Shown in pieces: positions 1 through 64,000 of a stretch of 64,000 bases of DNA; the stretch's first letter is position 1; every line of letters starts with the position of its first letter. The notes under the pieces were generated by a model. The model did no database searches and was not told where the DNA came from. It saw nothing but the letters and a program-made list of their open reading frames with translations. Source of the stretch: Bacteroidota bacterium. GTDB taxonomy: Bacteria > Bacteroidota > Bacteroidia > UKL13-3. Location of the stretch: the NCBI GenBank assembly GCA_040388375.1, contig JAZKBU010000004.1, positions 310,001 through 374,000 of the forward strand, read 5' to 3'. The position numbers and the translations under genes were made by a program.

Positions 1-166
1 TTACACGTTTATCCTGCTTATCTTCTAATTTATCCAATATATCCTTATCAAAAATAAACAACGGCAATACGGGTAAACCACTTTTTAAAGCATGGTATAA
101 TCCGGCATTGTCTTCCAGTCTTAAATCTCTTCGGTACCAAAAAACAGCTATGGCAGGTTTGTTCAT
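1..166 (-). CDS. Deoxyribodipyrimidine photolyase / cryptochrome family, N-terminal fragment
   Basis: Only the first 55 codons are inside the window; the gene continues past the left edge. The translation starts MNKPAIAVFWYRRDLRLED and continues with an LYHAL-type helix, which matches the opening beta strand and the WxRRDLRxxDN signature of the photolyase alpha/beta domain. The family repairs UV pyrimidine dimers with FAD and light, or acts as a cryptochrome photosensor; the part visible here cannot tell CPD photolyase from cryptochrome. The ATG overlaps the TAA of the upstream epimerase by one base (TAATG), so the two are probably translationally coupled. Both are divergent from a B12-binding MerR regulator, which fits light-induced expression. 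Confidence 0.9.
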   Translation of the reverse strand, partial: MNKPAIAVFWYRRDLRLEDNAGLYHALKSGLPVLPLFIFDKDILDKLEDKQDKRV

Positions 167-1071
167 TATTTTGATGCTAATAAATGGTTTATAGCGGGTT
201 CAATTTCATTAAATTGAAAAGTAAAACCGGCATTTGTTATTTTTTGCGAAGAAATATGCTGACTGCTTAATATAATAGAAGTCATTTCGCCAAAGACCAA
301 GCGTAATGCAAAGGCCGGTACATTGGGCATAAAAAAAGGTTTATGCAAAGCTTTGGCAATTTGTTTTGTTATTTCATAATTAGAAACGGGGTGAGGTGCT
401 ACCGCATTATAAGCCCCATTTATATTTTCATGGTGTGCGGCAAACAAAAACATATTGGCAAGGTCGTTTACATGAATCCAACTGGTTATCATTTTTCCAT
501 TGCCTAAAGCTGCTCCCAAGCCCCATTTTGCAGGTGCTGCTACCTTTTTTAAAAAGCCACCTTCAGCCGCCAATACAATACCAATACGTAATTTCACTAC
601 CCTTATACCTAATTGCTCAAACCAGTCTACTTCCTCTTCCCATTGTTGAGTGAGTTTGGCTAAAAAAGTATCACCTGCAGGTGCATTTTCCAATGTTAAG
701 TCTTCCGTTATATTGCCATAAATACCAATAGCCGATGCAGAAACAATTACTTTAGGCTTTTGTGGTAAATCCTTTAAGCTGTTAAACAATAAACGGGTTG
801 ATAGTATCCGGCTGTCTATCATTTCTTTTTTGTAGGCAGGTGTCCAATTGTGGTCAGTAACCCCCGCACCTGCTAAATGTATAATCGCATCTACCTCGTT
901 AAAACAATCCGTATCTATTTTATTAGCTTTAATATCCCAGTGAAAAGATTCCACCCCATTTTGTTGTTTATGGCTGCTGCTTAACCAGTTTACCCTGTTG
1001 TTTTTTAACAGCATTTCTTGTGTTATCCTTTTGCCAATCAGTCCACTGCCACCAGTTATCAGGTATTTCAT
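166..1071 (-). CDS. TIGR01777 family epimerase (YfcH-like, NAD(P)-binding SDR)
   Basis: The 301-residue protein opens MKYLITGGSGLIGKR, the GxxGxxG dinucleotide-binding loop of extended short-chain dehydrogenases. It continues with an IHLAGAGV strand, a SASAIGIYG stretch and a C-terminal DUF1731-like tail, the plan of the TIGR01777/YfcH family. The substrate of this family is not established. It is the first gene of a two-gene unit with the photolyase. It starts 38 bp from the divergent MerR/B12 regulator, so the two promoters must overlap. Members of this family recur in light-inducible LitR/CarH regulons beside photolyase genes, so a role in the light response is inferred from context only. 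Length and start are normal for the family. Confidence 0.85.
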   Translation of the reverse strand: MKYLITGGSGLIGKRITQEMLLKNNRVNWLSSSHKQQNGVESFHWDIKANKIDTDCFNEVDAIIHLAGAGVTDHNWTPAYKKEMIDSRILSTRLLFNSLKDLPQKPKVIVSASAIGIYGNITEDLTLENAPAGDTFLAKLTQQWEEEVDWFEQLGIRVVKLRIGIVLAAEGGFLKKVAAPAKWGLGAALGNGKMITSWIHVNDLANMFLFAAHHENINGAYNAVAPHPVSNYEITKQIAKALHKPFFMPNVPAFALRLVFGEMTSIILSSQHISSQKITNAGFTFQFNEIEPAINHLLASK

Positions 1072-1109
1072 AAAATATAGTTTATTTTCGAAACAATCTG
1101 ATAGCTATA

Positions 1110-2048
1110 ATGTTTACAAGTAATAAAAATAATCAAAGTAAATTGGCCAGTTTTTCGATTAAAGATATAGAAACCTTAACCGGTATTAAGGGTCATACCT
1201 TACGTATTTGGGAGCAACGCTATGGTATTATAAAACCAAAGCGTACTGATACCAATATACGCTATTACGATGATTGCGATTTAAAGCTGCTGCTAAACAT
1301 TAGTGTTTTAAATAACCACAACTTTAAAATTTCAGAAATTGCCAAACTGAGCCATTGCGATATAGCCGCTTTGGTGGTAAAGCTAACTAGTCAAAACAAT
1401 GAATACTCCAACCAGATAACATCACTAATAACAGCCATGCTGAGTTTTGATGAATTGGATTTTCACCAAAAACTGAATCAGAATATTATACAATACGGCT
1501 TAGAGCAAACCTTTATTAAAATACTAATGCCGCTCTTGAATGAAATAGGCATTTTATGGCAAATAGGTTCTATTCAGCCGGTGCATGAGCACTTTGTTTC
1601 CAATATTATTAAGCAAAAACTATATGTAGCTATTGAGAGTCAGGTAGGGAAACTATGCCATTGTAAAAAGCGGTTTTTACTTTTTTTGCCCGAAAGTGAA
1701 AGCCATTCCATGGGCCTGTTATTTGCTAATTTTTTAATTCGTTCGCGAGGCCATGAAGTTGTTTTCTTGGGGCAAGATGTGCCTTTACGCGATTTGCAGG
1801 AAGCTTTTAAAGCAGAATCACCCGATTATATTTTTACCATTGCTACTTCGTGTAACTTAAAAATATCGATGCAGGAATTGGTTGATTTTTTAAGCCAGAA
1901 TTGGACGCAATCGCAAATATTAGTGACCGGTTATCAGTTTATGATTGCTGATTTAAACCTGCCAACCAATGTGCATTTAATTAAAAGAATGGAAGACTTT
2001 TTAGGTTTTGTCAATGGCCTTTCCATTGAGCATTTACGTGCTTCTTAA
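1110..2048 (+). CDS. MerR-type regulator with C-terminal B12-binding domain (CarH/LitR-like photoreceptor)
   Basis: The 312-residue protein has an N-terminal MerR winged helix (about residues 15-80; LRIWEQRYGIIKP and NIRYYDDCDL are typical). A helical bundle and a Rossmann cobalamin-binding domain follow. The W-x9-EH signature is present at W150, E160 and H161, and the ExHxxG motif with the lower axial His is E197-S-H199-S-M-G202. In CarH/LitR proteins adenosylcobalamin holds a DNA-bound tetramer in the dark and light breaks it, derepressing photoprotective genes. The residue after W150 is Gln, where Thermus CarH has the His that caps cobalt after illumination. Divergent position and neighbours point to control of the epimerase-photolyase unit and of itself. 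Confidence 0.9.
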   Translation: MFTSNKNNQSKLASFSIKDIETLTGIKGHTLRIWEQRYGIIKPKRTDTNIRYYDDCDLKLLLNISVLNNHNFKISEIAKLSHCDIAALVVKLTSQNNEYSNQITSLITAMLSFDELDFHQKLNQNIIQYGLEQTFIKILMPLLNEIGILWQIGSIQPVHEHFVSNIIKQKLYVAIESQVGKLCHCKKRFLLFLPESESHSMGLLFANFLIRSRGHEVVFLGQDVPLRDLQEAFKAESPDYIFTIATSCNLKISMQELVDFLSQNWTQSQILVTGYQFMIADLNLPTNVHLIKRMEDFLGFVNGLSIEHLRAS

Positions 2049-2056
2049 GCCAACAA

Positions 2057-2746
2057 CTATTTCAACATTTCTGTTGCCAGCTCATCTTCGTTATTAACCA
2101 TTTTATACGAAGGACCTAATTCAAACAATTTATCATTTATCTCTTCCTGTAATATTTGTCTGATGCGCATAACGGTTTTAATGCCACCTTGTATGGTTGT
2201 GTACTCCAATAGGCCTCCATCCAGTTTGCTGTATACATCATCCTGTTCGCCACCCATGTTTATTTTAGGAATTTCTTTACTAAACCAACATTCGGTTACA
2301 ATGTCCTGCCCGTTTACCTTCATTTTAAGTATGGCTTTGGTAGCAGTAAAGCCGGCAATTTTCTTAGTTTCTTTGGTTATTTCAATCTCCACCTGAAACT
2401 TGCTGCTGTCGCCCAACATTTTTTTTATTTCTTCATCGGTTTTAATAAAGGCTACTTTCTTTTTGCGCTCTGCATTGTTAAAGGCAAACAAAAAGTGCTT
2501 TTTATTCGGATCCCTTATAATAATGAGTTTACCAAAAGGCATAGGTGTTTCCACACGGGTTTTACCATCTTTAAAATAAGCAGTAGCATCCTTGGGTAAC
2601 ATTTCAGCCATAGCCGTTTTTTGTTCAGCCGGAATATCCGGAAAATCCATTTCGTAAAATATTTTTCCTTGCTTAATGGTGTTTTGTGCAAAAGCTGTTT
2701 GCACAAAAAAGAGGCATATAATGGCAATAGAAACGCGTTTCATCAT
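2057..2746 (-). CDS. Secreted protein of unknown function (DUF4412/GLPGLI-like)
   Basis: I place the start at the first Met of the MMKRVSIAIICLFF pair, which gives a clean signal peptide ending TAFAQ; a longer in-frame start at 2794 would add 16 residues ahead of the signal. The mature part begins with a GKIFYEMDF strand. It then alternates strands with short charged loops, including TAYFKDGKTRVE and TECWFSKEIPKI. This resembles the periplasmic DUF4412/GLPGLI-type proteins common in Bacteroidota, whose role is not established. It converges with the MerR gene with only 8 bp between stops and shows no obvious operon partner. The family assignment is tentative; export is well supported. Confidence 0.7.
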   Translation of the reverse strand: MMKRVSIAIICLFFVQTAFAQNTIKQGKIFYEMDFPDIPAEQKTAMAEMLPKDATAYFKDGKTRVETPMPFGKLIIIRDPNKKHFLFAFNNAERKKKVAFIKTDEEIKKMLGDSSKFQVEIEITKETKKIAGFTATKAILKMKVNGQDIVTECWFSKEIPKINMGGEQDDVYSKLDGGLLEYTTIQGGIKTVMRIRQILQEEINDKLFELGPSYKMVNNEDELATEMLK

Positions 2747-2921
2747 ACTGCAAATAGCTATAAATAATTGATAGTTAATTAACCATTTATCCAAAACTTA
2801 CCATAACACTTCACTTCATCAAACCCTAATGAAGCACTCTTTTATTTGGAAACAAAAGAGCAATTCACTTACTTGCTTAAAGGAAATATTTGGAACAAAC
2901 CTTTAGCTTACAATCATTAAA

Positions 2922-3347
2922 ATGAAAAAAATTACAACAACAATACTTGGACTTCTTCTGTTGGTTTTAACCGCTTACGGGCAGTCGGCACCACAAACAG
3001 AACAAACTCCTAAACCAAAACAAACCGCAAACAAACAGAGCAAATTTATTTATGTGCTTAAGCTAACGCCTACTTACCAAAACGAGGCTAACTGGACAGA
3101 TGAAACACGTAAAATAGTTACGGCTCATTTTAACCAATTGAAAAAACTGAAAGAGGATGGACAGGTGATTTTAGCAGGAAAAACAGATTATACTAAGGAT
3201 AATCCAGCTAATTTTGGTATCGTCATATTTAACGCAGAAAATTTAGAAGCGGCAAAAAAATTAATGAACAGCGACCCTGCCGTTATGCAAAACGTAATGA
3301 CGGCTGAATTACATCCATTTTCATTGGCTTTATTGATAAATGAATAA
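2922..3347 (+). CDS. Secreted YciI-like (YCII-related) protein
   Basis: The 141-residue protein has a signal peptide (MKKITTTILGLLLLVLTAYGQ) and a Lys/Gln/Pro-rich linker. A YCII-like ferredoxin fold follows from about residue 43, with FIYVLKLTP, HFNQLKKLKEDGQVILAGK, FGIVIFNAENLEAAKKLM and a C-terminal AELHPF. YCII domains are small dimeric alpha-beta barrels with a conserved His; most have no proven activity. Export of such a domain occurs in Bacteroidota but its role is unknown. The gene stands alone and ends just before a strong bidirectional terminator hairpin at 3373-3405 shared with the converging GNAT gene. Confidence 0.8.
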   Translation: MKKITTTILGLLLLVLTAYGQSAPQTEQTPKPKQTANKQSKFIYVLKLTPTYQNEANWTDETRKIVTAHFNQLKKLKEDGQVILAGKTDYTKDNPANFGIVIFNAENLEAAKKLMNSDPAVMQNVMTAELHPFSLALLINE

Positions 3348-3372
3348 ATAGGCCTTTCGCAAGTGATTTTAA

Positions 3373-3405
3373 ACAAAAACAACATCCATTGGATGTTGTT
3401 TTTGT
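3373..3405. terminator. Bidirectional hairpin terminator
   Basis: A perfect 15-bp inverted repeat with a 3-nt loop (core AACATCC-ATT-GGATGTT) lies between the converging genes ending at 3347 and 3414. A-runs on the left arm and T-runs on the right give each strand a U-rich tail, so it can terminate transcription from both sides. Confidence 0.8.
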
Positions 3406-3413
3406 GTTAGGGG

Positions 3414-3941
3414 TTATTTTGAATAAATCCACCTGATGCCTTCTTCTACTGGGCCCAATAACTTAAAGCCTGCTTTTTGAAGTACTTTTTGTGATTGAAT
3501 ACCATCTGGTAGTGTATCAGCTATAATTGATTTTAAGTCCGGATTTTCTGACATCCATTGAATTAAGCAACTTGTTGCCTCCGTTGCGTAACCTTTGTTT
3601 TCATACTTTTTATCAATATAATAGCCTATCATAACTTCCCCGTTTTTATCGGGCAGCCCATTACAGCCAATACCGCCAATAGTTATGTTCTCCAATTTAT
3701 TTACAATGAGCCATTGAGTAAACCATTGAAAATGGTCTTGATTCGCTTTAACCATAGGTAAAATAAATTCAGTTATGGCAGTAGATAACTCTTCTAAAAA
3801 AGAATCGTCCGCATTTAGTTGAAGATTGGAGAAATTAAGACCTAAAAAACTTTCCAGCTTATTACGACTTTCAGATAATATAGTGACTTCCTCGCAGGAT
3901 AAAGCCATCAGTATTAGTCTTTCTGATTGTATTTGATACAT
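3414..3941 (-). CDS. GNAT family N-acetyltransferase (RimJ/RimL type)
   Basis: The 175-residue protein has the GNAT layout: an IQSERLILMAL opening strand, a central GGIGCNGLPDKNGEVMIGYYID strand pair, the acetyl-CoA loop and helix YENKGYATEATSCLIQW (a Gly-rich variant of Q/RxxGxG/A), and a C-terminal SQKVLQKAGFKLLG motif. Such enzymes transfer acetyl from acetyl-CoA to small amines or protein N-termini; the acceptor cannot be read from sequence. It is monocistronic, terminated by the hairpin at 3373-3405, and has a long upstream region shared divergently with icmF. Confidence 0.85.
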   Translation of the reverse strand: MYQIQSERLILMALSCEEVTILSESRNKLESFLGLNFSNLQLNADDSFLEELSTAITEFILPMVKANQDHFQWFTQWLIVNKLENITIGGIGCNGLPDKNGEVMIGYYIDKKYENKGYATEATSCLIQWMSENPDLKSIIADTLPDGIQSQKVLQKAGFKLLGPVEEGIRWIYSK

Positions 3942-4294
3942 TTTATTTTTGTTTAAGATTTGGACATGAATAAATAAAACCCTTCATAAAAAGAGTTAAA
4001 AAAATGAATTGAAATCTTAAACGAGGTCAGGCAACTGACCTATAATTTTGAATAACAGAGGCGTTTATTTGGCGACAAAAATATTTTATTATAAGAACAA
4101 AATCAAATAAAAGTAGCCAGCCCTTTAATTCAATATTTTAAGTAATTTCCAAAGCCCTCGCTCGCGTTTAGCGAGTGAGTATATCAATCAAGCCCTTGGC
4201 TATAAAACCACAAAACCAGCTTAGAATAATCCCATATTTTATGCTTAAACTATTGGCATTTTCCCTATAATTGTGCTTTCAATTTATCAATTTA
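3942..4294. other. Divergent intergenic region with two small hairpins
   Basis: This gap of about 350 bp between the GNAT gene (-) and icmF (+) has no credible ORF and no clear TAnnTTTG promoter. It holds a 7-bp stem closed by a GCAA (GNRA) tetraloop at 4024-4041 and a GC-rich hairpin at 4157-4179, described separately. Nothing resembling a cobalamin riboswitch is visible upstream of icmF. Confidence 0.6.
4157..4179. repeat. GC-rich palindrome, possible REP-like element
   Basis: CTCGCTCGC and GCGAGTGAG form a 9-bp stem around the loop GTTTA, with one G-T pair. It is clearly more GC-rich than the surrounding AT-rich DNA and has no T-tract, so it is not a terminator. Isolated palindromes of this kind in intergenic DNA are often dispersed repeats. 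No second copy was noticed in this window. Confidence 0.4.
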
Positions 4295-7200
4295 ATGGAA
4301 ACTGTAGAAGCATATAAACCAAAGCACAAAATTCGTATTGTAACAGCAGCAGCTTTATTTGATGGCCACGATGCCGCCATCAATATTATGCGCAGAATTA
4401 TTCAGGCGAGTGGTGCTGAGGTTATTCATTTAGGCCACGATAGAAGTGCTGAAGAGGTGGTTGATACTGCTATTCAGGAAGATGCAAATGCTATTGCCAT
4501 GACATCGTACCAAGGCGGACACGTGGAGTACTTTAAGTTTATGCACGATTTATTGGCACAAAAAGGTTGTGGCCATATTAAAATATTTGGAGGTGGAGGT
4601 GGAACCATTCTGCCCGAGGAAATGGAAGAACTGCATGGTTATGGAATTACCCGCATTTATGGTCCGGATGACGGGCGTGCAATGGGTTTACAGGGTATGA
4701 TAAATGATATGTTGGAAAAATGCGATTTTGCTACCGGAACCAACTTAAATGGCGAAGTAAAACATTTAAAAGACAAAGATTACAAATCAATAGCCAAGCT
4801 AATTTCAGCAGCCGAAAATTTTCCGGAAACATTTGCTGCGCAACACAATGAAATATCAAAAAACATAGCCAACAGCACCATTCCAGTTTTAGGTATTACA
4901 GGTACCGGTGGAGCAGGTAAATCATCGTTGGTAGATGAATTAGTACGTAGGTTTTTATTAGATTTTAAAACCAAAACAGTAGCTATTATTTCTGTTGACC
5001 CAAGTAAACGCAAAACAGGTGGCGCATTATTAGGCGATCGTATTCGTATGAATGCCATTAAAAATCCACGTGTGTATATGCGTTCATTGGCTACACGTCA
5101 AAGCAATTTAGCTTTATCAAAATATGTAAAAGAAGCCGTTGATATAGTAAAAGCAGCCAATTTCGATTTAATCATATTAGAAACTTCAGGTATTGGACAA
5201 AGCGATACCGAAATTATAGAACATAGCAATACCAGTTTATACGTAATGACTCCGGAGTATGGAGCCGCTACCCAATTAGAAAAAATTGATATGTTGGATT
5301 TTGCCGACATTATTGCTATCAATAAATTTGATAAAAAAGGTGCTTTAGATGCATTGCGCGATGTAAAAAAACAATTCCAGCGCAACCATAAGCTATTTGA
5401 TAAATCGCCCGATGAAATGCCAGTGTACGGAACCATAGCCAGTCAGTTTAACGACCCGGGTATGAATAGTTTGTACAAGGCCATTATGGATAAAATAGTA
5501 GAACGCTCGGGAGCTGATTTAAAATCAAACTACCACATAAGCGAAGAGATGAGTGAGAAAATTTATATCATTCCACCATCGCGCATCCGCTATTTATCAG
5601 AGATAAGCGAGAACAACAGAGGTTATGATAAATGGGTAGATAAACAAGTAGAGATAGCCGATAAGTTATTTGCTTTACAATTGTCAGTTGAAACCCTATC
5701 GGCCAACAAAAATATAGATGCAGCTTTAATTGATGCACTGAAAGCAGCTTACAAAGACATTGAATTAAACCTTGACCCACGCAATAAAATATTACTGGAA
5801 ACTTGGGAAGAGAAAAAGAATTTATTCCGCAACGAGTATTATGTTTTTAAAGTACGCGACAAGGAAATAAAAATTAAAACCCATTCAGAATCGCTTTCAC
5901 ACTCGCAAATACCCAAAGTAGCCGTTCCTAAATTCAGGGCTTGGGGTGATATATTGCGTTGGGCATTGCAAGAAAATTTCCCGGGCGATTTTCCTTATAC
6001 TGCCGGTATATATCCGTTTAAACGCGAAGGTGAAGACCCAACACGTATGTTTGCCGGAGAAGGTGGGCCAGAGCGTACCAACAGACGTTTCCATTATGTA
6101 TCGCAAGGTATGCCGGCCAAACGTTTAAGTACCGCTTTCGATTCAGTTACGCTCTACGGAAACGACCCTGACCATAGACCGGATATATATGGAAAAATTG
6201 GTAATTCAGGCGTAAGCGTATGGAGTTTAGATGCAGCTAAAAAACTATATTCAGGTTTTAACTTAGCCGATCCTAAAACATCCGTTTCCATGACCATCAA
6301 TGGGCCGGCAGCTATTATCTGTGCATTTTTTATGAATGCCGCCATTGACCAACAATGCGAATTGTATATTAAAGCCAATGGATTAGAAGCAGAAATTGAT
6401 AAAAAGATAGAAGCTATTTTTAAAGCCAAAGGAACCACACGTCCGACCTATAACGAAGCTATGCCCGAAAGCAATGACGGTTTAGGATTAATGTTATTAG
6501 GCGTAACAGGCGATATGGTTTTACCGGCCGATGTATATGCAAAAATAAAAGCCGATACTTTAAAACAAGTACGCGGTACTGTGCAAGCTGATATTTTAAA
6601 AGAAGACCAGGCGCAAAACACCTGTATTTTCTCTACCGAGTTTTCATTGCGCGTAATGGGCGATGTACAGCAATATTTTATTGACAATGCCGTACGTAAT
6701 TTCTATTCTGTTTCTATTAGCGGATACCATATAGCCGAAGCAGGAGCCAACCCTATTACCCAGTTGGCATTAACACTTTCAAACGGTTTTACCTTTGTAG
6801 AGTATTACTTAAGCCGTGGAATGAACATTGACGATTTTGCACCCAATTTATCATTCTTCTTCTCCAACGGTATAGACCCTGAGTATTCAGTAATTGGTCG
6901 TGTAAGCCGTAGAATTTGGGCTAAAGCCATGAAACTAAAATATGGTGGAAACGAGCGTTCGCAAATGTTAAAATACCATATTCAAACTTCCGGTCGTTCC
7001 CTACATGCACAAGAAATAGATTTTAACGATATACGCACCACCTTACAAGCTTTATATGCTATTTACGACAACTGTAATTCATTACATACCAACGCATATG
7101 ATGAAGCTATAACTACACCAACAGAAGAGTCGGTAAGACGTGCTATGGCTATCCAGTTAATTATTAACCGTGAGTTAGGTTTAGCCAAAAACGAAAATCC

Positions 7201-7672
7201 GTTACAAGGTTCATTCATTATTGAAGAGTTAACCGATTTAGTAGAAGAAGCCGTGTTAAGCGAGTTTGATAAAATAAACGAACGTGGAGGTGTATTAGGC
7301 GCTATGGAAACCATGTACCAACGTAATAAAATACAAGAAGAAAGTATGTATTACGAAATGCAAAAACACACAGGTGAGTTTCCTATTATTGGGGTAAATA
7401 CATTCCTGTCAAGCAAAGGCTCACCAACCATATTGCCTAAAGAAGTTATTCGCTCAACCACCGAAGAGAAAGAATACCAGATTACCATGTTGAACGAGTT
7501 GAAAAAAGGCAATGAAGCAAAAGGCAAAGAAATGCTCCACACCTTGCAGCAAGTAGCCATTCACAACGGAAATATATTTGATGCTTTAATGGAAACGGTT
7601 AAATACTGCTCATTAGGACAAATTACCAACGCCTTGTTTGAAGTAGGCGGACAGTATAGACGAAATATGTAA
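4295..7672 (+). CDS. icmF: Fused isobutyryl-CoA mutase IcmF (B12 domain + G-protein chaperone + mutase domain)
   Basis: The 1125-residue enzyme carries, in order, a B12-binding domain (FDGHDAA, DxHxx motif, residues 10-150), a MeaB/ArgK-type GTPase chaperone (P-loop GTGGAGKSS at 203-211, then an NKFD motif) and a TIM-barrel mutase domain (about 530-1125). This is the IcmF architecture, which interconverts isobutyryl- and butyryl-CoA by an adenosylcobalamin radical mechanism with built-in cofactor editing. Phe586 (in TRMFAGEG) and Gln774 (in [10 protein letters not shown]) align with Phe/Gln of isobutyryl-CoA mutases, not the Tyr/Arg of methylmalonyl-CoA mutase. The METVEAYK start is preferred to an ATG eight codons upstream because it begins just before the domain. 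A hairpin terminator follows. Confidence 0.93.
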
Positions 7673-7683
7673 AATATAAATAG

Positions 7684-7714
7684 AAAAGACGTTGCATTGC
7701 AACGTCTTTTTTTT
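7684..7714 (+). terminator. Hairpin terminator after icmF, carrying a repeated AGACGTTGC palindrome
   Basis: A 12-bp perfect stem (AAAAGACGTTGC / GCAACGTCTTTT) with loop ATT is followed by more Ts, a good intrinsic terminator 11 bp after the stop. The core AGACGTTGC-N-GCAACGTCT recurs at 15529-15554 after the oligoendopeptidase gene, so this terminator also belongs to a small repeat family. Confidence 0.8.
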
Positions 7715-7760
7715 GTTAAAGGTAGAGAGTTACATATAACGTCTCCTCAAAACATAATCT

Positions 7761-8018
7761 ATGGACATCAAACTACTTATTATTTTCATTCTCGCTGTTC
7801 ATTTAGTAAAATCGAGCATACTATACCACTACAACAAAAAGTATAATTTAACCATTACTGTTTCCGATTTTATAGCCTATTTAATATCGGGTTATTTTAC
7901 CCTTTACATAGAAAAAGGCCCGGCAGATGCACAACGAAAAACAATACAGGTTTTACATTATACCATATTGGTTTTAGTGCTTGGCATAATAAGTTATGCT
8001 TTGTTTTTGGTATTTTAG
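7761..8018 (+). CDS. Small membrane protein of unknown function
   Basis: This 85-residue protein has two hydrophobic segments: MDIKLLIIFILAVHLV near the start and a long C-terminal stretch rich in Leu, Val and Ile ending ALFLVF. A polar middle (YHYNKKYNLTITVSD, then EKGPADAQRKT) lies between. It therefore looks like a two- or three-pass inner-membrane protein. I do not recognise the family. It follows the icmF terminator by about 45 bp and has no tight partner. Codon use and composition match the neighbourhood. It could be a lineage-specific protein. Confidence 0.55.
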   Translation: MDIKLLIIFILAVHLVKSSILYHYNKKYNLTITVSDFIAYLISGYFTLYIEKGPADAQRKTIQVLHYTILVLVLGIISYALFLVF

Positions 8019-8062
8019 ATACGTTGCACAGTTACGTTTAAATGTGGTACTTAATAACCCAT

Positions 8063-8383
8063 TTATTTTTTCAATAAATCCTTATAAATAGTTACCTCCT
8101 TTTGCAAGTCATACACCTGTTGCTGTAAAGCAATTTCCTTTTCAGTACTGCTCTTAACAGGGTGGTATTGCGATAACAGGATAAAGAAGTTAACATCCAT
8201 AGCCACACCCAAATTCCAAAGGTCATTACTCTTTATACTTTGTTTTTCAGTAAACCTTTTAATAGTCATTTGCGGAGTGTTTAATGCCCTTGCTAACTGA
8301 GCATGCGTAAACCTTTTTTCAGCCATTACCTTTGCCAATAAATGGCCATTATGTGGCATATTTAATTCTCTGTTTGCAGCCAT
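8063..8383 (-). CDS. HTH-domain protein with C-terminal coiled coil
   Basis: The 106-residue protein has an N-terminal helix-turn-helix of the Cro/XRE kind (about residues 12-60: HLLAKVMAEKRFTHAQLARALN, then TPQMTIKRF). A short hydrophobic stretch (VNFFILLSQY) and a C-terminal heptad-like helix (KEIALQQQVYDLQKEVTIYKDLLKK) that should dimerise follow. It is probably a small DNA-binding regulator. Target and ligand are unknown. It sits alone, transcribed away from the palindrome-rich gap at 8384-9066, which could contain its operator; that link is only positional. The start is the Met of MAANREL; MPHNGH eight residues on is an alternative. Confidence 0.65.
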   Translation of the reverse strand: MAANRELNMPHNGHLLAKVMAEKRFTHAQLARALNTPQMTIKRFTEKQSIKSNDLWNLGVAMDVNFFILLSQYHPVKSSTEKEIALQQQVYDLQKEVTIYKDLLKK

Positions 8384-8675
8384 TGTTCTAAACTATTTTA
8401 TAAGTAAACGAAAAGGGTACTTTTTTAGCATCAAAAACGATAAATAATTATCAGCTGCGTTAGTTGGCAAGTAAATACAGATAGTTAATTGTAAAAATAT
8501 ATCATGGAGAAATAAATATTGATTTTTTATTATCAGCTTGGTTATGCGGCAAACAAAAAATGATATTTTATTAACTGCTGCGATATGCGGGAATAAAATA
8601 CAGATAATTTTTATACTAAAAGCAAATGCGGCAGCCTTTAAACGCCTTTTTCTGTGCATATACAAAAAGCCCGCC

Positions 8676-8698
8676 AGTGCGGTTTTGCAAACCGCACT
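8676..8698. repeat. AGTGCGGTTT palindrome
   Basis: AGTGCGGTTT-TGC-AAACCGCACT is a perfect 10-bp inverted repeat with a 3-nt loop, more GC-rich than its surroundings and without a T-tail. A diverged relative (TTGCAAACCG followed by AACTT) occurs near 8849-8863. It is a candidate dispersed REP-like element. Confidence 0.6.
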
Positions 8699-8790
8699 TA
8701 GTTACTATAAGCATTTGCAATGCGAAAAAGAAACTTCACGAGTAATTATAAAGCAGCTTCCAGCTGCAACAAAGAATATGATATGTGTCC

Positions 8791-8814
8791 AAGGTTGGTG
8801 TCCTCACCAACCTT
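8791..8814. repeat. GGTTGGTG palindrome, copy 1
   Basis: AAGGTTGGTG-TCCT-CACCAACCTT is a perfect 10-bp stem with a 4-nt loop, preceded by TGTCC. Its inner 20 bp are the exact reverse complement of those of copy 2 at 8906-8929. The outer two stem pairs differ but stay paired. Confidence 0.75.
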
Positions 8815-8905
8815 CACTTATTCATCAGCGAAGTTCTATAATGGCTTGCAAACCGAACTTGATTTTTTAGTGCATTACAATGAGTTTATTTAGCTTGCCC
8901 AAAAA

Positions 8906-8929
8906 GTGGTTGGTGAGGACACCAACCAC
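8906..8929. repeat. GGTTGGTG palindrome, copy 2 (inverted)
   Basis: GTGGTTGGTG-AGGA-CACCAACCAC is the inverted copy of the element at 8791-8814, followed by GGACA, the complement of the TGTCC flanking copy 1. The two outermost stem pairs are changed in a compensatory way (AA/TT against GT/AC), so the hairpin rather than the sequence is kept. Centre-to-centre distance is 115 bp. Confidence 0.75.
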
Positions 8930-8949
8930 GGACAGCAAAGTTTAAATGT

Positions 8950-8991
8950 AACAGGTTTGTTGCTCAGTCTGTTTTGGGAGTCAAGCCTGTT
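8950..8991. repeat. Imperfect long hairpin
   Basis: AACAGGTTTG and CAAGCCTGTT pair over 10 positions with one G-T pair around a loop of about 22 nt. It is the last palindrome of the cluster and lies 76 bp before the DUF2158 start. It could be a repeat or a leader structure. Confidence 0.35.
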
Positions 8992-9066
8992 TTATAATCA
9001 ATTATTTTTTTAGTAACCTTTATATAATAAGATAAGCCTAACTTTACTTTACTAATAAATATAATT

Positions 9067-9306
9067 ATGGAAAAAGAATTTGAAATAGGCGATACCGTTA
9101 GGTTATTATCAGGCGGTCCGTTAATGACCATAAACGAATCAAATAAAGGCAAAGCTTTTGTTGATTGTATTTGGTTTAATGTAGAAGGCAATAAATGCGA
9201 ATCAACATTTAAAATGGCCATTATTATGCATGATGATGATTTTGATTTGAACGAATTTGAAATGGAAGAAGACGAGTGGGATGATGCTAACGAAGAAGAG
9301 AAATAA
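9067..9306 (+). CDS. DUF2158 (YodC-like) small protein
   Basis: The 79-residue protein shows the DUF2158/YodC signature: FEIGDTVRLLSGGPLMTI, then FVDCIWFN and a strand carrying CESTFKMAII. The C-terminal tail is strongly acidic (DDDFDLNEFEMEEDEWDDANEEE), which is unusual next to the compact core and may bind a basic partner. The family is a small SH3-like beta barrel of unknown function. The gene is monocistronic, preceded by the palindrome cluster and followed by a hairpin terminator. Confidence 0.85.
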   Translation: MEKEFEIGDTVRLLSGGPLMTINESNKGKAFVDCIWFNVEGNKCESTFKMAIIMHDDDFDLNEFEMEEDEWDDANEEEK

Positions 9307-9319
9307 TTAATACCAAATT

Positions 9320-9349
9320 AAAAGCGAGTATTCTTTACTCGCTTTTTTT
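9320..9349 (+). terminator. Hairpin terminator after the DUF2158 gene
   Basis: AAAAGCGAGTA and TACTCGCTTTT form an 11-bp perfect stem with loop TTCTT, followed by more Ts, 13 bp after the stop codon. Confidence 0.8.
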
Positions 9350-9442
9350 ATACCACTACCTGGTGCTGCTAAAAACACTGGCAATTTCAAATATTGTATT
9401 AAATTGCTCCATATATATTTATACAATTATTACCAGTTAGCA

Positions 9443-12391
9443 ATGCCGTTTTTTCTATCAATATATCGGGCCAAAAAGGTATTAAATACCATCAGGCTAC
9501 TTTATATTTTTATTTGTTTTATAAGTATATCACAAGTACAGGCACAGCATTTCAATTTCCGCAATTTTGGTATTAACAATGGTTTACCCAGCAGTTTTGT
9601 ATACGATGTTTTTGAAGATAGCAAAGGCTACCTATGGTTTTTAACCGAAAAAAATGTAACCCGTTTTGACGGCAAACAATTCTCCTATTTTAACTATAAG
9701 GATGGGTACGATGAAACAGGATTGTTTAGAGTAGTAGAGGACAAAGCAGGAACACTGTGGTTTTTAACAACAACCTTTAAAATATTTGCGTTTAAAAATG
9801 GAACCTTTACCAAAGTAAAATCAAACGATAAGTTTGGCTGGGTTGATATAGGTTTTGATAAAAAAGTAAAAATAATAAGCCGCGATGGAAGGAAACTATA
9901 CCAGGTAAATGACGACTTTACGCTATCGCCCATACCCATTAACAATAAAAAAGCAGCGTACAATTTTGTAGAAATAAAACACAACGAGTACCTGATAGGC
10001 ACTACTGTAGGTGTTTTATTGTTGACCAACAACGGCACAAAAGAAATTTTACCCGCCAACACACATAGTAAAAGAGTAGTTCCGCGTATATTTAAAACCA
10101 AGGATGCTATTTTCTTAACCAACGAAACAGGCATTTTTAAATACAACCCAAACAATTACAGTGTTCAACTACAGTTACCTTTGTATAATAACGATGAAGT
10201 ATTTAATATATACGAAGAAGAAGACAACAACAATATTTGGGTATGTAGTTTGAACGGATTGTTTAAATACAAAAAAACATTAAGCAGTAGCGTTAAGCCA
10301 GAAGGCTTCTTTGAAAATACACCGGTACATTCTATATGTAAATCGAAAGATAACTTATTTTGGATTTCGACCTATGCAAACGGAACCTTTGTTTGCGATT
10401 TTAACTCTAAACATTTAACCCAAAAAGAAATAGGTGAAAATGAAAAAATACTATACGTTAAAAACCTAAACGAAAAAATATACTTCTTCAACCAGAACAT
10501 ATATACCTGTGCTTTATCCAATAACAAGCTCGAAAAACTGAATATAAGCCACGATAAGAATGTAGCCAGCCAGGAACGATTTTTTGAATACGCTACCTCT
10601 TTTAAAGACTCCTTTATTTTTGTAAAAGGTTCAGCTAATTTTTTCATCAATAAAAATGGCATTACAAAGTATGAAGTAGGTAATACCAATAAAATAGGCG
10701 ACAGCCTTATTTATTTCGATATGAAATGGAATCAAGGAATAACCATGCTATCAGAAAAAGGAATTTCCCAACATACGCCCAATAATGTAGTAGTTCCCTT
10801 TTACAAGTACAATATGATAGAGTCGTTTTTGGTTAAAAACGATATTTATATAGACAATATTAAACCCGTATATTTAGATAAAGATACCGTTTACCTCGCC
10901 TCCAATAAAGGCCTAATTAAATTGTATTTAATCAACAACAAAATAGCCTATAACATAAAAGCCATCAATGGAAAAATAGCACATGTTACCAAGTACAATA
11001 ATCAGCTAATCGTATCAACCTATACCAATGGCATTTATTTAATCAATCAAAACAACATTGTAAATATTACTTCTATTGAAGGTTTACCATCAGACTATAC
11101 CACCGAAAGCGTAGTAAACGATAACAGGATATGGGTATGTACCAATAAAGGTTTATCGCGCATTGACCTAAATAACTTAAATAACATAACCAATTTTACC
11201 TCGTTAGATTATTTAATAGACAATGAAGTAAACGATATAGCCTTTTTTAAAGATACCGTATACGTAGCCACCTCCAAAGGCTTAAGTTTTTTTCCGCAAC
11301 GTATTATTTTCAAAGACAAATTCCCTTCCGTTTTTTTAGAGAAATTTGAAATTAATAACCAGGATACCATTATACGCGATACCTATTATTTGCCTTATAC
11401 CAATAACAATTTTACTTTCCATTTCAGCTCGCCTAGCTATCGCTCAGGTAACAACAACATATTCCAGTTTGTTATAAAAAAAGGCAACCATTACGATACC
11501 AATTATTATCAATCAGGTACCATTCAGTTAAGTTCACTTATTCCGGGAGCTTACCAGTTTTTTATATGCGTAAAAAATATAGATGGTTTGTGGAGCATTA
11601 ATCCTAAAATAATAAACATTACTGTACTACCACCTTTGTGGGATACGTTTATGTTTAAAATAGTAGCCGTAGCAGTTATATTAATTGTGGTAATTATTAT
11701 GGTGGTAGGCACTGTTAAAGGCCAAAAACAAAAACAGGAATACAACCGTAAAATTGTAGAAAGCGAATTAAAGTCATTGCGATTGTATATGAATCCGCAT
11801 TTTATTTTCAATAGTCTATCATCCCTTCAATCGTTTGTGTTGACCAACGAAATAGATAAAGCCAATAACTATATAACTAAGTTTTCAAAACTAATACGTT
11901 CCGTTATGAGCTACTCCGTAAAAGGAGAAATAAATTTAAAGGACGAAATAAAATTACTACAATCATACCTTGAGTTGGAGAAAGAAAGATTTGGCAACAG
12001 TTTTAACTTTCAAATAAGCTATAGCGATGAGCTGTTTGCAGAACATATTGTTATTCCTTCGCTCATGATACAGCCCTTTGTGGAAAATGCCATTAAGCAC
12101 GGAATTACAGGCCTATTGGCCAGAGTAGGAGTTATAAAAGTTAAGTTCGAAAAAAGAGATAATGATTTGTATTGCATAGTAGAAGATAACGGAAGAGGTA
12201 TAGACAAAGACAAACAAAAAGATGGATTGTACGTATCATCAGGTATTAACTTTACAGAAGAAAGAATAAGACTGTTGTTGAACGAACCAAACAAAGAAGT
12301 TATTAAGATAATAGATCTGCAGGAAAAAAATCAGCAGGTAGGAACCCGCGTTGAAATATTGGTGCCCGTTTTGAATAAAGGAAGCATATGA
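9443..12391 (+). CDS. Propeller-sensor histidine kinase of the LytS/YehU type
   Basis: The protein is about 982 residues. After an exported N-terminus (signal-like segment ending SQVQAQ) come two-component propeller repeats, with WFLTEKNVTRFDG and many IWVCSLNGLFKY-type blades. A Y_Y_Y domain, one transmembrane helix (about residues 735-758) and a His_kinase domain follow, with the LYMNPHFIFNSL phosphoacceptor (H786) and a HATPase (EDNGRG). It should sense a periplasmic ligand and phosphorylate the regulator encoded next, which it overlaps by ATGA. This design occurs in polysaccharide-responsive systems, but no SusCD pair is nearby, so the ligand is unknown. I prefer the ATG at 9443; another lies 13 codons upstream. 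Confidence 0.9.
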   Translation: MPFFLSIYRAKKVLNTIRLLYIFICFISISQVQAQHFNFRNFGINNGLPSSFVYDVFEDSKGYLWFLTEKNVTRFDGKQFSYFNYKDGYDETGLFRVVEDKAGTLWFLTTTFKIFAFKNGTFTKVKSNDKFGWVDIGFDKKVKIISRDGRKLYQVNDDFTLSPIPINNKKAAYNFVEIKHNEYLIGTTVGVLLLTNNGTKEILPANTHSKRVVPRIFKTKDAIFLTNETGIFKYNPNNYSVQLQLPLYNNDEVFNIYEEEDNNNIWVCSLNGLFKYKKTLSSSVKPEGFFENTPVHSICKSKDNLFWISTYANGTFVCDFNSKHLTQKEIGENEKILYVKNLNEKIYFFNQNIYTCALSNNKLEKLNISHDKNVASQERFFEYATSFKDSFIFVKGSANFFINKNGITKYEVGNTNKIGDSLIYFDMKWNQGITMLSEKGISQHTPNNVVVPFYKYNMIESFLVKNDIYIDNIKPVYLDKDTVYLASNKGLIKLYLINNKIAYNIKAINGKIAHVTKYNNQLIVSTYTNGIYLINQNNIVNITSIEGLPSDYTTESVVNDNRIWVCTNKGLSRIDLNNLNNITNFTSLDYLIDNEVNDIAFFKDTVYVATSKGLSFFPQRIIFKDKFPSVFLEKFEINNQDTIIRDTYYLPYTNNNFTFHFSSPSYRSGNNNIFQFVIKKGNHYDTNYYQSGTIQLSSLIPGAYQFFICVKNIDGLWSINPKIINITVLPPLWDTFMFKIVAVAVILIVVIIMVVGTVKGQKQKQEYNRKIVESELKSLRLYMNPHFIFNSLSSLQSFVLTNEIDKANNYITKFSKLIRSVMSYSVKGEINLKDEIKLLQSYLELEKERFGNSFNFQISYSDELFAEHIVIPSLMIQPFVENAIKHGITGLLARVGVIKVKFEKRDNDLYCIVEDNGRGIDKDKQKDGLYVSSGINFTEERIRLLLNEPNKEVIKIIDLQEKNQQVGTRVEILVPVLNKGSI

Positions 12392-13128
12392 AAAAGTGTA
12401 TCATTATTGACGATGAAAAAAACTGTAGAATTGCTTTAAACGAAGTTTTAAAAGTAAGTGGGTTTGATATAGAAGTAATACACGAAACAGGCGATGCGCT
12501 TCAGGCTTACGAGCTAATAATGACCAAGCAGCTTGCTCCCGATATAGTTTTTTTAGATATTCAGATGCCCGGCTGCGATGGATTTAGCTTTATAAAAAAA
12601 TTTGATAACATGACGTTTCGGGTAGTTTTTACTACCGCTTACGATCAATATGCCATTAGAGCCATTAAGTTTTCAGCAGTAGATTATTTGTTAAAGCCGA
12701 TTGATTTAGAAGACATCAAACAAGTGCTAACTAAAATTTTTCAGGACGAAAGTAAATGCAATGTAATAGGCAATTTTAAAAACAAACTGGTAAACAATAC
12801 CATATTCGATACCCTTGTAATGAATGCAACGGATGAAAGAATACAAGTAGCCGTTGCAGATATACTTTACATAGCAAGGACAGATAATACATGCAAGTTG
12901 TTTTTAAATACAGACGAAGAAGTAGCTTTAACTGATAGTTTAGATTACTACGAAGACATACTCCTTTACCCGTTTTACAGGGTACACGATGATTATTTGG
13001 TTAACCTGAGCAAACTAAAAAAACAATCTAAATACAAAGCAGGTGTTATAGAAATAGAAAATGGAACAAGCATAACTATTGCCGACAGGCGAAAAGAAGA
13101 GCTGTTGGAATTGTTAAATAAAAGCTAA
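12388..13128 (+). CDS. LytTR-family response regulator
   Basis: The 246-residue protein has a receiver domain (CIIIDDEKNCR, phosphoacceptor D57 in VFLDIQMPG, YLLKPI switch region) and a C-terminal LytTR DNA-binding domain (about residues 145-240: ILYIARTDNTCKLFL, then FYRVHDDYLVNLSKLKK). LytTR proteins bind short direct repeats upstream of targets. The start overlaps the kinase stop, so the pair is translationally coupled and is a cognate two-component system. No target is evident: the next gene is an ordinary acetyltransferase, and I saw no clear paired direct repeats around the operon. Confidence 0.93.
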   Translation: MKKCIIIDDEKNCRIALNEVLKVSGFDIEVIHETGDALQAYELIMTKQLAPDIVFLDIQMPGCDGFSFIKKFDNMTFRVVFTTAYDQYAIRAIKFSAVDYLLKPIDLEDIKQVLTKIFQDESKCNVIGNFKNKLVNNTIFDTLVMNATDERIQVAVADILYIARTDNTCKLFLNTDEEVALTDSLDYYEDILLYPFYRVHDDYLVNLSKLKKQSKYKAGVIEIENGTSITIADRRKEELLELLNKS

Positions 13129-13178
13129 ACAGTTTAAACTTTAGGTTTTAATAATAGCTAATTTGTACATTTGAATAC

Positions 13179-13682
13179 ATGCATATTAAATTAGAAACAG
13201 AACGATTATACCTGCGCGAGTTTACGCTTGATGATGCAGCCATGGTTTTTGAAATGCATCAGGATCCGGCCATTACACGTTATACTGGCGACCCATTACC
13301 TTGGGATAGTATAGCACATACCGAAAAAATTTTAACCGAAGCCATATTGCCACAATACCAGCATAATATTGGCAGGTGGGCAGTTCATTTAAAAGCCACC
13401 GATGAATTTATAGGTTGGTGTGGTTTAAAAAACACAGGCGAAGAAATAGATTTAGGTTACCGGTACATACAAAAATATTGGGGCAACAGGTATGCAGTAG
13501 AAGCTGCAAAAGCAGTATTAGACTATGGTATTAAATTACAACTACCCAATATAATTGGTCGGGCATCCGTTGCTAATGTTGCCTCCGTAAAAATATTAGC
13601 TCAAATAGGTTTAACCTTCGATACCTTTTATATGGACGAAGACACCATGGAAGAATCAGTGCGATACATTTACAAAGTCTGA
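13179..13682 (+). CDS. GNAT family N-acetyltransferase
   Basis: The 167-residue protein begins LETERLYLREFTLDDA, typical of RimJ/RimL-like acetyltransferases. It has WAVHLKATDEFIGWCGLK, an acetyl-CoA loop in YIQKYWGNRYAVEAAKAVLDYG and the C-terminal ASVKILAQIGLTFD motif. The acyl acceptor is unknown. A TACATTTG -7-like element at 13166-13173 lies only 5 bp before the ATG. If it is used, the mRNA would be leaderless or nearly so; otherwise the gene is read through from the kinase-regulator operon 50 bp upstream. No -33 partner is evident. Confidence 0.85.
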   Translation: MHIKLETERLYLREFTLDDAAMVFEMHQDPAITRYTGDPLPWDSIAHTEKILTEAILPQYQHNIGRWAVHLKATDEFIGWCGLKNTGEEIDLGYRYIQKYWGNRYAVEAAKAVLDYGIKLQLPNIIGRASVANVASVKILAQIGLTFDTFYMDEDTMEESVRYIYKV

Positions 13683-13818
13683 TAGAACAATAAAAGAGGA
13701 CAGGATACAGCATCTTTTTTACTCAGCTATTTGGCTGTAAAAATTCTATATTATTTGCGTACAAATATTTTTTTCTTACATAAATCTATGCTAAATCTGT
13801 GGCATAAATTTACACTAC

Positions 13819-15522
13819 ATGATTACTATAATTAACCGCAGATTTTTACCGAATAAAATAAAAGTTACATCGTGGGAAGTATTAGCTCCATACTTTACAC
13901 AATTGCTCGAACGAGCCATTAACTCCAAAGACGATTTAGAAAATTGGTTAAAAGATAGAAGCGAATTAGAAGCTTTTGTAAGCGAAGATTTAGCCTGGCG
14001 TTATGTAAAAATGACGTGCGATACCACCAACAAAGATTTAGAGCAAGCCTATTTGTTTTTTGTAACAGAAATAGAGCCTCAAATTTCTCCCTTAAACGAT
14101 CAGTTAAACAGAAAATTAGTAGCCAGTAAATACATTGACGAACTGGATCACGATAAATACTTTATATACCTACGCGGAGTAAAGAAAGAAATAGAAATAT
14201 TCAGAGAAGAAAACGTGCCTTTAATGGCCGAAATAGCTACCGAAAGCCAAAAATATGGCAGCATAGTAGGTAGCATGAGTGTAGAGATAGATGGCAAAGA
14301 ATTAACTTTACAACAAGCAGCTAATTTTTTAAAGAATCCTGATAGAAGCATACGCGAAAATGCCTTTTTAAAAATAAACGAAGTACGTGCAAAACATACC
14401 ACTGAGTTAGATGAGCTTTTTGATAAACTCATAGCATTGCGCCATCAGGTAGCGGTAAATGCAGACTTTGCTAATTTCAGAGATTACATGTTTGCCACAT
14501 TGGGCAGGTTTGATTATACCCCAGAGGATTGTTTTGCTTTTCACGATGCTATACAAAAAGAAGTATTACCATTGGTAAAAGCATTTAACGAAACACGCAA
14601 AGCAGATTTAGGTTTTGATTTAAAACCTTGGGATATGGAAGTAGATACCAAAAACCGAGAAGCATTGGAACCATTTACAAGCGGTGCTGATTTGTTAGAT
14701 AAAACAGTAAAATGCTTTAGAAAGGTAGATGACTACTTTGCTTATTGTATAGAAACCATGGACAACATGCAACGTTTGGATTTAGAAAGCAGGAAAGGCA
14801 AAGCACCCGGAGGCTACAACTACCCAATGGCCGAAACCAGCGTACCATTTATATTTATGAATGCAGCCTCGTCAACCCGCGATGTAGAAACCATGGTACA
14901 TGAAGGTGGACATGCCGTACATTCGTTTTTAAGCAAAGATTTAGAACTGGCAGCCTTTAAAAACTGCCCGAGCGAAGTAGCCGAATTAGCCAGCATGAGC
15001 ATGGAATTAATCAGCTACGATGGACAAGATGAATTTTACAAAACACCGGCCGATTTTAACAGGGCAAAAGAAGAACACCTGGAAGGCATTATTAAAATAT
15101 TACCTTGGATTGCTACTATCGATAAATTTCAACATTGGATATATACCCATCCAACCCACACCGCACAAGAACGCAAAGCCTATTGGGTTGAATTAAGCAA
15201 AGAGTTTGGAACAGGTATGGTTGACTGGACAGGATTTGAAGCCATACAAGCTTATACATGGCAAAAACAATTACATCTGTTCGAAGTACCATTTTACTAT
15301 ATTGAATACGGTATGGCACAACTAGGAGCCTTAGCCGTTTGGAAAAATTATATTGCCGATAAACCAACCGCATTGGCACAATACAAAGCCGCCTTGAGTT
15401 TGGGCTATACCACTACCATTGGTAATATTTATAAAACAGCAGGTATCGAATTTAATTTTACCGATACCTACATCAAACAATTGATGGAGTTTGTAAAAGA
15501 AGAATTGAAAAAATGCATGTAG
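13819..15522 (+). CDS. M3 family oligoendopeptidase (PepF-like)
   Basis: The 567-residue zinc metallopeptidase is mostly alpha-helical and has the HExxH site at H361-E-G-G-H365, with the third ligand in the downstream SEVAELASMSMEL helix (Glu389). An N-terminal oligopeptidase F domain covers about residues 100-180. Such enzymes cut short peptides in the cytoplasm, and no signal peptide is present. The length agrees with the M3B group of Bacteroidota. It is transcribed alone, and an AGACGTTGC palindrome immediately follows its stop. Confidence 0.92.
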   Translation: MITIINRRFLPNKIKVTSWEVLAPYFTQLLERAINSKDDLENWLKDRSELEAFVSEDLAWRYVKMTCDTTNKDLEQAYLFFVTEIEPQISPLNDQLNRKLVASKYIDELDHDKYFIYLRGVKKEIEIFREENVPLMAEIATESQKYGSIVGSMSVEIDGKELTLQQAANFLKNPDRSIRENAFLKINEVRAKHTTELDELFDKLIALRHQVAVNADFANFRDYMFATLGRFDYTPEDCFAFHDAIQKEVLPLVKAFNETRKADLGFDLKPWDMEVDTKNREALEPFTSGADLLDKTVKCFRKVDDYFAYCIETMDNMQRLDLESRKGKAPGGYNYPMAETSVPFIFMNAASSTRDVETMVHEGGHAVHSFLSKDLELAAFKNCPSEVAELASMSMELISYDGQDEFYKTPADFNRAKEEHLEGIIKILPWIATIDKFQHWIYTHPTHTAQERKAYWVELSKEFGTGMVDWTGFEAIQAYTWQKQLHLFEVPFYYIEYGMAQLGALAVWKNYIADKPTALAQYKAALSLGYTTTIGNIYKTAGIEFNFTDTYIKQLMEFVKEELKKCM

Positions 15523-15528
15523 CTATTG

Positions 15529-15554
15529 TAGAGACGTTGCTTGCAACGTCTCTA
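15529..15554. repeat. AGAGACGTTGC palindrome (second family copy)
   Basis: TAGAGACGTTGC-TT-GCAACGTCTCTA is a perfect 12-bp inverted repeat 6 bp after the oligoendopeptidase stop. It shares its core with the icmF terminator at 7684-7714 but lacks a good T-tract. It lies between converging genes and could weakly terminate both; the shared core suggests a dispersed repeat family. Confidence 0.7.
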
Positions 15555-15588
15555 TTTACTTTAAACAATTTGAGTAAGTAGAATGAAT

Positions 15589-17619
15589 TTAATTGCTTGC
15601 CAATACTGGGTCAGTATTATTGCTCTCTTCGTGCATAAGTGGCAATGTTAATACAAATTCAGCCCCTTGGCCTTGTATGCTATTTACAGTTATATCACCA
15701 TTTATTAGGTCGGCCAGTTGTTTTACTATAAATAAACCCAATCCTGTTGACGATTCACTGGCAGTTGGCCGTGCGCTTAACTTTTGAAAACGCAGAAATA
15801 GTTTTTCCTTGTCATCGTCAGATAAACCGGGTCCTTGGTCCTTTATTTTAAAGAGAGCCTTGTCGTTTTCAATAGCAGTTGAAAAAGTTATTTTAGACTT
15901 ATCGGGCGAAAACTTAATAGCATTACTTAGTAGATTATCAATAATGCGTGAGAAGTACTCTTTCGATGAATATATATTGTAATCGCCATCACCTTCCTTC
16001 AGGCTTATTTCAATACTTTTTTCGTTGGCTATGGCTTTAAAACCATTTACCATATCGCGTACCGTTTCTTTAGCGTTAAAGTATTCCATTTTGTGGCTTT
16101 GCCCATACATTTTCGGGTTCGATATTCTGCTTAAGTCAATCGTATCCTGTATTAACCGTAAACCTTCCCTGCTAATTTTTTCTATATAGTTTAAATAAGT
16201 TTCCTTCTCATGTTCATCATCTTCGTGCGCCACCAAATTGCGTAAGCCTATAATTTTAGAAAAGGGAGAACGCAAGTCATGTGCTAAAATGCCTATTAAA
16301 CCCTGGTTCTCTTGTACTAGATGTTCCAATTGTTCATTTTTACTGGTTATCTCTTCGCTTTTAGTGTGCAGTAGTTGTTTTGCTTTTCGTGTTTTATTTA
16401 AACTAATAGCTAAAAAGGTACTAATGGCTAATACCACAAACAAAGCAACAGCTAAGTATGCATTGTTTATGGAGCGTTGTTGTAACAAGTTATTTTGTAC
16501 CGTAAGCAATTGGTTCTCGCTTTCTTTGGCTAAGGTTTGATACTTGGTTTCAGTTTCCAGTAAAATTTGAATATCATTACCATTTTCCAGAGAGTCATAT
16601 AAATTTTTGTGTAACCTTTTTAAAGCCAGACTGCTTTTAAAATCGCCTAGGTCATACTTTAGTTCAATCAGAAAAGAATATATTTCTAAACGAGAAGAGG
16701 GCAGGTTATGTTCAAACGACATATTTAGCGCCTTGTTTAAATATACTTCAGCCTCTTTACGCCTGTGATGCCTCATTAACAACCTTCCGATGGCGGAGTA
16801 TGAGTTTAAATTATTCGAGTTGCCCTCTCCGCCTCCTTGTGATTTAATGGATTGGTGGTACAATGCGTAGGCTTTGTCAAAATTACCCAATTCCAAATTA
16901 GCTGTTGCTAAGTTATGGTATATTCTGCTCAGGCCATAATTATCCTTATTAATCAAATTGTATTTGGCTGCCTTATTTAAAAAATAAATAGACGAATCCG
17001 GCATGTTTAAGTTTTGGTATGCAGAACCTAAGTTGTTGCATATAGCCGATATTTTATAGGCAATGTTTTCGCTTTCAAAATATGCCAGGGCCTTTTTATA
17101 ATATTCAACAGCGCGGTTTATTTTGTCGTTATGAGCATATACAACACCTATACTGTTATAGCATTCAGCTATTCCCCTTTTGTCTTTTAAACGTTGTCTT
17201 ATTTGTAAACTCTGAAAAAAGTAATCAATAGCCTTGTTTAGTTCAAAACGTTCATCGTGGTATATACCTAAATACCTTAGGTTTTGAGCCATAAGCGTAT
17301 CATCATGTAATCCCTTATTGGTTTCATAAGCTTCGTATAAATAAACACCCGCTTTTTCAATATTTCCATGCAAAAAGGTTAAATAGCCCAACATCATTGT
17401 GCCAGCCACTTCACCCGTTTTGTAGTTTAGTTTTTTGCTTGCATTAATTATATTATAGGTTTCAGTAAAGGCAAAAACAGAGTCTTCTTTTTTATGGTTA
17501 ATCTCAGCTATTCTTAATTTTATCTCCTTTACACTTTCAGGCTCAGCTGCTAAGGTAATAGTAACCTGAGTAAGCAGAAACAGAATAAGAGCTATGTACT
17601 TTTTGTGTTTTGGCATCAA
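15589..17619 (-). CDS. TPR-sensor histidine kinase (orphan)
   Basis: The 676-residue protein has a signal peptide (LILFLLTQVTITLAA) and a tetratricopeptide array at about residues 60-340 (YNSIGVVYAHNDKINRAVEYYKKAL and similar units). One transmembrane helix near 385-405 (AYLAVALFVVLAISTFLAISL) is followed by a coiled linker, a HisKA domain (LAHDLRSPFSKIIGLRNL, H447) and a HATPase (SNAIKFSP, GPGLSDDD and GLGLFIVKQL). The N-terminal TPRs are likely periplasmic and bind a protein or peptide. No response regulator is adjacent, so the partner is unknown. The gene faces the oligoendopeptidase gene and lies downstream of envC and DUF4292 on the same strand, 78 bp away. Confidence 0.9.
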   Translation of the reverse strand: MMPKHKKYIALILFLLTQVTITLAAEPESVKEIKLRIAEINHKKEDSVFAFTETYNIINASKKLNYKTGEVAGTMMLGYLTFLHGNIEKAGVYLYEAYETNKGLHDDTLMAQNLRYLGIYHDERFELNKAIDYFFQSLQIRQRLKDKRGIAECYNSIGVVYAHNDKINRAVEYYKKALAYFESENIAYKISAICNNLGSAYQNLNMPDSSIYFLNKAAKYNLINKDNYGLSRIYHNLATANLELGNFDKAYALYHQSIKSQGGGEGNSNNLNSYSAIGRLLMRHHRRKEAEVYLNKALNMSFEHNLPSSRLEIYSFLIELKYDLGDFKSSLALKRLHKNLYDSLENGNDIQILLETETKYQTLAKESENQLLTVQNNLLQQRSINNAYLAVALFVVLAISTFLAISLNKTRKAKQLLHTKSEEITSKNEQLEHLVQENQGLIGILAHDLRSPFSKIIGLRNLVAHEDDEHEKETYLNYIEKISREGLRLIQDTIDLSRISNPKMYGQSHKMEYFNAKETVRDMVNGFKAIANEKSIEISLKEGDGDYNIYSSKEYFSRIIDNLLSNAIKFSPDKSKITFSTAIENDKALFKIKDQGPGLSDDDKEKLFLRFQKLSARPTASESSTGLGLFIVKQLADLINGDITVNSIQGQGAEFVLTLPLMHEESNNTDPVLASN

Positions 17620-17697
17620 ATCATTTTTTTGATTTAGGATGAATTATAAAGGCAAAATAGTTAATTTTTTTTTAATAAGTAAACAAATATTAAGTTA

Positions 17698-19104
17698 CTA
17701 GTTACGCAGCCATATTTCAGGATTTTGAGCTTGTTTGTTTTTATACACCTCAAAGTGAATTTCTGTTTTGTTGTCATAATCGTTGGTATAAACAGTACCA
17801 ATCAGTTCACCTGCATTTACTTCTTGTCCAATGCGCACTTGCACATTTTCTACTTTGGCATAAATGGTAAAGTATTCTCCATGTTTAACAAGCACAATTT
17901 TTTCCATGCCCGGTACTTCAAATACGGCTTTCACTTTTCCTTTAAATACACACTTTACTTCCGTTTGTTTTTTGCACGAAATATTAATACCATTATTCGT
18001 TGTTCTTACCGCTTTTAGTGTTGGGTGCTGGTGTGTACCAAACCCCTCACTTATAAAACCATTGTTAACAGGCCAAGGTAATCTGTTTTTCATGTTAACA
18101 AAATCAGTACTGGCTTTTAAATCCTCAGGTGATAGCTCTGTTGAGGGTACTTTTTTAGGTTCAACCGTAGGTGTGGTAATACCCTTTTTCTTATTTTCAG
18201 CAATCAATTTAGCCCTTTCCTTAGCGGCTTTTTCTTCCGCTATTCTGCGTCTTTCCTCTTCTTTTCTGCGGGCTTCTTCAATTTCTTTTTGTATTAAGTC
18301 AGCAATTTTCTGACTCAGTTTTTGGTAGTTTTTTTCCGTTTCCTTTAACTCCGTTTGCAGTTGTTTTTGTTTGCCTTGCAGTTCAGTAAGTACTTGTGTT
18401 TCTTCTTTTTTATCAACTTCCAGTTCCTTCTTTTCCGTTTCCTTTACCCCATACAGTTTTATGCTTTCGTTCCTGATTTTACGCATATTGTTTATTTCTT
18501 GCTCAATCGCTTTTTGCGTATTGATAATGGAACGTACCTGCATTTGTTTATACTCCGAGAGTTTGTTTAAATACTTAATGCGTTTGTAGGCATCGTTAAA
18601 TCCTTCAGCATTGAATAAGAAACCCAGATTATTTACACGGTTTTTGCTTTTATAAATAGCCAGCATATTGTTGGCATAATCCTGCTTAAGCCTTTTCAAT
18701 TGAGCGTTTAAAGTATCAATGGTTATAATACTTTCATCCACCTCAACACTTACTTCAAATATTTGTTGGGCAATATTATCAATTACTTTTTCGCGTGTTT
18801 TTATTTGCGCAGTAATGGCTTTTAATTGAGTAAGCTTGGTGTTTTCTTTTTGTTTGGTTTCAGCAATTACCTTTTTTGTCTGGTCAATTTTTTGCAAAAG
18901 GTTTTTGCGCTCTGTTTCCAGTTGCTTGCGTTTAGCACTTGTTTTTTGCGCATGGGAGTGAGTGCTTACAGCAAAAAGTAAAAAGCATATAAATAGCCCT
19001 TTAAGGCTTAATAAGGCGGTGGTTGTAAGTAACCTTTTAGTGGGCAATGGTTTTGTAGCTATTAGGTACACGTATTTGCGGATCTCTCTTTTTTTCAAAT
19101 ACAA
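17698..19104 (-). CDS. EnvC-like murein hydrolase activator (degenerate LytM domain)
   Basis: Long coiled coils (about residues 55-310, rich in Lys and Glu) precede a C-terminal M23/LytM fold (about 345-468). The zinc site is broken: the HxxxD position reads NNGIN and the final HxH reads EIH, so it should not cut peptidoglycan. E. coli EnvC has the same degeneration and activates amidases at division sites, so an amidase-activator role is likely. The only in-frame ATG (19104) overlaps the upstream DUF4292 gene by 68 bp and leaves an odd 35-residue tail before the signal. A TTG at 19047, with an 11-bp overlap, gives a normal signal peptide ending SHAQ and is probably the true start. Confidence 0.85.
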   Translation of the reverse strand: MYLKKREIRKYVYLIATKPLPTKRLLTTTALLSLKGLFICFLLFAVSTHSHAQKTSAKRKQLETERKNLLQKIDQTKKVIAETKQKENTKLTQLKAITAQIKTREKVIDNIAQQIFEVSVEVDESIITIDTLNAQLKRLKQDYANNMLAIYKSKNRVNNLGFLFNAEGFNDAYKRIKYLNKLSEYKQMQVRSIINTQKAIEQEINNMRKIRNESIKLYGVKETEKKELEVDKKEETQVLTELQGKQKQLQTELKETEKNYQKLSQKIADLIQKEIEEARRKEEERRRIAEEKAAKERAKLIAENKKKGITTPTVEPKKVPSTELSPEDLKASTDFVNMKNRLPWPVNNGFISEGFGTHQHPTLKAVRTTNNGINISCKKQTEVKCVFKGKVKAVFEVPGMEKIVLVKHGEYFTIYAKVENVQVRIGQEVNAGELIGTVYTNDYDNKTEIHFEVYKNKQAQNPEIWLRN

Positions 19105-19840
19105 AATTGAAAAGTTTCATGGAGCATCCTACATTTTTTTCTGCCCTAATGTTAATAGCTAGCTCACTTGGATAGTAATTTGTACCATTTTGAAAAAATT
19201 GCTTGTAAGCAATATCCATTTGCTGGTTTTTTAATGAGTCCTGTAACAAGCTAGTATTTATTTTAGCTATTTGCCCTTTGTTGTAGTAACAAATTTGTGC
19301 TACCTCATTTATAAAAGTTTTAAGAATAAACTGAGCTTGGTTGGAGTCAATGGCAGTGTGGTCAGTAGTATTGGTAAACAACGCATTGCCAATAAGCATG
19401 TTTTCTATGTTTTCAAACTGTAAAGGAGCCGAACTGTATTTTTTTAAAAAGCTATAAGAAGCCAGTGTGTTTACTTTATTCCAATGGTCAATAATTTGAA
19501 TTTGGCTTGGCGTTATGTATAAACGGGCCACTTCAATACCCAATAAGTAAGTAGCTTTTATAAAAATAAAATGACCTTTTTCCATTTCCAAACTAATGTC
19601 AAAAGTGTAGTCATTTTTACCATCGCTGTATTCACATTCCCCTTTGCAGCTTAAGTAATTATAAGTGTTTTGCTGTTGGTTAATATTGTTTATAAAAGCT
19701 TCATTGTTTTTATAAAAAGTACTGTCAATACTTGTTCCTTGCGGCAATTTAACACCTAAACCTTTTTTTGTTTTACAGGCCGACATAAAAAGAAGCAATG
19801 CTGCCAGTAAACAAAAAACTTTTATAACAATATATTTCAC
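19037..19840 (-). CDS. DUF4292 lipoprotein (LolB-like)
   Basis: The 267-residue protein has a lipoprotein signal with lipobox FMSAC, lipidated at Cys22. A beta-rich domain follows (YLSCKGECEYSDGKNDYTFDISLEM, then HFIFIKATYLLGIEVARLYITP), as in DUF4292. That family resembles LolA/LolB outer-membrane lipoprotein carriers, but the function is not proven. It is the first gene of a unit with the EnvC-like activator, whose start lies inside its 3' end; this gene order is common in Bacteroidota and suggests envelope maintenance. A perfect 12-bp inverted repeat lies in its upstream region. Confidence 0.85.
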   Translation of the reverse strand: MKYIVIKVFCLLAALLLFMSACKTKKGLGVKLPQGTSIDSTFYKNNEAFINNINQQQNTYNYLSCKGECEYSDGKNDYTFDISLEMEKGHFIFIKATYLLGIEVARLYITPSQIQIIDHWNKVNTLASYSFLKKYSSAPLQFENIENMLIGNALFTNTTDHTAIDSNQAQFILKTFINEVAQICYYNKGQIAKINTSLLQDSLKNQQMDIAYKQFFQNGTNYYPSELAINIRAEKNVGCSMKLFNFVFEKKRDPQIRVPNSYKTIAH

Positions 19841-19878
19841 TTTTAAATTTTATTTGCAGCAAATATGCTTGTAAGCTG

Positions 19879-19906
19879 CTTAATATAAAAATTGTTTTAT
19901 ATTAAG
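19879..19906. promoter_or_regulatory. Perfect inverted repeat between divergent genes
   Basis: CTTAATATAAAA-ATTG-TTTTATATTAAG is a perfect 12-bp inverted repeat with a 4-nt spacer. It is centred about 50 bp from both the DUF4292 start (minus strand) and the thiamine diphosphokinase start (plus strand). It is too AT-rich and ill-placed for a terminator. An operator serving both genes is possible but unproven. Confidence 0.45.
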
Positions 19907-19940
19907 TTTGTCCAAAAGCCAAACTATTAATTAGCAAAAA

Positions 19941-20603
19941 ATGTCGAGCCACCATATAGTAAGAGACGAGCAGGAACCAGCATTGATAATAGCCAATGGA
20001 GAAAGCTGTAGTTTTGAGTTATTGGGCCAGTTATTAGAATGGAGCCCCGTAGTAATGGTGCTGGATGGTGCTATACACCGCGTATTACAACTAGGTATAA
20101 AAATAGATATAGTATTAGGCGATTTTGATAAAAAAGAAAACTGGGAAGAGCTGTTAAAAGACCAGCAACCGGTGGAAGTAGTGCACACCCCAGACCAAAA
20201 TAAAACAGATTTAGAAAAGGGTCTCGATTTTTTAATTGCCAAAGGACACAAAACTGCCAATATTGTTTGGGCTACAGGCCGCAGAGGTGACCATCATATT
20301 AATAATTTAAGCACATTAGTTAAGTACAAGCAAAAAATAACCATGGTTATTTTAGACGACTATTCGCGTATTTATAATTTGCCACAACACTTTACCAAAT
20401 GGTATCCTGCCAATTATCCGCTTTCGCTTATTCCTTTGGGGAGCGTGTATAATTTGCAGACAAAAGGCTTAACCTATAATTTAAACAACGAAGATTTACA
20501 TTTGGGCGAACGCACCAGCAGCAGCAATAAAACAGAAAGCGATGGACTGGTTGAAATTACTTTTGAAAAAGGCAATCTGCTCCTGATGGAATGTAATGAC
20601 TAA
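19941..20603 (+). CDS. Thiamine diphosphokinase
   Basis: The 220-residue enzyme transfers pyrophosphate from ATP to thiamine, giving the cofactor thiamine diphosphate. The catalytic N-terminal domain shows IIANGE, VMVLDGAIHR, the acidic IDIVLGDFD motif and the DQNKTDLEKGLDFLI motif, then GRRGDHHINNL. The C-terminal beta domain has the SSSNKTESDGLVEI-type thiamine-binding segment. Only salvage of thiamine is implied; no biosynthetic thi gene or TPP riboswitch is near. It stands alone between a divergent envelope gene and a converging CPBP gene. Confidence 0.9.
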   Translation: MSSHHIVRDEQEPALIIANGESCSFELLGQLLEWSPVVMVLDGAIHRVLQLGIKIDIVLGDFDKKENWEELLKDQQPVEVVHTPDQNKTDLEKGLDFLIAKGHKTANIVWATGRRGDHHINNLSTLVKYKQKITMVILDDYSRIYNLPQHFTKWYPANYPLSLIPLGSVYNLQTKGLTYNLNNEDLHLGERTSSSNKTESDGLVEITFEKGNLLLMECND

Positions 20604-20614
20604 GCGCAGCCAGT

Positions 20615-21391
20615 TTAGAACAGCAAACCCCTTTGCCAAAGCGAGCAAAAGTCCATAGTAATAGCTACCGAAAAATGAATAGCAATACCTAACCAGATGC
20701 TATTGCTTTTTAAACTCAGTATACCCAATACCAATCCGGCAATAATGGCGGCTAATGTTTCAGGTAGCGGCTTACCAAAATGTATCATACAGTATGGAAT
20801 AGTCATTACTAAAATACTATAAAAGCCAAAACGATTTTTATTACCGTGTAACATAAAACCACGGAAGAAAAACTCAACAGCAAAAAACTGTAATAAATAC
20901 AATAGCTCCCAAGCCAAAAAACGAGGATAAAGTAATTCGCCTGCCTGTAATTTATAAAAGGGGTATTTGTTTTGGAAACTTTGCGTAAACGAAGCTATAA
21001 AAACCAATGGTAACATAATACCAATCATGGCGGCATATAGTTTATAATCCTTTAAAGCACCTTTAATACTTAAGCCATAATTGCTTAATTTATCTTTAAA
21101 AACAAAAGTAATAATAGCTATTGGAACAATGGCATAAAACAATACAATAACAGCTACCCAGTAGGCCAGTGCATGTAATTGGTCTGCCATAAAAGTGTGG
21201 TATTTGTGGGCTAATTCCTGAAAGCCTAAACCCTGTATAAACTGTAAGGTAAATTCGGTTTTGCCAAAATACTCATCCAGACTAATACATACAGCAGCGG
21301 CTATGCAAACAATAAAGGCTTGGGCTTTTATTACTTCCTGTTTATTGTTTTCAGCCTTATCGTAAACGGTTTTTATTAGTTGCTTTATCAT
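20615..21391 (-). CDS. CPBP family intramembrane protein (CAAX protease-like)
   Basis: The 258-residue protein has about seven membrane segments and the CPBP/Abi motifs: VEFFFRGFML near residue 175, PYCMIHFGKP, and WLGIAIHFSVAITMDF near the end. The usual EExxxR first motif is reduced to VExxxR, so one of the two Glu is missing; activity may still be possible with one Glu but is uncertain. Family members cleave prenylated or bacteriocin-type peptides, or have no known substrate. It follows kup on the same strand after 16 bp and is probably co-transcribed from the kup promoter. Confidence 0.82.
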   Translation of the reverse strand: MIKQLIKTVYDKAENNKQEVIKAQAFIVCIAAAVCISLDEYFGKTEFTLQFIQGLGFQELAHKYHTFMADQLHALAYWVAVIVLFYAIVPIAIITFVFKDKLSNYGLSIKGALKDYKLYAAMIGIMLPLVFIASFTQSFQNKYPFYKLQAGELLYPRFLAWELLYLLQFFAVEFFFRGFMLHGNKNRFGFYSILVMTIPYCMIHFGKPLPETLAAIIAGLVLGILSLKSNSIWLGIAIHFSVAITMDFCSLWQRGLLF

Positions 21392-21407
21392 TCACACCGC
21401 TGAGCTT

Positions 21408-23372
21408 TTAATAAAATCGTTTCATTCTAAACTCTTTCAACGGAGTAATTAATAAAGGTACTTTTTCAATCAATACAGAACTGGTATCTAAACCAAAAGC
21501 TTTAGCTTCCGAAAGACTCAACCTGTCCAAAGAAAAATATACATCCATTATCCATTGTTCGTATGCCGAAAGTTCATTTTCGTTCGATAAATGGCGTTGT
21601 AATACCACAAATTTAAAATCACCGGTAATGTTCTGCCCCCTTAACGAAGCGTATCTGCTCGTTACATCTACCTCTCCATTTTTTACCAGTTCTTCTACTA
21701 CTTTACGGAAGTAGTAATTAATTTTTTGTTCCACCCTAAAACCAAGCCTGAACTCCACTTTAATAATATCGTTAGGTACTATGTGGTCCACTTTATATTG
21801 CATAGCATAAGGTTCATCGTCCACATGTATATGCACAAACCAATAAATATCTGCTCGCTTAGGCTGTTTTTGCAAAATAGAATATATAATTTTCGATTCT
21901 ATTTCATTTTGAGTATCGGCACTGGTTAAATAAACTAGGTGGGTAGCGAATTTGGAAACCGATTCGTCTTTGCTTAACTGCTCCAAAATAGGTATGTACG
22001 ATTTGAGTTGAACAAATTCCGTCAATCGGTTTTTAATTTTTCGGCCTTTGTACCAAATCCACATAATAAATATAAATACAGAACTGATTACCAAACTTAC
22101 CCATCCTCCATGCGTAAACTTAAGTAAGTTAGCCGACAGAAATGAACCCTCTATAGCTACATATACCAGTAACAATACAGCCACCAGCCATTTATTTACT
22201 TTAATAGTACGTAAATAATTTACCAACAATAAAGTGGTCATGAGCATAGCAATGGTAATGGCTAAACCGTAGGCAGCTTCCATAGCACTTGCTTCTCTAA
22301 AGTATAAAACAACACCAATACAACCTGCCCATAAAATTAAATTAGCACTTGGTACATATAATTGACCTTTCATTTCACTCGGAAACTTAATCATTACTTT
22401 AGGCCAAACATTTAATCGAATGGCTTCTGAAATAAGCGTAAATGACCCGCTAATTAAAGCTTGACTGGCAATAATAGCAGCCATTGTTGCAATAGCAACG
22501 CCATAAGGTAAAAACTCTGGCGACATAATATTATAGAAAGGATTAATACCCGTTTCCGTTAATGTTTGTCCCTCATGAGTTAATAAATTAGCCCCCTGAC
22601 CAAAATAATTTAAAAGCAAGGCCGATTTAACAAAAATCCAACTTACCCTGATATTGTTTTTACCACAATGGCCCAAATCAGAATACAAAGCTTCAGCCCC
22701 GGTGGTACAAAGAAAAACAGCGCCAAGTATCCAAAAACCCTCGTGGTAGTTTACCAATAAATTATAAGCGTAGTATGGGTTTAAGCAGTTTAATACATCT
22801 ACATGTGTGCCTATTTTTGAAATACCCAAAACCGCTAACATACCAAACCAAAGCAACATAATAGGGCCAAAAGCCTTACCAACTATAGAAGTACCAACTC
22901 GTTGAATTAAAAACAAGAAACTGATAATAGCAATTACAATGGGAACGGTAGGAATTTCTGAAAAATTAAAAACATCCGACTTAATCAAATGTAAACCCTC
23001 AATAGCTGATGAAACAGAAATGGGAGGTGTAATAACACCATCGGCCAATAAAGCACAACCACCAATAATGGCCGGAAAAATTAAGTAAGGCCTGCGTCTT
23101 CTTACTAAAGCGTAAAGTGAAAAAATGCCACCCTCACCGTTGTTATCAGCATTCAGTGTAATTAAAACATATTTTAAAGTAGTCTGTAGGGTAAGAGTCC
23201 AAACAATACATGATAAACCACCATAAATGAGATCCTTTGAAATAACCTTATCGCCAACAATTGCGTTTAATACGTAAAGAGGCGATGTTCCAATATCTCC
23301 AAAAATAATACCTAGAGTAACTAAAAGCCCAGCTAATGAAAGCTTGTTTTGGCTATGGTGATGTTCGCCCAC
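21408..23372 (-). CDS. kup: Kup-type potassium uptake protein
   Basis: The 654-residue protein belongs to the KUP/HAK/KT family of K+:H+ symporters. About 12 transmembrane segments fill residues 15-450, starting with the diagnostic LGIIFGDIGTSPLYVLNAIVG. The hydrophilic C-terminal region of about 200 residues is typical. GGIFSLYALVRRRRP and TGAEALYSDLGH are further family motifs. It imports K+ with little energy dependence on the external concentration. A near-perfect Bacteroidota promoter lies just upstream (23402-23432). A CPBP gene follows in the same unit. No c-di-AMP riboswitch-like leader fits in the short 5' region. Confidence 0.95.
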   Translation of the reverse strand: MGEHHHSQNKLSLAGLLVTLGIIFGDIGTSPLYVLNAIVGDKVISKDLIYGGLSCIVWTLTLQTTLKYVLITLNADNNGEGGIFSLYALVRRRRPYLIFPAIIGGCALLADGVITPPISVSSAIEGLHLIKSDVFNFSEIPTVPIVIAIISFLFLIQRVGTSIVGKAFGPIMLLWFGMLAVLGISKIGTHVDVLNCLNPYYAYNLLVNYHEGFWILGAVFLCTTGAEALYSDLGHCGKNNIRVSWIFVKSALLLNYFGQGANLLTHEGQTLTETGINPFYNIMSPEFLPYGVAIATMAAIIASQALISGSFTLISEAIRLNVWPKVMIKFPSEMKGQLYVPSANLILWAGCIGVVLYFREASAMEAAYGLAITIAMLMTTLLLVNYLRTIKVNKWLVAVLLLVYVAIEGSFLSANLLKFTHGGWVSLVISSVFIFIMWIWYKGRKIKNRLTEFVQLKSYIPILEQLSKDESVSKFATHLVYLTSADTQNEIESKIIYSILQKQPKRADIYWFVHIHVDDEPYAMQYKVDHIVPNDIIKVEFRLGFRVEQKINYYFRKVVEELVKNGEVDVTSRYASLRGQNITGDFKFVVLQRHLSNENELSAYEQWIMDVYFSLDRLSLSEAKAFGLDTSSVLIEKVPLLITPLKEFRMKRFY

Positions 23373-23401
23373 GATTTTTTTGTATGTAATAAATAAGCTT
23401 G

Positions 23402-23432
23402 CAAATGTATAGCTTCATTTATAATACCCAAA
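23402..23432 (-). promoter_or_regulatory. Bacteroidota-type promoter of kup
   Basis: On the minus strand TTTG, 19 bp, then TACATTTG matches the -33/-7 consensus (TTTG-N19-TAnnTTTG) exactly. It would start transcription about 20 bp before the kup ATG. Confidence 0.7.
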
Positions 23433-23539
23433 TTTTTTATGTAACTATTAGTTAGGCTGATATTAAATATTTAATTTACTGTTTTAGCGGTTTTATATAA
23501 GTAAATATTATTTTGCCAGCATTATTACATAAATAAGTT

Positions 23540-24172
23540 TTGGTTCAAACAATTTTAAAAGGTTATGCCACTGGATTAATTCTTTCGCTTTCATTTGGCG
23601 CTGGTTTTTTTTCATTGTTACATGCAAGTATTAGCAAAGGTTATAAAAAGGGTTTATTAATAGCATTGGGTATGTTATTAAGCGATTTGTTTTTTGTAGC
23701 CCTTTGTGTATTTGCAGCATCATTTGTTTCAAACCAATTACAAAAACTCGATACCGAAATTCGCATAGTAGGTTTTATAGCCTTAATTGTTTTAGGGGTT
23801 AGCACCTACCTGAAAAAAGCTGCCCACCCAAGTGAAATAAAAACAACGGGCAATAAAAATATACTGTATATTATGAAAGGCATTATAATTAACAGCATTA
23901 ATCCGCTTACCTTGTTATTTTGGTTAGGTTTAGCCGCTTTTGTAAAAAGTAGTTTACCCACTTTGTTTGAAGTGGTTTTGTTTTTCAGTGTTACCTTAGG
24001 AGCTATGTTTTTTCATCAGTTTATTATTTGTTACTCAGCCAATAAAGTAAAACATTTATTTTCAGTAAGAATGCAGCAATTGCTCAATCATATTATAGGC
24101 GTTGTTTTTATAATAGTTGCTTTTGCCATGCTTTGGCCCGTTATAAAACCCTATTTTGAAAATATAGTTTAA
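23540..24172 (+). CDS. LysE family transporter
   Basis: The 210-residue protein has six hydrophobic segments in the LysE/RhtB layout, with an opening [34 protein letters not shown], where the Gly-rich first loop and SxxxG are characteristic. These exporters remove amino acids such as Lys, Arg or homoserine; the substrate cannot be inferred. There is no ATG before residue 35. A TTG start ([12 protein letters not shown]), one codon after an in-frame TAA-GTT, is the only way to keep helix 1, so the gene uses a rare start. glyA begins 20 bp downstream and may be co-transcribed. Confidence 0.85.
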
Positions 24173-24192
24173 GAAATTTATACATATACAAC

Positions 24193-25464
24193 ATGCAAAG
24201 AGATACCGTTATATTTGATTTAATCAATCAGGAAAAAAGCCGCCAGGAACATGGCATTGAATTAATTGCTTCAGAAAACTTTACCAGTCCACAAGTAATG
24301 GAAGCTATGGGCAGTGTATTAACCAATAAATATGCAGAAGGCTTACCGGGTAAACGTTATTACGGTGGCTGTGAAATAGTTGATCAGGTAGAAAATTTAG
24401 CGATTGACAGATTAAAACAAATGTTTGGTGCTACCTGGGCCAATGTACAACCACACTCAGGTGCGCAAGCCAATGCTGCCGTTATGTTAGGTTGCTTAAA
24501 TCCGGGCGATAAAATTTTAGGTTTCGACCTTTCACATGGTGGGCATTTAACACATGGCTCACCCGTTAATTTTTCAGGTAAATTATATGTTCCTTCATTT
24601 TACGGAGTAGAACAAGAAACAGGATTAATAGACTGGAATAAAGTAGAGGCAAAAGCCCAACAGGAAAAACCAAAAATGATTATTTGTGGTGCTTCTGCCT
24701 ACAGTCGCGATTGGGATTACGCCCGTTTGCGTGCCATTGCTGATAGTGTAGGGGCTATTTTATTGGCCGATATTTCACATCCTGCAGGATTAATAGTAGG
24801 TAAATTATTAAACGACCCTATTCAATATTGCCATATAGTTACCTCAACAACTCATAAAACCTTACGTGGCCCACGTGGTGGAATTATTATGATGGGTAAC
24901 GATTTTGAAAATCCATTTGGACAAAAAACCTTAAAAGGCGATTTGAAAATGATGAGCGCTGTATTAGATGGCGCTGTATTCCCCGGAACACAAGGTGGTC
25001 CGTTAGAGCACGTAATTGCGGCTAAAGCAGTAGCTTTTGGCGAGTGTTTAACTGACGATTATAAAACATACGTAAAACAAGTAGCAGTAAATGCACAAGC
25101 TATGGCCAAAGCATTTGTAAACCGTGGTTATAAAATTATTTCAGGTGGAACCGATAACCATTTAATGTTAATAGACCTACGCAGTAAAAACCTGACAGGT
25201 AAATTAGCAGAAGCAGCTTTAGGCAAAGCCGAGATTACCATTAACAAAAACATGGTTCCTTTCGATGATAAATCGCCATTTGTAACCAGCGGAATTAGAG
25301 TTGGAACAGCAGCCATTACCACACGTGGTATGATGGAAAGCGATATGGAACAAATAGTAGACTATATTGACATAGCTTTAATGAACAACGAAAACGAAAG
25401 CAAGCTGGCTGATATTAGAAAAAACATCAACGACTGGATGGTTAAGTTCCCATTGTACAAATAG
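24193..25464 (+). CDS. glyA: Serine hydroxymethyltransferase
   Basis: The 423-residue PLP enzyme interconverts serine plus tetrahydrofolate with glycine plus 5,10-methylene-tetrahydrofolate in the cytoplasm, feeding one-carbon metabolism. It shows [19 protein letters not shown], the [12 protein letters not shown] substrate motif and the PLP lysine K222 in [13 protein letters not shown]. The [11 protein letters not shown] segment is also present. Length and order are normal. It lies 20 bp after the LysE-type exporter, so serine/glycine-type export could be linked, by inference only. A hairpin terminator follows. Confidence 0.97.
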
Positions 25465-25491
25465 AACTTAGTATAAAATCAAATTATAAGG

Positions 25492-25526
25492 AAATCCCTT
25501 TCAGTTTAACCGGAAGGGATTTTTTG
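25492..25526 (+). terminator. Hairpin terminator after glyA
   Basis: AAATCCCTT and AAGGGATTT pair, extended by G-U and C-G pairs, around a loop of about 9 nt, and are followed by a T-run. It lies 27 bp after the glyA stop. Confidence 0.75.
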
Positions 25527-25603
25527 TTTTCAAAAACCAAACCTAAACACACTTTTAATATCCAAACCAAACAATATATTTGAATGCATAATTAACGTTA
25601 TAC

Positions 25604-26968
25604 ATGAACAAAATCCTTCTACTTTTATTTTCACTAGGCTGCTTACAAATAGCTGCACAAACCAACGATGCTGTTGTTATTAAACAATTAACCGAAGAAG
25701 TATTAAGCAACGGAAAAGCGTATGGCGATTTGCGCGATTTATGTAAGCAAGTCGGTAATAGAATTAGTGGGAGTCCACAGGCTGAAAAAGCAGTACAGTT
25801 AATGTTTAAAAAAATGAAAGCCTATGGTTTTGATTCCGTATGGTTGCAGCCCGTTATGGTTCCCAGGTGGACAAGAGGCAGCAAAAAAACAGAGATTGGT
25901 AAAATAGTAAACGAAAACAAACCTTACCAAGTAAATATTCTGGCATTAGGTGGTTCCGTTTCAACACCCAAAAATGGCCTTACTGCAGGTGTTATAGAAG
26001 TAAAAAACTTTGAAGAGCTGCATAGCTTAGGCAAAGAAAAAGTACAGGGAAAAATAGTGTTTTTTAACAGACCAATGGACCCTAAACATATTAGTACAGG
26101 TGCTGCTTATGGTGGAGCGGTAAACCAACGTGGTCGTGGTGCTTCAGAGGCAGCTAAATTAGGAGCCATTGGTGTGGTGGTACGCAGTATGACATTGGCA
26201 CACGATGATTTTGCCCATACAGGTGCTATGCATTACAACGATTCATTTCCTAAAATTCCTGCTTGTGCCATCAGTAGTAACGATGCCGACAGGTTAAGTT
26301 TAGCCATTAAAAACAGCAAACAAACCCAATTCTATTTTAACCTGAATTGCGCCAATACCATCGATAGTGTTTTAAGTTACAATGTAATTGGGCAAATGAA
26401 CGGAACCACCAAAGCCAATGAAATTATTCTGGTAGGTGGCCATTTAGATAGTTGGGATGTAGGCGAAGGTGCCCACGATGATGGAGCAGGTTGTGTGCAA
26501 AGCATAGAAGTACTGCGATTGTTTAAAACATTACATATTAAAACACAAAGAACCATCAGAGCCGTTTTATTTATGAACGAAGAAAATGGTTTACGCGGAG
26601 GCGTAAAATATGCAGCGTTAGCTGCCCAAAATAAAGAGAACCATTATGCAGCCATTGAAACCGATGCAGGTGGATTTGTACCACGAGGTTTTGGCATTAG
26701 CGATTCCACTATTTACGCAAGTATCAGCGCCAAAGCCAATTTGTTCAGAGAATATGGATGGGATAAAATAGATTTTGGTGGTGGCGGTGCCGATATTGGC
26801 CCCTTAAAAAACAACTGTAAAGCATTGATTGGTTTTACACCCGATTCGCAACGCTATTTTGATTACCACCATACCGAAAACGATGTTTTTGAGCATGTAA
26901 ACGAAAGAGAATTACATTTGGGAGCCGCAGCCATAGCGAGTTTAGTTTGGCTGTTAAGTAATGAATAA
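25604..26968 (+). CDS. Secreted M28 family zinc peptidase
   Basis: The 454-residue protein has a signal peptide (MNKILLLLFSLGCLQIAAQ), a protease-associated-like insert (about 130-240) and an M28 aminopeptidase/carboxypeptidase Q-like domain. The domain has GGHLDSWDVGEGAHDDGAG, with ligands H280 and D292, the catalytic/ligand FMNEENGLRGG, and a late YHHTENDVFEHV containing the last His ligand. It probably trims peptides in the periplasm or outside. A TATATTTG -7 element at 25575-25582 lies 21 bp before the ATG, with no good -33 box. The gene is monocistronic. Confidence 0.92.
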   Translation: MNKILLLLFSLGCLQIAAQTNDAVVIKQLTEEVLSNGKAYGDLRDLCKQVGNRISGSPQAEKAVQLMFKKMKAYGFDSVWLQPVMVPRWTRGSKKTEIGKIVNENKPYQVNILALGGSVSTPKNGLTAGVIEVKNFEELHSLGKEKVQGKIVFFNRPMDPKHISTGAAYGGAVNQRGRGASEAAKLGAIGVVVRSMTLAHDDFAHTGAMHYNDSFPKIPACAISSNDADRLSLAIKNSKQTQFYFNLNCANTIDSVLSYNVIGQMNGTTKANEIILVGGHLDSWDVGEGAHDDGAGCVQSIEVLRLFKTLHIKTQRTIRAVLFMNEENGLRGGVKYAALAAQNKENHYAAIETDAGGFVPRGFGISDSTIYASISAKANLFREYGWDKIDFGGGGADIGPLKNNCKALIGFTPDSQRYFDYHHTENDVFEHVNERELHLGAAAIASLVWLLSNE

Positions 26969-27072
26969 AAGAAAAGGGAAAACCAAAACACTAGTTTATA
27001 TAAAGTGTTATTAATTTTAATATCTAAGTAACAAAGTATCCTTTAACATTGTAAATAAAATTTTTCTAAAAG

Positions 27073-27939
27073 ATGAGTGCAGAGAAAACAGAAAGCGTAT
27101 TTAATAAAATTGGAATTGCCATAGCTTTTTCACCCCGTATTGAAGCTATAGTGGCCGAAGCAGCCCAATTACAAAAAGTATTTAATGCCCATTTGGTTTT
27201 TATACATATTGGCAAACAAACAGCCGAGCAGGAAAAATATTTGTCAGAGCTGATTAACAATAAAAAAATAGATGCAGCCAATTACCAGGTAATTTGGAAA
27301 GACGGAGATACCGTAGATACTATTTTAACCATATGCGATGAGCAAGCCATAGATTTATTAGTAGCAGGTGCTTTAGAAAAAGAAAACCTGATTAAATATT
27401 TTATGGGAAGCGTAGCACGTAAACTAAGTCGCAGAGTAAAATGCAGTATGCTTATGTTGACAGAACCAAGTGAAAATCCCACTAATATTAAACACATAGT
27501 AGTAGAAGGAGCTGACCATGTTAAAACCAAAAGTACCATTGCCGTGGCTTTTGAATATGCCAAAGCTTACAATGCGCAAACGGTTGATATTATACAAGAA
27601 ACCGATTTGTCAAAAGCAGCATTAATAAGAAGCGATGAGTTCAAAGAAAACGAAACCGCACAGCATAAAGAACTCCTGATAAAAGAAGAAGACCAAAAAT
27701 TAGATTACATACTTAGTTGCAACGATTGTGGCAATATAAAAATAAATACAGAGCGTATAGAAGGTAAACCCGGTTATGTAATATCAAAATATGCACGTGA
27801 GCACGAAGCCGATTTATTGATATTAAACTCACCTGATAGAAAACTCAATTTAATTGACAGGGTTTTTCCAAACGATATAGAATTTGCTTTGGCCGATTTG
27901 CCTTGTAATTTATTGTTGGTTAATGTAAAAGAAGATTAA
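27073..27939 (+). CDS. Tandem universal stress protein (UspA family)
   Basis: The 288-residue protein holds two Usp-like halves (about 12-137 and 148-285). Each has an N-terminal beta strand, an HLVFIHIGKQ-type strand and a region resembling the ATP-binding loop (MGSVARKLSRRVKCSMLML; DRVFPNDIEFALADLPCNLLLV). The Gly-rich G-2x-G-9x-G(S/T) motif is only partly kept, so nucleotide binding is uncertain. The antiporter gene starts 62 bp later on the same strand. Usp domains are often encoded beside or fused to CPA2 antiporters and regulate them, so a regulatory subunit role is likely. Confidence 0.85.
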   Translation: MSAEKTESVFNKIGIAIAFSPRIEAIVAEAAQLQKVFNAHLVFIHIGKQTAEQEKYLSELINNKKIDAANYQVIWKDGDTVDTILTICDEQAIDLLVAGALEKENLIKYFMGSVARKLSRRVKCSMLMLTEPSENPTNIKHIVVEGADHVKTKSTIAVAFEYAKAYNAQTVDIIQETDLSKAALIRSDEFKENETAQHKELLIKEEDQKLDYILSCNDCGNIKINTERIEGKPGYVISKYAREHEADLLILNSPDRKLNLIDRVFPNDIEFALADLPCNLLLVNVKED

Positions 27940-28001
27940 CCGATAACAATAAACCATAAAACAATACCATTTTATAATCACCTAAAATTTACCATAGCTC
28001 A

Positions 28002-29294
28002 ATGAAAGCGTTAAATCACCATGAAACAATAAGTTTAGTTTTAAGCTTAGGTATTCTACTTATTGTAGCAAGGCTGGTGGGTGAATTTTTCAGAAAATTT
28101 AAAATGCCCCTGGTGGTTGGCGAGTTAGTAGCAGGTATTTGTTTAGGCCCAACATTATTAGGTAAGTATTTTCCCGAGGTAAGTAGTTTTGTGTTAGAAA
28201 AACAGAGTAACTCCACCATTGCCTTTAGCGGCATTACCTCTATTTCAGTTATTATGTTACTGTTTGTAGCCGGTATGGAAGTTGATTTATCCCTAATTCG
28301 TCAACAAGGTAAAACAGCATTAAAAACAAGTTTATTGGGTTTAGTTATACCTTTAGGTTTAGGTTTTTTAGTAGCATTTAACTACCATCATTTATTTGGC
28401 GAAAGCATTAATACAAGTACCCAATTAACCATATTCAGTTTATTTGTAGGAACAGCTATGGCCGTTTCAGCATTACCCGTTATAGCACGTACTTTAATGG
28501 ATTTAGGTTTATTCAGAACCAAAGTAGGCATGATAATAATAGCCGCAGCCATGTTTGACGATATAATAGGATGGTTATTATTCTCCGTTATTTTAGGTAT
28601 GCTTAAAACAAGTACTGTTAGCCATGGGTTTGTTTATACCCTTGGTTTAACAATAGCTTATGCAGTAGCTATGCTTACCGTTGGGCGTATAGTTATTAAT
28701 AAATCCTTGCCTTGGGCACAAAAAAACTTTAGCTGGCCCGGAGGTTTTTTAAGCATATCATTAGGCTTGGCTTTTTTAGGAGCAGCATTTACCGAGTATA
28801 TAGGCATACATGCCATATTTGGTGCTTTTATTGTCGGTATTGCATTTGGCGATAGTGTGCATTTAACCGAAAAAACCCGCGAAATAGTCAACCAGTTTGT
28901 AACCAATATATTTGCGCCCTTATTTTTTGTAGCCATAGGTTTTAAAGTAGACTTTTTTGCCAATTTCGACTGGCAGGTAACAACAGTAGTATTAGTATTA
29001 GCTATAGTTTGTAAGCTACTGGGAGCTGGTTTAGGTGCCCTTTGGGGAGGATTAAGCAAAAAGGAAAGTTTAGCAGTGGGTTTTGGTATGAATGCCCGTG
29101 GTGCTATGGAAATAATATTGGCCTTATTGGCCTTACAGGCAGGTTTAATAAGCGAAAAGCTATTTGTGGCTATCGTTATTATGGCCGTAGTTACTTCTAT
29201 TATGGCCGGTCCGGCTTTGCAGTTTTTAATTAAACGTAAAATGGAACAGGATATAGAGCAAAAAGACAAAGAGCAGGAAGGCTTATTTGTTTAA
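28002..29294 (+). CDS. CPA2-family cation:proton antiporter (Kef-type)
   Basis: The 430-residue membrane protein has about 12 or 13 helices and the CPA2 features: PLVVGELVAGICLGPTLLGK, a MFDDIIGWLLF helix carrying the two-Asp ion-binding motif, and GMNARGAMEIILALLALQ near the end. It lacks the TrkA_N nucleotide-binding tail of KefB/KefC and ends in a short charged helix. Exchange of Na+ or K+ for H+ is expected; the ion is not determined. It pairs with the upstream Usp protein. A bidirectional terminator follows. Confidence 0.92.
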   Translation: MKALNHHETISLVLSLGILLIVARLVGEFFRKFKMPLVVGELVAGICLGPTLLGKYFPEVSSFVLEKQSNSTIAFSGITSISVIMLLFVAGMEVDLSLIRQQGKTALKTSLLGLVIPLGLGFLVAFNYHHLFGESINTSTQLTIFSLFVGTAMAVSALPVIARTLMDLGLFRTKVGMIIIAAAMFDDIIGWLLFSVILGMLKTSTVSHGFVYTLGLTIAYAVAMLTVGRIVINKSLPWAQKNFSWPGGFLSISLGLAFLGAAFTEYIGIHAIFGAFIVGIAFGDSVHLTEKTREIVNQFVTNIFAPLFFVAIGFKVDFFANFDWQVTTVVLVLAIVCKLLGAGLGALWGGLSKKESLAVGFGMNARGAMEIILALLALQAGLISEKLFVAIVIMAVVTSIMAGPALQFLIKRKMEQDIEQKDKEQEGLFV

Positions 29295-29314
29295 TAAAGA
29301 AATAAGAAGACATA

Positions 29315-29351
29315 AAAAAAGCTGCCTCTTTTGAAAGAAGGCAGCTTTTTT
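29315..29351. terminator. Bidirectional hairpin terminator
   Basis: AAAAAAGCTGCCT and AGGCAGCTTTTTT form a perfect 13-bp stem between the converging antiporter and cold-shock genes, U-rich on both strands. Confidence 0.85.
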
Positions 29352-29363
29352 ATTTATAAAAGA

Positions 29364-29819
29364 TTAAACTTTTGGTTTAACATCTTTGGCATTAGGCCCT
29401 TTGTGGGTAATTTCAATTTCAAAACTTACTTTGTCGCCTTCTTTAATAGGAGTGCTCAGCGCATGCGCATGAACAAAAATGCTCTCCTGCGATTTTTCAT
29501 CCTTTATAAAACCGTAACCTTTTGAGTCGTTATAAAAAGTAACCGTTCCACCACGGATTAATTCCGCAGGCTCAGGAGCTACTTGTTTGGCTACACCAAT
29601 AAGCATATCCTCTGCATTTACTACACGTCTCTTTTTCGGATCAGGAGGAGTATTGGTAATATTACCATTTTCGTCAACATAAGCCATCATGTCTTCAAGG
29701 CTTTGGCCTTTTACTGCATTTGCTTTACGTTCTTCTCTCTTCTCCTCTTTTTCTTTTCTCTTCTTAATTTTTAATTTTTCTTTTTCCTTTTTACTGAATG
29801 TTTCTTGTGATTTAGCCAT
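29364..29819 (-). CDS. Cold-shock domain protein with basic N-terminal extension
   Basis: The 151-residue protein ends in a cold-shock domain (about 85-151), with GGTVTFYNDSKGYGFIKDE and SIFVHAHAL carrying the RNP1/RNP2 motifs (KGYGFI and IFVH), so it binds single-stranded RNA or DNA. The first 40 residues are almost all Lys, Glu and Arg and should form a charged helix. A short acidic linker follows. Fused basic tails are known in some Bacteroidota cold-shock proteins and may add RNA affinity. A promoter match lies 93-125 bp upstream, giving an untranslated leader of about 85 nt, as is common for cold-shock mRNAs. Confidence 0.9.
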   Translation of the reverse strand: MAKSQETFSKKEKEKLKIKKRKEKEEKREERKANAVKGQSLEDMMAYVDENGNITNTPPDPKKRRVVNAEDMLIGVAKQVAPEPAELIRGGTVTFYNDSKGYGFIKDEKSQESIFVHAHALSTPIKEGDKVSFEIEITHKGPNAKDVKPKV

Positions 29820-29911
29820 TATGTATTGTTAATTGTGAGTGCCCAAAAATGTTTTTGCAGGGCTTTGGCTTTTATTAAGAAGTTTTAGCTGTGAAAAAAA
29901 TTAAAGGTTTT

Positions 29912-29944
29912 CAAAGGTAGCTTTATTAATTCAAATTTTTGCAA
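29912..29944 (-). promoter_or_regulatory. Putative promoter of the cold-shock gene
   Basis: On the minus strand TTTTTTG, 22 bp, then TACCTTTG. The -7 box is an exact TAnnTTTG match; the spacing is at the long end of the accepted range. Confidence 0.45.
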
Positions 29945-30092
29945 AAAATTAAATAGCCGCATTTTTAAACTATTAATTTAACATTAGATAATAGTATAGC
30001 AATCAGCGTTTTTATGGGTTAAGCAAATTCATAAATTGCAGTAATCCGCTTAATGGAGCAGGCTATTATACAATTTTTAATAATGGCCGGTG

Positions 30093-30121
30093 TTGTTTTT
30101 TAGGCTGAATAATTACTTTTG
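30093..30121 (+). promoter_or_regulatory. Putative promoter of the propeller kinase
   Basis: TTG, 18 bp, then TACTTTTG (exact TAnnTTTG), ending 18 bp before the ATG at 30140. It lacks the CTACAT inverted repeat found before the next two genes. Confidence 0.5.
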
Positions 30122-30139
30122 ATAGCAAGTCTATACACC

Positions 30140-33088
30140 ATGCGTTTTTCGTTTTTCGTTTTTTTTATTTTAACTATTACCCATTTATCGCTGCAGGCAA
30201 ACCCTGTTTTGTACGATGATGGGAAAGGTTTATCAAACAACCAGATAACCGAAATAATAAAAGACAAAACAGGCATTATGTGGATAGCCACAGAAAGCGG
30301 GCTTAATAAATACGATGGCTATACCTTTACCGAAATAAACGAACTAAAAGGATACAGGATTAATACCATATACTTTGATTCCGCTAAAAATGCCCTTTGG
30401 ATAGGCTGCAATAAAGGATTACATTATTACAACATCAGCACCGGTTTATTAGAGAAAAATATATACCAAACCAATGCTTCAGAAGTAATAAAAATAATAG
30501 CTTATAACCAAAGCAAGTACATTGTATTTATGAATGGAACCATTGTACGCATTGGCAGTAATTTATTGAGTAAAGAAGTGTTTTCACTCCTTGCATTGGG
30601 TTTGCAAAATGCCACCATTAAAAAATCAATTGCGCATGACCAAAAAGGCAATATTATTTTTACCAGTAATAAGTTCCCCTTTCTTATTAGCTTACAATTA
30701 GCTACAGGCAAGTGTGTTATTTTAAAAGAATACCCAAGCCAGAACATAAGCAGCTTAACAAGTGCCAAAGACTATTATGTGATATTGTATAATTCTGGGG
30801 GTTATAGAGTACTGCCAACCTCGGTTAAACCAACTGCTGCTACGCTGGCCATACAAAAAAGTCAGGAAGCAACACAGCATATTAAATACCATACCATTTA
30901 CATAAAAGATAACGAAGTGTATGCCACCCAAAAAGGCTATCATAATTTATACTATTTAGTCGATGGCCAATGGCAAACTATTTCAGCAGGAGCCAATTTT
31001 CAGCTAAGTTCAAAAACAATGAACACCATGTACCTTGACGATTTTATGGTATTATGGCTTGGCACCAATAAAGGATTAATAAAAGTACCCTACCAAACCA
31101 AATATCCATTTACCTCCATTTTTAGCAGCAATGTATCACCAATTAGTATCAGGCAAATAGTAGAAGCCAAAAACAACGATATGTTTATAGCTACCTATAA
31201 AGGCATCTACCAGTACAACACCCTAACCCATTATACAAAAAACATAGTCGATTCCATATTCCCGTTTTACACCAGAGCCATTTGCCTTGACACAGGTAAT
31301 TATTTGTACGCAGGCACAGAGTCGACAGATCAATACTTTTACCGATACAATATAAAAACAAAAAAGTACGAAGGCGATTTTTATAAATTAAGTCCGTTAG
31401 GCGCACAGATAAATTCAGTTTTTAGCATATACCGCGATAAGCATAATACCTATTGGCTGGCTACCGATAAAGGTTTGGCTTCCTACAATCCCAAAGACCG
31501 CCTTTTAAAGCTACATATTGCAGGGAAATACAGTATAGGCAGCATTAAGCTATTTTACATCAATGCATCAAAAAATAGCAATAAGTTTTGGGTATGCGGA
31601 TTAAATGCAGTCTATTTAATAGATATAGACAATGGCGTTAGCAAAGAGTATAAAGCAAATGTCAATAGCAAAACACTCATTCCTGCTGATGATTATATTT
31701 TTGTAGCAGAAGATAAAAACCAGATAGTTTGGCTAGGTACAAAAAAATCAGGCTTAATAAAACTAGACTATATACATAACCAATCATTAGTTATCAATAA
31801 ATCAAAAGGATTATCAAGTAACGAAGTATATGGTTTAATATCAGAAAACCAATCCATAGCATGGGTAAGCACAGCCAATGGCCTATGCCGCTACGACATT
31901 CAAAACAATACCTTTACCAATTACTTTATCGACAACGGACTTACCGACAATGAGTTTAATCAAAACGCCTTGTACAAGCATTCGTCAGGCCAGTTTTATT
32001 TTGGAGGTATCAATGGCATCAATATTATCAATCCCCGTTTATTTAAACCCCATAACCCGGCATTAGCCATATTTACCGCAAGTATCCACAAGTGGAACCA
32101 GTCAGACGAAGTTTTTAAAGAAGTAAAAGACAGCAGTGTTATTTTAATGAAGCCCGATGACCATTTACTCACCTTTACATTTGGTTTAAGTGATTACAAT
32201 GAAGTAGAAACCAATACCTTTTTTTACAGAATAAAAGGGTTGTATAACGAATGGATTAGTTTAGGTAATCAAAACCAGTTAAGGTTAGAAGGCCTATCCG
32301 CAGGAGAGTATATGGTTGAAATTATAGGGTTCAACAGAGCAGGAATGCAAGCAAGTTCAGCCTTATTATACAAAGTAAAACTAGCGCAGGTATATTATAA
32401 AACATGGTGGTTTTATGTGCTGTTAGCATGTACCGCAATACTTTTAATTTTTGCGTATTTCAGGTGGCACCTAAATAACATCAACCAAAAGCAACAGCTA
32501 CGCACACAAATTGCCAGTAACCTGCATGATGAAGTAGGAAGTTTACTGACCAGTATTATTATGTCAACCGATAGTGCCCGTTATAGTTCCTCCAATATAG
32601 ACGATAAGAATTTAAAGCTCGAAAAAATATCAGCATTAAGCAGAAATGCAACCAATACCATGAGCGATGTATTGTGGAGTATAGATGCCCGAAACGATTA
32701 TGCCGGAAACCTGACAGACCGCATGAGAGAGCATGCAGAAATGATGCTGTTTCCTTTAAACATTGACTTGGTGTTTGACTTTACAGAAACCCAACAGCAA
32801 AAAATAATAAAAGCCGATAAGCGCCAGCAGTTGTATTTAATTTTTAAAGAAGCCATTAATAATATAGCCAAACATAGTCAGGCTACATTTGTAAAAATTA
32901 TATACAAACAAAAAGGCAATCATTTTGAGCTGGTAATAGAAAATGATTATAAAGCAACACCTGCTGATTTAAATACCAGCAGTGGACAAGGCTTACGTAA
33001 TATTAAAATGCGGGCTCAAAAAATAAATGCCGAATGTATTATTCTAACCCAAAAAGAAATTTTTACCATAAAAATAACAGGCAAATAA
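30140..33088 (+). CDS. Propeller-sensor histidine kinase with HisKA_3 domain (NarX/DesK type)
   Basis: The 982-residue protein has a signal peptide (MRFSFFVFFILTITHLSLQ) and two-component propeller repeats through about residue 640 (IMWIATESGLNKYDGYTF, IWLGTKKSGLIKL). A Y_Y_Y domain and one transmembrane helix near 760-780 precede a HisKA_3 dimerisation domain with H796 in NLHDEVGSLLTS. A HATPase with the short EAINNIAKHSQA N-box ends the protein. HisKA_3 kinases pair with LuxR/NarL regulators, and one is encoded 66 bp downstream. The ligand is unknown; the next large secreted protein is the likely output. The ATG at 30140 follows a promoter match and gives a clean signal peptide. Confidence 0.9.
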   Translation: MRFSFFVFFILTITHLSLQANPVLYDDGKGLSNNQITEIIKDKTGIMWIATESGLNKYDGYTFTEINELKGYRINTIYFDSAKNALWIGCNKGLHYYNISTGLLEKNIYQTNASEVIKIIAYNQSKYIVFMNGTIVRIGSNLLSKEVFSLLALGLQNATIKKSIAHDQKGNIIFTSNKFPFLISLQLATGKCVILKEYPSQNISSLTSAKDYYVILYNSGGYRVLPTSVKPTAATLAIQKSQEATQHIKYHTIYIKDNEVYATQKGYHNLYYLVDGQWQTISAGANFQLSSKTMNTMYLDDFMVLWLGTNKGLIKVPYQTKYPFTSIFSSNVSPISIRQIVEAKNNDMFIATYKGIYQYNTLTHYTKNIVDSIFPFYTRAICLDTGNYLYAGTESTDQYFYRYNIKTKKYEGDFYKLSPLGAQINSVFSIYRDKHNTYWLATDKGLASYNPKDRLLKLHIAGKYSIGSIKLFYINASKNSNKFWVCGLNAVYLIDIDNGVSKEYKANVNSKTLIPADDYIFVAEDKNQIVWLGTKKSGLIKLDYIHNQSLVINKSKGLSSNEVYGLISENQSIAWVSTANGLCRYDIQNNTFTNYFIDNGLTDNEFNQNALYKHSSGQFYFGGINGINIINPRLFKPHNPALAIFTASIHKWNQSDEVFKEVKDSSVILMKPDDHLLTFTFGLSDYNEVETNTFFYRIKGLYNEWISLGNQNQLRLEGLSAGEYMVEIIGFNRAGMQASSALLYKVKLAQVYYKTWWFYVLLACTAILLIFAYFRWHLNNINQKQQLRTQIASNLHDEVGSLLTSIIMSTDSARYSSSNIDDKNLKLEKISALSRNATNTMSDVLWSIDARNDYAGNLTDRMREHAEMMLFPLNIDLVFDFTETQQQKIIKADKRQQLYLIFKEAINNIAKHSQATFVKIIYKQKGNHFELVIENDYKATPADLNTSSGQGLRNIKMRAQKINAECIILTQKEIFTIKITGK

Positions 33089-33089
33089 A

Positions 33090-33105
33090 CTACATCTTTA
33101 TGTAG
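33090..33105. promoter_or_regulatory. Candidate operator 1 (CTACAT-N4-ATGTAG)
   Basis: A perfect 6-bp inverted repeat with 4-bp spacer (CTACAT-CTTT-ATGTAG) begins just after the kinase stop. It ends one base before the TTG (33107-33109) of a promoter-like sequence for the regulator gene. The same repeat with the same offset precedes the giant T9SS gene. Confidence 0.6.
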
Positions 33106-33106
33106 C

Positions 33107-33137
33107 TTGTTTAAGATTATTTTAAGTAAAGATTTGT
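33107..33137 (+). promoter_or_regulatory. Putative promoter of the NarL-type regulator
   Basis: TTG, 20 bp, then AAGATTTG, which is one mismatch from TAnnTTTG. It lies 18 bp before the regulator ATG. A weak -7 box with an abutting upstream inverted repeat fits an activator-dependent promoter. Confidence 0.4.
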
Positions 33138-33154
33138 AGCGCAGTAATAAACCC

Positions 33155-33787
33155 ATGAATAAATTGAAACTTGCCATAGTTGAAGACATAGAAGATATCA
33201 GAAATGGCCTGAAGGAATACTTTAGCCAGCAAGCAGATATCCAGGATGTAGAAGTGTTTGGCAATATGGAAGACATATTAGAGCGTTTAAAAAATAATTA
33301 CGAGCCCAATGTAATTTTAAGCGATATAGGCTTGCCCGGCATAGACGGTATAGATGGCATTAAATTAATATCAAAGCTCGTACCCAATACCGATGTAATT
33401 ATGCTAACCGTTTTTATGGATAGCGATAAAATATTTAATGCATTGTGTGCAGGAGCCACAGGTTATTTATTAAAGGGAACACCAATGCCCGAAATAAAAA
33501 AGGCCATATTAGAAATTTACAGAGGAGGAAGTTATATGTCTCCATCCATTGCCCGAAAAGTAGTAGAGCATTTTAAAGTGCCTACCAAAAAAGCAAACTA
33601 TGTATTAACCGAACGTGAACGCGAAGTAATTAATGGTTTACTGGATGGTTTAAGTTATAAATTAATAGCCGATAGGCTTTTTATTTCCATAGATACCGTA
33701 CGTTTTCGCATTAAAAGCATTTACAAAAAACTACACGTTAACAGCAAAGCTGAAATCTTATCCAAAGCCTTAAAAGGCGAAATTTGA
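33155..33787 (+). CDS. NarL/LuxR-family response regulator
   Basis: The 210-residue protein has a receiver domain (LAIVEDIEDIRNGL, phosphoacceptor D57 in ILSDIGLPG, GYLLKG) and a C-terminal LuxR-type helix-turn-helix (about 145-205: LTEREREVINGLLDGLSYKLIA, then SIDTVRFRIKSIYKKLHV). It is the evident partner of the HisKA_3 kinase just upstream. NarL-type regulators dimerise on short inverted repeats. Such a repeat (CTACAT-N4-ATGTAG) precedes both this gene and the following T9SS gene, suggesting autoregulation and control of the secreted protein. Confidence 0.93.
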   Translation: MNKLKLAIVEDIEDIRNGLKEYFSQQADIQDVEVFGNMEDILERLKNNYEPNVILSDIGLPGIDGIDGIKLISKLVPNTDVIMLTVFMDSDKIFNALCAGATGYLLKGTPMPEIKKAILEIYRGGSYMSPSIARKVVEHFKVPTKKANYVLTEREREVINGLLDGLSYKLIADRLFISIDTVRFRIKSIYKKLHVNSKAEILSKALKGEI

Positions 33788-33808
33788 TTGGCTATTATGA
33801 CACTATTT

Positions 33809-33824
33809 CTACATGCATATGTAG
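33809..33824. promoter_or_regulatory. Candidate operator 2 (CTACAT-N4-ATGTAG)
   Basis: CTACAT-GCAT-ATGTAG is a second perfect copy of the repeat at 33090-33105. It ends one base before the TTG (33826-33828) of the promoter match for the 2314-residue T9SS protein, so its centre would be near -45, a normal activator position. Confidence 0.6.
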
Positions 33825-33854
33825 TTTGCTGGTTTTAATTTTGGGTTAATTTTG
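33825..33854 (+). promoter_or_regulatory. Putative promoter of the giant T9SS gene
   Basis: TTTG, 18 bp, then TAATTTTG (exact TAnnTTTG) at 33847-33854. A second TAATTTTG lies 11 bp upstream (33836-33843). Start of transcription would be near 33861, about 55 nt before the ATG. Confidence 0.5.
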
Positions 33855-33915
33855 GGGTCTTGTTTTTATGTAATTATATAAATTCTAAAACCAGAAAATT
33901 AAACGAAAGCCCAAT

Positions 33916-36900
33916 ATGAAAATTTTTTACTACAAAAATGTTTTTTCCATGTTTTCAAAAAGAACATTGCGTGTTGCATGTATTCTTTTACTCCATGTCT
34001 TATTTTTTAAAGTATCCTATGCACAGGTATATGTGCCTGCAACAGGTTACAATTCCGATCAGGTAGCAGAAGGTATTGGTGCACCAGCTTCATCCACAAC
34101 TACAGCCACCGACCTTGGAGTCGATAACGGAAACTATGTTTTTATAGATGGAACATATCAGTACAATGCAACATGTGCTTTAGCCACTGCCAATATTCTA
34201 CCGGCCAATAAATTAATAACAAGTACAGCAGCGCCAGGTCTCGTTTATCAGTTACAGTCATATACAGGTAACAATGCATTGCGAGTTCCGGCTACAGGTA
34301 CAGGCGTAGGGTCAGCTACCCTTACTTTTGCCACGCCCATGTCAGTAGCTAATTTATACCTATTATGTGTTGCCGGTGGAGGAGCCATTACAAGTGGAGT
34401 AGATGTAACTGTAACCTTTACCGATGCAACAACCCAGGTTTTCACCGCACAAACTGCACAAGACTGGTGTAACACCGCATCGTCAGGTAACTATACAAAA
34501 ATTACAACCACTAATTACAATAGAATACAAACCAACACTACTACTGGATGCGGAAACTACAGTGCTTGCCAATATTTTGCCGAAATGGCTTTAGCTATTA
34601 ATACTACCAACTATACCAAATTAGTATCTTCAGTAACCATTGCTAAAACAACAACAACCAATGTAATGAACATATATAGTATTGGAGCAGTACCCCCTTG
34701 TACTGCCCCTACTGCGCAACCAACTGCGCTTAACTCTACTTCAATCGGTAGCGGAAGTATTACTGCAACTTTTACTGCACCGGCTATACCGCCAACAAAT
34801 TATTTAGTAGTAAGATACCCACAAGGAACAACAACCATTACAGCTCCCGTAAACGGAACCACCTATACCCTTGGTCAAACAATGGGTTTAGGCAGGGTAG
34901 CGGCTATACCAGCTACAAACGCATTTTCAGCCGTTGGTTTAACGCCAAGTACCGGATACGATTTTTATATTTATTCATTCAATGGAGGCTCAAGTTGTTA
35001 TTACGCAAATTATTTAACAACAAGTCCATTAGCCGGAACCTACACCACAGCGGCCTGTGGCTCATTAACCGGAACAATATCAGTAGGAGCATCAGGAACA
35101 TACAGCACCTTAACAAGTGCTATTAACGCAGTAAGCACTTCCGGCTTAAGTGGTAATGTATTTATTGAATTACAACCATCCTATAACAGTTCTTTAGAAA
35201 CCTTTCCAATAGTATTCCCCGAAAACCCTTGCGTATCTTCAACCAAAACCATTACCATCAGACCCGATATTACAGTTTCGTCACCTTTAACCATAACCTC
35301 TTCGGCAGCACAAACCTTTTTGTACGATGCAGCCAAATACATTACCATAGATGGAAGACCGGGTGGTGTTGGAACAAGCAGCATGCTTTCCATTATAAAT
35401 ACCAATACAGCTGGTGTTACTGCGCAGTTTATGAACGATGCACAATACAATAAAATTATGTATTGCGATGTACAGGGACAAAACACCAGTTCAACCTCAA
35501 CCGCACCGTGTGGAGTAATTTATTTCGGTACCACCAGCACCATTCCACTTTTAGGTAACGATAGTAACCAGATTTTAAATTGCGATATACATGCAACAAC
35601 AACAGGATTTCCTGCCATAGGTATTGCATCATACGGAGCAACTACAACTACAGCAAGCTGGAACGATTATAATATTGTTAGCGATTGTAATATTTACGAT
35701 TTCTTTAGTGCAACATTGGCAAGCACGGCTGTTAAATTAGATGGTGGAAGTAATGCTTTTACCATAAGCAATAATAAAATATACCAAACAGCTACGCGTA
35801 CTTTTACTACAGGAAACCAGCACCGTGCCTTTTGGCTTACACCTACAGTTACCGGAGCATGCGGGTTTAAGATTCTTAATAATTATATAGGTGGCAATAA
35901 CAGTGCAGGTACAGGTACCTGGACCTTAAACGGAGCCGTTGTAACCAATTTTTGGGGTATGGATATCAACCATACAGGAACCATCCCTTCATCAGTACAA
36001 GGAAACACCATCACCAATATATCATTAACATCAACCACAACTACCGCCAATGATTTATTCCGTGGTATCAGTACAGGTAATAACGGAAATGTTGATATAG
36101 GCACCGTAACAGGTAATACAATAGGTTCTTCAACCGTTGCGGGAGCAATTACTTTAGTTACATCAGGTACAGGTTCTTTTTCATATGGTATAAAAAATGG
36201 AAGCACATCAGCATCGTCAGATACCATTAATATATACAACAACACAGTTGCAGGAATTACCGTTTCATCATCAGTGGCTACCAGTGGAGCTAACTTATAT
36301 GGAATTGCAGCTACCAGTGGTTCCTATACCAATATTTTTAACAATACCGTGGGTAGTATAACTATGCCAAATAGTTTATATTCATCAAACAATGCGACTT
36401 CAACACAATCAGTGTACGGTATAAGCGTAGTTGCCGGAATCAGGACCAATATAAACAACAACACAGTAGTTAACATAACCAATAATTATACAGGAACAAG
36501 TACCGGGTATTTACGTGGTATAAACTTAACATCATCTACCACATCATTTGTAACCAATAATAAAGTATCCAATTTAGCCAGTAACAGTGCCTATACAAGT
36601 TCAGGTACCACATCAGCTGTAATTGGTATTTTAGTAAGTACAGCCAATCCAAGTACCGTAACCGATAATAGAGTTGACTCAATAGTATTGAGCAATGCAA
36701 CTTCAACGGCAGCATCATACATTGAAGGTTTAGTTATTAGTTTAAATGGAAGTACACCAACAAACGTAATAGCAAGAAACTTTATACATCATTTATACGC
36801 TTCAGGAGTTAATCAAAATACCACTTTAGTTGGAATAGATATTATAGGCGGTTCAAACATTATAGCCAATAATATGGTTCAATTAGGAACCTTGCCAAGC

Positions 36901-39900
36901 GGCTATAATTTTACCAACACAGCAGTAATCAGAGGTATATATTTAAACACCACCACGGCTACCAATCTATACCACAACTCCATTTATATTGGTGGGGATA
37001 CAGTAGGCTCTACAGTAAAACACTCAGTTGGTTTTTATAGAAATGCCGCTTCAGGTACACACGAGTTTAAAAACAATATAGTATACAATAACCGCTCAAA
37101 CGTAGGGGTCGGTGGTAAACATTATGTATTATTTTTAAATACAGTTACAGGTTTATCATTAGCCAATAACCTATACTATGGTGCAGGAGTAGGTTATGTT
37201 TTTGCAACAGCCAATAACGGTACATCAGATATAGCTACATTTATTTCAGGCTGGTCAGGTGCCGATGTAAACAGCTCTTTTGCAAATCCACAATTTATGA
37301 ATCCAACCGGAGGTTCAGCAGGTTCAGCATCAGTAGTTGATTTACATATTAACCCAAGCGTAACTACCCCTGTTGAATCAGCAGGAGTATTGCTGGCAAG
37401 CATTACCGATGATTATGACGGACAAGCCCGTTCTGCATTTTCACCAACAGATATTGGAGCAGATGCAGGAAACTTCTTATCATTGGGAATGACCATTGAT
37501 TCAAGTAATGTTGACCAGGTAACCACTATTATCCCAACCGGAACCCAAAACCAGGCTATCATAGCATTGAGAATTCATGCTAACGGAGCAGTTAACCCTA
37601 TCAACGTATTGTCATTAAAATTCAATACTGCAGGAACAACCAATACAGCCAACATAAGCAATGCACGAGTTTACTATACAGGTTCATCAAATGTATTGAG
37701 TACCGCTACCCAATACGGTTCAACAGTAGTTGCACCAAATGGAACATTTTACATTTCAGGAACCAAAGCATTAAGCCCCGGTGTTAACTACTTTTGGTTA
37801 ACATACGATATTGCTGTTTCAGCAACACCAGGTAATTTCGTTGATGCCAGAGTAGATAGTATAGGTTTAAGTTTAGGTATTAATCCTTCCCTTATCAATG
37901 GCGATCCATTTGGCGCACGCACCATAGCAGCATCATTAAATGGAAGTTATAACGTAGGAGCCGGCCAAACATATACAACCATTACCGCAGCTCTGGCAGA
38001 TTTGAGCGTACTAGGTCTTTCAGGCCCCGTTACATTAAACTTGGTTGATGCCAGCTATGCAACTACTACTGGAGAAACATTCCCAATAAACATCAATACC
38101 TATACAGGTATGAGCAATACCAACAAATTAACCATTCAACCCGGGCCGGGTAATGTAGCAACTATTATTTCTGCTAATGCCGGGTCAACTATCAATTTAG
38201 ATGCTAGTAAATATTTTGTTATAAATGGTATGCAAGGCGGTACAGGAACATCAAGAAGTTTAATTGTACAAAATGATAACGTAGGAGGTTCCGCTTTAAG
38301 TTTTATAAACGATGCTACAGCTAATATAATTAAGCACGCTGTATTCAGAGGAGCATCAACCAATTCAACCATTGGTGTGGTAAATTTTGGTACGGGTGTA
38401 GTAACCGGAAACGATAGTAATTTAATTGACAACTGCGATATTGCTGATGCAGCCTCACTTCCGGCAACTTTAGTTCAGGGAAGAGGTTCGTTTGATGCAT
38501 TAACCAAATTCAATAATGATAATGTAATCAGCAATTGTAATTTGTATAATTTCTCAGCTACCTCAGGTGAGACAAATGCTTTTAAAATTTCAAAAGGTAA
38601 TACCAACTGGACCATTACCAATAATAGTGTATACCAAACAGTACCAAGAGCGTTTAATGTTATACATTATCTAATGAATTGGAATAGAATAGTTGATGGT
38701 GGTACCAATGTAGATGATGCTATGGCGCAAGCCTCATTAAACAATATGATTGTTACTAATAACTATATAGGAGGAAGCGCTCCATTATGTGGTGGAACAC
38801 CGTGGACACAAACAGCCTCAACAGGCCAGTTTAATAGTTATTTCAATGTTGGAAACCAAACAGCCACTACTGTAAAAAACAATACATTTGCTAACTTTAA
38901 TATCACATCAACATCAGCCTTTACAGGTACACCGGGAGTTTGGAATGCCTTCCAATATATTGGTGGTAAAGTAAATATTGACAGTAATTTAATAGGGTCA
39001 TTAACAGACAGTAATTCAATTATAATTAATGCAGCCAGTGGAGCCATTGTTTTCCCAATAGCACTTACTGCTAACGTTGCAGGGTCTTACACCGTAAGAG
39101 GTAATAAAATTGCCGGTATAAGAGTAAGCGGCTCAGGAACAGCAGCCGTAAATATTTATAGTATATATATTGCTTCAGCAACCAATACCGTTAGTTACCA
39201 AATAGACGGTAATATTATAGGAGGAACAGCAGGTATAGCTAATTTAACATCTTCATCTACTACAGCGCAGGTAAATTATGGTATCAATAATATCAGTACC
39301 GCTATTTTAACTATTAATAATAATACCATTAGTAATTTAAATAATTACCACAATACAATAGGTAATTCACAAACAATAGGTATACGCACCACTGCAGGTA
39401 ATAATGCCATTACCAATAATGTTATTAATAGTTTAGCAAACAATTCAGCACAGCTTAGTACAGGTATAAATGCTCCTGTTATCGGTATCTCAATGACATC
39501 TGCAACGGCAACCAATACCATTAGCCGCAATAATATAGCCACTATAAACCACAATAATTTAACCGAAGCAACACAAACAATAGGTATTTATTATGCAGGT
39601 GCTACAGGCGATATAATTGATCGTAATACCATACATAGTTTTAATACATTATCATCATCAGTTACTGCAAGTCAAATAGGTTTACAAATAGCAGGCGGTA
39701 CAGCCCGTATTTATAACAATGTTGTTAGATTAGGTGTAGATAGCAATGGATATTCACTGACATCAACACCAATACTGACAGGTATTTTAATTTCAGGTGG
39801 AAATGCCAGGGTGATTTATAATACAGTTTACCTAAGTGGTGTTGTGGCAAGTGGTGCAGGTAATACTTTTGCAGTTAGCAGAACAAGTACAGGCAGCGAT

Positions 39901-40860
39901 TCATTATTCAATAATTTATTTATTAATAACCGAATTGGTGGTACGGGAAATCATTATGCCATTAACGCAGGTTCAAATACAGGTTTAACCTCAAACTATA
40001 ATAACTTTAATACATACTCAACCTATGTAGGCATGTTTGCTTCAGTTAATCAGGCAGCCCTTTTCGATTGGCAAACGGCATCAAGCACAGATGCTAACAG
40101 CGCAAGCAAACCGGTATATTTTGTAAATAGTGGTGCCAGTGCTTCCTTTATTGACTTTCATTTAACAGGTACCTCATTAGGCGATTTAGGTTTAATAGCT
40201 AAACCTGTTGGAGGTATTACAACCGATTTTGATAATCAAGCCCGCGATTTAACAAAACCATACATGGGTGCTGACGAAAATTTAAGCAATCCACTACCGG
40301 TTAAGTTAATTACATTTAGCGCTAACTTACAAAACAAAGATGTTTTATTAACCTGGGCTACTGCTATGGAGCAAAATAACAAAGGGTTTGAATTACAGCG
40401 TTCTTTCGATGCAAAAACATTTGAAACAATTGGTTTTGTTAAGGGAAAAGGAAACAGCAATAAGAACGAAAAGTATAGTTTTACAGATGTGAATGTAAAA
40501 GCAAGTAATAACAACGTTATTTATTACAGGTTAAAACAAATTGATTACGATGCGCAGTTTACTTACAGCCCAGTAGTTAAAATAAGTACAGAAGAGCAAC
40601 AAGCGCTATTTAATGTATCAGGTTATCCTAATCCAATAAAAGACGAGTACTATGTAAGCATAAATGCAGTTAATAATGCAAATGTTACCTTGCAGTTATT
40701 CGATTTGCAAGGTAAAGTAGTATTGTCTCAATCATTGGTTTTAACAAAAGGAACCAACGTAGTAAAAGTAGATAATATAGATAAAATGCAATTAGGCGTT
40801 TATTTATTACACCTAACTATGAATGGCGAAACCCAAATAATAAAAGTAGTAAAGAATTAA
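33916..40860 (+). CDS. Giant secreted repeat protein with T9SS type A sorting domain
   Basis: The 2314-residue protein starts with a signal peptide ending KVSYAQ; a second Met 11 codons in is an alternative start. Two homologous modules lie near residues 380-640 and 1340-1590. Each begins SVGASGTYSTLTSAI or NVGAGQTYTTITAAL and runs into Asn/Thr/Ser-rich repeats of the INNNTVVNI kind, which suggest right-handed parallel beta helices. A beta-sandwich region separates them. Near 2125 comes the LPVKLITFSA domain typical of T9SS cargo, and from about 2236 the sorting domain (YPNPIKDEYYVSI, LFDLQGKVV, GVYLLHL) that sends it across the outer membrane. An adhesin or glycan-binding role is plausible, not shown. 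It lies directly after the NarL-type system. Confidence 0.9.
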   Translation: MKIFYYKNVFSMFSKRTLRVACILLLHVLFFKVSYAQVYVPATGYNSDQVAEGIGAPASSTTTATDLGVDNGNYVFIDGTYQYNATCALATANILPANKLITSTAAPGLVYQLQSYTGNNALRVPATGTGVGSATLTFATPMSVANLYLLCVAGGGAITSGVDVTVTFTDATTQVFTAQTAQDWCNTASSGNYTKITTTNYNRIQTNTTTGCGNYSACQYFAEMALAINTTNYTKLVSSVTIAKTTTTNVMNIYSIGAVPPCTAPTAQPTALNSTSIGSGSITATFTAPAIPPTNYLVVRYPQGTTTITAPVNGTTYTLGQTMGLGRVAAIPATNAFSAVGLTPSTGYDFYIYSFNGGSSCYYANYLTTSPLAGTYTTAACGSLTGTISVGASGTYSTLTSAINAVSTSGLSGNVFIELQPSYNSSLETFPIVFPENPCVSSTKTITIRPDITVSSPLTITSSAAQTFLYDAAKYITIDGRPGGVGTSSMLSIINTNTAGVTAQFMNDAQYNKIMYCDVQGQNTSSTSTAPCGVIYFGTTSTIPLLGNDSNQILNCDIHATTTGFPAIGIASYGATTTTASWNDYNIVSDCNIYDFFSATLASTAVKLDGGSNAFTISNNKIYQTATRTFTTGNQHRAFWLTPTVTGACGFKILNNYIGGNNSAGTGTWTLNGAVVTNFWGMDINHTGTIPSSVQGNTITNISLTSTTTTANDLFRGISTGNNGNVDIGTVTGNTIGSSTVAGAITLVTSGTGSFSYGIKNGSTSASSDTINIYNNTVAGITVSSSVATSGANLYGIAATSGSYTNIFNNTVGSITMPNSLYSSNNATSTQSVYGISVVAGIRTNINNNTVVNITNNYTGTSTGYLRGINLTSSTTSFVTNNKVSNLASNSAYTSSGTTSAVIGILVSTANPSTVTDNRVDSIVLSNATSTAASYIEGLVISLNGSTPTNVIARNFIHHLYASGVNQNTTLVGIDIIGGSNIIANNMVQLGTLPSGYNFTNTAVIRGIYLNTTTATNLYHNSIYIGGDTVGSTVKHSVGFYRNAASGTHEFKNNIVYNNRSNVGVGGKHYVLFLNTVTGLSLANNLYYGAGVGYVFATANNGTSDIATFISGWSGADVNSSFANPQFMNPTGGSAGSASVVDLHINPSVTTPVESAGVLLASITDDYDGQARSAFSPTDIGADAGNFLSLGMTIDSSNVDQVTTIIPTGTQNQAIIALRIHANGAVNPINVLSLKFNTAGTTNTANISNARVYYTGSSNVLSTATQYGSTVVAPNGTFYISGTKALSPGVNYFWLTYDIAVSATPGNFVDARVDSIGLSLGINPSLINGDPFGARTIAASLNGSYNVGAGQTYTTITAALADLSVLGLSGPVTLNLVDASYATTTGETFPININTYTGMSNTNKLTIQPGPGNVATIISANAGSTINLDASKYFVINGMQGGTGTSRSLIVQNDNVGGSALSFINDATANIIKHAVFRGASTNSTIGVVNFGTGVVTGNDSNLIDNCDIADAASLPATLVQGRGSFDALTKFNNDNVISNCNLYNFSATSGETNAFKISKGNTNWTITNNSVYQTVPRAFNVIHYLMNWNRIVDGGTNVDDAMAQASLNNMIVTNNYIGGSAPLCGGTPWTQTASTGQFNSYFNVGNQTATTVKNNTFANFNITSTSAFTGTPGVWNAFQYIGGKVNIDSNLIGSLTDSNSIIINAASGAIVFPIALTANVAGSYTVRGNKIAGIRVSGSGTAAVNIYSIYIASATNTVSYQIDGNIIGGTAGIANLTSSSTTAQVNYGINNISTAILTINNNTISNLNNYHNTIGNSQTIGIRTTAGNNAITNNVINSLANNSAQLSTGINAPVIGISMTSATATNTISRNNIATINHNNLTEATQTIGIYYAGATGDIIDRNTIHSFNTLSSSVTASQIGLQIAGGTARIYNNVVRLGVDSNGYSLTSTPILTGILISGGNARVIYNTVYLSGVVASGAGNTFAVSRTSTGSDSLFNNLFINNRIGGTGNHYAINAGSNTGLTSNYNNFNTYSTYVGMFASVNQAALFDWQTASSTDANSASKPVYFVNSGASASFIDFHLTGTSLGDLGLIAKPVGGITTDFDNQARDLTKPYMGADENLSNPLPVKLITFSANLQNKDVLLTWATAMEQNNKGFELQRSFDAKTFETIGFVKGKGNSNKNEKYSFTDVNVKASNNNVIYYRLKQIDYDAQFTYSPVVKISTEEQQALFNVSGYPNPIKDEYYVSINAVNNANVTLQLFDLQGKVVLSQSLVLTKGTNVVKVDNIDKMQLGVYLLHLTMNGETQIIKVVKN

Positions 40861-40886
40861 TCAAGTAGAATATTTGTTTAATTTTC

Positions 40887-40922
40887 AATCCCTGATAGCG
40901 ATATGTTATCAGGGATTTTTTG
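40887..40922 (+). terminator. Hairpin terminator after the giant T9SS gene
   Basis: AATCCCTGATA and TATCAGGGATT form a perfect 11-bp stem with a 9-nt loop and a following T-run, 27 bp after the stop. Confidence 0.85.
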
Positions 40923-41040
40923 TAATGAAGCCGGAGTTCACTAGCAACCACTACTTTTAAAAGGTGTTTATTGATTGAAAGTAAAAAGCACTTGTAATTG
41001 GCCGTAAATGATTCTCCTTTTAGTTCTAAAATAAACAATG

Positions 41041-41445
41041 TTATTCAACGGAAAAACCAGGCTTATTAACAAGGACTACTCTCCAACCATCAGGATCAGC
41101 TATAGTGATGCCATTAGCCAACCAATAACTATTTTCAGGCTCAACTATAGGGTAATCCATTTGAGTTAACCTGTCAACGTATAAATCCCTGTCAGTTGAT
41201 GTGTTAAAATACAATACTAGCAAATTATCTTTTGTAGGTGCCGGACATGGACTACCATGAATGTGTTGTGTAAATTCCAAATGAACGCTTGCATCAGGCA
41301 TACCCAACATAATTCCATTATAGCCATCATGATTAGTAAATGAACCAATTTCATTAAAAAGCAACCCATCTTTATAAAAACGAGTAAGTGCGTCTAGTTG
41401 ATTAGTAGGGCGGGCAATACGTATTTGAGAAATTGGAAAAGTCAT
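41041..41445 (-). CDS. VOC family protein (glyoxalase/bleomycin-resistance fold)
   Basis: The 134-residue protein has the paired beta-alpha-beta units of the vicinal oxygen chelate fold: ISQIRIARPTNQLDALTRFYKDGLLFNEIGSF, HLEFTQHIHG, LVLYFNTSTDRDLYVDRL and a final ITIADPDGWRVVLVNKPGF. Metal ligands are not all evident, and the C-terminal Glu ligand seems absent, so it may be a binding protein rather than an enzyme. Substrate unknown. It follows the CotH-type gene on the same strand after a 68-bp gap but shows no functional link to it. Confidence 0.85.
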   Translation of the reverse strand: MTFPISQIRIARPTNQLDALTRFYKDGLLFNEIGSFTNHDGYNGIMLGMPDASVHLEFTQHIHGSPCPAPTKDNLLVLYFNTSTDRDLYVDRLTQMDYPIVEPENSYWLANGITIADPDGWRVVLVNKPGFSVE

Positions 41446-41513
41446 TGGTTACAAAAGTTAAGCTACAAATAAATGCAACAAAATTATAAACCAATAAAAG
41501 AAATAAGAGCAGT

Positions 41514-44500
41514 TTAGAAAGAACCAATAATTAATTTTTGGCTGTATACTTTATTACCATCAGTAAATTGTATAAAGTACAATCCATTTTGGAATCCGCT
41601 TAAATCAATTTTTTGAATTGTATTGCTTGGCAACTCATAAGTATTATACTCTTTACCTGTTATGTCAGTTATACTAACTTTAAATGAGGGGTGTACAGAA
41701 GTAAGTTCAATATTAACTATTCCTTTGCTTGGGTTAGGATATACAAGCACACTGCTATTCAACTCATATGTATTGCTAATACTGCTCGAGTTAATCTTTT
41801 TCAAATGAAATAAAAATGAGCTGGTAACATCAATCGTATCATCGTTGGTATAGGCAATTACTTTCCATTTAATTGCTAAAGAGTCTGTAAATGTAACACC
41901 ATTATCAGCTAGCATTAATTCCAAGCTTTCATTGTCTAACATAATAACGGTATCCTGTCCATTATTACCAGCATCAAGGCTCATAATAGGAGCCGTAAAA
42001 GTGCCGGTAGGAAAATCAAAATATACCTTATAGAGCGCATTGCTTAAAGAGCTTTGCCATGAAAATGGAATAGACTTAACATCCTGTTCTTTCCATTCAA
42101 TTTTTTCATTGTTTGCAGGTTGTAACAGTCCAAAACTTTGCAGTTCACGATTTCTGGTAAAAGTTATTTCATTTGCCTCTATAGATTGGAGTGAGTCACT
42201 AGAACCTTGGTAAGCATAAACAAACCAGTTTAAAGTAACAGAATTGCCTTTTTTAACATGGTTTAAGGCCAACAATTCATCTATAAACGAAACAGATAAT
42301 TGAAGCGAAGTATCCTGATTGGTAATATAACTATATAAAGGCACAGCAGCATTATTGCCGGTTAATACAAATTTATACGTATCGAAAAAGGCCGATTTAT
42401 TCCATGAAAAAGGAATAGAGTCAGTGCTATTGGTTTTTACGGTAGTAGTAAAATTATTAGCCGGGTAACTTAAGTTAAAAGCCTGTAAAGGATATTTAAT
42501 AGCAATATTTAATTGTTTGTTTTGGTTTGCTGGCAATGAGTCCTTATCAATATTAGTGGCAGAAACGCTCCATTTTACAATACCCTCTTTTAAGTAACTA
42601 TTACTTAAAATCGTGTTTACTAAAGTATTTTCAAAGAAAGAAGCATCTAAAGTTAGCGTGGTATCCATACCACTGTTATCAGAAAGCATGGTTAATAATC
42701 TGCCATTTATGTCAAAAGTACACGAATAATTATTGCTGAATAAAGATTTGGTCCAGTTAAAAACAATAGGATCTTCACTACCTGATACAAAAGAAAAAGT
42801 AGAAAGATTACTTGGTTCCGATAAAGAAAATTCTGTCTGTTTAAACTTGAATGAAATGTTCCTTGTTTGATTCGCTATCAGCGAATCATCTGTTGAGCGG
42901 AAAGCATAAACAGTCCAAAGTAATGCTACCGCATTACTGCCCTTATCAAAATAACCAGCTTCAGAAAGTATATTTTGTAAAGCCATTAGATTGATGTTAA
43001 CCGAGGTGTCAGAACCCGAATGATTTGACATTATAGAAACAGGAGGAACATCAATTGATTGGTTAGCACTTGAAAATACACACTTATAAGTTATGCCCCA
43101 ATTTTTTGATTTATTCCATGTAAATAAATAGGATGGGTTTAATTTTAAATCAATAGTTGTATTGTTATAGTTTAACGGAGTCAATAAGTCAAAAGCACCA
43201 TTGTGTGAGTTTCTAATGAAAGTAACCGTATACGTTTGCGATGCCTTAAGCGAATCATTAGCAAGATAGGCATATACAGTCCATTTTAAATTAATAGAAT
43301 CGCCTGTTTTAACATTTAAGTTTAATAATATATCATCAATCTGAGAAGACAATAAAGTTACTTTATAATCAGAACCATTATCGTCAGCAGCAAATACAGC
43401 TATAGGGCTGGTAAAGTTGCCATTTTCTCTATCTAATTTAAATTTAAAAGTAACACCTGTTTGAGAGCCTGAACTTCCCCACACAAAAACCTTGGAAGAG
43501 TAGTTTGTGTTTTGAATAGCTATTGTACTGTTATTGGCAGGTAACGATAAACTAAATGCCTTCAATGAAGTTAAGTTATACATAGAATCCATCCAGTTAA
43601 TACGTGTGCTTAACCAATCCTTTAAATATTCTACTTCGTTAGCATACGAACCCCTTATGGCCGGATTAGGCCATACCAGCGTATTTAAAATAGGCCAAAC
43701 CCTGAAGTTTTCTTTTTGAGAGTTTTCCAAGCCATTAGCTACGCTATCAGCAAAAGCAATCAAGGTTTCAATTTTACTTGTTTTGAGTGAGTTCCAGCGT
43801 ACTTTAACTTTTTCTACAAATGCGGGATCATTAAAAAGTCGGCTAATCCAAGGTGCATTTTTTATCCACCAACCTGTCGGATTATCATTGCCATTATAGT
43901 TAATATTACCACCAGCTATATCAAAATCCCATACCGGGCCCATGCATAATTTGCTGTTTCTGTCTTTATACATATATACACTGCTATAAAAAATGGCATC
44001 ATTATTTTTAAATAGTTCATTAATTAAATACCAGTCAACAAAAGTTTGCGTTTTTATAAAATTAGCATAGCCTGAAGTAGTATCGGCAAAATTGGCCCCG
44101 TACAGCGTATCTTCAGTTTGCTGTATAAAGTCTTTAAGGTAATTAAATTGGAGTGAATCAACAGAATCAGGAGAGTTGAAACAGATAGGAACACCAGTGT
44201 TAGTTCTGAACCAAAAATCTTCGCCTAACCTTTCATCAACCTCTAGAAGGTAACCGCCCGTAATGTTAGGAGTAGTAAGATCCGTTATTTTAAGTTCTTT
44301 TATATTTAATCGATTACTTGAAACCTTTATTTGCTCGCAAAGACTGTAGTTTCCTACATATTCCCCATTTATAACCAATTCAACAAATTGTGAGCGTGGC
44401 GTATAAGCCATAGAAAACCTGTTGCTGCATTCAAAAGCCAGATAGTTACGCATAAGCGTTTTATCAGAGTAATTGGCTAAAAGAACCCAATCTTTGTCTG

Positions 44501-45125
44501 AAGGCATTCCCAATAAACTGGCCTTTGTATTCAACTTAACTTTGTAAGGCTTTTTAGGCATTGACCAGGTTGAATTTCCCCTGCCTCTTACTTGCAATGG
44601 GGCATTAAACACACCAACACTAATATATTGGTTAGGGAATATTTTAATATTCCCATTTAAATAATTATCCTTAGATATAATAGGATCTCCGTTTTCGGTA
44701 TTTATGTATACTACTGGTAAGCCCGTATAAACAAGTTTTACTATATATGTTTTTACTGCAATACCTCCATACCAAAGAGTATAGGTTATAGGGCTTATAA
44801 AATTGTTTGCAGAAATTTCGCTTTGCTGAGTTATACTGTTAGCTAAAATACTATCAGTGCTTTCAGTTGTAAAAGAGGCTTTTAAAGAGTTAAGATTGGT
44901 ATTATAAGGAATAATACCAATGATTAAACTATCGTCAAATATAGTACAGTTAATATTCTCAAATAAAACCGAATTGTGAATTACTTCAAATTTAAAAGAA
45001 GTTAGTTTGGGGGTTTCACTAAAACTATGTGCTTGAAAAATAAATAGATTAACCAAAAGCAAAAAGCAATGGGCATATTTTTTAGCGAAAAAATGTCTTA
45101 GGGTCTGCATGCTGCAAAAGTGCAT
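41514..45125 (-). CDS. CotH-kinase family surface protein with five SusE-like repeats and T9SS sorting domain
   Basis: The protein has 1203 residues. After a signal-like N-terminus (ending QAHSFSE) comes a CotH domain at about 150-500: VRGRGNSTWSMPKKPYKVKL, LLANYSDKTLMRNYLAF and GPVWDFDIAGG with its metal-binding Asp. CotH proteins are atypical kinases that phosphorylate spore-coat and other secreted proteins. Five repeats of about 120 residues follow (520-1110), each opening like FxLxxPANN and containing FxWxxS and a D-TV-LT/WxV-A pattern, as in SusE/SusF starch-binding domains. A sorting domain ends the protein (VYPNPSKGIVNIEL, GLYFIQF). It is therefore exported to the cell surface. The kinase target and glycan ligand are unknown. 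Confidence 0.9.
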   Translation of the reverse strand: MHFCSMQTLRHFFAKKYAHCFLLLVNLFIFQAHSFSETPKLTSFKFEVIHNSVLFENINCTIFDDSLIIGIIPYNTNLNSLKASFTTESTDSILANSITQQSEISANNFISPITYTLWYGGIAVKTYIVKLVYTGLPVVYINTENGDPIISKDNYLNGNIKIFPNQYISVGVFNAPLQVRGRGNSTWSMPKKPYKVKLNTKASLLGMPSDKDWVLLANYSDKTLMRNYLAFECSNRFSMAYTPRSQFVELVINGEYVGNYSLCEQIKVSSNRLNIKELKITDLTTPNITGGYLLEVDERLGEDFWFRTNTGVPICFNSPDSVDSLQFNYLKDFIQQTEDTLYGANFADTTSGYANFIKTQTFVDWYLINELFKNNDAIFYSSVYMYKDRNSKLCMGPVWDFDIAGGNINYNGNDNPTGWWIKNAPWISRLFNDPAFVEKVKVRWNSLKTSKIETLIAFADSVANGLENSQKENFRVWPILNTLVWPNPAIRGSYANEVEYLKDWLSTRINWMDSMYNLTSLKAFSLSLPANNSTIAIQNTNYSSKVFVWGSSGSQTGVTFKFKLDRENGNFTSPIAVFAADDNGSDYKVTLLSSQIDDILLNLNVKTGDSINLKWTVYAYLANDSLKASQTYTVTFIRNSHNGAFDLLTPLNYNNTTIDLKLNPSYLFTWNKSKNWGITYKCVFSSANQSIDVPPVSIMSNHSGSDTSVNINLMALQNILSEAGYFDKGSNAVALLWTVYAFRSTDDSLIANQTRNISFKFKQTEFSLSEPSNLSTFSFVSGSEDPIVFNWTKSLFSNNYSCTFDINGRLLTMLSDNSGMDTTLTLDASFFENTLVNTILSNSYLKEGIVKWSVSATNIDKDSLPANQNKQLNIAIKYPLQAFNLSYPANNFTTTVKTNSTDSIPFSWNKSAFFDTYKFVLTGNNAAVPLYSYITNQDTSLQLSVSFIDELLALNHVKKGNSVTLNWFVYAYQGSSDSLQSIEANEITFTRNRELQSFGLLQPANNEKIEWKEQDVKSIPFSWQSSLSNALYKVYFDFPTGTFTAPIMSLDAGNNGQDTVIMLDNESLELMLADNGVTFTDSLAIKWKVIAYTNDDTIDVTSSFLFHLKKINSSSISNTYELNSSVLVYPNPSKGIVNIELTSVHPSFKVSITDITGKEYNTYELPSNTIQKIDLSGFQNGLYFIQFTDGNKVYSQKLIIGSF

Positions 45126-45284
45126 TAAAATTTTTAATTTAAAATTAATTTAACAGTTTGTTAAGTTTAATTTAAGAATTAAAAGCTATTGTTTTGGACG
45201 GTTTTCGTGTAAAAAGCCAATAATAAAAGCCTAAGTGACTGATTGTAAAACGATAGTGATAATATGCAAAAAGGCACTAAATGT

Positions 45285-45321
45285 GTAAAAACAAGCCTAT
45301 TTCAATTGTAATTGAATAGGC
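45285..45321 (-). terminator. Hairpin terminator after dsbD
   Basis: Read on the minus strand, GCCTATTCAATT and AATTGAAATAGGC pair with a one-base bulge. A U-rich stretch follows, 40 bp beyond the dsbD stop. Confidence 0.6.
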
Positions 45322-45360
45322 AGGCATTAAAAAGAGAGTAGTTTAATTAAAAAACCGTCC

Positions 45361-47436
45361 TTATTTACCAAAAGCATTTTTTCCCATATCCAAAAACTCA
45401 ACAAAGGCTGCTTCGTCCGTATCGTAAAAACGTGGACCCGAAAGTTGCTTTTCGTTACCGTCAATTACAATGTATTGAGGTTGAGCAGAGAAATTGTATT
45501 TAGATATTTGTAAATCCTGATTTTGTTCCCCAATAGTTTTTTTAACTTTTCCATCCCTTTTGCTGGTATACCATTCGTTTTCTGCTAATTCTTTACGCTC
45601 ATCTGCATAAAGAGATACAATGATAAAATCGTTTTGTAATCGTTTTAATACCTCCGGCTTCGCCCAAACATATTCTTCCATTTTTCTGCAATTAACACAG
45701 GCATGACCTGTAAAATCAACAAATATGGGTTTCCCAGTTGCTTTCGATGCTGCCAATGCTTCTTTATAATCAAAGTATCCAGTTAAACCGTGTGGTAAAT
45801 GCAGAAAATCATTGTGCTTGGCTGTAATTACTTTATTATTTTGTGTTTGATAGTTTGAATGTGAATTATCAGCTCCTAAAATAAAATCTTGTGTTTGCAT
45901 TGGAGGTAATAAACCCGAAAGTGCTTTTAATGGTGCACCAAATAACCCAGGAATCATATATACCGCAAAACAAAAAGAAAGACAAGCCAATAAAAAACGA
46001 GGCACACTTACAAAAGGTAGATCACTATCATGGCTGAATTTTATTTTGCCCAGTAAATACATACCCAATAAAAAGGCAATTACTATCCAAATGGTTAAAT
46101 AAATCTCCCTGTCCAATATTCCCCAATGGTAAACAACATCAGCAGTTGAAAGGAATTTAAAAGCAAAAGCAATTTCAATAAAACCTAAAACCACCTTTAC
46201 CGAGTTTAACCAGCCACCGCTTTTAGGTAAATTTTGCAACCAACTTGGAAATACTGCAAATAATGTAAAAGGTAAAGCTAAGCCAAAACCAAATGAAGCC
46301 ATGCCTAACAAAGGTTTTAAAAATTTTCCTCCTACTGCTTCAATTAATAAACTGCCTACAACCGGTCCTGTACAGCTAAAGGAAACCAATGCTAATGTGA
46401 ATGCCATAAAGAAAATACCGGCAAAATTACCCATGCTGCTTTTTGAATCTACTTTATTTACAAAAGCATGAGGTAATGTAATTTCAAACATACCTAAGAA
46501 AGAAGCGGCAAAAACTAAGAAAATTACAAAGAAAAGAATATTAGGTAACCAATGCGTACTAAGCCAATTTCCAAAATCAGGCCCTAAACCAAAAAATGCA
46601 AATACCAAACCTAACGATGCATATATACCTATAATAGACAAACCAAAAGTAAAAGCACGTTGAATTCCTTCAGCTCTGGTGCTGCTTTTTTTAGTAAAAA
46701 AGCTAACTGTCATGGGTAACATAGGGAAAACACATGGAGTAACTACAGCTATTAATCCGCCCAAAAAAGCAATGATTAAAAAGCTTAAAAAGCCGGCTTC
46801 TTTTGGTTTTGTATTAGTACCTTTTTTTACGGTAGTTATATTAGAGTCCGCTTTTGTAATGGTTTTATTAGAATCAACAGGGGCTGAAATAGATGCTTCT
46901 TTAACAGGTTGACTTACAGTTTCAGTCGGTGTTTCGTTGGCAGCTGCACTAACCTGTAAATCTTTCAATTCATACTCTTGTTCATAAGGAGGCATGCACA
47001 TACCCGTAACCTCAGAACATTCCTGGAAATAAATTTTAACTTTAACTTTTGGTTTAGCCGAAAGCAATTTAATTTTTTGAATAAACTTAGCAGTGCCTTT
47101 CATGGTACTTACCGTGCCTGGCCAAACCTCTTCGTAATGTTTATGGCTACCAATGGGTTTGGTTTTACCGACTAACTGGTACGATTTGTCTTTAGCCCAT
47201 GTGAATTCAGCAACTTGAGGTCCTAAATTGGTATCCATATCATTGCTGTACATATACCAGTCTTTTGCTATAACACTGGTTAAAATAACCTCAACTTCAT
47301 CACCAATTTTAGCTTCCGTTTTATTACTTGTTATTTTCCATACAGGATCCTTTTTTAACTGTGCAAACAAAGGCTGCAAGCCTAAAAAGGTCAATAAAAA
47401 TAAAATAAAAAAAGATTTATTTTGTTGAATGCTCAT
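45361..47436 (-). CDS. dsbD: DsbD-type thiol:disulfide interchange protein
   Basis: The protein has 691 residues from the ATG at 47436, which gives a signal peptide MSIQQNKSFFILFLLTFLG ending LFAQ; upstream ATGs only lengthen it. It has an N-terminal periplasmic DsbD-alpha-like domain (about 30-170) and a linker. A CcdA-like block of eight or nine helices follows, with the PCVFPMLP and SCTGPVVGSLL cysteines. A C-terminal thioredoxin domain carries C580-V-N-C583 in FTGHACVNCRKMEEYVW. It moves electrons from cytoplasmic thioredoxin to periplasmic proteins for disulfide reduction or isomerisation and cytochrome c maturation. All three cysteine pairs expected for activity appear to be kept. It is monocistronic. 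Confidence 0.93.
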   Translation of the reverse strand: MSIQQNKSFFILFLLTFLGLQPLFAQLKKDPVWKITSNKTEAKIGDEVEVILTSVIAKDWYMYSNDMDTNLGPQVAEFTWAKDKSYQLVGKTKPIGSHKHYEEVWPGTVSTMKGTAKFIQKIKLLSAKPKVKVKIYFQECSEVTGMCMPPYEQEYELKDLQVSAAANETPTETVSQPVKEASISAPVDSNKTITKADSNITTVKKGTNTKPKEAGFLSFLIIAFLGGLIAVVTPCVFPMLPMTVSFFTKKSSTRAEGIQRAFTFGLSIIGIYASLGLVFAFFGLGPDFGNWLSTHWLPNILFFVIFLVFAASFLGMFEITLPHAFVNKVDSKSSMGNFAGIFFMAFTLALVSFSCTGPVVGSLLIEAVGGKFLKPLLGMASFGFGLALPFTLFAVFPSWLQNLPKSGGWLNSVKVVLGFIEIAFAFKFLSTADVVYHWGILDREIYLTIWIVIAFLLGMYLLGKIKFSHDSDLPFVSVPRFLLACLSFCFAVYMIPGLFGAPLKALSGLLPPMQTQDFILGADNSHSNYQTQNNKVITAKHNDFLHLPHGLTGYFDYKEALAASKATGKPIFVDFTGHACVNCRKMEEYVWAKPEVLKRLQNDFIIVSLYADERKELAENEWYTSKRDGKVKKTIGEQNQDLQISKYNFSAQPQYIVIDGNEKQLSGPRFYDTDEAAFVEFLDMGKNAFGK

Positions 47437-47644
47437 AGTTGTAAAAGTATGCTTTTGCATGAAAAGCAAATGTATAAGTATTTTGTAAAACGCAAACATG
47501 AATAAATACTTAAAATGTAATTGACATTACAATGGACGTATATTTTCGTAAACAGATGGTAATAAATGTTGGCAAAGGCTTGGCTAACTAATTAGTTAAA
47601 AATAATGTAGATATTACTTTTGTTAATTGCGTTTATTAAAAAGA

Positions 47645-49276
47645 ATGAAAAATTTTTTTGTAGTTATTTTTTGTGTTTGGTGTACTATATGCCAAGCGCA
47701 GTCCAATGTAAAAGTCAAATTAACGGTAGAACAGTATATTGAAAAATATGCACCTATAGCTATTGACGAAATGTACCGTAGCCATATTCCGGCTAGTATT
47801 ACCTTAGCACAGGGTATTTTAGAAAGTGGGAACGGAAACAGTCGTTTGTCAACCGATGCCAATAACCATTTTGGTATAAAATGTAAAAATACCTGGACAG
47901 GCAAAACCATTTACGAAGACGATGATGCTCCGCAAGAGTGCTTTAGAAAATACGATGCGGCTATTGATAGCTACCGCGATCACTCCGATTTTTTGATGAA
48001 TAATAAGCGTTATGCTTTTTTGTTCGATTTAGAAATTAAAGATTATAAAGCCTGGGCTTTTGGTTTGAAAAAAGCGGGCTATGCTACCAACCCACAATAC
48101 CCCGAATTGCTTATTTCATTTATTGAAAAGCATAGTTTACATAAATATGATGGGACTAAAATAAGCGAAGAAGAGCAAAAAGAGCTTAACGAACAAAAAG
48201 CGGAAGTAGTTAAAACCTATGGTAAAGAATTTATGGTTAATGAGGTGCCAGCCATTACTGCCAAGGCAAATGAGAGTTTTGCCCAAATTGCATTGAATTA
48301 TGACATAAAAGTGTTTCAACTGTATAAGTATAACGATTTGCAAAAAGATGATGAATGCCACGAAGGAGATACCATTTACCTAAAACACAAACGCAACAAA
48401 GCATTGGTTGATACCTATGTTTTTGCTAAAAACGATAACATGCATAAAATATCGCAACGTTTTGCTATTAAATTAGAGAGGTTGTTAGACCGGAATAATT
48501 TAGTATTGAATCAGCAACCGGCAATTGGTCAGGTTATTTACCTCAATAATAAACGCCCGAATACTCTGGTAATGGCCGATACATCTATTCAGCGGGATGT
48601 GGTAGAAATTGTAAAAACCGAAATAAAACCAAATGAGGTTAAAGTGGATACCATTGTGATGAATGAAAAAGTGTATGAAGATCCTAAAAAAAATATAGAA
48701 ACCATGTTTCCAAGTAATGAAAATACATTGAGCTACTTTGATACATTGGAAGAAAAGAAAGCAGAATTATCGTTTTTTCATACGGTGCAGGCTGGCGAGA
48801 CCCTGTACAGCATTGCTAAAAAATACAATATAAAAGTAGATGCCTTACAGTTTTTAAATGCTTTAAAAAACAATACCATTGAAGTAGGCCAAAAATTAAT
48901 AATAAACCCAAATTTACCAACTGCCGATACCAAAGAACCACAACCGGTTCCGGGTTACCATATTGTTCGCCATGGAGAAACCCTGTTTTCAATTGCAAAA
49001 ATGTATAATATTTCTGTAAGCGATTTAAAGGCGCTCAACACTTTAACTGGTAACGATATAAAAATAGACCAGCAGTTAACCGTTGTGCCTGTTAAAAAGC
49101 AAGTTGAACAAAGCAAAGACAGCGAGAATACAGAAGCATTTTACCACACGGTGGAAAAAGGAGAAACCCTTTTCGGCATCAGTCGAAAATACAATGTACC
49201 CATTATAGAATTAAAAAAATTAAACAGCACTGGTTTAAATCAATTGAACGAAGGGCAGAAAATTCGAATCAGATAA
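47645..49276 (+). CDS. Secreted glucosaminidase (GH73) with five LysM domains
   Basis: The protein has 543 residues with signal peptide MKNFFVVIFCVWCTICQAQ. I chose ATG 47645 because the TTG six codons earlier only lengthens the signal. A GH73 N-acetylglucosaminidase domain at about 30-165 has the catalytic ITLAQGILESGNGNSRL and NNHFGIKCK. Five LysM repeats fill the rest; the last three (TVQAGETLYSIAKKYNI, IVRHGETLFSIAKMYNI, TVEKGETLFGISRKYNV) are canonical and the first two diverged. It should cut and bind peptidoglycan glycan strands. A TACTTTTG -7-like box lies at 47615-47622 without a good -33 partner. Confidence 0.92.
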   Translation: MKNFFVVIFCVWCTICQAQSNVKVKLTVEQYIEKYAPIAIDEMYRSHIPASITLAQGILESGNGNSRLSTDANNHFGIKCKNTWTGKTIYEDDDAPQECFRKYDAAIDSYRDHSDFLMNNKRYAFLFDLEIKDYKAWAFGLKKAGYATNPQYPELLISFIEKHSLHKYDGTKISEEEQKELNEQKAEVVKTYGKEFMVNEVPAITAKANESFAQIALNYDIKVFQLYKYNDLQKDDECHEGDTIYLKHKRNKALVDTYVFAKNDNMHKISQRFAIKLERLLDRNNLVLNQQPAIGQVIYLNNKRPNTLVMADTSIQRDVVEIVKTEIKPNEVKVDTIVMNEKVYEDPKKNIETMFPSNENTLSYFDTLEEKKAELSFFHTVQAGETLYSIAKKYNIKVDALQFLNALKNNTIEVGQKLIINPNLPTADTKEPQPVPGYHIVRHGETLFSIAKMYNISVSDLKALNTLTGNDIKIDQQLTVVPVKKQVEQSKDSENTEAFYHTVEKGETLFGISRKYNVPIIELKKLNSTGLNQLNEGQKIRIR

Positions 49277-49367
49277 AAATTAATTTTACAGAACATGCAA
49301 CTAATATTCATTTGCTTAAATCAAGCAATTTAGTATTATTGTAAACTCTAATAAAAATTAACTAACT

Positions 49368-50060
49368 ATGAATAAGATTTACTTATCTATAATAGCTTTA
49401 TTTACAGTTATTACTGCGAATGCGCAGATAAACTACGGGTTCGATTACCCACAAGCGTTTGAAAGCTTTAGTAGTAGAGATACTGGTGCTGCTATCTATA
49501 TTTCATTGTTTAATGCTAAACAAGATAGTACAATACGTCCGTATTCAGCTATTTTATCGGTTGATGACAATACCAGTACAGCTAAAAACGGAATCAATTT
49601 TAATATTACACCTGCTCAACAAAAAGTAGAATTTGCCCCAGGGCAAATGGGTTATAGAAATGTAATCAGATTTAAATTAAATGTAATTCCTGACAATATT
49701 TTTTGGGGAACAAAAAGTTTTAAACTGAACTTAACCACATTAGAAGGTTTTACAGTAGGCGATTTAATACATGGATATAGCGAAATGCTTATTGTTTTGG
49801 ATTACGATGGAAGCCAAATTGGTATTCCAAGAGTAAGCAAAGACAATTATAATTTATACCCTAACCCTGCAAAAGATATTATAACAATTACAGGTGTGGA
49901 GTGTCAAAATACAGCTATTTTTGATTTGATGGGTAAAATGGTTTTAAACCCGATTGCAACAAACAATCAAATTAACATTGAAAGCTTACCTGCAGGTATT
50001 TACATATTAAAAGTAGTTACCGATAAAGGTTTGTTAGTTCACAAAATTGTGAAAGAATAA
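49368..50060 (+). CDS. Small secreted protein with T9SS type A sorting domain
   Basis: The 230-residue protein has a signal peptide (IIALFTVITANAQ), one beta-sandwich domain of about 120 residues with no family I recognise (INYGFDYPQAFESFSSRDTG; the FAPGQMGYRNVIRFKLNV strand is Calx-beta-like) and a C-terminal sorting domain (LYPNPAKDIITITG, AIFDLMGKMV and GIYILKVVTDKG). It is secreted and probably lipid-anchored at the surface by the T9SS. The Calx-beta-like resemblance is weak. It is transcribed alone and followed by a hairpin terminator. Confidence 0.85.
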   Translation: MNKIYLSIIALFTVITANAQINYGFDYPQAFESFSSRDTGAAIYISLFNAKQDSTIRPYSAILSVDDNTSTAKNGINFNITPAQQKVEFAPGQMGYRNVIRFKLNVIPDNIFWGTKSFKLNLTTLEGFTVGDLIHGYSEMLIVLDYDGSQIGIPRVSKDNYNLYPNPAKDIITITGVECQNTAIFDLMGKMVLNPIATNNQINIESLPAGIYILKVVTDKGLLVHKIVKE

Positions 50061-50084
50061 AAGTACTTATAAAGAGATATTGGA

Positions 50085-50115
50085 AAAGCCGAAGTTAAAC
50101 ACTTCGGCTTTTTTT
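50085..50115 (+). terminator. Hairpin terminator after the small T9SS gene
   Basis: AAAAGCCGAAGT and ACTTCGGCTTTT pair around a short AT-rich loop, followed by a T-run. Confidence 0.8.
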
Positions 50116-50175
50116 GTGCATATTTCTGTTGAGTATATGTAACTTATTTGTATCATTAAGCATTAATTTTATCGC

Positions 50176-51969
50176 ATGCAAAAACCTTGGTTTATTATTG
50201 ATTTTGATAGCACTTTTACACAAGTAGAAGCCATGGAAGAATTGGCTGCCATTAGTTTAAAAAACGACCCGGAAAAAGAATCAATTATTGGTCAGATTAA
50301 GCATTTGACCGATTTAGCTATGGAAGGTAAAATGCCTTTTAATAAATCGCTAAAAGCCCGCATCACCTTGTTATCAGCTAAAAAATACCATATTAATATG
50401 CTGGTAAATAAATTAAGGAAAAAAGTATCACCTTCATTTATAAGAAATAAAGCTTTTTTTAAAGAATACCAAGGGCGTATATTAATTGTATCAGGCGGAT
50501 TTAAAGAATTTATAGCACCCGTTGTAAAAAGCTTCCATATTAACGAAGATTGCATTTATGCCAATACCTTTGTTTACGATAGCAAAAACAATATTATCGG
50601 TACAGATGAACGAAATCCACTATCTCAACAAGGAGGAAAGGTAAAACTCCTGAAAGAATTAAAACTGAAAGGAGATGTATTTGCTATTGGCGATGGTTAT
50701 ACTGATTATGAAATGAAAGCAAGCGGTCAGGCCAATTTCTTTTTTGCCTTTACTGAAAATATAGCCCGATTAAGCGTGTTACAAAAGGCTGATTATGTAG
50801 CTCCAAGCTTGGACGAAATTTTATATAAAATGAAATTGCCTATGGCACTTTCGTATCCAAAAAGCAGGATAAAAGTAGTTTTATTAGGCAAAGAAACTTT
50901 TGAGGCTGCTCATTATTTTAAATTAGAAGGGTATCAGGTAGCTAAGTTTGAGCAAATAACCAACTCGGCAAAAAAAGAACTTAAACAAGCGTCCATTATT
51001 GTATCGTCTATTAACCAAATGATTGATATTAGTGAGTGCTCAAAGCTTTTATGTGCCAGTGTTTGGGGTGTTCATAATGAGCAGTTTAATTTGCTAAATG
51101 CACAACAAACGGCTATTCCCATATTCCATTCGCCTTTTGCCAACTCGCGCAGTGCTGTTGAGTTATCTTTGGGCTTTATGTTACAGCTTTCGCGTTATGC
51201 AAACACCGAAATAAAGGGGAAAAAATTAGGTTTAATTGGGTACGGAAATGCCGGAGGTTTATTAAGTGTATTGGCGCAAAATTTAGGGATGGAGGTATTG
51301 TTTTACGATAAAAGAGACAGAGCACCTTTAGGAAATGCCATAGCTTATAAAACAATGAATGATGTACTGAAACGCAGCGATTATATTGTGTTGATGAATA
51401 GCAGTAATGAAGGAGTATTACTTGGAGAAAAGGAGCTTAAGCACTTGCATACAAACGCCATGTTGATTAATTTAAGTTATGACGATTCTGTAGATATAAA
51501 AGCAGTGAATAAACTACTTGGTAGTAGGAAAATAGCAGGTTTTGCAATGGATTGCAACCATGCAGAAACATATAAAAATATTAAAGCCACCCAGCAAACA
51601 ATAGTTACATTAAATAAAAGAAATGCAACAGCCGAAACACAACAACAGATAGCCGGTTTTATTTCAGAAAAAGTAATTGAATATATAAATACCGGAAATG
51701 TAGGAAAAAACTTAAACTTTCCGGAAATACAACTCCCTGCTTTATTAAACTCACACAGGTTTATTCATGTGCATGAAAACAAACCTGGTTTATTGGCAAA
51801 AATTAATGCTATATTGGCACTGCATAAAATCAATATTTCAGGTCAGTACCTAAAAACCAATGAAACATTGGGATATGTAATTACAGATGTAGTGAAGCAA
51901 TATAATTCAGAGGCTATTAATGAATTAAAACAAATAGAAGGCACCCTTAAATTTAGAATTATTTATTAG
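50176..51969 (+). CDS. SerB-like phosphatase fused to a degenerate SerA-like domain and ACT domain
   Basis: The protein has 597 residues. The N-terminal HAD phosphatase (1-215) has the DxDxT nucleophile D9-F-D11-S-T, ILIVSGGFKEFI and GDGYTDYEM, so phosphoserine phosphatase activity is likely. A hydroxyacid dehydrogenase fold follows (230-510) with an NAD loop GYGNAG at 355-360. Its catalytic Arg (in NxSRG) is Tyr435, and the His of TPHxGGST is replaced by Asn480. About 25 residues of the catalytic-domain loop before the NAD domain are missing. The ACT domain (about 520-597: IHVHENKPGLLAKINAI, GQYLKTNETLGYVITDV) is well kept. In Bacteroidota full SerB-SerA fusions exist; here the dehydrogenase is probably inactive and may serve as a scaffold for serine sensing. 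Confidence 0.82.
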   Translation: MQKPWFIIDFDSTFTQVEAMEELAAISLKNDPEKESIIGQIKHLTDLAMEGKMPFNKSLKARITLLSAKKYHINMLVNKLRKKVSPSFIRNKAFFKEYQGRILIVSGGFKEFIAPVVKSFHINEDCIYANTFVYDSKNNIIGTDERNPLSQQGGKVKLLKELKLKGDVFAIGDGYTDYEMKASGQANFFFAFTENIARLSVLQKADYVAPSLDEILYKMKLPMALSYPKSRIKVVLLGKETFEAAHYFKLEGYQVAKFEQITNSAKKELKQASIIVSSINQMIDISECSKLLCASVWGVHNEQFNLLNAQQTAIPIFHSPFANSRSAVELSLGFMLQLSRYANTEIKGKKLGLIGYGNAGGLLSVLAQNLGMEVLFYDKRDRAPLGNAIAYKTMNDVLKRSDYIVLMNSSNEGVLLGEKELKHLHTNAMLINLSYDDSVDIKAVNKLLGSRKIAGFAMDCNHAETYKNIKATQQTIVTLNKRNATAETQQQIAGFISEKVIEYINTGNVGKNLNFPEIQLPALLNSHRFIHVHENKPGLLAKINAILALHKINISGQYLKTNETLGYVITDVVKQYNSEAINELKQIEGTLKFRIIY

Positions 51970-52078
51970 TCAGTATCACTCTGTTTTTATCTATTTCAAT
52001 TACTGGCTAATTGAAATAAATAAGGGACAAAAAAGAATAAATAAATAATTTATGAACATAGTTAATAAATGAAAAAAG

Positions 52079-52104
52079 ATTGCATGCAATTGCATTAAAT
52101 TGCA
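52079..52104. promoter_or_regulatory. Three ATTGCA direct repeats phased at 10 bp before mreB
   Basis: ATTGCA occurs at 52079, 52089 and 52099, each separated by exactly 4 bp, so the copies recur once per helical turn. The array ends 49 bp before the mreB start. It also contains the palindromes TTGCATGCAA and GCAATTGC. It resembles a binding array for a regulator on one DNA face; no factor is known. Confidence 0.5.
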
Positions 52105-52153
52105 ACGTTTTTAAATAAAATAATACAAACTTAACCGAAGAAAGCAGCAATAA

Positions 52154-53176
52154 ATGGGGATACTTAGTTTTTTAACACAAGATTTAGCCATTGATTTAGG
52201 TACAGCGAATACTTTAATCATTCATAAAGATCAGGTGGTAGTTGATGAACCGTCAATTATAGCAATCAATCGTAGAAATGGAAATGTAATAGCTGTAGGT
52301 AGTCAGGCACAACAAATGCATGGAAAAGTGCATGAGGATATTAAAACTATTCGCCCTTTGAAAGATGGTGTAATTGCCGATTTTCAAGCAGCAGAGCACA
52401 TGATAAGAGGTTTAATTGGTATGATTCCACAAACCAATAAATTAATAAAACCTCAACAACGCATGGTAATTTGTATTCCTTCAGGTATTACCGAAGTGGA
52501 AAAACGTGCGGTAAAAGACAGTGCTGAACGTGCTGGCTCTAAAGAAGTTTATTTAATTCATGAGCCAATGGCAGCAGCCATAGGTATTGGTATTGATGTT
52601 TTTGAACCAATGGGAAACATGATTATTGATATAGGTGGTGGAACAACCGAAATTGCAGTTATAGCTTTAGCAGGTATTGTTTGCGATCAATCAATTCGTG
52701 TAGCCGGTGATGAATTTACCGATGATATTTTAGATTATATGCGCAGGCAACATAATTTGCTTGTTGGAGAGCGTACAGCTGAAAGAATTAAAATTGAAGT
52801 GGGTTCTGCTTTGAGCGAATTAGAAAATCCTCCGCAAGATTATGCGGTAAATGGCCGCGATTTAATGACAGGTATTCCTAAACAAATTAGTGTTACCTAC
52901 TCAGAAATAGCAGCAGCGCTTGATAAATCAATTTCAAAAATTGAAGAAGCTATTTTACGTGCATTAGAATTAACCCCTCCGGAGCTTTCAGCTGATATTT
53001 ACTCAACAGGGTTATATTTAACAGGTGGTGGAGCTTTATTACGCGGTTTAGATAAACGTATTTCAGCTAAAACAAAATTACCTGTGCATGTAGCAGAAGA
53101 TCCGCTTAGAGCAGTAGTTAGAGGAACAGGTATGGCACTTAAAAATTTAAAAAGCTATAAGTTTTTAATGACCTAA
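52154..53176 (+). CDS. mreB: Rod shape-determining actin homologue MreB
   Basis: The 340-residue protein is the bacterial actin that guides lateral wall synthesis. The actin-fold motifs are present: the phosphate-1 loop IDLGTANTLI, the phosphate-2 loop MIIDIGGGTTEIAVIAL, and the adenosine motif STGLYLTGGGALLRGLD. GERTAERIKIEVGSA and HEPMAAAIGIGI are MreB-specific. It polymerises with ATP beneath the inner membrane. mreC and mreD follow on the same strand. The cell is therefore expected to be rod-shaped. Phased ATTGCA repeats lie just upstream. Confidence 0.97.
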   Translation: MGILSFLTQDLAIDLGTANTLIIHKDQVVVDEPSIIAINRRNGNVIAVGSQAQQMHGKVHEDIKTIRPLKDGVIADFQAAEHMIRGLIGMIPQTNKLIKPQQRMVICIPSGITEVEKRAVKDSAERAGSKEVYLIHEPMAAAIGIGIDVFEPMGNMIIDIGGGTTEIAVIALAGIVCDQSIRVAGDEFTDDILDYMRRQHNLLVGERTAERIKIEVGSALSELENPPQDYAVNGRDLMTGIPKQISVTYSEIAAALDKSISKIEEAILRALELTPPELSADIYSTGLYLTGGGALLRGLDKRISAKTKLPVHVAEDPLRAVVRGTGMALKNLKSYKFLMT

Positions 53177-53265
53177 TATTTTTGTTAAAATTATTCTTCC
53201 CTATTTTACCATCCATTAAATACCAAACTGAAAAGCCAAAGGCAATTTGTTAGGAACATAGACCA

Positions 53266-54111
53266 ATGAAAAATCTGCTGTTTTTTTTCTATAAGTATTA
53301 TGTGTTCTTTATGTTTTTTGCATTTGAGCTGTTTGCACTTGTTGTATTGTTCCGCTTTAATAATTACCAGCAAGCTAGTTTCTTAAATTATACAGCCAGT
53401 ACAAGTTCGTCCATATACAATGCAATTAATAGCACTACAGGCTATTTTAACTTAAAAACACAAAACGATAGTTTGCAGGCAGAAAATGCACGTTTACGTT
53501 CACAGTTATTACAATCATTTTACCAGAATGGATTTACAGCTACTACCGTAAACGATACCATGTACAAGCAGCAGTATGAATATATTCCGGCTTTAGTAGT
53601 TAATAATTCCATTAGCAAACGCAATAACTATATTACTATTGATAAAGGTAGTCTGCACGGTATAAAACGTTTTGACGGGGTTATTTGCCCCAATGGTATA
53701 GTTGGTATAGTTTGGCAGGTGACACCATATTATAGTTTAGTACAGTCAGTATTAAACAGCAAAAGCAGTACAGGAGCAAAAGTTAAAAAAACGGGCGATA
53801 TTGGCTCTGTTTCATGGAATGGCGATAATGCTTTGTTAGCCCAGTTAAGTAAAGTAAATAATTATGTTCCAGTTGCCGTTGGCGATGAAATAGTATCAAC
53901 CGCACAATCGCCATCATACCCGGAAGATATTGCTATTGGTAAAATTGTAAAAATTGACCGTAATCCGGAGAAAAGCTCATACGATATTACCATTGTTTTG
54001 CATACTCCTTTTAGCAGGCTTAAAAGCGTTTATGTAGTACGAAATTTATTTAAAGAACAACAAATAGCAGCAGAAGCAAAAGCGGTTGCAGAAGAGGAGG
54101 CTAAAAAATGA
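53266..54111 (+). CDS. mreC: Rod shape-determining protein MreC
   Basis: The 281-residue protein has a short cytoplasmic start, one transmembrane helix (about 12-28), a coiled coil (LKTQNDSLQAENARLRSQLL) and the periplasmic MreC beta domains (VNNSISKRNNYITIDKGSLHGI, GIVGIVWQVTPYYSLVQSVLN, DEIVSTAQSPSYPEDIAIGKI). It links MreB to PBP2/RodA. The C-terminus ends in an Ala/Glu/Lys-rich tail. Its stop overlaps the mreD start (ATGA), so the two are coupled. It lies 89 bp after mreB. Confidence 0.93.
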   Translation: MKNLLFFFYKYYVFFMFFAFELFALVVLFRFNNYQQASFLNYTASTSSSIYNAINSTTGYFNLKTQNDSLQAENARLRSQLLQSFYQNGFTATTVNDTMYKQQYEYIPALVVNNSISKRNNYITIDKGSLHGIKRFDGVICPNGIVGIVWQVTPYYSLVQSVLNSKSSTGAKVKKTGDIGSVSWNGDNALLAQLSKVNNYVPVAVGDEIVSTAQSPSYPEDIAIGKIVKIDRNPEKSSYDITIVLHTPFSRLKSVYVVRNLFKEQQIAAEAKAVAEEEAKK

Positions 54112-54626
54112 TACTAGAGTTTTTTAACTACTTAATGCGTTTTGTTTTATTGGTTTTCTTCCAGGTAGTAGTGGTTAACAACATAGATTTAAGCACCTAT
54201 GTTAATCCATATATATACGTTGCTTTTATTTTAAGTTTACCATACAATACCAAACCATGGTTGGTTTTAGTACTAAGCTTTTTATTGGGAATGACCATGG
54301 ATACATTTAGTAGTTTACCCGGTCCGCATATTGCAGCAACTGTTTTTATGGGCTATTTCAGACGTTTCTATATTATGTTTAGTACCAATAAGGATGACCA
54401 GGAAACGAATATTGAGCCGAGTATTAGCAGCAAAGGCCCCGTTGGTTTTTTAGTGTATGCTTTGGTATTGGTATTTATGCATCATTTTGTTTTATTCTTT
54501 TTAGAAGCATTTACCATTCAGCAGTTTTTCTCTACCATTACGCGTATATTCTTCAGTACCTTATTTACAGTACTATTAATTAGTATTGGGCAGTTATTGT
54601 TTTACAAAGTAGCCAAGAAGAAATAG
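54108..54626 (+). CDS. mreD: Rod shape-determining protein MreD
   Basis: The 172-residue integral membrane protein has about five helices and the MreD look: FQVVVVNNIDLSTYVNPYIYVAFILSLP, then WLVLVLSFLLGMTMDTFSSLPGPHIAATVFMGYFR. It is the third subunit of the MreBCD shape complex. In many Bacteroidota mrdA (PBP2) and rodA follow directly. Here the operon ends and the next gene is on the other strand, so those partners must be encoded elsewhere. Confidence 0.9.
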   Translation: MILEFFNYLMRFVLLVFFQVVVVNNIDLSTYVNPYIYVAFILSLPYNTKPWLVLVLSFLLGMTMDTFSSLPGPHIAATVFMGYFRRFYIMFSTNKDDQETNIEPSISSKGPVGFLVYALVLVFMHHFVLFFLEAFTIQQFFSTITRIFFSTLFTVLLISIGQLLFYKVAKKK

Positions 54627-54639
54627 TAAACCTTACCCT

Positions 54640-55401
54640 TTATAAAGTATTATTTAATAATTCAGGAATACAAGCTTTTTTGTATAAGCGAGAGTTAACA
54701 ACACTTCCTTGTATGATGCTGGCATGTTTGGCGTTATGTGCATCGCTCCCCAAAAAACTATGGAATTTCTTTTCAATAATGTATTCGGCAGCCTTTTGAA
54801 CGGCCGGGCTATAATAACCAATAAGCGATAAATTATTTAATTGAAGCAATATACCCTGGTCAAAAAACTCTTCGTATTTTTCTTTTTTATTGTGGTAGTA
54901 AGTATATCGTTCCGGATGCGCTAATACGGGCTGGTAGCCTCTTATTTTAAGTTCAAATAATACTGATTTAAGGTTTATTGATTCAGCCATAAAAGGCATT
55001 TCTACTAAAACGTATTTTTTATCCCCGCCAAAACTAAGAATATCATCGTTGGCTATTTTAGTTTCAAAGCCATCGTCTATCATATATTCTGCTGCTACTT
55101 CCAGCTCAATAGGTATATTTTGTTCTTTTGCGTAAGCTTTAAGTTCAGCTAATTTGGGTATTAAATTGTGAGCACCATTTTTATAAAAATCGCTCATTAC
55201 ATGTGGAGTAGTAATTATTTTCCTATAACCCATGGCTACAAATATTTTTAAAACATCTGCAGCTTGTTCCAGTGTTTGCACACCATCATCAACATCATGT
55301 ATAAGATGGGAGTGTATTTCTACGTGAATAGGGTTTTGGAAAGAAACAGTTGTTTGTTCAACTGTTTCTTTGGTACCGAATAAGTTTTTTAAAAATCCCA
55401 A
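54640..55401 (-). CDS. CpsB/CapC-type PHP tyrosine-protein phosphatase
   Basis: The 253-residue protein has a PHP metal-dependent phosphatase fold: VEIHSHLIHDVDDGVQTLEQA (HxH plus further ligands), IITTPHVM, VEMPFMAE, PVLAHPERYTYY and FLGSDAHN near the end. CpsB/YwqE-type enzymes dephosphorylate the tyrosine kinase that controls capsule or exopolysaccharide chain length. In this window it is next to PGI/PMI and RfbA genes on the same strand, consistent with surface sugar production; no tyrosine kinase is nearby. It converges with mreD with 13 bp between stops. Confidence 0.9.
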   Translation of the reverse strand: MGFLKNLFGTKETVEQTTVSFQNPIHVEIHSHLIHDVDDGVQTLEQAADVLKIFVAMGYRKIITTPHVMSDFYKNGAHNLIPKLAELKAYAKEQNIPIELEVAAEYMIDDGFETKIANDDILSFGGDKKYVLVEMPFMAESINLKSVLFELKIRGYQPVLAHPERYTYYHNKKEKYEEFFDQGILLQLNNLSLIGYYSPAVQKAAEYIIEKKFHSFLGSDAHNAKHASIIQGSVVNSRLYKKACIPELLNNTL

Positions 55402-55457
55402 TTTGTATAGTCGTGTTTAAGTGCTTGAATTACTTGATTGAGATTTTTATGGAGTAA

Positions 55458-56435
55458 TTAAACTTGGTCTAAATACTCTTTTAACGAAGCAATATTAGGA
55501 ACATTTAATGAATCTACCTTACGTGCATCGGCTACATATATGCTTAACCAGTCAAGTCTGTGGTTAATTTCATAAATAGCATTTAAGTTAAATTCTTCAA
55601 CCGACATATTGATTACTTTGTGGTTCTCCACTTCCAATAAGTTGGTTAAAAACTCAAAGCGGGCACTTACTCTTTCATTGTGTCCTGAATCAATAAAGAA
55701 AAATATAGATGGAACTACTCCATAATAACTTTCGATTACATTGTGATTGGCTTCTGGTAACACATGGGTAAATGCTTCCTGTTTGGCATTTTCTTGTATT
55801 TGTTGCGCAAAACGTAATCCCAAAGCTTCAAAATAAGCATCGGTTACTACTATAAATTTGTTTGAAATTTTTGATTTAATGGTTTCAAACAAACTACTCA
55901 TCTGTTCTTCGTAAGGTTGGGTATTTTTAACTTTATCAGCTATTTGTTGTAACTCGGTTTTTACATCTTTTTGCATAAACTCAGCAAAAATTTGTACCAG
56001 ATAAGTTAATGAAAAACCTAGTGCCATGCGTGGTTGAAAACCCGGTTCTAAAAAATATTGTTTTATACCATGTTCAGTTGCTAAAGCACCTAACTTACCG
56101 CCACCGGTTAAAATTAACATATCGCAACCACGTTTTTTTACTTCATCAAACATGGTCAATGTTTCTTCTGTATTGCCACTGTATGAGCCTAACAGAACCA
56201 ACGTTTTTTGGTTTACGTAAGCAGGTAAAGTATAATCAGCAATACACTCAACAGGTAAAGGCAACTGGTCCATAAAAATGTTTTTAACCAAACGTCCACC
56301 TATCCCACTTCCTCCCAAACCACCAATAATTATGTTGGTATAATTAGCCAGGTTTAAACCATGTGGTGTGTAGTTGCTTAATGCAAATTCAATTTGGTAA
56401 CTAAATTTTTTTAATGCTTCGTGTTGTGGATTCAT
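55458..56435 (-). CDS. Bifunctional phosphoglucose/phosphomannose isomerase
   Basis: The 325-residue protein has two SIS domains: NIIIGGLGGSGIGGRLVKNIF and VLLGSYSGNTEETLTMFDEVKKRGCDMLILTGGG, then a second SIS half with EANHNVIESYYG and RVSARFEFLTNLLEV. This is the short PGI/PMI family, which interconverts glucose-6-P, fructose-6-P and mannose-6-P and so supplies GDP-mannose-type precursors. It lies between the PHP phosphatase and RfbA genes with gaps of 56 and 35 bp and is likely co-transcribed with them. Confidence 0.92.
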   Translation of the reverse strand: MNPQHEALKKFSYQIEFALSNYTPHGLNLANYTNIIIGGLGGSGIGGRLVKNIFMDQLPLPVECIADYTLPAYVNQKTLVLLGSYSGNTEETLTMFDEVKKRGCDMLILTGGGKLGALATEHGIKQYFLEPGFQPRMALGFSLTYLVQIFAEFMQKDVKTELQQIADKVKNTQPYEEQMSSLFETIKSKISNKFIVVTDAYFEALGLRFAQQIQENAKQEAFTHVLPEANHNVIESYYGVVPSIFFFIDSGHNERVSARFEFLTNLLEVENHKVINMSVEEFNLNAIYEINHRLDWLSIYVADARKVDSLNVPNIASLKEYLDQV

Positions 56436-56470
56436 AATATAACTATTGCCTGATTGTGTTGTGTTAAATT

Positions 56471-57331
56471 TTATTTAATTAAATTCATAAGGTATTGACC
56501 ATACCCACTTTTTAGTAATTTTTGAGCCTCGCGCTCTAATTCCGATTTGTTTATATAACCCATTCGGTAAGCTATTTCCTCTATACAGCCTATTTTTAAG
56601 CCTTGTCTTTCTTCTACTACCTGCACAAACTGACCTGCCTGCATTAAAGAACTAAAAGTACCGGTATCAAGCCAAGCTGTTCCTCTTTGTAAAACGCCCA
56701 CTTTTAATTTTCCTTGTTGTAAGTACACTTTGTTTACATCGGTAATTTCATACTCACCTCTTGGCGAAGGTTTAATATTTTTGGCAATTTCTACTACTGA
56801 GTTATCGTAAAAATACAAGCCAGGTACCGCATAATTCGATTTAGGAACAGCAGGTTTTTCTTCAATGCTTAACGCATTCATATTTTCATCAAACTCTACT
56901 ACACCATATCTTTCTGGATCACTTACGTGGTAAGCAAATACAACACCTCCTACCGGGTTATTGTTAGCGTGTAATAAAGACTTAAGTCCTGAGCTAAAGA
57001 AAATATTATCACCTAAAATCAGTGCTACGCTATCCTTACCAATAAATTTCTCACCTATTACAAAAGCTTGTGCAAGCCCATCTGGCGAAGGTTGTTCTGC
57101 ATATTCAAAAGTACACCCAATCTGCGAGCCATCTCCAAGTAGTTTTTTAAAACCCGGTAAATCATGCGGAGTGGAAATAATTAAAATTTCTTTTATGCCA
57201 GCCAACATCAATACCGATAAAGGGTAATATATCATTGGCTTATCAAATACAGGCATTAGTTGTTTGCTAACGGCCAATGTAAGCGGGTGCAATCTGGTAC
57301 CACTGCCGCCTGCTAATATTATTCCTTTCAT
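56471..57331 (-). CDS. rfbA: Glucose-1-phosphate thymidylyltransferase RfbA
   Basis: The 286-residue protein makes dTDP-glucose from dTTP and glucose-1-phosphate, the first step to dTDP-rhamnose. It shows [67 protein letters not shown] and [20 protein letters not shown], all in place and of normal length. The other rml genes (rfbB, rfbC and rfbD) are not in the window. It appears to be in one unit with the PGI/PMI and PHP genes. Confidence 0.96.
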
Positions 57332-57411
57332 ACTAAGTTATGTAAATTTTTAAGTAAGCGTTTTCTTACGGTTGCAATATAAAAGAATAATGAAAAAAAC
57401 GATAAGAATTT

Positions 57412-58179
57412 CTAAGGCCAAACACGTGTAACAAAATGCTTAATGGCTTGGTTTAGTTTTGTTGGTTCCTCTAACATTCCCATGTGAGCGGATTCCTGCA
57501 AATAGCATATTTCAGCTTCATTACATAAGGCTGCTTGTGCCAGCATATCGTTTTCAGTAATCAGGTTGTCTTGTTTACCAATGGCAAAAAATACAGGTAA
57601 TTTTGTTTTTTCTAATAAATCAAAAGTACGCTCCCTGTTCATCATGGCTCTAATGGCATCAATAATGCCTTCAGTCGTGCCTTTGTTAGCTTCTTCTATA
57701 AGGTTAGCAATAGCTACGGTACTTTTTTCAGCGTCTTTAAAAAGGGTAGGGAAAAAGTTTTTAAAATAAGCGTCTTTGCCATTTTCCTGAATAAACTTAA
57801 TGACTTGCCGTCTTTTATTCATTCTTTCCTGACTATCGGCAGTGGCTGTTGAGTGTAATAAGCCAAACCCTTTTAAGTATTGAGCATGTTTTTTTGCAAA
57901 AGCTAAGGTTACATAACCACCCAAGCTATGGCCAATCATAATGCATGATTTTATTTTTAGTGCATCAAGAGCAATTTTTACTTTATCTGCCATGCACTCT
58001 ATTGTAATTTTTTCGTGTACACAACTCTTACCAAAACCTGGTAAATCAAAAGTAATAATATCAAACCATTGTTTCAATTCCTGCACTTGCAGGTTAAAAA
58101 GAGCACTGCTTTCACAGAAACCATGAAGAAGTACAAGTGTTTGCGGTTTCTGCGATTGATAGGTATAATAGTGTAACAT
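57412..58179 (-). CDS. Alpha/beta hydrolase
   Basis: The 255-residue protein has the alpha/beta-hydrolase core: VLLHGFCESSALF (oxyanion region), ITFDLPGFGKS, the nucleophile elbow IGHSLGGYV (Ser95), a cap of about 60 residues, PVFFAIGKQDNLI and a late SAHMGMLE with the catalytic His. Substrate unknown; a small ester or lactone is typical. No signal peptide. It lies upstream of rfbA on the same strand with an 80-bp gap and is separated from ppiD by a strong terminator. Confidence 0.9.
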   Translation of the reverse strand: MLHYYTYQSQKPQTLVLLHGFCESSALFNLQVQELKQWFDIITFDLPGFGKSCVHEKITIECMADKVKIALDALKIKSCIMIGHSLGGYVTLAFAKKHAQYLKGFGLLHSTATADSQERMNKRRQVIKFIQENGKDAYFKNFFPTLFKDAEKSTVAIANLIEEANKGTTEGIIDAIRAMMNRERTFDLLEKTKLPVFFAIGKQDNLITENDMLAQAALCNEAEICYLQESAHMGMLEEPTKLNQAIKHFVTRVWP

Positions 58180-58196
58180 AAAAGATGTTGCAAAAT

Positions 58197-58228
58197 AAAA
58201 AAGCCATTTGAATTCAAATGGCTTTTTT
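58197..58228 (-). terminator. Hairpin terminator after the PpiD-like gene
   Basis: A perfect 16-bp palindrome (arms AAAAAAGCCATTTGAA and its complement) between the PpiD-like gene and the hydrolase start. It ends in a U-run on the minus strand and can also act on the plus strand. Confidence 0.85.
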
Positions 58229-58247
58229 ATTTTATAATGATAAAGTA

Positions 58248-60362
58248 CTAGTAAAATTTGTAACGCATGTCAACAACATTACGCATGTCTTTAAGCGCTT
58301 CCATATAACTATATTCCATACGTTGGCTAGCCGGTTGTTTTAACTCAGCTTTGTATTGCATATAGTCTTTAACCGGAGTTGGCTCGGTAAATTTATTTAC
58401 TTGGAAAGCATAAACACCTGCATCACCTTTGAATGGTGCTTGTAATTTAGCAGGGGCTGAACCTAATACTGCACCAACAAATGAATTATCCTGACCAACA
58501 TAAGCAATATTAGTGTTTTCGAAGCTTTGGTTACCAACCGGAGTAACAGTTAAGTTCAATTTTTTGCTTATTGCATCAAGGGTATTAGCTCCGCCATCCA
58601 TTGCTTCTTTTATTTTAGCAGTTAATTGTTCCGCTTTTTTATCTCTGATATAATCAGCCTCTACTTTTGTTTTAGCAGCATCAAAATTCGATTTTCCTTT
58701 TTCACGAACTTCTTTTACCATAACAATTAAGTGTTTATCGCCAACAGTAATTACTTCGCTTACATCGCCTTGTTTAGCGTTAAAAGCCCATTTTACTGCT
58801 TCGCGTGCATCAGCATAACCAGGTAAGAAATTATCGTTTTCTCTTACAAAATCAGCCGTTTTAATATCTAATTTTTTCTCTTTTGCATTAGCTTCAAAAT
58901 CTTCAGCATTTCTGCCACTTAATGCAAACTGGCTGGCTTCGTTAAAGGCTAACTGAGTAGTTTTGTCGCTTGCTTTAAACGTACGGTCTAATAAAGCAAC
59001 AACTATTTTTTTGCTTGATTTGTTTTCAGTGATTTTTACAATGTGCCATCCGAATTGTGTTTTAACAATTCCTACGTCACCTTTTTTACCTGCTTTACAA
59101 AATGCATTGAATTCTTTTACCATTTGGCCATCTTGGAACCAACCTAAATCACCACCTCTGTCTTTAGTTCCATCAGTACCGTATTGTGCTGCTAACATAG
59201 CAAAATCGCCACCTTTTTTAATTTGAGCCAATACTTCTTCTGCTTTTGTTTTGCTGTTTAAAGTATCTTGTGCAGTGCCTGTACCTTCTATTTTAAATAA
59301 AATGTGGCTGGCACGCATAAATAATACAGTATCGTTTTTAACACCACTTATTTTATAAATTTGGTATTTATTGTCTTTAAATATTGGACCTACAATAGCT
59401 CCAACTGAATCTGAAAACAATTTATCTGCTATATCTTCAGGGAAATCTTTACGAGAACGCGGAGTTGCATCAAACTTTGTTTCACTGTTTTGGTCTATAT
59501 ATTGAGTATCATTCTTAGCTTGGGCAAATAAGTTTACTTGTTCAGAAACCCATTTGTTCATTTCCATGCTGTCTTCTCTGCTTGGTGCAAAATCATACAC
59601 TACAAAGTTTAATTTACGGCTGTTTTCGCGCTCTTTGTATTTGTTTTGGTTTTTGTTGAAGTACGATTTTAAATCACCTTCTTCTGTTTTAATAGTTGAA
59701 TCGGCAATAGCGTTAAATGGTAATACTACATAGTTTAACTCTGCTGTACGTGTACGTGCTTCGTACAATTTTTTTGCTTCTAAATTGGTAGTATAAATAC
59801 CTTTTTTCAATAGGGTAGTGTATTTACGGCTCATACCATCTTGGTATAAGTAATCTTCAAAATCACGTAATTGTTTTTTAGTTTTTTCATCACCTTTTTC
59901 AGTAATCTGTTTCAAGTTTTGAATGACTACATTTTTATCAAACGAACCTGTTTTAGGGTCGGTAAAAGCTTGTTTTACTTGTGGATGGATGTTTTCACCA
60001 TAAAATAAATCAGACAACTCATCGTTTGAAACGGTGATACCTAAATCAGTAAATTCTTTACTCATTAAGTTTTGTTGTACTATGGTGTTCCATGCTTGTT
60101 CTTTTATCTGGCTACGAGTATTTTCATCAAGTGGTTGTCCTTGACTACGTTGTAAATACCCCTCTTCTTGTTTAGCAATCTCTAATTCAAGTTGCTTAAT
60201 GCTAATTGACTCACCATCAATTTTTCCGATATCATTATTGGAGTTATTGAAAATACTATTTCCACTTGTTAATGCATCTGATACAAGGAATAACACCAAC
60301 GCCAAACCCACAAATCCAATTGCAAGTCCACTTCTGTTTCTTATTTTAGTTAATATTGCCAT
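58248..60362 (-). CDS. Membrane-anchored peptidyl-prolyl isomerase (PpiD/SurA-like)
   Basis: The protein has 704 residues from ATG 60362 (MAILTKIRNRSG), which puts one N-terminal transmembrane anchor at about 12-30 as in PpiD; a longer frame to 60413 has no rationale. A SurA_N-like helical region follows, then a parvulin PPIC domain at about 345-445 (MRASHILFKIEG, FAMLAAQYGTDG, GGDLGWFQDGQMVKEF, TQFGWHIVKI) and a C-terminal helical part. It should help fold exported proteins at the periplasmic face of the inner membrane. The upstream region holds overlapping divergent promoters; a terminator follows. Confidence 0.92.
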   Translation of the reverse strand: MAILTKIRNRSGLAIGFVGLALVLFLVSDALTSGNSIFNNSNNDIGKIDGESISIKQLELEIAKQEEGYLQRSQGQPLDENTRSQIKEQAWNTIVQQNLMSKEFTDLGITVSNDELSDLFYGENIHPQVKQAFTDPKTGSFDKNVVIQNLKQITEKGDEKTKKQLRDFEDYLYQDGMSRKYTTLLKKGIYTTNLEAKKLYEARTRTAELNYVVLPFNAIADSTIKTEEGDLKSYFNKNQNKYKERENSRKLNFVVYDFAPSREDSMEMNKWVSEQVNLFAQAKNDTQYIDQNSETKFDATPRSRKDFPEDIADKLFSDSVGAIVGPIFKDNKYQIYKISGVKNDTVLFMRASHILFKIEGTGTAQDTLNSKTKAEEVLAQIKKGGDFAMLAAQYGTDGTKDRGGDLGWFQDGQMVKEFNAFCKAGKKGDVGIVKTQFGWHIVKITENKSSKKIVVALLDRTFKASDKTTQLAFNEASQFALSGRNAEDFEANAKEKKLDIKTADFVRENDNFLPGYADAREAVKWAFNAKQGDVSEVITVGDKHLIVMVKEVREKGKSNFDAAKTKVEADYIRDKKAEQLTAKIKEAMDGGANTLDAISKKLNLTVTPVGNQSFENTNIAYVGQDNSFVGAVLGSAPAKLQAPFKGDAGVYAFQVNKFTEPTPVKDYMQYKAELKQPASQRMEYSYMEALKDMRNVVDMRYKFY

Positions 60363-60382
60363 ACGGTTTTTTTGAAGAGTGG

Positions 60383-60414
60383 CAAAAATAAGCGCATTGT
60401 ACATACAAGGCAAA
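60383..60414 (-). promoter_or_regulatory. Promoter of the PpiD-like gene
   Basis: On the minus strand TTTG, 20 bp, then TATTTTTG, a full match to the Bacteroidota consensus ending about 20 bp before the start at 60362. It overlaps the divergent promoter at 60397-60429. Confidence 0.6.
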
Positions 60415-60429
60415 TGTTATTTATTTTTG
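60397..60429 (+). promoter_or_regulatory. Putative promoter of the RsmI-like gene
   Basis: TTG, 22 bp, then TATTTTTG, 41 bp before the ATG at 60471. The two polymerase sites for ppiD and this gene share about 18 bp, so they probably compete. Confidence 0.45.
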
Positions 60430-60470
60430 CACTAGCAATAAAATCAGTTAGTTAAACAAATAGCATAAAA

Positions 60471-61178
60471 ATGAAATACGGAAAACTATACTTAATTCCC
60501 AACTTTTTATCGAATGAGGCAAATACTGATTTTTTGCCTGAAATGGTAAAAAGAATGAGCCATCACATAAAAAATTTTGTAGTAGAGAGTGAAAAAGAAG
60601 CTAGGGCTTTGATAAAAAAACTGCAACTGGCTACTCCTCAAAACGAACTGCAAATTTTTATATTGAATGAGCATACCGAAACTAAAAGTTACCATCAGCT
60701 GTTAAAAGCACTGGAAAATGAACAGGATGCGGGTATTATTAGCGATGCCGGTTTGCCTTGTGTGGCTGATCCCGGTTATCAATTAGTGGCTTTGGCACAT
60801 CAAAAAAATATAGAGATTATTCCATTACCAGGTGCCTCCTCTATTTTTATGGCCTTAATGGCAAGTGGCTTTAGTGGACAGAACTTTGCTTTTACCGGTT
60901 ATATTCCCATTGACAAAGCATTGCGGGTAAAACGCATTAAAGAGTTGGAACGTGAAGCTATTGGTAAAATGCAAGCACAGATATTTATGGAAACACCCTA
61001 TAGAAATAACCAATTGTTGGATGAATTAATTAAAAATGGTTTTCCGAACACCTTGCTTTGTATAGCCTGTAACGTAAGCTCACCCAATGAGTTTATTAAA
61101 ACTAAAACCTTGAAAGAATGGGCAAGTGCTAAGCCTGATTTACATAAAAAGCCAGCTATATTTATTTTGGGTGTTTAA
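60471..61178 (+). CDS. Short RsmI-like SAM-dependent methyltransferase (tetrapyrrole methylase fold)
   Basis: The 235-residue protein belongs to the SAM/tetrapyrrole methylase fold, closest to RsmI, which 2'-O-methylates C1402 of 16S rRNA. It shows GKLYLIPNFLS in place of LYLVATPIGN, AGIISDAGLPCVADPGYQLV, IIPLPGASSIFMALMASG and FAFTGYIPIDKALRVKRIKEL, then FMETPYRNNQLLDEL. It lacks the C-terminal extension and the typical GNL(E/D)D of true RsmI, so it is the shorter Bacteroidota group whose target is not certain. It converges with the DUF4421 gene with one base between stops. Confidence 0.85.
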   Translation: MKYGKLYLIPNFLSNEANTDFLPEMVKRMSHHIKNFVVESEKEARALIKKLQLATPQNELQIFILNEHTETKSYHQLLKALENEQDAGIISDAGLPCVADPGYQLVALAHQKNIEIIPLPGASSIFMALMASGFSGQNFAFTGYIPIDKALRVKRIKELEREAIGKMQAQIFMETPYRNNQLLDELIKNGFPNTLLCIACNVSSPNEFIKTKTLKEWASAKPDLHKKPAIFILGV

Positions 61179-61179
61179 A

Positions 61180-62256
61180 CTAATGTTTCGATTTTTGAAA
61201 GTTAAGATTGGGAAACTTTTTCATGTAATCAGTATAACGTTTAATAGATTTTGGTAAACTAAAATGATAACCAAAATAAAAACTTACACTACCAACACTG
61301 TAGCTGATGCGTTCATTTTTGCCCAAGGGTAAATTGTATACATCTGCCACCCCTGTTAGGCCTGTAAAAAACCGTCTGTAATTATAGCCTATACCCGCTC
61401 TTCCCATGGCACGTGGTATAATTTCAAATTCATCAAATACCTTGTTCCCATTTATTAATTCACTGGTGTAGTGTTGTTGTTGAAAATCAATACCGCCAAA
61501 GGCAGATAAAGTTAAAAAGAAGCGTTTGTAGGCTACAAAAGTATGTCCATAGCCGGGCATAAAACACAAGTTGTAAAAATCGCCTTTTTGCAGTTTGCTC
61601 TCTGCACCAAATTTATCAGGGTTTACATTTCTTGGAACAATAGAAGAGTCAGCCCTGATATTATAATAATTAAGTGAAGTGCTTAACATAAAACTACCTG
61701 CACTGTGTTTTTGAATTTCGTTTTGTATAAATGTACTTCTGTAAGAATAACGTTTATGGTTAAAAATATAATAATAATTAGCACCAATATTTAAGGTACT
61801 TAAATCATTACGTATGTAAAAAGTTTTTGGAGGAGTGTTTGGTAAAACATCTTTGGTATTGTTTAAGTAATAGCCTGAATAATCCAGGTAATAAATATCA
61901 AAGCCCATTTTTTTGCCATAACTACTTAATTTTATATTGGTGTAGGTAGTAGTTCCTTTTTCTTTTTCCTGTATATTTTTTGGCGCGTAACTAAAGGCCA
62001 AGCCAAGCCAGTTAAGTCTTACACTCACACCTATGGCAGTATAATCGTTTGGCGTATAAGTTAAGTTGGCTCCTGCTTTTCCTATTACATTAATGTCGCT
62101 TTTGTTCGTTAATGCAAATAAACTTACGTTTAATTGGTCGGAAATATCATCAATAAAATACTCCCGTGGTAACTGCTTTCTTCGCAACGAATCCTGAGCG
62201 CTTAGTTGATTTAAAAAGCTTAGTAAGCCAAGTATTATGATGAGTATTTTTTTCAA
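61180..62256 (-). CDS. DUF4421 secreted protein
   Basis: The 358-residue protein has a signal peptide (MKKILIIILGLLSFLNQLSAQ) and long amphipathic beta strands throughout, such as DYTAIGVSVRLNWLGLAFSYAP, KMGFDIYYLDYSGYYLNN and YSVGSVSFYFGYHFSLP, as in DUF4421. The alternating aromatic strands suggest an outer-membrane beta barrel or periplasmic beta domain. Function not known. It shares no operon: it converges with the methyltransferase gene and is divergent from the amidohydrolase gene 66 bp away. Confidence 0.85.
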   Translation of the reverse strand: MKKILIIILGLLSFLNQLSAQDSLRRKQLPREYFIDDISDQLNVSLFALTNKSDINVIGKAGANLTYTPNDYTAIGVSVRLNWLGLAFSYAPKNIQEKEKGTTTYTNIKLSSYGKKMGFDIYYLDYSGYYLNNTKDVLPNTPPKTFYIRNDLSTLNIGANYYYIFNHKRYSYRSTFIQNEIQKHSAGSFMLSTSLNYYNIRADSSIVPRNVNPDKFGAESKLQKGDFYNLCFMPGYGHTFVAYKRFFLTLSAFGGIDFQQQHYTSELINGNKVFDEFEIIPRAMGRAGIGYNYRRFFTGLTGVADVYNLPLGKNERISYSVGSVSFYFGYHFSLPKSIKRYTDYMKKFPNLNFQKSKH

Positions 62257-62322
62257 ACGTTTTTTAGAGCGCTAAAATGATAAAAGGTTTAATTGCTACT
62301 ATAAAAATGATAGTTTCGCTGC

Positions 62323-63954
62323 ATGATTAAAAACTTATTTTACGGTGCAATTATAATCATTCTGCTAAATTCATGTAGTAGTAAACAAAAAGTAGATACA
62401 ATTTGTTTTAACGGTCAAATTATTACCGTTGATACTGCCATGAGTAAAAAGCAAGCTTTTGCTATAAGGGATGGTAAGTTTGTTGAAGTAGGTAGTGATG
62501 AAAGCATTCTTTCAAAGTATGAAAGTTTACAAAAAATAGACTTAAAGCAACAGTTTGTATATCCGGGTTTAATTGATGCACACAGTCATTTTTATGGCTT
62601 GGGAAATTTTTTACAAATGGTTGATTTAACGGGAGCAAAAAGCTGGGATGAATGTGTGCAACGCTGTAAATTATTTTATGCACTGCACAAACCAACTATT
62701 TTATTGGGTAGAGGTTGGGACCAGAATTTATGGGACAGCAAAAGCTTTCCAACCAATGATAAACTGAATGAGTTATTTGCTCAAATACCAGTTATGCTTA
62801 AAAGAGTTGATGGCCATGCAGCCATGGTAAATGATTGTGTATTGAAATTAGCCCTTATAACAGAAAGCACGAAAGTGAGTGGTGGTTTAGTGGTAACTGC
62901 AAATAATAAAGCAACAGGCGTGTTGGTTGATAATGCAGTAGATTTAGTGGAAGCAGTATTGCCTGCAATTACTACCAGCGATAAAATTAAAGCACTGAAA
63001 ATAGCAGAACAGCATTGTTTTAGCTATGGTTTAACAAGTGTATGCGATGCAGGATTGGAGTTAAACATTATACATTTAATTGATAGTTTACAACAAAGCA
63101 ATACATTAGGCATACGCTTATATGCCATGGTAAGTTTAAATGATGAAAATTTAAAAGAAGCACTTCAAATAGGCGTATATAAAACAGATATGTTAAACGT
63201 TTCCAGTTTTAAAATGTATGCCGATGGTTCATTAGGCTCGCGTGGTGCCTGTTTGATTGAACCATATAGTGATGATGTGCACAATAAAGGTTTTTTATTA
63301 ACGGATATTCATAAAATGAAAAAGTATATCCGGCAAATTGCGTTAAGTAAGTTTCAGTTAAACACCCATTGTATTGGCGACTCAACCAACCGATATATTT
63401 TAAAATTATACAGCCAGGCTTTAGGTAAAAGTAACGACAGGCGTTGGCGCATTGAACACGCCCAGGTTGTTAATCCTGCCGATTTAAGTTTATTTAAGGA
63501 GTATGCCATTATACCTTCAGTTCAACCTACACACGCTACCAGCGATATGTATTGGGCCGTAGATAGATTAGGCAAAGAACGCATTAAACAAGCCTATGCT
63601 TATCAAACATTGCTGCAACAAAACAATTGGCTACCATTAGGTACAGATTTTCCTGTAGAGTCGGTTTCACCTTTTTATACTTTTTATGCAGCAGTATCAA
63701 GGCAGGATGCTGATAAAAAACCTATAGATGGGTTTAACAAAGAAAATGCTTTAAGTCGTGAACAGGCTTTAAAAGGTATGACTATTTGGGCGGCTAAAGC
63801 AGCTTTTGAAGAAAACGAAAAAGGAAGTATTGAAACCAATAAAATGGCGGATTTTATAGTTTGCGATATTGATTTATTAAACGAAAAGGATTTACTTAAA
63901 ATACGCAATACCAAACCACAACAAGTATTTGTGGCAGGTAAAAAAGTAAAGTAA
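62323..63954 (+). CDS. Amidohydrolase family lipoprotein (YtcJ-like)
   Basis: The 543-residue protein starts with a lipoprotein signal (LFYGAIIIILLNSCSSK; Cys18). An amidohydrolase-3/YtcJ-type domain follows: ICFNGQIITVD, the metal-binding HxH in PGLIDAHSHFYGLGN, KMYADGSLGSRGACL, NTHCIGDSTN, RIEHAQVVNP, LPLGTDFPVESV and a C-terminal MADFIVCDIDLL composite-domain return. It would hydrolyse an amide, or another C-N bond, of an unknown substrate at the periplasmic face of a membrane. The key His and Asp ligands are visible. The gene is complete and ends 46 bp before the window edge. Confidence 0.9.
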   Translation: MIKNLFYGAIIIILLNSCSSKQKVDTICFNGQIITVDTAMSKKQAFAIRDGKFVEVGSDESILSKYESLQKIDLKQQFVYPGLIDAHSHFYGLGNFLQMVDLTGAKSWDECVQRCKLFYALHKPTILLGRGWDQNLWDSKSFPTNDKLNELFAQIPVMLKRVDGHAAMVNDCVLKLALITESTKVSGGLVVTANNKATGVLVDNAVDLVEAVLPAITTSDKIKALKIAEQHCFSYGLTSVCDAGLELNIIHLIDSLQQSNTLGIRLYAMVSLNDENLKEALQIGVYKTDMLNVSSFKMYADGSLGSRGACLIEPYSDDVHNKGFLLTDIHKMKKYIRQIALSKFQLNTHCIGDSTNRYILKLYSQALGKSNDRRWRIEHAQVVNPADLSLFKEYAIIPSVQPTHATSDMYWAVDRLGKERIKQAYAYQTLLQQNNWLPLGTDFPVESVSPFYTFYAAVSRQDADKKPIDGFNKENALSREQALKGMTIWAAKAAFEENEKGSIETNKMADFIVCDIDLLNEKDLLKIRNTKPQQVFVAGKKVK

Positions 63955-64000
63955 ATAAAGCCTGACTAAGCTTTAATTAATTGGTTTGCCAATAAGTATT

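Follow-up and report, generated by a model that had tools for sequence, protein, structure and literature searches.

Paired palindromes beside a NarL-type regulator gene and a giant T9SS-type protein gene suggest an autoregulated two-component cassette in a Bacteroidota genome

Introduction

Bacteroidota genomes hold many two-component systems that pair a propeller-bearing sensor with a NarL-type regulator and have no known operators, and we found none described in the open-access literature. In the window, by which we mean the whole 64,000-nucleotide stretch analysed here, the word CTACAT-N4-ATGTAG stands both before a regulator gene of this type and before the gene for a very large secreted protein. 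Are these two palindromes operators through which the regulator governs its own gene and its neighbour, and does the same arrangement recur elsewhere in the phylum?

Genes of the cassette

The cassette lies on the forward strand and begins with a sensor histidine kinase gene, an open reading frame of 989 codons at 30119..33088 that is probably translated from the ATG at 30140. Its product combines a periplasmic Reg_prop beta-propeller (Pfam, 2.3e-20), a Y_Y_Y-like domain (7.9e-4, under its cut-off), a transmembrane segment and HisKA_3 (2.9e-5). The 210-residue response regulator that follows (33155..33787) is of NarL/FixJ type, with Response_reg (1.2e-20) and GerE (2.7e-14) both above the Pfam cut-offs; VraR and NarL are its closest relatives with solved structures, and its recognition helix is DTVRFRIKSIY. 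The regulator carries the phosphorylatable Asp and conserved switch residues of its class: receiver residues D11, D57 and K107 are invariant and T85 nearly so in a 10-sequence alignment. The third gene (33916..40860) encodes 2314 residues; both this length and that of the regulator are as the earlier sequence-only reading had given them. The giant protein has the type A sorting domain of T9SS cargo (Por_Secre_tail, PF18962, 2.6e-8; TIGR04183, 2e-9), a BNR_assoc_N domain (Pfam, 5e-11) and an N-terminus that looks hydrophobic, by eye only, and it is presumably exported by the type IX system. A terminator-like hairpin of 14 pairs followed by TTTT (40887..40917, forward strand) suggests that the giant gene is transcribed alone.

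Proposed operators and promoters

Operator 1, CTACATCTTTATGTAG, occupies 33090..33105 between the kinase stop and the regulator gene, and operator 2, CTACATGCATATGTAG, occupies 33809..33824 upstream of the giant gene; both are exact copies of the word, as first reported. At 16 bp, their size and symmetry agree with the NarL 7-2-7 operator class, of which an engineered site, TACCCCTAAAGGGGTA, is likewise 16 bp long (PMC4549865).

Each palindrome is followed on the forward strand by promoter-like elements, and here too the sequence-only reading, which had recognized a TTG and a -7 box at both places, was right. After operator 1 comes C-TTG, with the TTG (33107..33109) as the presumed -33 element, and then the box AAGATTTG (33129..33136), whose TTTG lies 27 nt past the operator end and which is weak or imperfect, lacking the T at -12. 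Operator 2 is directly followed by TTTG (33825..33828), which we take as the -33 element for the giant gene, and then by TAATTTTG (33847..33854), whose TTTG lies at 26 nt, 27 nt being the commoner spacing. Measured against the Bacteroidetes primary-sigma promoter (-33 TTTG, -7 TAnnTTTG), the sequence after operator 2 fits, and that after operator 1 fits in part (TTG, AAGATTTG). On the Flavobacterium johnsoniae promoter numbering (T-12 A-11 ... T-8 T-7 T-6 G-5; PMC6847099), transcripts are predicted to start at ~33141 for the regulator and ~33859 for the giant gene, and a 27-nt spacing places the palindrome at -51 to -36, with its axis at -43.5 and its edge abutting the -33 element. We also scanned for E. 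coli-type sigma-70 promoters, which we judged irrelevant, shuffled sequences giving more matches.

Frequency of the word and a paralogous cassette

The exact word occurs twice in the whole 3.97 Mb genome, where base composition predicts ~0.46 copies (0.007 per 64 kb). The absence of a third copy, noticed earlier for the window, therefore extends to the genome, and the many random copies that would have spoken against the proposal did not appear. The word itself is nevertheless without enrichment: allowing one mismatch gave 9 genomic places against 10 for a backwards control pattern, and a motif-first scan of 395 genomes, blind to regulators, with a composite pattern gave 20 matches against 22 for its control. 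Since these counts are no higher than those of the controls, frequency alone proves nothing, and we discarded the bare word count as evidence; the evidence lies in position and pairing. The genome-wide regulon of the window regulator was scanned by pattern only. A third candidate in the same genome, C3:251276 (TTACATTTTCATGTAA, TTTG at 27), sits in the final part of an open reading frame on the opposite strand and was discarded. Several composite-pattern matches were likewise set aside as chance matches in coding sequence, such as that in G416 at the FtsZ C-terminus, where the codons for FLHDNVD mimic the palindrome by chance; the family scan met this mimic in G024 as well (L217:6818 and L212:5684, in genomes G024 and G416).

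Two of the seven extra one-mismatch places flank the regulator of a second sensor/regulator/giant-T9SS cassette on contig 3, in the same layout as in the window. This regulator is 58% identical to that of the window; CTACATTGTCATGTGG precedes its gene, and CTACATGCTCATGTGG precedes the gene for a 2050-residue T9SS protein with 34% identity to the window giant over 1419 aligned positions. As the proximal variant ATGTGG is common to both sites, both operators of that cassette have changed together. The word is nearly private to the window regulator, and a variant differing by one base serves its diverged paralogue. In this genome, a third system of propeller kinase and NarL-type regulator (L052) has the palindrome TACGTACAAATACGTA at -68 upstream of its regulator, directly followed by TTTG and with TTTA at 26 nt; it differs from the window word and is perhaps the private operator of that system.

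Related cassettes in other genomes

The sequence-only reading had proposed conservation beside related regulators as a check, and the word is indeed found with the in-genome paralogue and in G027, G034 (two systems), G097, G246 and G272. G027 and G034 belong to one family (regulators 55% identical) and G097 to another; in G027, both G034 systems and G097, pairs of the word flank the regulator or precede successive downstream genes. In G246 and G272, which came from the motif-first scan, the word brackets an operon that encodes T9SS-tail protein(s), a propeller kinase and a regulator; notably, the genomes of that scan with two separate sites carry them around such systems. Among the first six cassettes (12 sites), a -7 TTTG (nine sites) or a one-base variant of it (three) lies at 26-27 nt. 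The CTACAT-bearing regulators come from several lineages and are mutually just ~36-46% identical; in every one, the second variable position of the recognition helix is F or Y.

No such site was found near most of 80 database regulators, one of Taibaiella lutea (L071, 60% identical) among them, nor near one of G076 (L056, 55% identical). Beside distant regulators, searches for CTACAT itself were mostly unsuccessful; a search by symmetry and spacing without the word succeeded.

The gene behind the downstream operator usually encodes a hydrophobic leader, and a T9SS sorting signal is present in eight of these targets (the window, L051, L114, L233, L258, L262, L268 and L096), two of the eight signals falling under the Pfam cut-off. 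In the second G034 system and in G246, one operator precedes a gene for a free-standing propeller protein, which the G272 gene at the corresponding place resembles in appearance. Behind the downstream operator in three genomes, the free-standing propeller protein has 250-297 residues (L066:8402-9292, L208:12533-13282 and L209:11166-11936; Reg_prop confirmed in the first two, the third similar by eye); a role as sensor accessory is possible.

Some further loci are recorded as separate observations. Giant secreted DUF285 proteins (L096:8939-16615 and L126:8680-10602) lie behind regulators with KYH helices and hold a clear ubiquitin-like domain (PF00240, 9e-18; residues 1164-1229 in L096). In G347, a 256-residue LuxR-like protein that our NarL-type regulator signature missed lies between CTACACTTTTGTGTAG and CTACACATAAGTGTAG (L211:5537 and 6574), a similar design. 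Three Balneolaceae loci (L078, L080 and L081) carry TCACAT-N4-ATGTGA just after the regulator and before a Ser/Arg-rich probable lipoprotein, with a -7 box that deviates from TTTG.

Spacing rule across NarL-type regulators

The word-free rule, run on 161 NarL-type regulators, asked for 6-N4-6 arms with at least 5 of 6 pairs and a TTTG at a given offset. Offset 27 yielded 40 cases compared with ~6 at other offsets, and an axis 35 nt before the TTTG recurred for gaps of 0, 2, 4, 6 and 8 and was absent for odd gaps. Once the window family and the cassettes found motif-first were removed, the remaining 153 regulators had 34 palindromes with TTTG at +27 versus 5.95 expected per offset (nominal Poisson P 2e-15), and 48 further, previously unexamined regulators had 12 versus 1.9 expected (P 9e-7); these P values assume independent sites and are guides, because the set includes closely related loci and a shifted palindrome may be counted twice. 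Neither the reverse strand of the 153-regulator loci (7 versus 7.6 expected) nor the other gene promoters within these loci (9 versus 5.7) showed a significant excess. In 17 of 38 independent sites, a TTG directly follows the palindrome. By a stricter score, only ~34 of the 161 cassettes have a site, and a recognisable site is present in just part of the regulators.

Private words and the recognition helix

Five cassettes have confident sites both upstream and downstream of the regulator, and in each the two words agree; the half-site distance across the regulator averages 0.20, against 3.06 for shuffled partners (permutation P 0.008), and L334, from the set of 48, repeats this agreement. Where two regulators are no more than 55% identical, the mean half-site distance is 2.54 for pairs with the same helix residue 2 and 3.50 otherwise (lowest of 300 label permutations, 2.93), helix class and phylogeny being partly confounded even with pairs above 55% identity excluded. 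In this code, F or Y at residue 2 goes with CTACAT, RAH with CTACCA, S mostly with TCACAT or TCATAT, T with TCCCAT or TAC[AT]AC and V with TAACCC. The KAH regulators of the 48-regulator set have TNACCC, as does L262, the sole KAH case of the first set with a TTTG box.

We think it likely that these regularities form a recurring Bacteroidota grammar, in which many NarL-type regulators own a 16-bp palindrome centred 35 nt upstream of the -7 TTTG and a half-site partly predictable from helix residue 2. Such regulators would mostly be paired with propeller-type kinases, with the site lying before the regulator, before an adjacent and usually secreted target, or before both.

Proposed mechanism and alternatives

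For the window, we consider it highly probable that this is an autoregulated two-component cassette, whose NarL-type regulator switches on both its own gene and that of the adjacent secreted protein. The propeller-bearing kinase would phosphorylate the regulator encoded next to it, and a regulator dimer would bind the 16-bp palindrome, whose 6-N4-6 arms match NarL 7-2-7 sites in size. Centred near -43.5 with its edge on the -33 element, the bound dimer could then contact polymerase and help it initiate at a Bacteroidetes-type promoter; binding before the regulator gene would give positive feedback, and binding before the giant gene would activate a surface protein presumed to be exported by T9SS.

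The same binding could in principle serve repression, with negative autoregulation and a repressed giant gene: NarL also represses, for instance frdA from a 7-2-7 site near the start site (PMC4549865), and operators touching the -33 element could hinder polymerase. The sites nevertheless stop before that element and leave the -7 box uncovered, and their axis falls between the positions of the NarL-activated promoters napF (-40 to -49) and yeaR (-38 to -47) of E. coli (PMC4549865). The constant axis-to-box distance over ~30 diverged sites is also more in keeping with an activator that contacts polymerase than with a repressor, and we regard repression as unlikely.

A reader other than the window regulator is very improbable. 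The word lies at two genomic places only, both beside the window regulator, and it travels with relatives ~40-58% identical that have the aromatic helix residue. It is barely credible that the palindromes act instead at the RNA level, as weak hairpins or terminators where genes end. Operator 1 does begin one base past the kinase stop codon, and 6-bp arms with a 4-nt loop can fold; yet no T tract follows the palindromes, the excess is confined to TTTG at +27 and to the coding strand, the symmetry axis stays constant over even gaps, and the words agree across the regulator and follow its helix.

Significance and comparison with known systems

The activating cassette would put single giant surface proteins directly under the control of a sensor. 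If the grammar is true, many orphan regulators could have their operators and targets read from sequence: a fixed operator-to-promoter spacing and a helix-dependent word make targets predictable and testable, and would provide a naturally occurring collection of orthogonal regulator/operator pairs for Bacteroidetes promoters.

The closest parallel is E. coli NarL/NarX, which shares the receiver plus GerE architecture, a 16-bp palindromic site with its axis near -43 and a HisKA_3-type kinase. The window cassette differs in its half-site word, its Bacteroidetes -33/-7 promoters and its propeller sensor, NarX being a nitrate sensor, and its targets are adjacent and private whereas those of NarL form a respiratory regulon. 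The Reg_prop/Y_Y_Y type of sensor region is like that of the hybrid two-component systems (HTCS) of Bacteroides; these have kinase and regulator in one polypeptide (PMC11253607), whereas the window encodes separate proteins (30119-33088 and 33155-33787) with a GerE output. Porphyromonas gingivalis FimS/FimR is likewise a two-component system that activates a surface protein gene, mfa1, by direct promoter binding; its targets are fimbriae, and the portion of that source available to us describes neither a paired private palindrome nor a fixed spacing (PMC1974823). PorXY-SigP, finally, is also a two-component system tied to type IX secretion, but it acts on the secretion machinery itself, by way of an ECF sigma factor (PMC4800418), whereas the apparent target in the window is one cargo gene.
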